Positions 1 through 38,615 of a DNA stretch of 38,615 nt are shown here, in pieces. The stretch spans positions 1 to 38,615 of the forward strand of contig JACQEX010000003.1 of assembly GCA_016200345.1 (NCBI GenBank), in the 5' to 3' direction. The position numbers and the translations under genes were made by a program. The stretch is from Nitrospinota bacterium. GTDB taxonomy: Bacteria > Nitrospinota_A > UBA7883 > JACRGQ01. Position 1 is the stretch's first letter; every line of letters starts with the position of its first letter. The notes below the pieces were generated by a model. It was not told the DNA's origin, made no database searches, and saw only the letters and a list, made by a program, of their open reading frames with translations.

Positions 1-46
1 GGCTGATTTTCTACCACCTCAGCCGTACCGTCTTTTTTCTCGTCCA
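1..46 (-). CDS. Partial CDS, N-terminus only (MDEKKDGTAEVVENQP...), runs off the window edge
   Basis: Open minus-strand frame from ATG (complement of cat at 44-46) to the edge; too short to identify. Confidence 0.3.
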
Positions 47-214
47 TTTATTTGACGCCCCCAACCACTAAATTACGCTTAATTTTAACCTAATTATGTG
101 TAACTGTTTTTAAAGTCTTAAACAATTCAAACAAATAAGTTTCGGGAATTTTATCCTAATTTTGGGCGAACGTCAATAAATTAACGATAAAAACTTGTAT
201 TATGGGGAAAGGGG

Positions 215-583
215 CTATTGGGAGAAGAGGTCGAGGACTGATTCGAGCGCCGTGATTTTTTCCTTGGACTGCCTGTCGTAAATTTCCTTAAGTTTTCTGA
301 CCGAGTTTACAAACGCGATTCTTGCGCCGGCCTCTTTCAACGAACGGGCCTCGAACCGTATGTTTGCGAGGTTCCCCTCGATCGTCGGCACCCGCCCGGT
401 CAACAGCCAGTCAATGGAACAGCCGGTGCCGGCCTGGATTTTAACCAGGTTTTCGGCGGTGGGCATCCCCCCTTTTTGCCAGTAATACTGGAAAAGCCCC
501 TTTTCGACGCCAATTTTCTTGGCGAATGTGTAGGGACGCGTCCCGTCCATCAAAACCTGCAATCTCTGCCTAAACGTCCGCAT
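215..583 (-). CDS. CI/Cro-like phage-type helix-turn-helix repressor
   Basis: N-terminal HTH-like region and the CSIDWLLTGR motif typical of CI-like repressor DNA-binding domains. Confidence 0.6.
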   Translation of the reverse strand: MRTFRQRLQVLMDGTRPYTFAKKIGVEKGLFQYYWQKGGMPTAENLVKIQAGTGCSIDWLLTGRVPTIEGNLANIRFEARSLKEAGARIAFVNSVRKLKEIYDRQSKEKITALESVLDLFSQ

Positions 584-797
584 ATATCAAAACTCTCAAA
601 AAAATGATATTCTTCTTCGTATAAAATGTGCAACTTTACAAATGTCTCGGCTTCCGACCCGACGTACGCCGCAGTCCGGACTAATGACCTCGTGTCCATT
701 TTTTCGCGCCACGCCGAAACACTTAAACGCATTTTAAATGACCATAAGGTGTTTTGTCAACCGGTAAGTAAGAAATTTCAAATTGGGGAAAACCGCG

Positions 798-1463
798 ATG
801 GCCGGCCTTAAATCTTTTCAAGAGAGGCTTGAACTCCTGATTGAAAACCTTGCCGGGGGAAGGGAAAATCGGCTGGCGGAGCTTTTGGGCATCAAGCCGG
901 AGAACGTGAACAAGTGGACGAACAGGGGAAGCCTCCCCTCCTCCGAGCAACTTGAAAACATCGCCTCTAAATTAAAAATAAACATCCATTGGTTGCTGAC
1001 CGGCGAGGGGGAGATGACCGCGCCCAAAACACGGCCCGTCGGAAAAAAGGGGGCGGCCGACAAGGGGGCAAAAAGCAAAAAGACATACTGGGGCGACGTC
1101 GAGGTCTCGCTTGCCGAGGCGGGTGAACGATTGAGGGAAATACGCGGAAGCCTTTCGCTTAAACAGGCGTCCGAGATGTCCGGCGCAGGAAAAACGGCGG
1201 TAAAGAACAGCGAGGACGGACTGCAGGCGCCCGACATACAGCATCTGTACTGGGCCGCCGGATACGGCCACACAAACGCCACGTGGATTATGACCGGCGA
1301 AAACCCGGCCTCCGAACGACAGGCGGGGGAGGAAAATCGGCGCTACGGACAGCCGATTACGCCCGAGGAGCGCGAGGTGCTGGAAATGTTCCGCAACGCC
1401 CCGAAGGAGGCCCAGGAGTCCGTAAGGGCGATACTAAAAATCTACCGCGACGTAAAAAGATAA
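798..1463 (+). CDS. Protein with two tandem CI-like HTH domains
   Basis: Two HTH-like segments, each ending in a W-[LI]-[LM]-T-G-E motif (INIHWLLTGEGE and TNATWIMTGENP); probable start MAGLKSF. Confidence 0.65.
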   Translation: MAGLKSFQERLELLIENLAGGRENRLAELLGIKPENVNKWTNRGSLPSSEQLENIASKLKINIHWLLTGEGEMTAPKTRPVGKKGAADKGAKSKKTYWGDVEVSLAEAGERLREIRGSLSLKQASEMSGAGKTAVKNSEDGLQAPDIQHLYWAAGYGHTNATWIMTGENPASERQAGEENRRYGQPITPEEREVLEMFRNAPKEAQESVRAILKIYRDVKR

Positions 1464-1590
1464 ATAAGAAACCACGAAAAACACGAAAAGGCGCGAAAGA
1501 TTAAACTCATATTTACCAGTTTTTTCGTGTTTTTATGGCCACGATTTCCTGCCGTGGCGTCTTCGACTTTACGCCCACCGCGGCCTGTTT

Positions 1591-1818
1591 CTAACCGCGT
1601 CGTAGGCCGACAACATTTATCAAGTCGGCGTCAACACGGACTATAAACCTGGAGAGGTCTAGGTGCGACTCCACGCCGCCTTCAACGTTCTCCATTTCCT
1701 CGGCGTCGCCGGATGCTATCCATGCGCCGACAAGAACGAACAGGGCAAACAGGAGGATAAACAGCGCCATTTTTCCGATGCTACGCGCCTTGGGGAATTT
1801 TGAATTATCCGCGGACAT
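1591..1818 (-). CDS. Small single-TM protein
   Basis: Hydrophobic segment MALFILLFALFVLVGAWIA; GAGT SD-like element before ATG. Confidence 0.5.
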   Translation of the reverse strand: MSADNSKFPKARSIGKMALFILLFALFVLVGAWIASGDAEEMENVEGGVESHLDLSRFIVRVDADLINVVGLRRG

Positions 1819-1832
1819 TGATCACTCCTAGC

Positions 1833-2027
1833 CTAATTGTTGACGCCATGAAAAAAGACCCGACCGCCGTTTTGGTTGTTCGTGGTTAAAGACTCCATCT
1901 GCCGTTTCTCGACGGCCTCTTTGCGGATGGAAAGACCCGCGGGAACGATGGAAAGAAGAAAAACGCAGAGAACGAAGAACAACGCCCTTGCAAAAACGCC
2001 TTCCGACAATTCTTTAATAGACCTCAT
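1833..2027 (-). CDS. Small single-TM protein
   Basis: Start MRSIKELSEG preceded by GGGAGGACG; TM segment ALFFVLCVFLLSIVPAGL. Confidence 0.5.
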   Translation of the reverse strand: MRSIKELSEGVFARALFFVLCVFLLSIVPAGLSIRKEAVEKRQMESLTTNNQNGGRVFFHGVNN

Positions 2028-2275
2028 CCGACGTCCTCCCTGATAAATGCTTATTTCCGACACCAAACTTGTTCCGAACTCCGAATTCGGATAGGAGCAA
2101 ATTCAATGCCACAAGAAAAAAATTGGGTTCGACCGTCTCCATGAAAGCGGAGAGACTCTTTGTTTTCAGCTAGTTGCGAGGAGGCGTTGGCTTTTGGGGC
2201 TGATTTTTAAATTTGAAAAATGCTAAATAAAAACGGGAAAACTCCAAATTTTGTAGCCCTGATTTGGTTGTCTTG

Positions 2276-3070
2276 TTACCCGAAAAACTTCAATACCAAG
2301 CCGACCAATCCAACCGTTATCAAGGCCGGAACCGCGATTTCCCCTTTTACCAAGCCTAGTTTTAATAGGTGGATTACGAACTCCACGTCCTGTTTTAGGG
2401 ACATCTTGCTTTGCCCGGCTGTTCTTTCGATGAACACGTAGCCGACCTCGACGGTTTTATTAAATTTGCCGCGCACCAGCACTTCCAAAAATATTTTAAA
2501 TCCGCGCGGGGAAAGTTTGGAGAGGTCCACCTTGTCCCCCTTGAACAAAAAGGCCCCCGTTGTCGTGTCGCCGATTCCGCGCAGGGAAACGGGAAGGCAA
2601 ACTTTGGCGATTATGTTCGCCACGTTTGAGATGACCACGCGGTGAAACGCCCAGTCACTCGTGCCGCCCCCCGCGACCTTCCGGCTGGCAACCGCCATGT
2701 CGGCGTCCTTTTCCACCGCTGACTTATATAGGCGTAAAATCACGTCGGGCGGATGCTGGAGGTCCGCGTCCATCGCCGCCAAAAACCTCCCCCCGGCGAT
2801 TTCCCAGCCGCGCACGACGGCGGTGGCTAGCCCGCGCTCGTTTTTTCTAACAAGAACCTTGAGGTTTGGGTAGGCGGGCCTCAGCCCCTCCGCCACGTCA
2901 GCGGTGCCGTCGGGCGAATTGTCGTCCACCACTATCATTTCCAGCGTCGCGCCGGAGCCGACGAAAGTTTCGCCCACCCTGCGAACAAGCTCGGGAATGT
3001 TTTTGGCCTCGTTGTAGGCCGGGAAAACAACCGAGACATCCGGCCTTTTCGCGCCGCTATTTTGCGTCAT
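2276..3070 (-). CDS. GT2 glycosyltransferase, dolichol-phosphate mannosyltransferase (DPM1)-like
   Basis: VVFPAYNEAKNIPELV, VVDDNSPDGTADVA, AMDADLQHPP motifs; start overlaps dacB end. Confidence 0.85.
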   Translation of the reverse strand: MTQNSGAKRPDVSVVFPAYNEAKNIPELVRRVGETFVGSGATLEMIVVDDNSPDGTADVAEGLRPAYPNLKVLVRKNERGLATAVVRGWEIAGGRFLAAMDADLQHPPDVILRLYKSAVEKDADMAVASRKVAGGGTSDWAFHRVVISNVANIIAKVCLPVSLRGIGDTTTGAFLFKGDKVDLSKLSPRGFKIFLEVLVRGKFNKTVEVGYVFIERTAGQSKMSLKQDVEFVIHLLKLGLVKGEIAVPALITVGLVGLVLKFFG

Positions 3071-4472
3071 GCACCCCTTCCATTTCCAAAACAAGGCGGT
3101 TTTGTATGTGGTGCTCCATGCCGTTTCTGCACGGGAGGTCGTTGAAGATAATCGAGAAGGCCATGACCTCGCCCGACTTAAGCGGATAGTAGCCGCTTAG
3201 CGAGCTTACAAAATCGAGGGTTCCGGTCTTGACCCTGACGGACGAGCCGACGTCCCTTTTTCTGGCCGAGCCGTCCTTTCCCATCACGGCGAGCGAGGAG
3301 ATGAACTCCGGCCCCCCCTCGAACTCCTTGTACATTTTTCCCAGCACGTCCACAAGAAGCGAGCAGGACACCCTGTTTGCCTTGCTAAGGCCCGAGCCGT
3401 CCGCCAGATGGAACCTGTTTGCAAACCCCCACGAGCCGAGAAGTTTTTCTACCGCCGAAAGCCCCTTGCCGACTGTGCCGGGGCTGGACACCTCCTCGGC
3501 GCCAAGGGTTTTTATAAGCTGTTCCGCCATGAAGTTGTTGCTGAATTTGTTCATGTCCGCCACCTGGTTCATAAGCGGTGCCGACGAGTGGACGAAAAGT
3601 TTTTTAAGCGGCCTTGCGGACTGCGTGTGCGTCACCGTCCCCTCCACGGTCACGCCGGCGTTTTTAAGCATCTCGTGCAGGGTCTGGCCGAAGTATTGGA
3701 CCGGATCCATGACGGCCCGGTAAAAAGTCCTTTCGCCGGTACCGGGGCGCACCCTGCCGATGACCTCCAGAATTTCGCCGCCCCCCGGCCTCGGCTTCAG
3801 CCGTATGGCGACGAACGTCCTTCCCCCGCCGCCAATCGGCGACATGTGGTTCACCACCGTAAAATAAGGGGTCTGCGGATCCGTCGCCACAACGGGGCGC
3901 GAGTTGGCGTTGTCCGGCGGGTAGACCATCACGGTTACGGTGTTGAAGTTTAGCGACAACGCCCCCTGCGGGGCCTCGTAGGATTTATGTATGGATGAGA
4001 TGCGCCACCCGATGGGGTACGGCTCCGAGTCGAAATATCCGTCGTCCATCACGAGGTTCCCCTTGATGGTTTTTATCCCGCGTTTTCGCACCTCGTTCGC
4101 GATGAGCCACATGTCCTCCGTCACCAGATGCGGATCCCCCCTGCCGCTCACCACGAGGTCGCCGTGCAACGTCTCGCCCGATTTTTCGCCGTCGTAGGAG
4201 ACGAGGGTCGGGAATTTGTACCACGGCTTGAGCCTGCTAAGCGCGGCGGCGGCGGTGATTATCTTCATGTTGGAGGCGGGCACCATCGGCTCGTCCGCGT
4301 TTCTTTGGTAATAGACCTTGTTTGATTGCATGGACTTGACCTCCACGCAGACCTTCCCCCGTTTAAGGCAGGGGTTGTTTAATATTTTGTCTATCCTGCC
4401 TTCAAAGCTCTCCGCGAAGGCGAACGACGGAAGCAAAAGCGCAAAAGCGGGGAAAAAGAGGATTTTTTTCAT
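3057..4472 (-). CDS. dacB: D-alanyl-D-alanine carboxypeptidase/endopeptidase (PBP4 family)
   Basis: Signal peptide, PASNMKIITAAAAL (SxxK), DGSGLSKANRVS, VKTGTLDFVSSLSGY (KTG). Confidence 0.85.
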   Translation of the reverse strand: MKKILFFPAFALLLPSFAFAESFEGRIDKILNNPCLKRGKVCVEVKSMQSNKVYYQRNADEPMVPASNMKIITAAAALSRLKPWYKFPTLVSYDGEKSGETLHGDLVVSGRGDPHLVTEDMWLIANEVRKRGIKTIKGNLVMDDGYFDSEPYPIGWRISSIHKSYEAPQGALSLNFNTVTVMVYPPDNANSRPVVATDPQTPYFTVVNHMSPIGGGGRTFVAIRLKPRPGGGEILEVIGRVRPGTGERTFYRAVMDPVQYFGQTLHEMLKNAGVTVEGTVTHTQSARPLKKLFVHSSAPLMNQVADMNKFSNNFMAEQLIKTLGAEEVSSPGTVGKGLSAVEKLLGSWGFANRFHLADGSGLSKANRVSCSLLVDVLGKMYKEFEGGPEFISSLAVMGKDGSARKRDVGSSVRVKTGTLDFVSSLSGYYPLKSGEVMAFSIIFNDLPCRNGMEHHIQNRLVLEMEGVHDAK

Positions 4473-4581
4473 GTCTGTCTTACTTTAAACGGCGGCATTT
4501 CAATTGAAATTATATACCAACGCATGACGGGGATTTGGTAAAAAGAAGCCGGCGACTTTAAGGGGCCGCCGGCCATTATTC

Positions 4582-4983
4582 TTAACGTTTGGAGAACTGG
4601 AAGCGTTTGCGCGCGCCCTTTTGTCCGTATTTCTTTCTTTCCTTGACGCGCGAGTCGCGGGTCAAAAGCCCGTTTTTCTTGAGGGATTTCCTCAACTCCG
4701 GGTTCAGGCGGATGAGCGCCCTTGCAATGCCGTGGCGCATCGCGCCGCACTGGCCGGTCTTCCCGCCCCCTTTTACGGTGGCCTTGATGTCCAGCTTTTC
4801 TCCGGTGGCGGTGACTGCCAGCGGCTGTTTTACGATCATCTCGGAGGAGAGCCTCTTAAAATAGTCGGCCAGCGGCAGGCCGTTCACGACAATTTTCCCG
4901 GTGCCCGGGGTGAGCCACACGCGTGCGGAGGAGGTTTTCCTTCGTCCGCTGGCGTAGGTTTTGTTGGAAGTCGCGGTCGCCAT
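4582..4983 (-). CDS. rpsI: 30S ribosomal protein S9
   Basis: [14 protein letters not shown] start and C-terminal [24 protein letters not shown]. Confidence 0.97.
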
Positions 4984-4986
4984 CTT

Positions 4987-5427
4987 TTATATCTCCATCT
5001 TGTGCGCCTGCTGTGCGACGTGCGGATGCTCGCCGGCGGCGTAGACTTTAAGTTTTCTTAGGAACTGCGCCCTAAGCTTGTTTCCGGGCAACATCCCGAA
5101 AACCGCCTTCTCTATCACGCGCTCCGGGTGCTTGGCGATCATTTCGGAGGCCTTGGCGCTCCTCATGTGCCCCACATAGCCGGTGTGGTGGTAGTAGATT
5201 TTGCTGTTCAGCTTGTCGCCGGTGAACTTCACCTTGGCGGCGTTGATGACGATTACGTGGCCGCCCGTGTCAATGTGCGGGGTGTAGGTCGGCTTGTCCT
5301 TGCCGCGCAAAATGTTGGCGACCTTCACGGCGAGCTTCCCAAGGACGACGTCCGTGGCGTCGACTATGTGCCACTTTTTGTCGGCGTCGGTAAAATCTTC
5401 TTTTCTGGCAAAATATGTACTTTTCAT
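4987..5427 (-). CDS. rplM: 50S ribosomal protein L13
   Basis: WHIVDATDVVLGKLAVKVANILRGKDKPTYTPHIDTGGHVIVINAAKVKFTG; adjacent to rpsI. Confidence 0.97.
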   Translation of the reverse strand: MKSTYFARKEDFTDADKKWHIVDATDVVLGKLAVKVANILRGKDKPTYTPHIDTGGHVIVINAAKVKFTGDKLNSKIYYHHTGYVGHMRSAKASEMIAKHPERVIEKAVFGMLPGNKLRAQFLRKLKVYAAGEHPHVAQQAHKMEI

Positions 5428-5460
5428 TTTCCTATCCAATTAGTTTTTAAACGAACGGTG

Positions 5461-5488
5461 ATTATAGACAATTAAAACCTTTTGTCAA
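5461..5488 (-). promoter_or_regulatory. Predicted sigma70 promoter for rplM-rpsI
   Basis: Complement reads TTGACA-16 nt-TATAAT upstream of rplM. Confidence 0.75.
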
Positions 5489-5542
5489 CCACTTTGTTGC
5501 CGCTTATTTTCCGCCCCCGTTTTCGGTAGGCACGGGCCGGTA

Positions 5543-5564
5543 GGTACAGGTTTTAACCTGTACC
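5543..5564. repeat. Palindromic hairpin GGTACAGGTT-TT-AACCTGTACC
   Basis: 10-bp perfect arms; followed by a second hairpin TGCCGC-gcaa-GCGGCA (5566-5581). Confidence 0.8.
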
Positions 5565-5618
5565 CTGCCGCGCAAGCGGCAAGCCTTCCCAATTTCGCGT
5601 AGGCCCCCGCACCCCGGC

Positions 5619-5942
5619 TCAATCAACCAACATTTCTTTGACAACGGCTTTTACCCTCTCTATAGCCTCGCCGCTTATCTTGCCCGCCTTTTTAATAAGC
5701 CTGCCTCTGTCCACCGTTCGTATCTGGTCAAGAACCACCCATCCGGTTTTTCCGCCGAAGGTAAGCTTAATCCGCGAGGGGTAGTCGTGGGATACCGTTG
5801 TCATCGGGGCCACGATGACGGTTTGGATGCTCCTGTTCATTTCGTCGGGGGAGATTAGAAGGCAGGGCCGTTTCTTTTTTATCTCGTGTCCGACCGTGGG
5901 ACTAAGGTCTATAAAAAAGACCTCGTATTGCCTTATTTCCAT
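5619..5942 (-). CDS. mazF: MazF/PemK-family toxin endoribonuclease
   Basis: MEIRQYEVFFIDLSPTVGHEIKKKRPCLLISPDEMN...TVIVAPMTT...GWVVLDQIRTVDRGRL. Confidence 0.9.
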   Translation of the reverse strand: MEIRQYEVFFIDLSPTVGHEIKKKRPCLLISPDEMNRSIQTVIVAPMTTVSHDYPSRIKLTFGGKTGWVVLDQIRTVDRGRLIKKAGKISGEAIERVKAVVKEMLVD

Positions 5943-6155
5943 TCCCAATCGGCCAATTCCGAGTCCAAGCCCTTGTCCAACAGCTTGTCCTCTTTCCTAT
6001 CGTGCATGAGGCCAAAGGCCTTTTCCCATCCCTCCCTCGGCCTATTTTTTAACGGCCTAAGGACGATTGAATTGGCCTCCAAGGTGAGTTCCACATGGCT
6101 TTCTATCTTAGCCTGCTTTAGAATCGGGGCCGGAACCCTAATCCCTTTCGGGTAC
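5933..6155 (-). pseudogene. mazE: MazE-like antitoxin reading frame without a canonical start
   Basis: Frame reads ...KGIRVPAPILKQAKIESHVELTLEANSIVLRPLKNRPREGWEKAFGLMHDRKEDKLLDKGLDSELADWEWK*, overlapping the mazF ATG. Upstream the frame runs into an inverted repeat and a TGA with no ATG, GTG or TTG. Confidence 0.7.
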
Positions 6156-6224
6156 GGGGTCAGACCTTGACATTTGATAAACTTTCAAAAAACACATGAA
6201 TGTCAAATGTCAAGGTCTGACCCC
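6156..6224. repeat. 22-bp perfect inverted repeat (GGGGTCAGACCTTGACATTTGA / TCAAATGTCAAGGTCTGACCCC) with 25-nt spacer
   Basis: Arms 6156-6177 and 6203-6224 are exact reverse complements. Confidence 0.9.
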
Positions 6225-6587
6225 CATTCTGCTGACCCCATTCTGTTTGTTTGCATAAGGAGATTGTTGGACGCGACTACCTGTGCACTTCCGCGTTCGC
6301 TCCAGCGCAAAAAACCCCAAAAATGCAAAAAATGTCAATAATGCAAAAAGCGCAAAAGCCCTCCGCCCTGATACGGGGTATAAATGATGGATGATAAATA
6401 ACAGAATTCAGAATAAAGAAGTAAGGAGACGGAAGAAAGGGGACGGTTGCCTAATTCTTAAAGGTGCTGGATCCCTCGGCAACCTTGGACGGCCTTATTT
6501 ACTCCGTCGCTCTAATTTATGCTTATTAAGTCTAAATATTCCACGGGAGCTCATGGGCCGGGATGACAATCGGGGCGGGGAAGAGGC

Positions 6588-6892
6588 AAACCACGAAAGG
6601 CGCGAAAGAACACGAAAGGGCGCCGGGGGGTTGGTGAGTTCAAAGCCTCTGATTCTTACCTCATGCCGGAGGCATGGACACTTTATGCCTATTTTATGGA
6701 AAGAGTACATGGCGGAGGCCATGTACCTACCGGGGAGGGGAAGGGGGATGTACAAAGCAGAGGCTTTGTACCCACCAGAAAAAGGAAAAAAGGCATGGAC
6801 ATATCGGTCAAACTGGACAAACTGGACAGGGAGGCGGGAAAGGAAACCACGAAAGGCGCGAAAGAACACGAAAGGGCGCCGGGGGGTTGGTG
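6588..6892. repeat. 49-bp direct repeat, two copies, of the CACGAAA-rich type
   Basis: aaaccacgaaaggcgcgaaagaacacgaaagggcgccggggggttggtg at 6588-6636 and 6844-6892. Confidence 0.9.
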
Positions 6893-6911
6893 TACACCCT
6901 GAAGGGTGTAC
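6662..6911. repeat. Cluster of four hairpins with variable arms
   Basis: CATGCC-gga-GGCATG (6662-6676); GTACATGGC-ggag-GCCATGTAC (6705-6726); GTACAAAGC-agag-GCTTTGTAC (6750-6771); GTACACCC-tgaa-GGGTGTAC (6892-6911); the last three are followed by CYACC. Confidence 0.85.
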
Positions 6912-7041
6912 CCACCGGGGAAGGAGAGGGGAAAATGGCGTTTCATCTTTGCGTTGACCCAAAGTTAAACCGGTGTTGATTTTGGGCGGTGAATAAAATA
7001 GCATCGTCCATTCCAAGGTATATAATGTAACCATTAATTTA

Positions 7042-7647
7042 TTGGGGGTTGCCATTAAAGAAAAAATAGCCATCGCAAACGACCACGCGGGCCTTCAACT
7101 TAAAGAAACAGTGAAGGAACTTCTCCGGCACAAGGGGTACGAGGTGGACGACCTCGGAACCAACACCGCCGCGTCGGTGGACTACCCGGACTTCGGCCAG
7201 CTGGTGGCCCAGCGTATAACCTCCGGCGCAAACAAAAGGGCCGTCCTGATATGTGGAACCGGCATAGGCATGAGCATAACCGCCAACCGCTTTCCCGGCG
7301 TGCGCGCCGCGCTTTGCAACGACAGCTACACCGCGCGTATGAGCAGACTGCACAACGACTCCAACGTGCTGGTAATCGGCGGCAGGGTCGTCGGGCCGGC
7401 GCTTGCCGAGGAAATCGTCTCCGTCTGGCTGGACGCCGCCTTCGAAGGGGGGCGACACGCCAGACGACTGGACAAGATTGACAAGGACAGGGTGGAGACA
7501 ATCGTCCACAGGGTCGTCGCAAGGTACCTCGACAAGCTCGAGGAGGTCGACCACGGGACGCTTGAAAAAATGGTTGAGGAGGCCGTTGACACGGTCATAT
7601 CCGAAAACGGAATGAAAGTTACCGACGATAAAAAGGGGGACAAGTGA
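7042..7647 (+). CDS. rpiB: Ribose-5-phosphate isomerase B with ~55-aa C-terminal extension
   Basis: [78 protein letters not shown] at 7021. Confidence 0.9.
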
Positions 7648-8894
7648 CCACGCATCTTTCAAGAACCGATCCGGAGATATACAACGTAATCCGAAACGAG
7701 ACCGTCCGCCAGGCCTCCACGCTGGAGATGATCGCGTCGGAAAACTTCGTCTCCGAGGCGGTGCTGGAGGCGCAGGGTTCCGTGCTGACCAACAAGTACG
7801 CCGAGGGGTACCCCGGCAAGCGGTATTACGGCGGGTGCGAGTTTGTGGACGTCGCCGAATCGCTCGCCATCGAGCGGGCGAAAAAACTTTTCGGCGTGGA
7901 CCACGCGAACGTACAGCCGCATTCCGGCACCCAGGCCAACACCGCCGTACTCATGGCGGCGCTAAAGCCGGGCGACACTATTTTGGGGATGAACCTAAGC
8001 CACGGCGGGCACCTTTCCCACGGGCATCCGTTGAATATTTCCGGCAGGCTCTTCAAGGTGGCGGCCTACGGCGTGAACAAGGACACCGAACGGGTGGAGG
8101 CGGACGAGCTTTTAAAAATCGCGCGGGAGACGAACCCGAAATTAATAATCGCCGGCTGGTCGGCCTATCCGCGCGTTTTGGACTTTTCGGCGTTCCGCAA
8201 GGCGGCGGACGAGGTGGGCGCGATATTGATGACCGACATGGCGCACTTCGCGGGGCTGGTGGCGGCCGGCATACACCCCTCGCCAGTGCCGTACAGCGAT
8301 TTTGTGACAACAACCACGCACAAGACGCTTCGCGGGCCGCGGGGCGGCATGAGCATGTGCACCGCGAAATACGCGAAGGAGTTGGACACCGCGCTTTTCC
8401 CCGGAATACAGGGGGGGCCGCTTATGCACGTAATCGCGGCGAAGGCGGTTGCCTTTAAGGAGGCGTTGGAGCCGGAGTTTAAGGAGTACCAGGCGCAAAT
8501 CGTAAAAAATTGCCGCGCGTTGGCGGAGGAGCTTATCGGGCACGGGTTCCGCCTTGTTTCCGGCGGCACGGACGTGCACCTTCTTCTGCTGGATTTGCGC
8601 TCCAAAAAAATCACGGGCAAGACGGCGCAGGCCGCGCTGGAAAAGGCGGGGATAACAACGAACAAGAACACCATACCGTTCGACCCGGAGAAGCCGATGG
8701 TGACGAGCGGGATACGAATCGGCACCCCCGCGCTGACCACGCGCGGAATGAAGGAGGAGCAGATGAGGACTATCGGCAAATGGATTGCCGAGGTTCTAAA
8801 CAGCCCGGACAACGACACGGTGGCAAACGCCGTCCGCGCGAAGGCCGAGGAAATGTCCAAGGAATTTCCGCTCTACGCCTCCAGACTAAAATGA
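7644..8894 (+). CDS. glyA: Serine hydroxymethyltransferase
   Basis: [40 protein letters not shown]...[14 protein letters not shown]. Confidence 0.97.
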
Positions 8895-9349
8895 AATGCC
8901 CCTCCTGCTCCAGCGTCGAGAACAAGGTGATTGACTCGCGCATCAGCAAGGAGGGGGACGTCATAAGGCGGCGGCGCGAGTGCCTCAACTGCCAGGAGCG
9001 CTTCACCACGCACGAACGGATAGAGGAAATCCTCCCGCTGATAATAAAAAAGGACGGGCGGCGCGAGGAGTTCAGCCGCGACAAAATCCGGCACGGGCTG
9101 GAGAAGGCCTTTGAAAAACTCGCGGTGTCGGCGGAGCAAAAAGAGACTCTGATAGACAACATCACCCGCTACCTTCGCGGGCTTGGCGAAAAGGAGATTC
9201 CGTCGTCCGTCATCGGGCAGGCGGTTATGGACGAGCTGAAAAACATAGACCAGGTGGCGTACGTCCGCTTTGCGTCGGTCTACCGCTCGTTCCGCGACGT
9301 AAGCGAGTTTATGGAAGAGCTCACGCGGCTTTTAAAGGAAAAAAAATAA
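8891..9349 (+). CDS. nrdR: Transcriptional repressor NrdR
   Basis: [43 protein letters not shown] zinc ribbon plus ATP-cone; internal start in ORF 8510-9349. Confidence 0.95.
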
Positions 9350-9981
9350 TGCCGAAGTTTTACCCGGTGATGATGGACCTTCGCGGGCGGAAGTGCGTGG
9401 TGGTCGGCGGAGGGGAGGTTTCGGCGCGCAAGGCGGAGACGCTTTTGGAGTGCGGGGCCAAGGTGACGGTGGTGTCGCCTGAGCTTGAGACCTCGCTTGA
9501 ATACCTTGTCCGCAACGGAAAAATATCGCACGTTAAGGAAGAGTATCGAAAGGGGGCGCTTGACGGGGCGGCAATCGCCGTCGCGGCGACCGACCGCGAG
9601 GAGGTGAATCGCGCCGTGTACGCGGACGCGACGGCCGGGGGAATCCCCGTGAACGTGGTGGACGTGCCGGAGCTTTGCACCTTCATCGTGCCGTCCGTGG
9701 TGGAGCGGGGCGACCTTATAATAGCCATCTCCACCTCGGGCAAAAGCCCCGCGATGGCGAAGCGAATCCGCAAGGAGACGGAGGAGCGGTTCGGGCCGGA
9801 ATACGGAGCCATGCTGGAGCTGATGGGGGAGATACGGGCGTTGGTGCAAAAGCGCGTGCCGGAGTTGGAGAGGCGCATGGCCATTTTAAGCGAGATCGCG
9901 AACGGCGACCTTTTGGAGCGCATAAAGCGCGGCGAAAAACCGGGCGCGGAAGATGTGTTGCGGGGTAAAATCGAGCCATGA
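9349..9981 (+). CDS. Precorrin-2 dehydrogenase / sirohydrochlorin ferrochelatase family (CysG N-terminal/Met8-like)
   Basis: FYPVMMDLRGRKCVVVGGGEVSARKAETLLECGAKVTVVSPE...IISTSGKSPAMAKRIR-type motifs. Confidence 0.9.
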   Translation: MPKFYPVMMDLRGRKCVVVGGGEVSARKAETLLECGAKVTVVSPELETSLEYLVRNGKISHVKEEYRKGALDGAAIAVAATDREEVNRAVYADATAGGIPVNVVDVPELCTFIVPSVVERGDLIIAISTSGKSPAMAKRIRKETEERFGPEYGAMLELMGEIRALVQKRVPELERRMAILSEIANGDLLERIKRGEKPGAEDVLRGKIEP

Positions 9982-10760
9982 AGACGCTGATGGTTCTCGT
10001 GCTTTTTTTCTATTTTTTGGCGATGCTGAAATTTTTTCTCCACCTCGCCCTGCAAAGAAGGTTCTTCCACGTTATGGCGGTGATTCTTTCCGCCGTCGGG
10101 TTTGTTTTGCACACCGGCCTGCTTTACGCAATCTCGGCCAAAACCGGGCACGGCCCGTACTCCAGCCCGCAGGAGTACACCTCCTTCTTCGCGTGGACGA
10201 CCACGGGCCTGATGCTTGTGTTCATACTGTTTTTTCGCGCCGCGACAATCGGGGCGTTCGTCGCGCCGGTGGCGTTTTTGCTCAGCGCGTTTTCCACGCT
10301 GACGTCGGACTCGAGCGCGGGCGGGCAGGAGATTCGGGAGTTCTGGCTGACGATGCACCAGACGCTTTCGTTTCTCGCGCTGAGCTCGTTCGTGATTGTT
10401 TTCGCCGCGTCTGCCATGTATTTAATCCAGGAGCGACAGTTGAAGCTTAGAAACATCGGCGCGTTGTTCAAACGAATGCCGGACTTGGACACGCTCGACC
10501 TCATCCTGCACCGCGCGCTCTTGTTCGGCTTTCCTCTGATAACCGTCGGCGTTGCGTCCGGGATTATCTGGACCTATTCGAGGTTCGGCACGCTGTTCGG
10601 ACAGCATCCGATACGGGTCGTGCCGATTCTATTCGTGTGGGCCGTGTACGGAACGCTTATGGTCGGCAGGCTTGTCGGCTGGAGGGGGCACAAGATAGCG
10701 GTCATGGGCGCCGCGGGGTTCGGGCTTGCGTGCCTGAGCCTGGGCTTACACCTACTCTAG
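9978..10760 (+). CDS. Cytochrome c assembly (CcsA/HemX-type) membrane protein
   Basis: Multi-[21 protein letters not shown] and [13 protein letters not shown] motifs; follows the siroheme gene. Confidence 0.8.
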
Positions 10761-11182
10761 ACCTCGAGGATTGCGAGAATTTCCTTAAGCCCCTTTTTTG
10801 TATGGCGCAGTGTCTCGATTAGCGCGTCCCTTCCGTCGGCCACGCCCTTTCTTTTTTGAAGGCGTTTTTTCGCCCCGGAGATTGAAAAGCCCTCCTCGTA
10901 AAGCAGGGACTTGATTTCCAAAATATTCTCGATGTCCTGGCGCGAGTACTGTCTGCGGCCCGACTGGCTTTTGCGCGGCCTTAGCTCGTCGAACTCGGTC
11001 TCCCAATATCGCAGGACGTGCGCCTCCACGCCGGCGATGGAGACGGCGTCGGAGATTTTGTAAAACATTTTGTCCGGGATGTGCGGCGCGTCCGCGGAAC
11101 CGGTTCCCCCGTCCACGCCCGGCATCAGCATCTGGCGGGCGCCTCGCTCGCCGGAAATTTTATTTTTCAATCGCGCCCTCAA
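10757..11182 (-). CDS. MerR-family transcriptional regulator
   Basis: [69 protein letters not shown]. Confidence 0.85.
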
Positions 11183-11900
11183 AACCCTTGTTTCTCCACT
11201 CCGTCATTTTATACTGCGCCATGGCCTGATTATCAAGCGGAAGCGACACGACCTCGAAAATTTCTTTGGGGCCGTCCTGCTCCTCCACCTGCGCGTGCAG
11301 GCCGGAGGCTATCGCCATCCTGGCCGCGGCCATGGCTCCCTGCTTGGCCCAAACCGGCCCTACCACCAGAAACTCCTGCGTCAGCTTGGCATTCAACGGC
11401 GTCTTGCCCCGCGCAAGCTCCGCCTCCAATTTTGCGACCGCGTCCTTTTCGGAGACGGGCCATATTTTAACCGTGTAGGAGCGCACCGGCTTTTGCGCCG
11501 CCTTAACGTCGGCGAAGATGTCGTGTTTTTGCAGGGTCTCCGCCATCGCGTCCGCCTCTTCCCGGCTCGTAAACAGGCCGAAACGAACCACGATTGCGGA
11601 CGACTCCGAGCTGTTGGCGGATTGTTGCTGGGTTCCACCGAAGGCGGTGGCGGCGGAACCGGCCCTTTCAGAAACGGCGTCCAAGGTGTTGCGCACCACT
11701 ACGATTTGCGGCGAGACGCTAGGGACGTACTGCGTTTGATAAACTAAAACCCCTGCAACCGCCGAGGCAAGAAGCAGGACGAGCGAAATGGAAAAAATCG
11801 GTGGTTTTGGTTTCTCCAACGACGGGCGAAAACGGATTCCCGTCCCCTCGTAAAGAAGGTTGAACTGCCTTCGACTTTTCTCCATCGTGGCGGCGCTCAA
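11160..11900 (-). CDS. SPOR-domain membrane protein
   Basis: Single N-terminal TM then a SPOR-like segment ([30 protein letters not shown]). Confidence 0.6.
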
Positions 11901-12017
11901 AAGATTCCGCTGAAATTGCTTTTCATCACGGGGAATTATAACCTCCTTGCGCCGAACCTCAAAGGGAGAAGACGGAAGGGTGGCTACTGAGCTGGAATAT
12001 TTCGTGTATTTTTTTTG

Positions 12018-12053
12018 TCATCCCGCACTTGATGCGGGATTCATTTCCTTACA
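12018..12053. repeat. GTCAT-type palindromic repeat
   Basis: TTGTCATCCCGCActtgaTGCGGGATTCATTTCC; related to the copies at 27497-27590. Confidence 0.65.
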
Positions 12054-12087
12054 CATCCTATGCGGCATGAAATACGATTTTGCTTTG

Positions 12088-12558
12088 TTATGCTCGCGCC
12101 GTCGTCGCCGCCTCCGCCGGCATGACGTGGGATTGAATCCAGTTGCCGATGAAATCCCGCACCTCGGACGCCGGGGGGGAATTGCCAAACTGCACCATAG
12201 AGACGTACGACATCACGGTGGACCTAAAATAATCGTGCTCCCTCTTGTGCTCCTCCGCGCCTTGGGCATCCTTCATCACCTTTTCCTCCCACGCAAGCTC
12301 GGATTTTGTGTAATCCAAAAGCGCGGTGATCGCCTCAAACGGGGCGTTTGCGGATTCCGTCCGCAAGTCCGCGTCCCGATTGAGAAGTTCCACAATGTCA
12401 AAAAGCTTCTGCTCCCTTGGGATAAAATAATCCGATTTCACGCTTAAACTACTCGCCAACATTTCAAAATCCTCCATAAATAGTTTTTGACGCATATCAA
12501 TACCACCCTTGGTAAAAGCAATGGTCGTGCCAAGCCGCAACTCTATGTTTTTACTCAT
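12088..12558 (-). CDS. Hemerythrin-like protein
   Basis: IVELLNRDADLRTE, EEHKREHDYFRSTV and FIGNWIQSHV resemble hemerythrin helices; divergent. Confidence 0.5.
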   Translation of the reverse strand: MSKNIELRLGTTIAFTKGGIDMRQKLFMEDFEMLASSLSVKSDYFIPREQKLFDIVELLNRDADLRTESANAPFEAITALLDYTKSELAWEEKVMKDAQGAEEHKREHDYFRSTVMSYVSMVQFGNSPPASEVRDFIGNWIQSHVMPAEAATTARA

Positions 12559-12664
12559 ATTGTCCTCGTGGCTGGCGGTAAAGATTTCCAGCACCCGTCA
12601 AAAACCACCACATTAAAAAAAAGAATTTCGTTCAACCGGCCTCGATTTGCATTATCTTGTACCC

Positions 12665-12889
12665 ATGCCGTTGAGTTTGGATTTTGGGCCGGGCTTCATG
12701 CTGTCGGTGGTGTTCGGCATTTTTGGCATGGGGTATTTTGCCTACGGGAAAAAACAGGGGCACGGGCCGGCGCTTGTGGCGGGGTTGGGCTTAATGCTCT
12801 TCCCTTATTTTGTTTCCGACGTTTTGGCGGTGGCGCTAATCGGCGTTGCGTTTATGGCGTTGCCGTTTGTGGCCCGCCGTTTTTTATAA
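12665..12889 (+). CDS. Small membrane protein
   Basis: Two to three hydrophobic segments; no recognised family. Confidence 0.5.
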   Translation: MPLSLDFGPGFMLSVVFGIFGMGYFAYGKKQGHGPALVAGLGLMLFPYFVSDVLAVALIGVAFMALPFVARRFL

Positions 12890-12966
12890 AACCAGCCCAA
12901 GGGGGCGGCGTATTTCTTTGTTTATAAAGGGGTAAAGGGGCGTGTTGCATCTGCCGATAACCATAT

Positions 12967-14796
12967 ATGGGCAATGAGTCAAGAAAGGACATAAGGTACG
13001 GCCTAAAAAACGTGGCCATCAAGGGGGAGATAATCCTCTATCCCGATCCGTACGCAATCTCCGTCTCGTTCGATGACATCTCCACCAAGGGCGCGGGTCT
13101 GACGCTTGTTTCGGATCTTGACGAAAAGGCGGAGGAGGAGCTCATGCTTTTGGTAAACGCGTGGAAAAAAGGGATGCGCGTTCCAATCCAGTTTTCCCTG
13201 AACAACACAAAAATCCCGGCCCACATAGTGAGCAAAATTGGCCAGAATAAACTCGGCCTTTTAATATCGGACAACCTAAAGCTCGCCTCTCTCGCCGAAA
13301 GGGGAAAGCGGCTGTTCGAGAACATAATCAGCGGGGTGATAACCTCGGCGGTCGGCGGAGCCGGCTCGGCCCAGGCCGGATTTTTTTCCAAGAGTTCCCT
13401 CCCCCCGGAAATTGCGGATTTCATCCAAGCCGGAGTTTCGTCGGGCCTGGTTGAGCGGCTGATATTGGGCGAGCTAAAGGCCCGGCTCCCGGCGTTAAAC
13501 AACAAGGAGCCGGAGGAGGCCAGAAAAATTGATCGGCTGTTCGCTAAATATTTTCAGGACAACGGCGGGGAGGCTTCGGTCCTCGTCGGCCAGATGCTAT
13601 TTTTCATGGCAAAACAAAACCCCACCGTTCCGCTTGAGGAGGTTCTGCCAATCGCCGTGAACAAGCTTTTTTCGGAGGGGGCGGTTTTTGGGGACGTGCT
13701 AAAAAGGTTCGAGACCTTTATGGTGGGAAACTACATAAAAAAACTTTTGCCGCCGCTGTACAGGGATTTGCCGCCACGGCACCCCTTGGCGGAGTTGGTC
13801 AGGGCCAAGTTCGAGGCGTTTAACGGACGGACTTTTTTCCTGACCAAAATCGCGCCGAGCGTTTGCAATTACTACATCAAGGTGTTTTCGCCAAAGGACT
13901 CGGACGCGGCGACGCTAACAGAGACGATGGACGAAAAGCAGATTCGCAGAATTGTGCTCCCCTGGGTTCAAGGCGAGCTGAACGCGCTGGCCTCCAGCAA
14001 GGTGGCGGACGCGGCCAGAAAGATAAACGACGCCTTAAAACAGGCGATGTACGAGTACGCCCAGCGGGCAAAACTCAACAACCTCACGTTCGAGGAGGTG
14101 TCCGACATCTCGGACAACCGTCTGTCGAAGGAGCTTTCGGACATCTCGGACAGGTTCATGGCCGCGGTTTGCAGAAACATAGACCCCGGCATGAGGGTTC
14201 GGTTCGCGCAATACAAGGCTGAGACGGAGGACGAGAGAAGAGAGGCGCAGAACCAGAAGGAAAACGACGCGCGCATACAGGCGATGAGCCCGGCGGATCT
14301 TATGAAAAGGTACTGCTGGAACGTCATCGTCGAGTCCGGCGAGATAAACCAACTGCAACGCGAGGCGGCGAGAAGCTGGGTGCCGAAGGAGAATCTCGTT
14401 GACTACCTGGACCTGGGGGGCATAATCATAATTCCGCGTCCTGCCTACGAGGAGTTTTTGCGGAACAGCGCCGGGGCGGACCTCATCGGCGAGCGGATAG
14501 AGGACTTCTTCAAGGAGGTTGACCTTCTTAGGGAGTATCGAAACACCATCACCATGCCGAACGGAAAAGTGAAGAAGGACGCGCTCGGCGTCCATCTCGA
14601 CACCCTCCAGCCGAAGTGGGTGCGGGACCTTATTCTTGAGAAGGTTATTTTTGCCCCCGAGTGGAACAAGTACTACATTTTGGGGCGGTACAAATCATAT
14701 TTCTTAAAGGTCTTTCGCAAAAACTCGCAACAGATGATAAAAATCATCGAGGAGAACATGCTGTCCGCCGACTACGCAAAATCCGACTACATCTAA
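12967..14796 (+). CDS. N-terminal PilZ-domain protein with large uncharacterised C-terminal region
   Basis: RKDIR (RxxxR) and DISTKG (DxSxxG) motifs; long single ORF. Confidence 0.75.
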   Translation: MGNESRKDIRYGLKNVAIKGEIILYPDPYAISVSFDDISTKGAGLTLVSDLDEKAEEELMLLVNAWKKGMRVPIQFSLNNTKIPAHIVSKIGQNKLGLLISDNLKLASLAERGKRLFENIISGVITSAVGGAGSAQAGFFSKSSLPPEIADFIQAGVSSGLVERLILGELKARLPALNNKEPEEARKIDRLFAKYFQDNGGEASVLVGQMLFFMAKQNPTVPLEEVLPIAVNKLFSEGAVFGDVLKRFETFMVGNYIKKLLPPLYRDLPPRHPLAELVRAKFEAFNGRTFFLTKIAPSVCNYYIKVFSPKDSDAATLTETMDEKQIRRIVLPWVQGELNALASSKVADAARKINDALKQAMYEYAQRAKLNNLTFEEVSDISDNRLSKELSDISDRFMAAVCRNIDPGMRVRFAQYKAETEDERREAQNQKENDARIQAMSPADLMKRYCWNVIVESGEINQLQREAARSWVPKENLVDYLDLGGIIIIPRPAYEEFLRNSAGADLIGERIEDFFKEVDLLREYRNTITMPNGKVKKDALGVHLDTLQPKWVRDLILEKVIFAPEWNKYYILGRYKSYFLKVFRKNSQQMIKIIEENMLSADYAKSDYI

Positions 14797-14808
14797 CCCC
14801 GCCGGGGC

Positions 14809-16134
14809 CTACTCCAAAAACCGCCGCACCTTGGGCAGAAAATCCGCCTTGTCGATTTTGTCCTTTGTTATAAAGTCGTTGGCGCCAAGCCTAAAAACCT
14901 CGTTGCGAATCTCGATGTCGTCGGAATTGGTGGAAGCAATCACCGGTATCCCCCTGGTGTCGGCGCCGGATTTGAGCCTTCTTATCAGCTCCAGCCCGTC
15001 CATTATCGGCATTTTCACGTCTGTCACTATCACGTGCGGCCTCGCGGAGGCGACCACTGTAAGCGCATCCTCGCCGTTTTCCGCCTCCATAAAGTCCGCG
15101 TTCAACTCCAGCAATATCTGCTTCAACAAAATTCTCGTGAAGCGGTCGTCGTCCACAAGCAGAATTCTCGGGCGGACAAACGGAAGTTTTAGGCTGAACA
15201 GACAACCCTTGCCCGGCGCCGTCTCAACCGTCAAATCCCCGCCGTGCATCTCCACCATTTCCTTGACGAGCGGAAGGCCGAACCCGGTGCCAATCTCCCC
15301 GGCGGTGCCGACAGTCGAGGTCTTCTTGTCGTAGTCGAAGACGTTCTTTAAAAGGCTCTGCCCAATTTCCCGCTCGTCGTTTTTTCGCTCGGTTATGTCC
15401 TCGGTGACTCCCATGAGCTTGACCACGGTCCCGCCCTCGTTTTTAATGGGAACAAAGCACGATTTGAAGCGACGCGGGTTTTCACCGCCGGAGTCAAACT
15501 CGAAGTTGCTTGCGACGCCATTAAACGCCGCCTCCATCAAGGCGGCTATCCTCGCGTTGTCCCCCTCGGAGACCGCCCCGAAATACGGCACGCCGACCAC
15601 GTCCTTTTCCTCCCTCAAGCAGAGCATGGCCAGCCCGGAATTGTTCATGGATAGCATTCGGCCGTCCATTCCAATTTCATGGATGCAAAAAGGGGACGAC
15701 CCGACAAGAAGCCGGTACCGAGTTTCGCTTTGTTTTAAGGCGTCGTGCGCCTCCTTTAGCTCGGCGGCGCTTGGAAGGGCGAGTAGCGTCGGGATAAGCG
15801 GCCATAGGACAAAGGCGGTGTAAACGGAGACCGAGGCGGTGGCCATCTTTGCCGCGACGTCGAGGTAATACAGCGGTTCCCATAAAATCACCGCGCCCAA
15901 CAGATGCGTCGTTCCGCAGAGCATGATAAACGCCGCAAACAGGGCGGTAAGCCTGCCGTACTCGAAATCCCTGCGCTTTCTTGCAAAATACAGCAAGGCG
16001 AACGGAATTGAAAAATAGGCGAGAAATATAAGGACGTCGGAGACCGCGCTAAACCACAAAAGCCATTTGTCCCAAAGCAGACAGACGCCGTGCGGCATGA
16101 ACGAACTTCCCGGAACAACCCCGCCAGTTTCCAC
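14809..16134 (-). CDS. Ethylene-receptor-like N-terminal TM domain, PAS, truncated histidine kinase ATPase C-terminus, response-regulator receiver
   Basis: SDVLIFLAYFSIPFALLYFARKRRDFEYGRLTALFAAFIMLCGTTHLLG; PAS; GTGFGLPLVKEMVEMHGGDLTVETAPGKGCLFSLKLP; receiver DDD...VTDVKMP...AST...TKDK. Confidence 0.85.
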   Translation of the reverse strand: METGGVVPGSSFMPHGVCLLWDKWLLWFSAVSDVLIFLAYFSIPFALLYFARKRRDFEYGRLTALFAAFIMLCGTTHLLGAVILWEPLYYLDVAAKMATASVSVYTAFVLWPLIPTLLALPSAAELKEAHDALKQSETRYRLLVGSSPFCIHEIGMDGRMLSMNNSGLAMLCLREEKDVVGVPYFGAVSEGDNARIAALMEAAFNGVASNFEFDSGGENPRRFKSCFVPIKNEGGTVVKLMGVTEDITERKNDEREIGQSLLKNVFDYDKKTSTVGTAGEIGTGFGLPLVKEMVEMHGGDLTVETAPGKGCLFSLKLPFVRPRILLVDDDRFTRILLKQILLELNADFMEAENGEDALTVVASARPHVIVTDVKMPIMDGLELIRRLKSGADTRGIPVIASTNSDDIEIRNEVFRLGANDFITKDKIDKADFLPKVRRFLE

Positions 16135-16238
16135 TATTTACCCTTATTTTCCAACGAGCCTGATAGAACAATACACTCAGCAACAGGATTCTACCCCCTT
16201 CCCCATCCCCGCGGCAACACGCCAGCAATGAGGGGTGT

Positions 16239-16268
16239 TTGACAAGCGGGTGCGAGGAAAGATAGACT
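16239..16268 (+). promoter_or_regulatory. Predicted sigma70 promoter of ilvE
   Basis: TTGACA-18-TAGACT, -10 ending 9 nt before the ATG. Confidence 0.55.
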
Positions 16269-16277
16269 CATGGAATC

Positions 16278-17192
16278 ATGACGGCACCGAAGAGCGATTT
16301 TATATGGATGGACGGCAAGTTCGTCCGCTGGGACGAGGCGAACGTCCACGTGATGACCCACACCCTGCACTACGGCGCGGGGGTATTCGAGGGAATTAGG
16401 TGCTATAAGACGTCCAAAGGCCCCGCCGTTTGGCGCCACAGGGAGCACATAAAAAGGCTGTTCGGCTCGGCGCACATCCTTGGCTACGAAATACCTTTCT
16501 CGCAGGAGGAGGTGCTGGAAGCAGTGCGCGAAACTATAAGGAAGAACAAACTCGACGCCTGCTACATCCGCCCCATCGCGTTTTTGGGCGACGAGGCGCG
16601 CGGACTTAGCACGAAGGCGCTTAGCGTCCACCTTTCCATCGCCGTCTGGCCGTGGGGAAAATATCTTGGCGACGACGCGACGAAGGGAATCCGCGTTATG
16701 GTGTCGTCCTACACGCGCCACCACCCAAACGTCACGATGACAAAGGCGAAGGCTACGGGCATATACATAAACTCGGTTCTTGCCAAGCAGGAGGCCCTGC
16801 GAAACGGCTACGACGAGGCGGTTCTGCTGGATCCGTTCGGGAACGTGGGCGAGGGCTCCGGCGAGAACATCTTCACGGTGCGCGACGGAAAATTAAAAAC
16901 TCCGCCGGCCGTCTCGGTGCTGGAGGGGATAACGCGGGACACCATCATGAGGCTAGCGGCGGACATGAACCTGCCGGTGCAGGAGATGTACTTCCCGAGG
17001 GACGAGCTTTATATAGCGGACGAGATTTTCCTCACCGGCACGGCCGCGGAGGTGACGGCGGTGCGAGAGGTGGACAACCGCAAGACTACGAGCAACCGCA
17101 TGGGGCCGATTACAAAAAAACTACACGACGCGTTTTTTGAGACGGTGGACGGCAAGAACCCCAAATACCCCGGCTGGCTCGATATCCTGTAA
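16278..17192 (+). CDS. ilvE: Branched-chain amino acid aminotransferase
   Basis: IWMDGKFVRWDEANVHVMTHTLHYGAGVFEGIR, NVGEGSGENIFTVRDG, EIFLTGTAAEVTAVREVD. Confidence 0.95.
   Translation: MTAPKSDFIWMDGKFVRWDEANVHVMTHTLHYGAGVFEGIRCYKTSKGPAVWRHREHIKRLFGSAHILGYEIPFSQEEVLEAVRETIRKNKLDACYIRPIAFLGDEARGLSTKALSVHLSIAVWPWGKYLGDDATKGIRVMVSSYTRHHPNVTMTKAKATGIYINSVLAKQEALRNGYDEAVLLDPFGNVGEGSGENIFTVRDGKLKTPPAVSVLEGITRDTIMRLAADMNLPVQEMYFPRDELYIADEIFLTGTAAEVTAVREVDNRKTTSNRMGPITKKLHDAFFETVDGKNPKYPGWLDIL
17148..17182. repeat. 35-bp direct repeat, copy 1 (inside ilvE 3' end)
   Basis: gacggcaagaaccccaaataccccggctggctcga, identical to 18201-18235. Confidence 0.98.
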
Positions 17193-17291
17193 AACAGGAG
17201 TCAGAATTCAGAATGGCGGAGAAGGATTCTTCCGGCTTCTTTGCCCTACTCCTCCATCATTAGGCTTCACGGCGTCTTTAACGCCGCACGG

Positions 17292-18140
17292 TTATTTCAA
17301 CAGTTTGCCTTTTTTACCGTGCAACGCTTTGGCGTTCTTGTCGGTGAGGGCGCTTTTCCCCGTTTTGGCTTCAATGTCCTTTCTGGCGTTGCCAGCCACA
17401 ATTCCGCCTTCCCGCGCCACGTGTTTATTTTCGTCAAGGTTTTTTGGCTCGCGCTTGTCGGAAATTTCGGTGGTGGCGGTCTCGGCGAGCATATTCAAAA
17501 CCAATTCCAGGTTGGTCATGTTGTCCCGGAGGTTTTCCTTTTTTAGACTTTTCATTTTCTTGTATTCGCGCGTGGTCATGCCGGTCCACGCCCTTGTAAT
17601 CTCGTCCGTCAAAATGGCAAATTCCAATCCCTCTTTTACTCCCCGTTTTTCCCACTCGTCCGTCAGGTCTTTTCTCACTTCGATGCTTTTTAGACGTTGG
17701 TTCACCCAATCGGGACTGTAACCTTTTCCCAAATAGGTTTTTAGGGCGCGTCTTATTGCCAATTCGGGGTCGGCGGTTTCTTCCAGCCTTTCATACCCGA
17801 CGCTGGCAAGCCACAGTTTGAACGGTTCGGCGTTTGGCGAGGGGATTGATTGGATTAGGCGAAGCATGGTTTCGGTGTCGGCGGCGTCGGACATGCGCAT
17901 CTTGCCGTCCTGCGCCAACATTTTCAACCCGTGACATTTTGTCACGGTTTCATTTCCGCCTTCTTTCAGAAGCCGTTCTTTGAGCTTTCGCCAATAGGCT
18001 AACGGATCAACGCTATTGGTAAGAACGGCAATTACGTCGGAGACGGAAAAGTACCAAAGCTCCTTCTCTTCGTCCCAATGGCGACGGATATTGTGCCCCT
18101 CAAAAATCGCCACTGTCTTCGGTTTTGATTCCTTTTTCAT
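17292..18140 (-). CDS. BRO-N-domain phage antirepressor-like protein
   Basis: IRRHWDEEKELWYFSVSDVIAVLTNSVDPLAYWRKLKERL...KCHGLKMLAQDGKMRMSDAADTETMLRLIQSIPSPNAEPFKLWLASVGYERLEE. Confidence 0.8.
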   Translation of the reverse strand: MKKESKPKTVAIFEGHNIRRHWDEEKELWYFSVSDVIAVLTNSVDPLAYWRKLKERLLKEGGNETVTKCHGLKMLAQDGKMRMSDAADTETMLRLIQSIPSPNAEPFKLWLASVGYERLEETADPELAIRRALKTYLGKGYSPDWVNQRLKSIEVRKDLTDEWEKRGVKEGLEFAILTDEITRAWTGMTTREYKKMKSLKKENLRDNMTNLELVLNMLAETATTEISDKREPKNLDENKHVAREGGIVAGNARKDIEAKTGKSALTDKNAKALHGKKGKLLK

Positions 18141-18200
18141 ACATTCTCCAATTTAACTTCTTCACCTTTCAACGGTTAATCATTTCCATTTTTACCAATT

Positions 18201-18235
18201 GACGGCAAGAACCCCAAATACCCCGGCTGGCTCGA
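18201..18235. repeat. 35-bp direct repeat, copy 2 (displaced ilvE tail)
   Basis: Identical to 17148-17182. Confidence 0.98.
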
Positions 18236-18256
18236 CGTAAAGTAAAAAAATGGAAA

Positions 18257-18274
18257 GTGCGAATAAATTCGCAC
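18257..18274. repeat. Hairpin GTGCGAAT-AA-ATTCGCAC
   Basis: 8-bp perfect arms, adjacent to the arsR stop. Confidence 0.75.
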
Positions 18275-18277
18275 CTC

Positions 18278-18586
18278 CTATTCCTCGATCTCCTTAACTT
18301 GGAAGCCGAAACGGGCGAAATAATAGGTCATTATCGAGGTGACGTATTTTTTGTTTACGGAATAAAAAATCTTCGTCCCGCTTTTTCTGGTCTTCACCAG
18401 CCCCCCCTTTTTTAAAACCGCAAGATGGTGGCTTACGGACGGCTGTTTCATCGAAAAGTGGGCGCAGATTTTTCTTACGTTGGACTCCGACTCCAGCAAA
18501 ACGTCAATTATCCTCACGCGGTTTTGGTCGGAAAGGGCCTCGAAAAAAAGTCGGACTTTGTCGTTCATCCCCTCCGTGGCGGCCAT
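18278..18586 (-). CDS. ArsR-family HTH regulator
   Basis: FFEALSDQNRVRIIDVLLESESNVRKICAHFSMKQPSVSHHLAVLKKGGLVKTRKSGTKIFYSV. Confidence 0.88.
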   Translation of the reverse strand: MAATEGMNDKVRLFFEALSDQNRVRIIDVLLESESNVRKICAHFSMKQPSVSHHLAVLKKGGLVKTRKSGTKIFYSVNKKYVTSIMTYYFARFGFQVKEIEE

Positions 18587-19456
18587 TTACAGCCCTAGCT
18601 CCCTCAACTGCTCCAGCAGTTTTGCCTGCGCTGGCGTGGCGCTTTTTGGAATCGCCACGGAAATCTCCATGTATAGGTCGCCGGAGTTCCCGTGCTCCCT
18701 TTTAACCCCGTGCCCTTTTATCCGAATCTTCTGCCCCGGCTGAATCCCGGCGGGAACCTTCACCGAGCGAACCCCCTCGAGCGTCTCCACGTCCGCGGAG
18801 CCGCCGAGAAGCGCGGTGGTAAGCTTTATATCTGTTTTTGCTATTATGTCGTCGCCGTCCCGCCTGAAATGCGGATGGGGCGCAATATGTATTGTCAAAT
18901 AAAGGTCGCCAGCCCTACCCCCGCCCTTGCGCCCCTTCCCGGCGAGGCGCATCTTCGCCCCCTCTGCGATTCCGGCGGGGAATTTCACCTTTAACGTCTC
19001 GGCGTTCCTGCCGGAGCCGACGGTGATTTTCTTTTCGGCCCCCCTGACGGAATCCTCGAGCGAGATAGTAAACTCCGACTCCAAGTCCATATTTTGCCCG
19101 CCGCCGTGGCCGAAGTTTACGTCCCAGCCGCGCCCGCCCATTCCGCCAAACCCGCCGCCGAAGCCCATCTCGCGGAGGATGTCGTTCAAATTTGTCCCGC
19201 TAAAAATGTCATCCTGCGTATACTGCTGGTGGAATTTTTCTGAGCCGAACATGTCGTACTTTTTCTTTTTTTCGGGGTCGCTCAGCACGGCGTAGGCCTC
19301 GCTGAGTTTTTTGAATTTTTCCTCGGCCTCCTTGTTGCCGGGATTTTTGTCCGGATGAAGCTGTTTCGCCAGCTTCCTGTATTTCGCCTTTATCTCCGCC
19401 TCGGAGGCGTCTTTGCCCACCCCGAGAACGGCGTAGTAATCCTCGCTTTTTGCCAT
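18587..19456 (-). CDS. DnaJ-class co-chaperone without zinc finger (CbpA-like)
   Basis: J-domain with HPD (KQLHPDKNPGNKEAEEKFKKLSEAYAVLSDPEKKKKYDMFG), G/F region, DnaJ C-terminal repeats. Confidence 0.9.
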   Translation of the reverse strand: MAKSEDYYAVLGVGKDASEAEIKAKYRKLAKQLHPDKNPGNKEAEEKFKKLSEAYAVLSDPEKKKKYDMFGSEKFHQQYTQDDIFSGTNLNDILREMGFGGGFGGMGGRGWDVNFGHGGGQNMDLESEFTISLEDSVRGAEKKITVGSGRNAETLKVKFPAGIAEGAKMRLAGKGRKGGGRAGDLYLTIHIAPHPHFRRDGDDIIAKTDIKLTTALLGGSADVETLEGVRSVKVPAGIQPGQKIRIKGHGVKREHGNSGDLYMEISVAIPKSATPAQAKLLEQLRELGL

Positions 19457-19462
19457 TCCGGC

Positions 19463-19885
19463 CTATGACTCTTTTTTCGTCTGGAGCGCCATCTCCCCGA
19501 TGATGAAGCCTACCATTCGGTCGCGGATGTCGGGCGACAACAGAAGATATTTGACGGTGCAAAGAAGAATTTTTTGCCCCTTCAAAAGGTCGGGTTTCGT
19601 GCGGATGACCTCGGACACCACCTTTAGCGGCTCCGGCTGAAAGGGGAACGGAATCTCCATGTAGATGAAAAATCCGGAGGGGATGTCCTTGCCGATTTTA
19701 AAGGCCGCGCCGCCGCCGGAGAAATCCACCCCCACTCCGCTAAAAACGGGCGACATTATGTATTTCCCCTCCTGCTTCACCGCCACGCGATATTTTACCA
19801 GCAGGGGAATCCTTATGCGGTAGTCGTTCCTGGCGTTTCCGGGGCCTGGCCCCTTTGGTATCGGCTTTAGTTTTTCGTCGGTCAT
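19463..19885 (-). CDS. PilZ-domain protein
   Basis: RNDYRIRIPLLVKYRV and VDFSGGGAAF (DxSxxG); 4-bp overlap with the motB stop. Confidence 0.75.
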   Translation of the reverse strand: MTDEKLKPIPKGPGPGNARNDYRIRIPLLVKYRVAVKQEGKYIMSPVFSGVGVDFSGGGAAFKIGKDIPSGFFIYMEIPFPFQPEPLKVVSEVIRTKPDLLKGQKILLCTVKYLLLSPDIRDRMVGFIIGEMALQTKKES

Positions 19886-20589
19886 GGTTTTTGGCTCGCC
19901 AAAATCACTATCTCCACGCGCCTGTTCATCCCCCGGTTTTCCGGGGTCGGCGGGAAGAACCTGGGCTTGAACTCCCCGTATCCGGACACGACGAATTGTT
20001 TCGGGTCCAGCTTTTCCTCCTCCACGAAGTAGCGAACCACCATGGCGGCCCGCGCCGTGGAAAGCTCCCAATTGCTGGGGTATCTCTCGCTTTTTGTGGG
20101 CACGTCGTCCGTGTGCCCCTCCACCACGACCGTGTTGGGCGTTTTTCGTATCAACTCGGCCACCTTTTTAAGAAACAGAATCGTGTCGGGCAACAACTCC
20201 GCCTTGCCCGCCGGAAAGAAGAAATCCCCCTTGGAATAAATCACCACCCCGCGCCCGTCGGCGGTGACCTCCACGTCGTTCGTGAGGTTGTTGTCGGTCA
20301 CCAGCGACTGCGCCTTCGAACGCACCTCGTCCTGCGGGTTCGCCACGGGGGGGGCTATCTTTCTGGCCGGCCCCTTGCCAAAGCCGATTTTGCTTCCCAT
20401 CGCCTCGGTCATCTGCTCCAATTTTTTCGGGTCCGGCGAAGAAATGGCGAACAACATGACGAAGAACGTGAGAAGAAGCGTAAGGAGGTCGCTCAGCGAA
20501 AAAAGCCACCTTGCCTCGTCCATCGCCTCGGCGTTGGCCTCCTCCAGCATTCCGGCCATCTCCGATTTCTTGACTACTTTTCGTGCCAT
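19882..20589 (-). CDS. motB: Flagellar stator protein MotB (OmpA-like C-terminus)
   Basis: EARWLFSLSDLLTLLLTFFVMLFAISS and VEGHTDDVPTKSERYPSNWELSTARA. Confidence 0.9.
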   Translation of the reverse strand: MARKVVKKSEMAGMLEEANAEAMDEARWLFSLSDLLTLLLTFFVMLFAISSPDPKKLEQMTEAMGSKIGFGKGPARKIAPPVANPQDEVRSKAQSLVTDNNLTNDVEVTADGRGVVIYSKGDFFFPAGKAELLPDTILFLKKVAELIRKTPNTVVVEGHTDDVPTKSERYPSNWELSTARAAMVVRYFVEEEKLDPKQFVVSGYGEFKPRFFPPTPENRGMNRRVEIVILASQKP

Positions 20590-20599
20590 CGCCCGCCCC

Positions 20600-21415
20600 T
20601 TATGCCGCAGTGGCCTTTTGTTTGCGCGTTATTTCGTCGTATGCGGCGACGCGCTGGTCGGGGGGGAGGAAGGAATTGAGTTTTTTCTCCAAAATGCGCG
20701 GGTTCACGCCGGCCTGCAACATAAGGATTCCCTCGATTATTATCTGCGAGGTAAGCACCTCGTCGTCCGTCCTGTTTTTAAGCTTTTCCGCGATGGGGAC
20801 AAAAATAAGGTTTGAAAGCAGGGCGCCGTAGAACGTCGTCATTAGCGCGACGGCCATGCCCTTTGCCAGTCCCGCGGTGGTGCTACCGCCGCCGGCGGAG
20901 GCGGCCGCGAGGGAGAGAAGCATCTGCACGAGGCCGATGACGGTGCCGATGAGGCCGAAGGCCGGCGAGAGCTTGCCCGCCGCCTTTATCAGGTGCTCGC
21001 CTTTGCGGTGGCGTATCTGCAAAAAGTCCAGCTCCGTCTCCAAGACGTCGCGTATCAGCGCGGCCTGGTAGCCGTCTATGACCATCTCGAGTCCCAGCCT
21101 CACGAACCGGTTGTCCACCTTCTTGGCGTCCGCCTCCAGCGAGACTAGCGACTGCCGCCTGGCCTTAATCGAAAACTGGACCATCATCCCTATTATCCAG
21201 CCGGGGTGCTCGATGTCCTTTTTGAAGACCTGCACGACGACGCCGGCCACCTTCAGCACGTGTTTAAGCGGGAAGCTTATGAAAATGGCCGCCGCCGTTC
21301 CGCCGAAGACTATCATCATAGCGGGGAAATCTATGAAGTTCTCCAGCCCCGCGCCCATGCTCATGGCGATCAACAGCAGGCTCATCCCGGATAAAAAGGC
21401 TAATAATGTGGCCAT
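20600..21415 (-). CDS. motA: Flagellar stator protein MotA
   Basis: FIDFPAMMIVFGGTAAAIFISFP; LSPAFGLIGTVIGLVQML; MAVALMTTFYGALLSNLIFVPIAEKL. Confidence 0.92.
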   Translation of the reverse strand: MATLLAFLSGMSLLLIAMSMGAGLENFIDFPAMMIVFGGTAAAIFISFPLKHVLKVAGVVVQVFKKDIEHPGWIIGMMVQFSIKARRQSLVSLEADAKKVDNRFVRLGLEMVIDGYQAALIRDVLETELDFLQIRHRKGEHLIKAAGKLSPAFGLIGTVIGLVQMLLSLAAASAGGGSTTAGLAKGMAVALMTTFYGALLSNLIFVPIAEKLKNRTDDEVLTSQIIIEGILMLQAGVNPRILEKKLNSFLPPDQRVAAYDEITRKQKATAA

Positions 21416-21448
21416 AAATCTATATACTCCCCCAAATGTTTTTCATGG

Positions 21449-22690
21449 TTATTTTACCGCTATTTCGCCGACTTTGCGGTCGCCGCCCGCCGGTTTGTAC
21501 CAAAACTCCGCCTGGTCGTACTCGCGGTCCAGCTTTAACATGGCGTCTCCCATGCGTATAAGCGCGCCCGGATGCGCGACGCCCGTGACGACAAGGCGGG
21601 CGGTGGCAAGAAAGTTGTTCGAGCCACTTTTCCCAAGCCCCTCCAGCGTTATTTTTTCAATCTTATAATCCTCGTTTTTTTGCATCATGTCCATTATTCC
21701 GCCGCCGAATTTTTCGCACAAAATAATTTTTTCCTCGTCGAGGTTTTGCCCCTCGCGCTTGACCGCCTCGGCGGCGCTGAAAAGCGATGTCACCAAGTCC
21801 TGCTCGTCAAGATGCACTAGGCCGCTCAGCTCGAACTCGCAATGCTGGGCGGCGGTTCGCAAAACGGCAAGCTCGCGCTCCACCTTTTCCAAATTTTTGG
21901 CCGCGTTCTCGAACTGGACCTTCAAGAACGGGTTCTTGCCGACCTCTATCTCGCTCGCCACGGCCGCCTCCGAGCCTATGCGCGCGGCCTCCATCCCCTC
22001 GAAGGCGATCGCCTTTCCGCCGACCATGAACGCGCCGTCGCGCAACAAAAGTTTTTTTCCGCAAAGCACAGTGCTGTTCATAAGGTAGGAGCCGATCGTG
22101 ACGTTTCCGCCCCCCTCTATCGTGGCGTTCTGGGCGAACTGGCAGTAAACGTCCTTTCCGGCTGAAAGCCTTCCGGAGCCGCCGCCGGCCACCCCGCCCT
22201 TTGCGGTTATGTTTCCGTCGGCCTTTATCACGCTGTCCTCCACGAGGCCGCGTATCTCCACGTCCCCCTTGGAGCTTATGGTCACGCCGTGCGATACGAC
22301 GCCGTGGATGAGAACGGGTAGCCCGGTTTCGATGTTGCCGGTGCGCTTGTCCAAATCGCCGTGGACCTCGAACACGTCGGATATTTTGAGCGACGACTCC
22401 GAGGCGACCAGCGCGCCGTCCTTCTCGGCGGACAACACCGGGTTTGCGTCGCACGTGGAGACGGCTATGCCCGCGCCGCAAACGACCTTTAATTCCGCCG
22501 CTTTGGGGAGGTTCCATTTTACGGCCCCGGCGAACTGGTCAGTAACCTGCCCGGGATCCGCAAAATAAACACCTATGGGCTGGCCGGTTTTCATCACCAC
22601 CGGCATCGGTATCGCGCCCACAAGCGAGCCGTCCCCCGGAACTTTCCTAAGAAACTGCGACGGCAATAAAAACGCTATGACGCCGGGCAT
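21449..22690 (-). CDS. FapA/DUF342-family polymer-forming protein
   Basis: Repetitive beta-helix: VLIHGVVSHGVTISSKGDVEIRGLVEDSVIKADGNITAKGGVAGGGSGRLSAGKDVYCQFAQNATIEGGGNVTIGSYLMNS. Confidence 0.85.
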   Translation of the reverse strand: MPGVIAFLLPSQFLRKVPGDGSLVGAIPMPVVMKTGQPIGVYFADPGQVTDQFAGAVKWNLPKAAELKVVCGAGIAVSTCDANPVLSAEKDGALVASESSLKISDVFEVHGDLDKRTGNIETGLPVLIHGVVSHGVTISSKGDVEIRGLVEDSVIKADGNITAKGGVAGGGSGRLSAGKDVYCQFAQNATIEGGGNVTIGSYLMNSTVLCGKKLLLRDGAFMVGGKAIAFEGMEAARIGSEAAVASEIEVGKNPFLKVQFENAAKNLEKVERELAVLRTAAQHCEFELSGLVHLDEQDLVTSLFSAAEAVKREGQNLDEEKIILCEKFGGGIMDMMQKNEDYKIEKITLEGLGKSGSNNFLATARLVVTGVAHPGALIRMGDAMLKLDREYDQAEFWYKPAGGDRKVGEIAVK

Positions 22691-22783
22691 AATGCCCCTC
22701 TTGAACGGCGAGCAACCCCTGACCAAATAATATTTGGCAACATTGGGCTAGTTTACCCTTCTTTTGAATAGGAATAAAGCGGT

Positions 22784-23536
22784 CTATTTCTGGGCGGAGA
22801 GGAGGCGTTCAATCTCGGGAATGTTGGCGCCCTCCACGCGCTCGCCGTTAATCCAAAAAGCCGGAGTCCCGGACACGCCGAGTTTCTGCCCCCAGGCGAG
22901 GTGTTGTTCAAGCGTGGACGAGTTCTTACTCTCGCATCCGGCCGAAAGCTCGAACGGTTGGTCGAGCTTCCCCGCCATAACTTCCTTATAGGCCTTGGCC
23001 TGGTCGGCGGAGCAGAGAATTTGCAAAGATTTTTTCCTGGCGTCCCTGTGGTTCGGAAGGGGGTATAGAAAAAGATTTACGGTGACGTCCCCCCTTTTCG
23101 AAAGATACTCGTCCGCCTTTCGGCAAAACGGGCAGTCCGGGTCGGAAAACTCCACGACCATCTTGCGCCCGTTCCCTATTTTTACCGCCTTTTCCAACGG
23201 CAGATTCTTTACGAGTTTTGAACCGATGGAGTTTCTCCTCGCCTCCGTCAGCGATCTTTTGTCCCTCACCAAATCGCCCAAGAAAAGGGTGCCGGTCTTC
23301 GGGTGGTAGTAAAAAATATTGCCCTCGGACTGCATCTCGTAAATCCCCTCCATGTCCGTTTTGGAGACCTCGTCAACGCGGATCTTCGGGTACGCCTTCT
23401 TTAGGGATTCCGCCACCCCGGCCATTTCGTCGTTTTGCGCCCTGGACTCCGAACCGACAAAAATCGGCAGGAGAACAATCAAAAACACAAGGCTCCTTAA
23501 AACACCCTTTTTAAAGCTGACAATTTTTGAGTCCAT
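22784..23536 (-). CDS. DsbC-like thiol:disulfide interchange protein
   Basis: Signal peptide, VVEFSDPDCPFCRKADEYL (CPFC), GVSGTPAFWINGERVEG. Confidence 0.85.
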   Translation of the reverse strand: MDSKIVSFKKGVLRSLVFLIVLLPIFVGSESRAQNDEMAGVAESLKKAYPKIRVDEVSKTDMEGIYEMQSEGNIFYYHPKTGTLFLGDLVRDKRSLTEARRNSIGSKLVKNLPLEKAVKIGNGRKMVVEFSDPDCPFCRKADEYLSKRGDVTVNLFLYPLPNHRDARKKSLQILCSADQAKAYKEVMAGKLDQPFELSAGCESKNSSTLEQHLAWGQKLGVSGTPAFWINGERVEGANIPEIERLLSAQK

Positions 23537-23600
23537 CGTCTCATGATAGCATCATCCAAACCGTCGCGAACCGTTTAAAAAATCGAATGCAAAAAAGGGA

Positions 23601-23629
23601 TTGACAACCTACCTTTGGGTAGGTAGAAT
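23601..23629 (+). promoter_or_regulatory. tetR promoter with embedded 18-bp palindromic operator
   Basis: TTGACA (23601-23606), operator ACCTACCtttgGGTAGGT (23607-23624), 17-bp spacer, TAGAAT (23624-23629). Confidence 0.85.
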
Positions 23630-23637
23630 GCACAACC

Positions 23638-24240
23638 ATGGCTATTACAAAAACCGACACAAAAGAAAAAATAGTATCCTTTGCCACTCAACTTATTGAG
23701 ACTAAAGGATATAATGGATTCTCATACCAGGACATCGCCGACGAGCTGGGCATTAAAAAGGCCAGCATCCACTACCATTTCCCCTCCAAAGAGGATTTGG
23801 GCATCGCCGTCTTCGAGGCCTTTATGAAGGGTGTTCACGAACACATCGCGCAAATAGACTTCGAAAGCCTGACCGCCGCCGAAAAACTGGCCGGATATTT
23901 TCAATACCACGCCGAGGTCACCTTGGTTAAGAACCACGACGCTAGCGATTGCTCCCACATCTCGTGCATCGGGGCCCTGACGTCCGAGTGGAACAACCTC
24001 CCCGAAAAAATGCGCGAACAGATTGATAACTTCAACAACTGGCACGTCGGCTTTGTCGCGTCCATTATCAGCGACGGGGTTGCAAAAAAGGAGTTTTGCC
24101 ACGTCGGCTCCGTGGAGGGGCAGGCCCTGCTGATTATCGCCGCGACCAAGGGGGCGTTGTTGCTCTCGCGCGAAAAAACTTCAATAGAAATTTATAACCA
24201 AATCACAAGACAGTTGATCGAGGGGCTCAAGTGCAAGTAA
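23638..24240 (+). CDS. TetR-family transcriptional regulator
   Basis: KEKIVSFATQLIETKGYNGFSYQDIADELGIKKASIHYHFPSKEDLGIAVFEAF. Confidence 0.93.
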   Translation: MAITKTDTKEKIVSFATQLIETKGYNGFSYQDIADELGIKKASIHYHFPSKEDLGIAVFEAFMKGVHEHIAQIDFESLTAAEKLAGYFQYHAEVTLVKNHDASDCSHISCIGALTSEWNNLPEKMREQIDNFNNWHVGFVASIISDGVAKKEFCHVGSVEGQALLIIAATKGALLLSREKTSIEIYNQITRQLIEGLKCK

Positions 24241-24290
24241 ACGGCGGCGGAATTATTGGATTGGCGATTCGCCCTTTTTTTACGCCCACC

Positions 24291-24308
24291 ACCTACCTGC
24301 CGGTAGGT
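24291..24308 (+). promoter_or_regulatory. Second copy of the TetR operator, upstream of the exporter operon
   Basis: ACCTACCtgccGGTAGGT; same half-sites and 4-nt spacer as 23607-23624. Confidence 0.8.
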
Positions 24309-24352
24309 ATGCAAAAAGCAAATTAAATAATTAATTATTTTTGGAGGAAGTG

Positions 24353-25501
24353 ATGAGAAGGTACATCGAATGGGTCATAAAACACCGGGCGGGAATCATC
24401 GTGTTGACCGCGCTAATAACGCTCGGGCTTGTCTTCCAGCTTAAAAGCCTCTCCATAGTGTTGGATCCGGCAAAGCTTCTTCCGCAGTCGCACGAACTAG
24501 TGGCGGTCGGCAACAGGGTGGAGGAGCTCTTCGGCAACAAATTCACCGTCGTGGTGGGAATCCACGCAAAAAACGGAACCGCGCTAACCCCGCGCGTGCT
24601 CGAAAAGGCGCAGAGAATAACCTCCGCGATTTTAAAATCCAACGGCGCGATTAAGTCAAACGTCGTCAGCGTTTCGTCGCGAAAGGCAAAAAGCATCTCC
24701 ACGAACGACGGCGGGCTGGAGGTGCGGCAGTTGATGGCGTCCGTCCCGACCACGGAGAAGGGGCTGGCCGATTTGAAAAAGGCGCTCGACTCCAACCCCG
24801 TATATTCGAACCTGATAATTTCCAAGGATTACTCGACGCTCGCAATTGTCGCGGAATACAAAAACCTAGGCAGTTTTAGGGCCATAACCGGGCAGGTGGA
24901 GGCCATCATCGCAAAAGAGGCCGACGACGCGGTGGAAATCACGCTGGACGGCCAGCCGGTTTTCACGGCGATGATAGAAAAGTTTTCCGAGCGGATGGGA
25001 TTTTTCTTTCCGCTGGCCCTGTTGGTGATATCCCTGCTCCTTTACTGGGCCTTTAGGAGCGTGCAGGCGCTGTTTCTCCCGCTTGTGACCGCGTTATTGG
25101 CGGTTATTTGGAGCCTCGGGATAATGGGTCTTTTCAAGGTTCCGCTAGACCCGTTCAACGCCACCACGCCCATTCTCATCCTCGCCCTCTCCGCCGGACA
25201 CGCGGTGCAGATAATGAAGCGGTACTACGAGGAGTACCACCGCATCCGAAAAACATTCCCGACCATCGAGCCTCGATCCGCAAACAGACTTGCCGTGGTG
25301 GAATCCGTGACAAGCGTCGCCCCGGTGATGATGTCGGCAGGCCTAATCGCCGCGACCGGATTTTTCTCCCTTTTGGTTTTCGACATCAAGACCATCCAGA
25401 CGTTCGGCGTGTTCACCGGCTCCGGCATTTTAAGCGCGATGTTGCTCGAGATGTCGTTCATCCCCGCCCTTCGCTCCATGCTAAAGGCGCCCGGGAAAAA
25501 A
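24353..25501 (+). CDS. MMPL/RND-family exporter, N-terminal half (frame disrupted at A6, 25496-25501)
   Basis: TM segment, periplasmic domain, MMPL TM cluster ending FIPALRSMLKAPGKK; GGAGGAAG before ATG. Confidence 0.85.
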
Positions 25502-25508
25502 GAGCGTC

Positions 25509-27488
25509 GTGGACTCCGTGGTGTCGGCCTGCGCCAACGCGGTTATCAACAACCGTCCCCGCGTCTTCGCCGTGTCGCTCGTCCTGCTGGCGGTGTTTGC
25601 CGTCGGCGGCGCGCGCGTAAAGGTGGACAACGCGACGAAGGGCGGTTTTTACGGGAACCTCAAGGAGCTGAGGGACGACGACAAATACAACGGCTGGATG
25701 GCCGGCGCCAACCCCATGTACCTTCTCATAGAGGGAAAGGCGGAGGACGCGATGAAGGAGCCGGCGGTTTTAAAGGGGATGGAGTCCATCCAAAGGGAGA
25801 TTGAAAAAGACCCGATGGTCGGAAAAACCGTCTCGCTCGCCGACTACATAAAGCGGATAAACATGGCGATGAACGGCGACTCGAAGGAGTTCGACAAAAT
25901 ACCGGACGACAAAAACTTGATTGCCCAGTACCTTTTTCTGTATTCTACCTCGGGCGAACCGGGGGACTTTGACACGGTGGTGGACAACGGCTACAAAAAC
26001 GCAAGCGTCACGATTTTTTTAAAAACCGACTCCAGCGCGTTCACGGACGCGTTCGTCCAAAAAGTCCGCCGTCTCGGGGCGGACAGGTTAGGCCCGTACG
26101 CCACCATGAGGATCGGCGGCGGGGCCTCGTCCGGAACGGCCTTAAACGAGGTTTTAGTGCATGAAAAAATGTTGAACATCGCCCAAATAATGGCGGTGGT
26201 GTTCATCATCTCCTCCTTGGTGTTTCGCTCGGCGCTGGCCGGGGGGCTGGTGCTTGTTCCGCTGGTGGTCTCGGTCGCGGCGAATTTCGCCGTCATGGGA
26301 TTTTTTGGAATCCCGATGGAAATCGCCACCTCCACCATCTCCGCCATGGCGGTCGGCCTTGGCGCCGACTACGCGATTTATCTGGCGTTTAGAATGCGCG
26401 AGGAGCTAAGAAAAGGCGGGGACGAAAAACTGGCCGTCATGCGGGCGTTCTCCACCGCCGGAAAGGCCGACCTGCTTGTGGCGGCCTCCGTCGGGGCCGG
26501 GTACTTCATCCTGGTCTTTTCCTACGGATTCAACATCCACTTCTGGCTCGGCCTCCTTATAAGCATAGCGATGGTCACCAGCGCGTTCGCCTCCATAACC
26601 ATCTTCCCCGCGCTCATTCTCGCCCTGAGGCCCAAGTTTATTTTTGAGGGGAACGGATCAAAGGAGGACGACGACGCGACGGAGCCATCTGCGGCGGCGG
26701 CAGTTCTTGCGATAATCGCCGGCCTCGCGCTGACAGCTTCTACGGCAGGCGCCCGCGAGCTTTCGGCGGTCGAAATAATGAAGGCCAACTTTTCCGTGCA
26801 AAAGGTGGCGGATTCCGAGTCCGACGCGACCTTTAGGCTAGTGACCCAGACGGGCGAGGAGAGGATAAGAAAAACCCACGGCGTCGCCAAGCTGATAAAG
26901 GGGACCACCGACAACATGCAGTTGGTCCGCTTCGTCGCGCCGCCGGACATCAAGGGAACCACCACGCTCTCCATCGAGCATTCCGACAAGGACGACGACA
27001 TCTGGATTTACCTCCCCGCGCTGAAAAAAACCCGCAGGCTCGTCTCCAGCAACAAAAAGGACAGCTTCGTCGGCACCGATTTTTCCTACGGCGACGTGAT
27101 AGGCCACCGGGTCGAGGATTGGAACCACAAGCTGTTGCGTTCCGAAACTGTGGACGGCGCGGACTGCTACGTGCTGGAATCCACCCCGGCCCGGCCGTCG
27201 GTCGGCGAGGACTCGGGGTATTCAAAACGGGTCGGCTGGATACGAAAGGACGATTTCGTCGCGATTAAGGGGGAGATGTACGGCGAGGACGGAACCCTGC
27301 TAAAGCAGTTTTTCGCCGGCGACATAAAGGAGACCGACGCGGCGAACAAAAAATTCCAGGCGATGCGGATTGAGTCGCGCAACGTCCAGACCGGGCACAA
27401 GACCGTCATCACCTTCGAGAACTTCCGCGCGAAGGTGGGGATAAAGGACGAGATGTTCACCGCAAGATATCTGGAAAAAGATTTTTAA
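25509..27488 (+). CDS. MMPL/RND exporter C-terminal half fused in frame to an outer-membrane lipoprotein-sorting (LolA-like) domain
   Basis: INNRPRVFAVSLVLLAVFAVGGARVKVDN; second MMPL TM cluster; then hydrophobic AAAAVLAIIAGLALTASTAGARELSA and a LolA-like region (DDIWIYLPALKKTRRLVSSNKKDSFVGTDFSYGDV). Confidence 0.82.
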   Translation: MDSVVSACANAVINNRPRVFAVSLVLLAVFAVGGARVKVDNATKGGFYGNLKELRDDDKYNGWMAGANPMYLLIEGKAEDAMKEPAVLKGMESIQREIEKDPMVGKTVSLADYIKRINMAMNGDSKEFDKIPDDKNLIAQYLFLYSTSGEPGDFDTVVDNGYKNASVTIFLKTDSSAFTDAFVQKVRRLGADRLGPYATMRIGGGASSGTALNEVLVHEKMLNIAQIMAVVFIISSLVFRSALAGGLVLVPLVVSVAANFAVMGFFGIPMEIATSTISAMAVGLGADYAIYLAFRMREELRKGGDEKLAVMRAFSTAGKADLLVAASVGAGYFILVFSYGFNIHFWLGLLISIAMVTSAFASITIFPALILALRPKFIFEGNGSKEDDDATEPSAAAAVLAIIAGLALTASTAGARELSAVEIMKANFSVQKVADSESDATFRLVTQTGEERIRKTHGVAKLIKGTTDNMQLVRFVAPPDIKGTTTLSIEHSDKDDDIWIYLPALKKTRRLVSSNKKDSFVGTDFSYGDVIGHRVEDWNHKLLRSETVDGADCYVLESTPARPSVGEDSGYSKRVGWIRKDDFVAIKGEMYGEDGTLLKQFFAGDIKETDAANKKFQAMRIESRNVQTGHKTVITFENFRAKVGIKDEMFTARYLEKDF

Positions 27489-27496
27489 ATGTCAAA

Positions 27497-27590
27497 ATTG
27501 TCATCCCCGCGCACGCGGGGATCCATTTCCTTTAAAAACCTAAAAAACGGAGTTGGATGCCGGGTCAAGCCCGGCATGACAAAACGGGGG
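27497..27590. repeat. Pair of inverted GTCAT-type palindromic repeats
   Basis: TTGTCATCCCCGCGcacGCGGGGATCCATTTCC and TGGATGCCGGGtcaagCCCGGCATGACAAAA. Confidence 0.8.
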
Positions 27591-27599
27591 CAGAGTGAA

Positions 27600-28841
27600 A
27601 TGGAAATAAAATGGCTTAAGGTAGCGTTCGTTATTTTTTTTATCGCGCTTTGCGCCGACGGGGCGGCGTTCGCGGAGACGGACGGCTCCGTTAGGGCGTC
27701 CTACTGGAGCGCGTCCAAGATGAACGTGCCAAATTCCGACGCCGACTCCGCGTCGGCGTGGCTTAGGTCGTCCGGCTCGTCCGGCGAAAACGGCCTTGGA
27801 TACCACGCGGAGGGATGGGCGAGAAACGACGACGTGTTCAGAAGGGGCGTCGGCAAGGCGGACCTGTTGGAGGGATATTTATCTCTAACCAGCGGGGACT
27901 GGGATTTTCGCGCCGGACGGAAGGTGTTGGCATGGGGCAAGGCGGACGGAATAAATCCGACCGACAATCTATCAAGGCGCGACTATACGCTTTTGACGCC
28001 GGACGACGCCGACAACCGTAGCGGTTCGTCCGCGCTCGCCGCCTTCTACAACGCGGAGCCCTACAGGTTTTCGTTTATATGGACGCCGGAGTTCCGCCAA
28101 AACGTACTGCCGCTTGGCGTCGCCGGGATAACTTTTGCTGAAAACATGCCTCTGGACACGTGGAACCAATGGGCGACAAAAATGGAGTCCACCGGCGGAA
28201 AGGTTGATTGGTCGCTTTCCTACTTCGACGGGTGGGACAAAAATCCCAATTTTGCGTTCAAATCCGTCGGACTGGGCGGAATACTGGTGGGAGAGAGTTA
28301 CGGAAGGCTCCGCTCGCTGGGGGCGGACGCCGCGACCACGGCCGGGAGATACGGGTTTCGGACGGAGGCGGCCTACCTCTCTACGGACAGCCTGGACGGA
28401 TCGAACCCGTATTTAAAAAACAACTCGCTTTTTGTTGTGGCGGGCGGGGATAGGTCGTTTGACGGGGATTTTAACGTCAACATCCAATACCTTTTTAAGG
28501 AGGTGTTCAATTACCAGTCTTACACGGCCCAGCCGAACCCCTATGTGATGAACGTGGTAAAGATCCAGCAGATAGTGGCGGGACAGCTTTACGCCGTGCA
28601 GAACGGGGCCACCGCGCGCATAAACAAAAAATGGCGGAACGACACGATAACGGCGGAGGTCTCCGGCGTGTGGTGGGCGACGCAGGGGGACTTCCTAATC
28701 AGGCCGCGCCTGATTTGGCGCGCCACCGAGTCGCTCGTCCTCACGCTGGGGGCGGACACGTACGAGGGGCCGAAGGACAGCTTTTTCGGGATGCTAAAAA
28801 ATTCCGACACGGTCTTCGGCGAACTCCGCATCAATTTCTAA
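27600..28841 (+). CDS. Outer-membrane beta-barrel-like protein (DUF1302-like)
   Basis: Signal peptide ending FAETDG; LLEGYLSLTSGDWDFRAGRKVLAWGKADGINPTDNLSRRDYTLL; ends FGELRINF. Confidence 0.6.
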   Translation: MEIKWLKVAFVIFFIALCADGAAFAETDGSVRASYWSASKMNVPNSDADSASAWLRSSGSSGENGLGYHAEGWARNDDVFRRGVGKADLLEGYLSLTSGDWDFRAGRKVLAWGKADGINPTDNLSRRDYTLLTPDDADNRSGSSALAAFYNAEPYRFSFIWTPEFRQNVLPLGVAGITFAENMPLDTWNQWATKMESTGGKVDWSLSYFDGWDKNPNFAFKSVGLGGILVGESYGRLRSLGADAATTAGRYGFRTEAAYLSTDSLDGSNPYLKNNSLFVVAGGDRSFDGDFNVNIQYLFKEVFNYQSYTAQPNPYVMNVVKIQQIVAGQLYAVQNGATARINKKWRNDTITAEVSGVWWATQGDFLIRPRLIWRATESLVLTLGADTYEGPKDSFFGMLKNSDTVFGELRINF

Positions 28842-28848
28842 TCGATAA

Positions 28849-28946
28849 ACCACGAAAAACACGAAAAAGCACGAAATAAACAGAAGCGGGTTTAAGCCGC
28901 TCCACTCCATCCACCTTTTCGTGTCCTTTCGTGCCTTTCGTGGTTA
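28849..28946. repeat. Inverted CACGAAA-type repeats in the intergenic gap
   Basis: aaaccacgaaaaacacgaaaaagcacgaaa facing ttttcgtgtcctttcgtgcctttcgtggtt. Confidence 0.8.
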
Positions 28947-28971
28947 TCTTCTCCCGGTGTTTTTATTCGAC

Positions 28972-29964
28972 TCATCTTTTTTTGATGGACATGACCCCCG
29001 TGATAATCAGCGCGGTGCCGGCAATCTGCAACGCGGATATTTTCTCGCCCAAATATACGTAGGCCAGAAAAATCGTAAACACCGGCCCCACCGAGCTTAT
29101 TATCGCCGTGTTGCTGGCCCCTATCCGCCGCATCCCGATTGAAAACATCAGTATCGGTATCACGGTCGAAAAAATCGCCATAATCATAGAGAGCTTGTAG
29201 ACCTCGCGCGGCTGGATCAAAATCGCCCCGCCGTTCGCCGCAAAGTAGTGGATGAACGCGGCGGTTGTGGAGACGACCATCGCGTAGCCGGTAAACCGCA
29301 CCGCCCCGACGCGGGCGATGACCCCCTCGGCCCCCACGAGGTAGCTCGACCACGTGAAGGCGCACGCAAAAATCAAGACCGCGCCCAACATCACGTTCGG
29401 GCCGCTCACCGCCAAATCGTGCGACACGGCAAGCACGATGCCGCCGTAGCTGAGTCCGAGCGCGACGCCGTCCCGTTTGGTGATTTTCCTTCCCAAAAAT
29501 ATTGCCGACAAAATCACCGTCATCGTGGGATAAAGAAATAATATCAGCCTCTCAAGCCCGGCCGAGGCGTACTCAAGCCCCTTAAAGTCCAAAAGCGTGG
29601 AGAGGTAATATCCTATAAGGCCGAGCGCAACGAGGTTGAGCGCGTCCCTTCCGGCTATCCGCTCCTTCGAGCGCAGTTCGCCTATAATCGCCATCGCCAC
29701 GAAAAACGGCAGGGAAAAGCCCATCCTAAGCGAGAGCACCGTAATCGGATCCACGTTGTACCTGTAGGCCAGTTTGACGACGACCGCCTTCGCGGAAAAT
29801 CCGACCGCCGACAAAAGCACCAAGAACGAGCCTAAATAAACGCCGACCTGCTCTTTTTGCGGATGATTAATTTGGGCCACGCAACACGCTCCTTTTTGTT
29901 TGTTGCGGATTTTGCGCCGGAACGAAGTGTAGGTGCACCGGGTAGCCTGTCCAACTATCTCCAT
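28972..29964 (-). CDS. EamA/DMT-family transporter (true start uncertain)
   Basis: About ten TM helices; LILFLYPTMTVILSAIFLGRKITKRDGVALGLSYGGIVL and FTIFLAYVYLGEKISALQIAGTALIITGV. Confidence 0.85.
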   Translation of the reverse strand: MEIVGQATRCTYTSFRRKIRNKQKGACCVAQINHPQKEQVGVYLGSFLVLLSAVGFSAKAVVVKLAYRYNVDPITVLSLRMGFSLPFFVAMAIIGELRSKERIAGRDALNLVALGLIGYYLSTLLDFKGLEYASAGLERLILFLYPTMTVILSAIFLGRKITKRDGVALGLSYGGIVLAVSHDLAVSGPNVMLGAVLIFACAFTWSSYLVGAEGVIARVGAVRFTGYAMVVSTTAAFIHYFAANGGAILIQPREVYKLSMIMAIFSTVIPILMFSIGMRRIGASNTAIISSVGPVFTIFLAYVYLGEKISALQIAGTALIITGVMSIKKR

Positions 29965-30167
29965 TAAGGCGGACCGGTGCGCGGCTCACCGCTTTCTCGA
30001 GGACAAGCCTTATTCCATGAATAATGCGGTCTAGACGGCCTTCAACGCGCGGACGACGGTAATAACCGCCAGACGCCACGTATTAAGATTAGAGACCGTC
30101 TTGATAAACATGGGGGTGATACTAAACGCCTTTCGTTTTTTTGTCAAATTCTGCCGATTAATTGGAG

Positions 30168-31742
30168 TTACTTTAGGACTTCGGAGAGGGCTTGGGGAAG
30201 GTAGTCAATCAATGCTGTGGCGGTTAGCGAATATGGGTCGTTGCGCATCGTGTAAATATCCGCCGACAGTCCGTGGACGTAGACGGCGGCGACCGAGGCG
30301 TTCAGCGGCGAAAGCCCCTGCGCGATATAGCCCGCTATCATCCCGCCCAGCACGTCCCCCGTGCCGCCGCTTGCAAGGTTTTGGTTCCCGGTCGGATTAA
30401 TGAACGCCGTGCCGTCCGGGGCCGATGTCACCGTCCGCGCCCCCTTCAGCACGGTCACGCAATTAAACTCCTTGGAAAAACTTTTTGCCACGGTCAGCCT
30501 GTCCGCGTTTATCTCGGCCGTCGTCTTTCCCGTAAGCGAGGCCATCTCGCCCGGATGTGGCGTAATAACCACCGGAGCGCGGGCCGATTTCAGCACGTCC
30601 GCCTTTCCCGCTATGTTGTTAAGCCCGTCCGCGTCTATCACCATCGGAATCTCAAGCGAGGCCGCAAGCCGCAAGGCCAGCACCTCGCGGTTTAGGCTCC
30701 TCCCCATTCCGGGGCCGATTAGGATAGCCGATTTGCCCTCGGAAAATTTTAGGATTTTTTCCGCGTTTCCTGCGTCGCCTATCCCCGCGCCAAGTTTTAG
30801 CGACATCACCTCCAAAACCCCGAGCTCCAACCGTCCGGCAAGGTCCGCCGGAACCGCCGCCGTGGAAAGCCCGGCGCCTACCTTGAGAGCGGCGAGTGCT
30901 GAGAGCGCGACGGCGCCCCCCATCCCCTCGGAGCCGCCCGTGACGACAACGTGACCGTACGTACCCTTGTGGGCCGTCGGCGGTCGCGGCGGTAAAATGC
31001 TTTTTATGTACGCGGAGTCCGGCAAAAACGCCTCGCACGGGGACGACGCGATTAGCGGCGGCGGAAAGGATATGTCCGCCGTTTTTAATCTTCCAACCGA
31101 CTCAGCCGATGGATAAAACATAAGCCCCGTTTTTGGAAGGCCGAATGTTATTGTCGCGTCCGCCCGCACGTTCAGCCCGTAGATTGCCCCCTTGTCGGCG
31201 CTCAACCCTGTGGGAACGTCCAACGCGAGGCAAAAGCGTTTCCAATCGTTGATTTTCTCCACGGCGGTTTTATACATCCCCTTTAGCTCCGCGTTTAGGC
31301 CGGTGCCCAAAAGCGCGTCCACCAAAACGTCGGCGTGGCGTATCGCAATCTTGTGTTTTTTGAGGTCGGTCTCGTCCAGAAACTCCTTCATCCTCCCGCC
31401 GACGGAGAGGTATGCCTCCATGTTTATCTTTGCGCTCCCCTTAATCTCCCCCTTGGGGACGACGAGGTAAACCGCCGGGTCAAGGCCGCGGGTGAACAGG
31501 TGCCGGGCAAGGACAAACCCGTCGCCGCCGTTGTTTCCCTTTCCGCAGAAAATGCCGATTCGCTTTCCCTCCAGCCCGCCGAGCAGTTCCTGCAGGTAGA
31601 GCATGGATTGAATTCCGGCGTTTTCCATAAGAACCAGCTCCGGCACTCCGTATTTTTCGATCGCCAGACGGTCAATCTCCCGCATCTGGGCTGAGGACAC
31701 GACCTTCAACGGGTGGGTGTTGGGGGAGTTCTCGCTTTTCAT
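30168..31742 (-). CDS. nnrD/nnrE: Bifunctional NAD(P)HX epimerase/dehydratase
   Basis: GIFCGKGNNGGDGFVLARHL; GSEGMGGAVALSALAALKVGAG; VVITPHPGEMASL; NPTGNQNLASGGTGDVLGGMIAG. Confidence 0.93.
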   Translation of the reverse strand: MKSENSPNTHPLKVVSSAQMREIDRLAIEKYGVPELVLMENAGIQSMLYLQELLGGLEGKRIGIFCGKGNNGGDGFVLARHLFTRGLDPAVYLVVPKGEIKGSAKINMEAYLSVGGRMKEFLDETDLKKHKIAIRHADVLVDALLGTGLNAELKGMYKTAVEKINDWKRFCLALDVPTGLSADKGAIYGLNVRADATITFGLPKTGLMFYPSAESVGRLKTADISFPPPLIASSPCEAFLPDSAYIKSILPPRPPTAHKGTYGHVVVTGGSEGMGGAVALSALAALKVGAGLSTAAVPADLAGRLELGVLEVMSLKLGAGIGDAGNAEKILKFSEGKSAILIGPGMGRSLNREVLALRLAASLEIPMVIDADGLNNIAGKADVLKSARAPVVITPHPGEMASLTGKTTAEINADRLTVAKSFSKEFNCVTVLKGARTVTSAPDGTAFINPTGNQNLASGGTGDVLGGMIAGYIAQGLSPLNASVAAVYVHGLSADIYTMRNDPYSLTATALIDYLPQALSEVLK

Positions 31743-31784
31743 AACGCCATTTTCCCACTATCCTTGAACATTTCCAAATTGGAC

Positions 31785-31833
31785 AAAAAAAAGGCCTCCC
31801 TTTGCCCCTTCATTTCTGAAGACGGGGGAAGCC
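31785..31833 (-). terminator. Intrinsic terminator downstream of HU
   Basis: Complement: GGGCTTCCCCCG...GGGAGGCC followed by T8. Confidence 0.55.
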
Positions 31834-31857
31834 CAGTAACAAGCTTAATTTAAGTTG

Positions 31858-32151
31858 TTATTTCTTTTTCGGACCGAGAACCGCGTCCTTGGCCGCTTTG
31901 GCAACCTTGAACTTAATGACTTTCTTGGCCGGGATTTTGATGGACTCGCCGGTCTGCGGGTTGCGGCCGATCCTGGCCTTGCGGTTCACGAGAACCAACT
32001 TGCCGAGGCCCGGAATGGTGAAGCCGTTCTTCGCCTCTTTGTAGGCAAGCGCCACGACCGACTCCAAGAGGGCGACCGCCGATTTCTTGGTTATGCTGTG
32101 CTCTTTCGCCAAGCTGTCCGCAATCTGTGATTTAGTCATCTGTTGAGCCAT
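31858..32151 (-). CDS. HU-family DNA-binding protein
   Basis: MTKSQIADSLAKEHSITKKSAVALLESVV...FTIPGLGKLVLVNRKARIGRNPQTGESIKIPAKKVIKFKVAK. Confidence 0.95.
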   Translation of the reverse strand: MAQQMTKSQIADSLAKEHSITKKSAVALLESVVALAYKEAKNGFTIPGLGKLVLVNRKARIGRNPQTGESIKIPAKKVIKFKVAKAAKDAVLGPKKK

Positions 32152-32358
32152 TATTTCTCCCCAAAAAAAATGTTAAAAAAATACCACCACCCCGTTGCAC
32201 TCAACGAGGCTTTGTTCCCATGACCCCTAAAATGCAATGCCCGTTAGGACATACCCGATGGAACAAGGCGTAATTTAACTAGAATAGGGAACAAATTGCA
32301 AGCAAAAAAATAATAAAACCGCTTTCACGCTTGACAAATATGCCCATTCCGCCACGGG

Positions 32359-33939
32359 TCAAAACGTCTCCATATGGTCTGGCAGGTCGTTCTCGAAAAG
32401 GGCGACGCCGTTTTTGTCCGCCGTCTTGTCCAAAAACGCGCGCGCCGACGCGAGCGACGGAAACACCCTAAGCCTCTCCGAATCGAAGCCGGCCGAGAGC
32501 AGTCCGTCGTAAATCGGCCTCGTGCGCCGCTCGTTCACAAGCAGAACCCAGTCGCAGTGCCCGGCCGCCTTTTTCCCAAACTCGAAGTTCGCCAAATCGT
32601 GCATCTCCCCCAAATCCACCAGCCCCGGCGTGACGAGAAATTTTTTCCGCCCCGTAAACAGCGAGAGAGTCTCCAACGCCGACGCGGCCCCGACGGGATT
32701 TGAGTTGAAGCCGTCGTTGATTATCAGATACGAGCCGGGGTTTTCCAAAAGCTCCATCCTCGCCGGAGTCTGCGCCAGCGTTGCGGCCGAACGCGCCAGC
32801 CTGTCCAACGGGATTTTAAAATGCGCCCCCACCGCGAAGGCGGCCGTCACGTTTAGCGCGTTGAGCCTGCCAAGCGGACGAATGCGGACGCCCTCCACAA
32901 GCCCGGTCGGCGTCTTGATGTCAAACGTGGAGCCGTTTTCATCGCACCTTATATTTAAGGGGGTGAAGTCCGCAGGATGGTCAAGCGAGTAGGTTACGGT
33001 TTTTTGCGGCCTCCCCTTGGCCTTTTCACGGGCCAGAGGATAGTCGGCGTTGTAAATAAGAAGTCCGTCCGGGGGGAGCGCGTCGGCAAGCTCGAACTTG
33101 GCCTTTGCGACGTTTCCCTCCGAGCCGAAGGTCTCGAAATGCGCCGTGCCGACGGAGGTGATTATTCCCACGCTCGGCGGCGCGATTTCGCAAAGCTCCC
33201 TGATGTCCCCTTTCCTCGTGGCGCCCATCTCCGTCACGAACATCTCGTGCCCCGGCTCAAGAGAGTCGTTTATCACCTTGCAAAGGCCCATGGGGGTGTT
33301 AAAACTGCCGGGTGTTTTTAGCAACGGGAACGACGTCTCCAAAAGGTGCGCCACGGCCTCCTTGGTGCCGGTTTTTCCGTAACTGCCGGTGATGGCCACG
33401 ACGGTCTTCCCCTTCAGCCGTTTTCGGGCCTCCCTCTTAAACCCGGACTGCAGGGCCATCTCCACCGGAGACGTCGCGATGTTTCCGCCGGCAACCAGCA
33501 GGGGGGCCAGATATCCAAGCGCGACGACGCACAAAATCAGCGCGTCCCTTCCCATCGCCGTCCACGCGACAGCAAGGGGAACCGCGTAGATGACTAGCAC
33601 GGCGATAAAAAGCCTTTTAACCCTCGCCGTGTAGACCAGCGGTTTTTTTGCGTTCTTTTCGGGGCGTAAATTGGGTGCGGCCCACGCAAGCGCGCAGACG
33701 GCCAGCGCCCACGACGCCTCCCTTGGAAAACGCGGGAGCATGGCAAACGAGGCGAGCGCAAAAAGGTGGACGGCCCCCTCGTACTTTCCGGTCATGTAAA
33801 CCCTCGCCCCGCCACCTTTTAACGCCCAGCCGAGGTACGCGTTGGTGTGGTACCTCTCGGCCTGCAACACGTGGGAAAATTTCCGAACCGCCGCAATAAA
33901 AAACAGGGCCCAGCAAACCAATGCCGTTATCGTCGCCAC
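32359..33939 (-). CDS. MurF-like Mur ligase with N-terminal transmembrane region
   Basis: Several TM segments, then GKTVVAITGSYGKTGTKEAVAHLLE, VTEMGATRKGDIRELCEIAPPSVGIITSVGTAHFETFGS, INDGFNSNPVGAASALETL. Confidence 0.85.
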   Translation of the reverse strand: MATITALVCWALFFIAAVRKFSHVLQAERYHTNAYLGWALKGGGARVYMTGKYEGAVHLFALASFAMLPRFPREASWALAVCALAWAAPNLRPEKNAKKPLVYTARVKRLFIAVLVIYAVPLAVAWTAMGRDALILCVVALGYLAPLLVAGGNIATSPVEMALQSGFKREARKRLKGKTVVAITGSYGKTGTKEAVAHLLETSFPLLKTPGSFNTPMGLCKVINDSLEPGHEMFVTEMGATRKGDIRELCEIAPPSVGIITSVGTAHFETFGSEGNVAKAKFELADALPPDGLLIYNADYPLAREKAKGRPQKTVTYSLDHPADFTPLNIRCDENGSTFDIKTPTGLVEGVRIRPLGRLNALNVTAAFAVGAHFKIPLDRLARSAATLAQTPARMELLENPGSYLIINDGFNSNPVGAASALETLSLFTGRKKFLVTPGLVDLGEMHDLANFEFGKKAAGHCDWVLLVNERRTRPIYDGLLSAGFDSERLRVFPSLASARAFLDKTADKNGVALFENDLPDHMETF

Positions 33940-33943
33940 TCCC

Positions 33944-34693
33944 CTACTCCATCCCCAAAAATTCTTTTATGGCCGCGTAAAACTGGTCGGGCTTGTCCAA
34001 GAACGGATAATGCCCCGCACCCTCGATTACCTTCATGGAGGAGTTTTTTATTCCCGCGTTCATGATGCGCCCGGCCTCGAGCGTCGTCTCCCTGTCGTCC
34101 GCGCCCCACGCCAAAAGCGTCGGTTGCGAAACGAAGGGGAGAACGCCGGTCAAATCCTCGTTCACCACCTTGACCAAAATCGGGCGCATTTTTCCCGCGT
34201 TCAGGTAGTCGGCGGACGCGATTTTTGCATATAGTTTTTGTTTGATCCACCCACCCGGCGGGCCGAAGTATCCGGCGACCCTGCCGATTTTGGAAACAAC
34301 CCGTTTGTACAGCGGGACGCTTCTTTTTATCCTAACCCCCGCCGCGCCGGTAAGGACAAGGCTTTTGACGGCATCGGGATATTTTTTTGCAAGCAGGATG
34401 GCGACCCTTGCACCGAAGGAATGGGCCATGACGTCAACGGGGCCGAGTCCGATTTTTTGGAGAAAAGATTTCACCATCTCCGCGTATTCCTCGGTTCCCC
34501 ACGCGGACGGGGGAACGGGGGAGAGTCCGAAGCCAGGAAAGTCGAGCGCGACAACGGTTCGCTTTTCCGCAAGACGAAGCAACAGAGGTCTGAAAGTCTG
34601 GCTGGAGGCACCCCAGCCGTGGAGCAAAAGCAGTGGCGCGCCCGCGCCGGCGCGCTCGTAATACACCTTGCAGTGGTTTACCTCCGCGTACAT
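33944..34693 (-). CDS. Alpha/beta-fold hydrolase
   Basis: LLLLHGWGASSQTFRPLL, DVMAHSFGARVAILLA, EGAGHYPFLDKPDQF. Confidence 0.9.
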   Translation of the reverse strand: MYAEVNHCKVYYERAGAGAPLLLLHGWGASSQTFRPLLLRLAEKRTVVALDFPGFGLSPVPPSAWGTEEYAEMVKSFLQKIGLGPVDVMAHSFGARVAILLAKKYPDAVKSLVLTGAAGVRIKRSVPLYKRVVSKIGRVAGYFGPPGGWIKQKLYAKIASADYLNAGKMRPILVKVVNEDLTGVLPFVSQPTLLAWGADDRETTLEAGRIMNAGIKNSSMKVIEGAGHYPFLDKPDQFYAAIKEFLGME

Positions 34694-34697
34694 CCGG

Positions 34698-35228
34698 CTA
34701 TTTTTCCGGTTCCACCAGCGAGGCGACGGCGGCGCCAAATTTTCTTGCGGCGGCGGGGCCGTTGCCCGTGACGATTGAACCGGAGACGACCACGTCCTTC
34801 TCGGAGGTCTTCACCCCGTGTTTTGCAAACTCCTCGGACGTGTCGGCGGATTTGTACATCGTGGCGTCCACCCCCTTTAAAAGACCGGCCTGCGCCAGAA
34901 CAACCGGCGCGATACAAATCGCGCCCAGCGGCCTGCCCGTGGCGTGGTGCGCGCGGACAAGGTTAAACAGCGTCTGGTTTCCCCAAAGGTGTATTCGAGA
35001 GCCGTTTCCGCCGACGATTACGACGGCGTCGAAACTTTGCTTGCCAGCCTCGTCAATCGTCATGTCCGGCGTCACTTTCGCGCCGTAAGAGCCGAGCGCC
35101 TCTTTCTTCTCCCCGGCGGCCACAACGACCTCGAACCCTTTTTGGCGAAACACCTCGCTCGGGTGCAGTAGTTCCTCGTCCCTGAAATTTTCCTGGCTTA
35201 TGACCATCAAAACCCTTTTCTTTTCCAT
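34698..35228 (-). CDS. DJ-1/PfpI-family protein
   Basis: VLMVISQENFRDEELLHPSEVFRQKGFEVVVAA; FDAVVIVGGNGS; GAICIAPVVLAQAGLLKG. Confidence 0.88.
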   Translation of the reverse strand: MEKKRVLMVISQENFRDEELLHPSEVFRQKGFEVVVAAGEKKEALGSYGAKVTPDMTIDEAGKQSFDAVVIVGGNGSRIHLWGNQTLFNLVRAHHATGRPLGAICIAPVVLAQAGLLKGVDATMYKSADTSEEFAKHGVKTSEKDVVVSGSIVTGNGPAAARKFGAAVASLVEPEK

Positions 35229-35285
35229 GGCCCGATTATACACCTTAAGATTGGCCGTCAAGTAATTCGAGTGGTTCGCGTGAGA

Positions 35286-36176
35286 CTATTTCAAGAGATC
35301 GTGGAGGGGGATTTTTATGTCGCCGAGTTTTCCGGAAAAATTTGCCGCGCCAATCTTTACCACTCCGCCGACGCACGCGACCCTTATACCGACGGCCATC
35401 GCGGCCTTCGCCGCCTCAAGCGAAACGGCGTCCATCACAATCTCAAACACAGCCTCCGTCCCCTTCGGCAGTTTTCGTCCCGGGTTTTTGGAGGCCGGAA
35501 TGGACGGGCAGTAATCCTCCTGCGTGGACGCGGAGAGAAAAGGGTATTTCGAGCCGACCCTGCTCGCCCCGCCAACGACCCCGCCCGGAAACGGCAGTAT
35601 CAGCCCCGGCATGGAAGCAATCGCCTCCGCTGACTTTTCGGCGGACTTCAGCCCAGATTTTTGGCTCGACGCAAAAATCCAAAAGTTCGCGCCGCCAACC
35701 CCGCGCCCGATCTTGACGCTTTTCTCGGCGATAAAATCGCCGGATGTAAGCGGTATCAAAACGCTGTCGCGCCCGTGGAGTTTTTCCTCCCTTTGGAAGC
35801 CGTTGCCAAAAAAACCGAGCTTCGATCCAAGCTCAAAATCGTCACCCGTTTCAAGCCCGTTGAACACGCTCACAGTCGGCGTCGGCAATAGAACCTGCCC
35901 AGCCCTCTTTATAAGCTCCTTCTCCAACTTCTCGCGCGTCCTCGAAAAAAAAAGCGCGGCACTTCCCGGCCTTCCGTCCGGGGTGGCGAACCCTGGCGCC
36001 CTCGCCTCGATACCGGCCTCGCACCCGCACCCGATTATGGAGGTGGCGCACCCGACCGCAAGATTGGCCGACTCGTAAGCCCATTTGCCACTCCGTCCGG
36101 TTATTACCAGACGCGCGAAGAACATCTCGAACGCCTCGGCGTGCGTGTTTTCTATCTCGATTCCGTTAATTTCCAT
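35286..36176 (-). CDS. fhcD: Formylmethanofuran:tetrahydromethanopterin formyltransferase (Ftr/FhcD)
   Basis: MEINGIEIENTHAEAFEMFFARLVITG; ATSIIGCGCEAGIE; PDGRPG; GRGVGGANFWIFA; LPFPGGVVGGASRVGSKYPFLSASTQEDYCPS; FSGKLGDIKIPLHDLL. Confidence 0.92.
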   Translation of the reverse strand: MEINGIEIENTHAEAFEMFFARLVITGRSGKWAYESANLAVGCATSIIGCGCEAGIEARAPGFATPDGRPGSAALFFSRTREKLEKELIKRAGQVLLPTPTVSVFNGLETGDDFELGSKLGFFGNGFQREEKLHGRDSVLIPLTSGDFIAEKSVKIGRGVGGANFWIFASSQKSGLKSAEKSAEAIASMPGLILPFPGGVVGGASRVGSKYPFLSASTQEDYCPSIPASKNPGRKLPKGTEAVFEIVMDAVSLEAAKAAMAVGIRVACVGGVVKIGAANFSGKLGDIKIPLHDLLK

Positions 36177-37363
36177 TTTCCCCCGCCGGTTATCACGTGT
36201 CGCGCCTGCGCGAACATTTTTTCAAAATCCCTGTCCTCCTCGTATATTACCGCGCCCCCTCCGTTTCGCCCAATCACAAGCGACGGGGCGTGCCGCGTTA
36301 CAATGGCAATCTCGTAAAGCGAGAACTCGCGCCCGCTGTTTTTTAACGCCGGGGAGGAAGCGGAAAGCGTCTCCAAAAACTTCCCGCGCAGACCGGAGTC
36401 CATAAGGCAGGCGATTATAAAGGGAATCCCCAAAATATCGCCGCCCGACGGATAGTCAATCGAAAGGGAGACCGCGCTTAAGTTTTTGGACGACAGAAGA
36501 AACTCCATCCCGTTTATCCAAAACTCGGCGTTAAGGATATTGGACTTTTGAAACAAATAGGGGGATGCGGAAAATACGCTCTTATCATCGCCGAAAATGC
36601 CGCCGCCTCCGGCCAGCATGACTCTTTCGGACAATCCCTCGTCGGCGGTAAATGTCAGCGCGGGGCCGAACACAATCGGCCCGCAGTCCACCGTCACGTT
36701 TGGATATTCCGAAATCATTTCCGCCGCCTTTGCGCCTGCGACGTTTCCTTTTTCAAACGCGTAATATGAAATATGAGAGAGATGGCACCTTCTCCCGGCC
36801 AGCCTTTTTAAAAACTGTTCGAGATAATTTAGGGAGTCGCCTTTCGCAAGATGCGGAAGGTGGACGTGGTGCGCCACACCGTCGTCCGGTTGTTTAAAAA
36901 ATTCCTCCACCCCTTTTTCGCATACGAATTTGGCCGGGCGGTCAACCCCGACAACCTCGCCAAGAGGAAGGATTGAGCAGGCGATGTTTTGTTTTTCGCA
37001 CTCATCCTGCGCTGATTCAACCTCGTTCGGCGAAAGCCCGGCCTCGACAAAATATGTGCATCCCATCGAAAGATATTTACGCACCGTCTCCCCCAAGTCC
37101 GCATAACCGGCCAACTCTTCAAAACCAGAAAAACGGGCGAGCCTGCTCACGCCTATTGGATGGGAATGGACGTCAATCGCCCCCGCCATCACAACGCAAC
37201 CGCTTGCGTCCAAAGCCCCTTCGTGCGGGATTGGTTTTCCCGTGGCGGGATTAAAAATCTCGCCGCCAACAATCTCCACGTCGCGCACTTCTCCGTTGAC
37301 GTTGCTCGACGGGTCGTAAACCCTCCCCCCGGCGATTATCACCTTCCCGCCCTGACCGGTCAT
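36152..37363 (-). CDS. fhcA: FhcA/FwdA-like formylmethanofuran dehydrogenase subunit A, short form (403 aa)
   Basis: GGRVYDPSSNVNGEVRDVEI, GAIDVHSHPIG, HHVHLPHLAKGDSLNYLEQFL, CHLSHISYYAF, VTVDCGPIVFGPALTFTAD, LNAEFWINGMEFLL, SIDYPSGGDILGIPFIIACLMD. Confidence 0.85.
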   Translation of the reverse strand: MTGQGGKVIIAGGRVYDPSSNVNGEVRDVEIVGGEIFNPATGKPIPHEGALDASGCVVMAGAIDVHSHPIGVSRLARFSGFEELAGYADLGETVRKYLSMGCTYFVEAGLSPNEVESAQDECEKQNIACSILPLGEVVGVDRPAKFVCEKGVEEFFKQPDDGVAHHVHLPHLAKGDSLNYLEQFLKRLAGRRCHLSHISYYAFEKGNVAGAKAAEMISEYPNVTVDCGPIVFGPALTFTADEGLSERVMLAGGGGIFGDDKSVFSASPYLFQKSNILNAEFWINGMEFLLSSKNLSAVSLSIDYPSGGDILGIPFIIACLMDSGLRGKFLETLSASSPALKNSGREFSLYEIAIVTRHAPSLVIGRNGGGAVIYEEDRDFEKMFAQARHVITGGGKWKLTESR

Positions 37364-38184
37364 TGCGCGGTGCCGTACTGCGGCGAGTAGTCAAACGTCG
37401 CCACCACGTGAATCCGCTCCTTGTTCAAACCTTTGGGGAAACCGGCAAACGGGGCCGATTTCATCACGGCCACCAATGCGGACGAATCCAACGACACGTC
37501 GCCGGCGGAGGTTATGACCTTCGCCTCCAGCAACTCGCCGTTTTTACCGATGGTCATGCGCACAACCGTCCGGCCCCCCAGCCCCTTTTTAATCGCCTCC
37601 TCCGGGTAATTCCACGCTGACGCGACCGCCCCCCGGACGGCGACAAAATACTCCACGTACTCGAACTTTCTGGTGTTGAGTGGGATTATTATCTCGGTTT
37701 CGGTCTCCAACTCCCCGCCGGGGTTCGTTGCGGCAAACTTGTCAATGTCCTCGCCGGACATGGCCGGGGAACGGGCGGCCACGTTGCTCGCCGTCGGAGT
37801 CGGGGATTCCTTGATGAAACTGGGGACGGCCGTTTCCGCCCCTATTATTTGGCTTGATTTGGTCATGCGCCCCGATTTTGAGCGCTCCGTCCCCTTCTTG
37901 GTGAAACTTGCCGATGAAAACGACAGTGCCTCGGCCTTCTCCTTTTCTTTGACCTCCGACCTCGCCTCGGATTTTGGCAAATCTAGCATTTTCCCGTATT
38001 CCAAATCCTTCTCCTCGACGACCGGCTCGGACTTTACGGCGGTCTCGTCCATGAATGTGACCTTTATTATCCCGACGTCCGGCAGTGAGGGGATGGCGGA
38101 GATGTTGAGCGACATGGTCGCGACCACGGCGTGCAGAAGGAGGGAGAACACGATGAAACGCCCGATTTTCCATTGTCCCGCCAT
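37360..38184 (-). CDS. TonB-family energy transducer
   Basis: N-terminal TM anchor, charged linker, TonB C-terminal domain (VASAWNYPEEAIKKGLGGRTVVRMTIGKNGELLEAKVITSAGDVSLDSSALVAVMKSAPFAGFP). Confidence 0.85.
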   Translation of the reverse strand: MAGQWKIGRFIVFSLLLHAVVATMSLNISAIPSLPDVGIIKVTFMDETAVKSEPVVEEKDLEYGKMLDLPKSEARSEVKEKEKAEALSFSSASFTKKGTERSKSGRMTKSSQIIGAETAVPSFIKESPTPTASNVAARSPAMSGEDIDKFAATNPGGELETETEIIIPLNTRKFEYVEYFVAVRGAVASAWNYPEEAIKKGLGGRTVVRMTIGKNGELLEAKVITSAGDVSLDSSALVAVMKSAPFAGFPKGLNKERIHVVATFDYSPQYGTAQ

Positions 38185-38297
38185 CCGCCAAGTCTACCCC
38201 TCTTTAACCACGGAATAAAGCGGCGGATACGCCGGCGTTCGCCCTTGGACTAGTGTGGTGTCCCAGTAAAATAATTACGTTATGGTAGCTTTCGTCA

Positions 38298-38450
38298 ACC
38301 TTTATCAAGTTGCCTGCTTTATCTCTCTGACCTGTAACATACAAGCGTAAAGCGTTTACTGCGGCGGGCTTTTTTCGGCGACCTTTATCAAGTGACATGC
38401 TTTATCTCTCTGACTTGGAGCGCACAAGAAAATAAATGTTTACTGCTCGC
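38298..38450. repeat. Two degenerate tandem repeats, period ~83 nt, plus a partial third
   Basis: acctttatcaag-tg-c-tgctttatctctctgac...tttactgc at 38298 and 38381; tttactgcgggc again at 38479. Confidence 0.75.
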
Positions 38451-38538
38451 TCTGATTCACATTTTAAAGTCTCAACCATTTACTGCGGGCGCAGAAACAG
38501 GATGAATCCCGTTGCTACCCATTTGGCTTCTCACAACA

Positions 38539-38553
38539 GTCCGATAATCGGAC
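38539..38553. promoter_or_regulatory. 15-bp palindrome GTCCGATaATCGGAC, putative operator
   Basis: Perfect dyad immediately upstream of the sigma54-like promoter. Confidence 0.5.
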
Positions 38554-38569
38554 AAAACATATTAATGTT

Positions 38570-38585
38570 TGGCCTTGACATTGCA
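38570..38585 (+). promoter_or_regulatory. Candidate sigma54 (-24/-12) promoter reading out of the window
   Basis: TGGCcttgacaTTGCA: GG and GC separated by 10 nt, TGGC-N7-TTGCA spacing. Confidence 0.6.
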
Positions 38586-38615
38586 GGGGGGGTATAAAAT
38601 TAACCCATATTTTTA

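Follow-up and report, generated by a model that had tools for sequence, protein, structure and literature searches.

The open reading frame at 14809-16134 encodes an ethylene-receptor-type protein without a kinase core, and probably represents a hybrid kinase gene of the ordinary ETR1 type in which the assembly, or a recent deletion that brought no new function, has left a gap. The gene would be, or very recently have been, a hybrid histidine kinase of the order ETR1_N-PAS-DHp-CA-REC, from which about 519 bp carrying the DHp domain and the first part of the ATP-binding domain would have been lost. A wrong assembly join over repeated PAS/kinase sequence may well be the cause, at a little short of an even chance; a recent, real deletion without gain of function has a lower, still appreciable probability. 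The window, that is the whole stretch of 38,615 nucleotides that was analysed, is an entire contig (C77) of a draft Nitrospinota genome (2.24 Mb, 113 contigs, 93% complete). The features of the gene are as follows.

14809..16134, reverse strand: whole open reading frame, 441 aa, GTG start; ETR1_N, PAS, HATPase stub and receiver
15775..16062, reverse strand: ETR1_N ethylene-binding transmembrane domain, three helices (Pfam, ligand residues, AlphaFold model)
15382..15699, reverse strand: PAS domain, protein 146-251 (Pfam PAS_4)
about 15364..15370, reverse strand: joint between ERE and IGQ, protein 256-258, at which DHp and the first part of the CA domain have dropped out (comparison with intact hybrid kinases)
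15178..15363, reverse strand: orphan C-terminal half of HATPase_c with F- and G2-box (Pfam)
14812..15171, reverse strand: receiver, protein about 322-441, with acceptor D372 and K424 (Pfam, residues)

The Pfam domain matches are far beyond chance. ETR1_N is matched at protein 25-120 (E 1.2e-34, 118.9 bits against a cut-off of 27). All seven residues needed for ethylene binding in ETR1 are matched: D25, Y32, I35, P36, I62, C65 and H69 correspond to D33, Y40, I43, P44, I70, C73 and H77 here, each shifted by +8. The copper site of ETR1 consists of Asp25, Cys65 and His69 (PMC12643061). With both a domain above the curated cut-off and the seven ligand and copper residues, the protein joins, by its sequence, the family of bacterial ethylene receptors as a new member from Nitrospinota. 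Binding of copper and ethylene by the protein as written is plausible through homology with AzoEtr1 and SynEtr1, both of which bind ethylene (PMC11819568). The domain occurs in 3 of 24 Nitrospinota genomes: one copy here, with no second ETR1_N gene found elsewhere in the genome, three in nzgw267, a Nitrospinales MAG of the same family, and one above the cut-off in a third genome.

Known receptors resemble this protein at the front and differ from it behind. AzoEtr1 of Azospirillum brasilense, for which saturable ethylene binding has been measured, also has an ethylene-binding domain with the same ligand residues followed by a PAS domain (PMC11819568); it is a protein of 525 aa with a full histidine kinase at its end, whereas the protein here lacks the kinase core and continues into a receiver. 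SynEtr1 (slr1212) of Synechocystis is likewise an ETR1-type binding domain in a bacterium, but it carries a light-sensing GAF domain and signals by kinase activity to a response regulator (PMC7700396, PMC11819568). Plant ETR1 and its relatives ETR2, EIN4 and ERS2 share both the binding domain and the C-terminal receiver. Kinase activity is degenerate or dispensable in some plant ethylene receptors; the plant proteins have a GAF domain and keep the DHp and CA folds, whereas those folds are missing here.

What remains of the kinase is a stub. The HATPase_c match (protein 251-319) covers only positions 43-109 of the 111 in the profile, the last 60%, so the CA domain with its N-, G1-, F- and G2-boxes is incomplete. 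The DHp domain, the N-box and the G1 box (DxGxG) are all absent, and no HisKA or DHp was found in any frame across the whole contig. Autophosphorylation of the protein as written is impossible: the histidine that would accept the phosphate is gone, and so are the N- and G1-boxes that bind ATP. The Response_reg match, by contrast with the truncated kinase domain, is strong (protein 324-425, E 1.1e-22), and the receiver signature of hybrid kinases, an acidic pair, Asp, Thr/Ser and Lys, is complete (D328/D329, D372, T402, K424). If the frame exists as written, this receiver would be phosphorylated only by another kinase. A preliminary description had proposed an intact ligand site, a missing DHp with its phospho-accepting His, a missing N-box and an intact receiver; each is borne out, and the G1 box proves to be gone as well. 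No NCBIfam equivalog reached its cut-off with this protein. The AlphaFold model, which that description had called for, gives the three transmembrane helices, PAS and receiver with good confidence; in the stub, residues 262-280 fall below pLDDT 50 and the remainder is a helix with a hairpin. A sequence search for a solved structure of the ethylene-binding domain gave no match, and the results of a structural fold search with the model were filled by receiver domains.

The size of the gap is consistent between references. Relative to both intact hybrids of the related MAG, L031:1-2142 and L033:372-3650, the protein lacks 173 codons, or 519 bp; comparison with L003 yields a gap length that is not comparable, as an extra PAS sits between. 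The loss supposed earlier is thus real in the sequence as written, and the figure of about 450 bases is too small. Stub and receiver belong to the hybrid kinases with the DHp motif LKDKFVSLVSHDLK, several intact copies of which lie in the same genome, and are 54-59% identical to intact kinases of this LKDKF type. The orphan G-box half shows no sign of drift. Its identity to paralogues differs from that of the receiver by +0.07, against 0.00 to +0.12 in intact kinases (few sequences). The balance of conservation between stub and receiver is thus that of an intact kinase, and the gap is recent or does not exist in the organism.

An undecayed half-domain with no fold to serve also bears on a second reading, a selected, functional ethylene/copper sensor without a kinase, whose own receiver would be phosphorylated in trans by hybrid kinases or which would pair with a full kinase. 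Its confidently modelled transmembrane, PAS and receiver domains, its intact ligand and receiver residues, the open frame across the joint and the many intact related kinases that could donate phosphate agree with such a sensor, though beyond the open frame no result positively favours it. It is nevertheless unlikely: besides the idle stub, the same architecture was found in none of 35 ETR1_N loci from genome contigs and none of the 24 Nitrospinota genomes, and several other kinases of the assembly carry similar gaps, most of which break the frame. A specific form of it, in which a paralogous hybrid kinase would phosphorylate the receiver of a maintained sensor and the ligand would control a mixed dimer or a sink for phosphate instead of autophosphorylation, is more doubtful still. 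The kinase-dead sensor signalling through its receiver that had been proposed earlier is accordingly disfavoured, and its stated alternative, a recent in-frame deletion near 15350-15375 or an assembly collapse, fares better.

The relatives themselves carry kinases. Among the 35 loci, all ETR1_N proteins whose C-terminus is within reach possess a kinase core, either HisKA or one that reads as HWE-like. The exceptions to a complete kinase are L031, L065, L051 and L032, which are cut or frame-broken, and L043. The closest sequences are L031, L032 and L033 of nzgw267. L031 is the best orthologue (67% identity over transmembrane domain and PAS); it ends at a contig end inside a second PAS-like stretch, short of the position of the gap. 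L032 and L033 (46-47% identity over the same region) differ from the protein studied here in having a full HisKA-HATPase, although the L032 receptor gene is interrupted by an in-frame stop. At L032:3683-7484 and L033:3749-7140 the ETR1_N kinase gene precedes those of a response regulator of 149 aa and a receiver-kinase, possibly a conserved cassette. L043:3908-5278, from a Methylovulum MAG, encodes ETR1_N, two PAS domains and then an apparent GGDEF start at the contig end, for which Pfam makes no call; it is possibly an ethylene-receptor-type diguanylate cyclase.

The gap is not isolated. A kinase survey of the same assembly, by family searches and in sequence stretches of the genome, found 63 HATPase places and 43 HisKA places. 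At least six further kinase genes away from contig ends lack internal or 5' pieces, mostly around DHp.

C41:3322-3770 (L016): H-box to N-box missing, frame lost
C59:70715-71302 (L095, locus 70358-71300): transmembrane region to DHp helix 2 missing, frame lost
C86:1120-2200 (L017): one gap within a PAS and one at the H-box, both breaking the frame
C92:7486-8349 (L018): all sequence before DHp helix 2 missing
C100:38175 (L097, locus 38100-38372): start of a response regulator joined to a kinase G-box
C112:16962-17474 (L098): in-frame joint of PAS to DHp helix 2

Kinase genes with frameshifts lie at C87:18851-19530 and C112:4635-5619 (at 4972). Partial HisKA domains number 4 of 43 here and none in four relatives, among the best 150 of 168 matches (p 0.002). 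In an ABC ATPase control from the same genome, 0 of 27 domains were broken away from a contig end and one was broken at a contig end, a borderline difference when eight kinase genes are counted as broken (p 0.05). A word of 15-19 bp in the PAS end beside the joint recurs at six further positions of the genome, of which three are kinase loci. Draft assemblies would be expected to break down in repeated PAS/kinase modules. Against the main reading, the joint keeps the reading frame, and both the receiver and the ligand site are whole, as they would have to be in a working protein; the frame is kept at 2 of the 7 kinase joints, which is what chance predicts. The gap would then be one among several in the kinase genes of this assembly, due to misjoins over repeated PAS/kinase sequence or to very recent decay. 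In a kinase family as large as this one (62 HATPase places, where a genome of the same genus has 27), new deletions form a tentative alternative to misjoining, and a true deletion allele would be without function or, at most, give a protein that other kinases phosphorylate passively. Orphan kinase fragments at the ends of contigs C40 and C70 were considered as the lost piece and showed no tie to this locus. Elsewhere in the window an MMPL/RND exporter (24341-27488, forward strand) falls into two frames, with the break at six consecutive A near 25490, the second frame running on into a LolA-like outer-membrane lipoprotein-sorting domain; this poly-A frameshift hints at sequence faults.

The fusion at C100, from response-regulator start to kinase end, is also a precedent for a chimera of two genes, in which the transmembrane and PAS part of a receptor would have acquired the tail of another hybrid kinase, whether in the genome itself or during assembly. 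Hybrid kinases with tails like this one adjoin ETR1_N genes in the related MAG, where the complete ETR1_N protein, L033, has no receiver and terminates in a different type of kinase. The hybrid there sits upstream of the receptor gene, however, the wrong order for a simple fusion, and base composition is even across the joint, which makes a chimera improbable.

Within the 12 kb examined in the same-genus genome (G001), ilvE is present (80% identity) and no other gene of the window. A 609-aa protein (12967-14796, forward strand) has no Pfam match above threshold; several diverged copies occur in this genome and a single or few in some family relatives, with none in the same-genus genome. A protein with a BRO family N-terminal domain (17292-18140, reverse strand) adjoins ilvE.

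The presence of ETR1_N in 3 of the 24 Nitrospinota genomes extends the set of bacteria that are candidates for ethylene sensing. A real excision would bear on the question whether receptors of this type depend on a kinase. A fault of the assembly or a recent deletion that damaged the gene is the most likely origin of the gap, rather than a novel type of receptor, and the evidence serves mainly as a warning against trusting the kinase genes of this draft genome near repeated PAS/DHp sequence.

Follow-up and report, generated by a model that had tools for sequence, protein, structure and literature searches.

A Predicted Methanofuran-Dependent FhcA-FhcD Pair without Recognizable H4MPT Genes in a Family of Uncultured Nitrospinota

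The tonB-fhcA-fhcD Locus

The window analyzed here, a 38,615-nucleotide stretch of contig JACQEX010000003.1 (assembly GCA_016200345.1), belongs to a Nitrospinota genome of 2.24 Mb that is 93% complete. Three consecutive minus-strand genes lie toward its end (Table 1): a tonB-family gene, first of the triad, whose product has an N-terminal hydrophobic segment and a C-terminal TonB domain; a short fhcA; and fhcD (ftr). The open reading frames were found where a preliminary description of this DNA had placed them, with overlaps of 4 nucleotides (tonB/fhcA) and 25 nucleotides (fhcA/fhcD). The locus was compared across 24 related genomes, comprising 11 from the window's own family (f1; seven genera, the window's genome included), seven from a sister family of the same class (f4), three from two further families (f2 and f5), and three without Ftr.

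Table 1. Genes of the triad and predicted active-site residues of the short FhcA
Feature	Positions	Strand	Evidence
tonB-family gene, 274 aa	37360-38184	minus	PF03544, 2.7e-13; TIGR01352, 5.2e-13
Short fhcA, 403 aa; amidohydrolase subunit, predicted formyl-methanofuran hydrolase	36152-37363	minus	TIGR03121, 9.7e-40
fhcD/ftr, 296 aa; formyltransferase, both lobes	35286-36176	minus	PF01913 and PF02741, full length; PRK02114; 1ftr
HxH metal motif (H66, H68)	37160-37168	minus	Invariant (n = 11); end of barrel strand 1 (predicted strand E62-67)
K145, candidate carboxylated lysine	36929-36931	minus	Invariant (n = 11); aligned with canonical lysine
HVH (H166, H168) and HLSH (H194, H197)	36773-36868	minus	All four invariant; next two barrel strands (E165-168, E193-195)
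D303, catalytic aspartate of SIDYPSGG (DHPNGG in canonical FhcA)	36455-36457	minus	Invariant; aligned with D of TTDHPNGG

Two other features of the window were noted. Upstream of tonB, at the contig end (38290-38480), there is an imperfect direct repeat (CCTTTATCAAGT...GCTTTATCTCTCTGAC). On the plus strand, two overlapping open reading frames in different frames (24341-27488) resemble a single RND/MMPL-type exporter interrupted by a frameshift at ~25.5 kb (translations judged by eye). Its second portion runs on into a LolA-like domain; the break is either a sequencing error or the mark of a pseudogene.

A Shortened FhcA with a Predicted Intact Metal Site

The 403-residue protein, earlier described as FhcA-like, matches the FwdA/FhcA family one_C_dehyd_A (TIGR03121) at 136 bits, below the 392.75-bit equivalog cut-off, and has no Pfam match at 0.001; it is a divergent FhcA, shorter than the full-length form of ~548 residues. 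Similarity to Methylorubrum FhcA (6s6y_A) is evident by phmmer (1.2e-27). An AlphaFold model built with the family alignment as input (pLDDT 89.6, pTM 0.92) has as its best Foldseek match the same Methylorubrum protein (6s6y; E 3.9e-27, TMq 0.78); the top eight matches are all FhcA or FwdA, and the next amidohydrolases appear only at 1.6e-12. Grouping with another amidohydrolase family, a possibility raised in the preliminary description, is ruled out by this gap.

The metal ligands of FhcA are four histidines, one aspartate, and one carboxylysine (PMC11656701). H66, H68, K145, H166, H168, H194, H197, and D303 are invariant in all 11 f1 FhcAs and column-aligned with canonical FhcA, which bears out the earlier view that the HxH, HVH, HLSH, and SIDYPSGG regions are retained. 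The companion claim, that the segment carrying the carboxylated lysine is missing, was wrong: in a joint alignment with f2, f4, f5, and proteobacterial FhcA, K145 occupies the lysine column of the motif IK(L/V)(V/I)N(P/A)GG (some relatives read GALGVKLFGEAG against GALGIKLVNPGG), and in the AlphaFold model it lies at the predicted strand preceding the HxH strand. Alignment and predicted fold together rule out loss of the lysine. The real deletions flank it, with ~26 residues absent before K145 and ~30 after it, in addition to the C-terminal tail. The short FhcA thus appears to possess the full ligand set, carboxylation of the lysine being a prediction, and on alignment and model it is a genuine, shortened FhcA with a predicted intact metal site.

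The short form is characteristic of f1, with lengths of 386 to 420 residues. The longer FhcAs of f2 and f5, from genomes without FhcB or FhcC, keep the internal segments and have lost most of the C-terminal tail; the tail is kept in the single f4 sequence aligned, which comes from a genome bearing both subunits. The missing segments and tail probably docked FhcB and FhcC and would have been lost together with them.

Methanofuran Genes without H4MPT Genes

All 11 f1 genomes encode a short FhcA and one Ftr/FhcD. The absences described here rest on targeted profile searches, by which fhcB and fhcC were found over cut-off in none of the 11 and were not found near the locus; as the preliminary description had indicated, neither occurs beside the pair, nor does either pass its cut-off anywhere in the window's own genome at its 93% completeness. 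A full fhcABCD set elsewhere, with the window's copies decaying, is ruled out by the same searches. Genes for Mch and Fae are likewise absent from all 11 genomes. RFAP synthase, the marker of tetrahydromethanopterin (H4MPT) synthesis, was detected in none of the 11 either by TIGR00144 or by a profile built from f4 relatives (~460 bits in f4 control genomes), and the 14 genomes of f1, f2, and f5 all lack it, including one assembly that is 100% complete in 4 contigs (G011). In the sister family f4, all seven genomes carry fwdC, mch, Ftr, and an RFAP synthase relative, and 6/7 carry fwdB over cut-off, so the searches were able to detect these genes. Every copy of f4 FwdB (G013-G017 and G022; for example, G014:C7:67649-68890) contains one in-frame TGA, probably encoding selenocysteine, and one f4 locus (L117) holds an apparent H4MPT-synthesis cluster.

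Methanofuran synthesis was assessed through two enzymes, MfnB (PF04476), which forms the furan, and MfnF (TIGR03123). MfnB is encoded in 11/11 f1 genomes (in G004 as a fragment at a contig end) and MfnF in 10/11; in the window's genome the MfnF gene is split between the ends of contigs C5 and C40, an assembly break rather than a gene loss. From these genes, the bacteria are predicted users of methanofuran or methylofuran. The three f2 and f5 genomes encode FhcA, FhcD, and MfnF, and no FhcB, FhcC, Mch, or RFAP synthase. MfnB or MfnF is present in all 21 Ftr-bearing genomes and neither in the three without Ftr (G012, G021, and G023). Methanofuran genes track Ftr, not H4MPT, in this set, whose members are related and do not amount to 24 independent tests. 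In most genomes of the class, mfnB adjoins a gene for a fabI-like enoyl-ACP reductase (12 loci, L149-L162).

The genes had been labeled H4MPT-linked. Of the C1 and cofactor genes searched for beyond the locus, those for MfnB and MfnF were recovered, and with mch, fae, and RFAP synthase missing family-wide while methanofuran genes are kept, a H4MPT-linked C1 pathway is not recognizable in f1 and the label is not supported. The pair might still carry out classical formyl-H4MPT hydrolysis if a H4MPT-like pterin were imported or made by unrecognized enzymes. Non-homologous replacements are documented in these cofactor pathways (PMC5020050), and FhcD is still similar to archaeal Ftr; however, the missing Mch leaves nothing found that would make formyl-H4MPT, and RFAP synthase is lacking throughout the three families, even in the complete G011 assembly. 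We regard this explanation as distinctly unlikely.

Selection on fhcA and fhcD

Estimates of dN/dS are 0.14-0.21 for fhcA and 0.10-0.18 for fhcD; both genes are under purifying selection. Retention of the pair in 11/11 genomes without FhcB or FhcC, under such selection, agrees with its earlier characterization as a minimal or divergent formyltransferase/hydrolase module. That the pair is instead a decaying remnant of a lost H4MPT pathway might be suggested by the full pathway in sister family f4 and by the partial clusters of Nitrosococcus, which have been read as recent loss (PMC5020050). Decay is rejected by the invariant active-site residues and the dN/dS values, near 0.1-0.2; the pair is intact in all 11 genomes and seven genera, the methanofuran genes are also retained, and a remnant is extremely improbable.

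Divergence of FhcD

FhcD is full length, as first described: both Ftr lobes (PF01913 and PF02741) are whole, and scores of 330 bits (PRK02114) and 303 bits (TIGR03119, one_C_fhcD) each exceed the respective cut-off. Among PDB entries it is most similar to archaeal Ftr (1ftr, E 3.1e-77). The FhcD tree separates f1, f2, and f5, the families without H4MPT genes, from f4 and Proteobacteria (split support 100/98), and the f1 stem branch measures 0.96 changes per site. More than a dozen substitutions are fixed in f1 at positions otherwise fixed in canonical Ftr, including C43, P98, V139, A163, W166, R206, Q219, and A250. The long stem and the f1-fixed residues fit a switch of substrate with subsequent constraint, a history for which the tree alone is no proof.

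Such a change might have gone further than the loss of H4MPT, the pair forming or removing a formyl group on some other amine or carrier produced by MfnB/MfnF-type enzymes, with the pterin step not central. Besides the long stem and the replacements at conserved Ftr positions, this would accommodate the reshaping of FhcA near its active site, where DHPNGG has been altered to D(Y/F)PSGG in f1. Against it, MfnB and MfnF are both kept with the pair family-wide, and FhcD has both lobes and scores over its equivalog cut-off; we consider it rather unlikely.

Gene Neighborhood and tonB

A neighborhood survey found tonB directly upstream of fhcA in 10/11 f1 genomes, with a 4-nucleotide overlap in five; in one f1 genome tonB is cut by a contig end. 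fhcA and fhcD are adjacent in 9/11; the remaining two genomes have ~0.45 kb and ~1.9 kb between the genes. Most of the remaining neighbors vary between genera, so the triad has been selected or is unusually stable. The placement behind tonB, at first thought unexpected, is thus not a local accident, although a functional link does not follow from it. The G002 copy of tonB (L109, minus strand, ~9.9 kb) has an in-frame stop where its relatives have a conserved tryptophan.

Conserved order and the short overlaps could mean that the TonB-family protein energizes an outer-membrane receptor whose ligand, for example a pterin or furan, is then processed by FhcA and FhcD. Yet the window shows no identified receptor gene, exbB, or exbD next to tonB, the fhcA-fhcD pair of G001 stands without tonB, and co-transcription alone would be sufficient; this role is very doubtful. 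The linkage itself is conserved, and co-expression is the modest reading of it. In G001, a gene named metH from its sequence is divergent from fhcA in place of tonB, and in f5, fhcD is divergent from folB-folK; these neighbors weakly suggest a link to folate.

A Proposed Route from Formyl-Tetrahydrofolate to Formate

We propose that FhcA and FhcD constitute a minimal formyltransferase/hydrolase that depends on methanofuran and no longer on H4MPT, and that most likely drains formyl-tetrahydrofolate (formyl-H4F) to formate; we place even confidence in this reading. With a reduced pterin as donor, FhcD would pass the formyl group to a methanofuran-type carrier, and the short FhcA, as a binuclear-metal amidohydrolase that may associate physically with FhcD, would hydrolyze formyl-methanofuran to formate and so recycle the carrier. 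The reduced pterin is most likely tetrahydrofolate, because no H4MPT route and no Mch were found; activity of Ftr on formyl-H4F is putative. The equilibrium lies strongly against condensation of formate and methanofuran (K'eq 2e-4; PMC11656701), and because in addition no CO2-reducing subunit was found, hydrolysis is the likely direction.

The proposed steps sum to formyl-H4F + H2O -> formate + H4F, a net reaction that is that of PurU reached by another route. PurN-like proteins, which use formyl-H4F, are encoded in most of these genomes. PurU was found in only 2/11 f1 genomes (G001 and G007). The pattern does not cleanly show replacement of PurU by Fhc and is no proof of it, since PurU is missing also from G012, which has no Fhc.

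A broader form of the proposal, to which we give somewhat less than even confidence, is that methanofuran has been uncoupled from methanopterin and joined instead to the C1 metabolism of folate, where FhcAD would work as a two-subunit enzyme without FhcB and FhcC.

Comparison with Known Systems

The closest parallel is the FhcABCD complex of Methylorubrum extorquens (6s6y), which has the same FhcA fold and metal ligands, a two-lobed FhcD, and, as predicted for f1, releases formate via a furan carrier. The f1 system differs in the absence of FhcB and FhcC; in its FhcA of 386-420 rather than ~548 residues, shortened internally at two places and by the C-terminal tail; and in genomes without Mch, Fae, or the H4MPT synthesis marker. 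Archaeal FwdA (5t5i, 8rja, and 7bkb) and Ftr (1ftr, 1m5h, and 1m5s) are homologous to the A subunit and the formyltransferase, f1 FhcA being 19-20% identical to FwdA by fold alignment. In contrast to archaeal formylmethanofuran dehydrogenase, f1 has no FwdB catalytic subunit and no electron-transfer subunits, and its system would therefore not reduce CO2. PurU, with the same proposed net reaction, is an unrelated single enzyme that, unlike FhcAD, needs no furan carrier.

Hakuba Actinobacteria encode FwdDBA-Ftr-FwdC, and methanopterin-synthesis genes were not observed in them; their B subunit has been argued to be potentially active (PMC7325909). They resemble f1 in having Ftr and an A subunit in a bacterium in which methanopterin-synthesis genes were not observed. 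They differ in keeping FwdABCD, whereas f1 has neither B nor C and a shortened A, a pattern that is family-wide. In the open-access literature, whose coverage is incomplete, the Hakuba case was the only one found of Ftr or methanofuran without methanopterin, and the searches turned up no family-wide pair that, like the one in f1, lacks B, C, and H4MPT genes but retains those for methanofuran. A scan of a contig collection by short peptide patterns, which may omit near relatives, returned mainly longer FhcAs from methylotrophic Proteobacteria; a close short form was not among its matches. In its chemistry the f1 pair corresponds to the known Fhc complex; what appears new is the family-wide conservation of a pair that lacks B and C, lacks H4MPT genes, and retains methanofuran genes.

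Methanofuran is usually considered together with tetrahydromethanopterin, as one half of a pair. If our reading is true, the furan half of this C1 cofactor pair can stand alone, which raises the question of whether Ftr works with folate. The f1 pair would also offer a small two-protein system for probing the contribution of the B and C subunits to FhcA function. Taken as a whole, the analysis suggests a previously unrecognized methanofuran-based removal of formyl groups, perhaps from ordinary folate, in an uncultured bacterial family.
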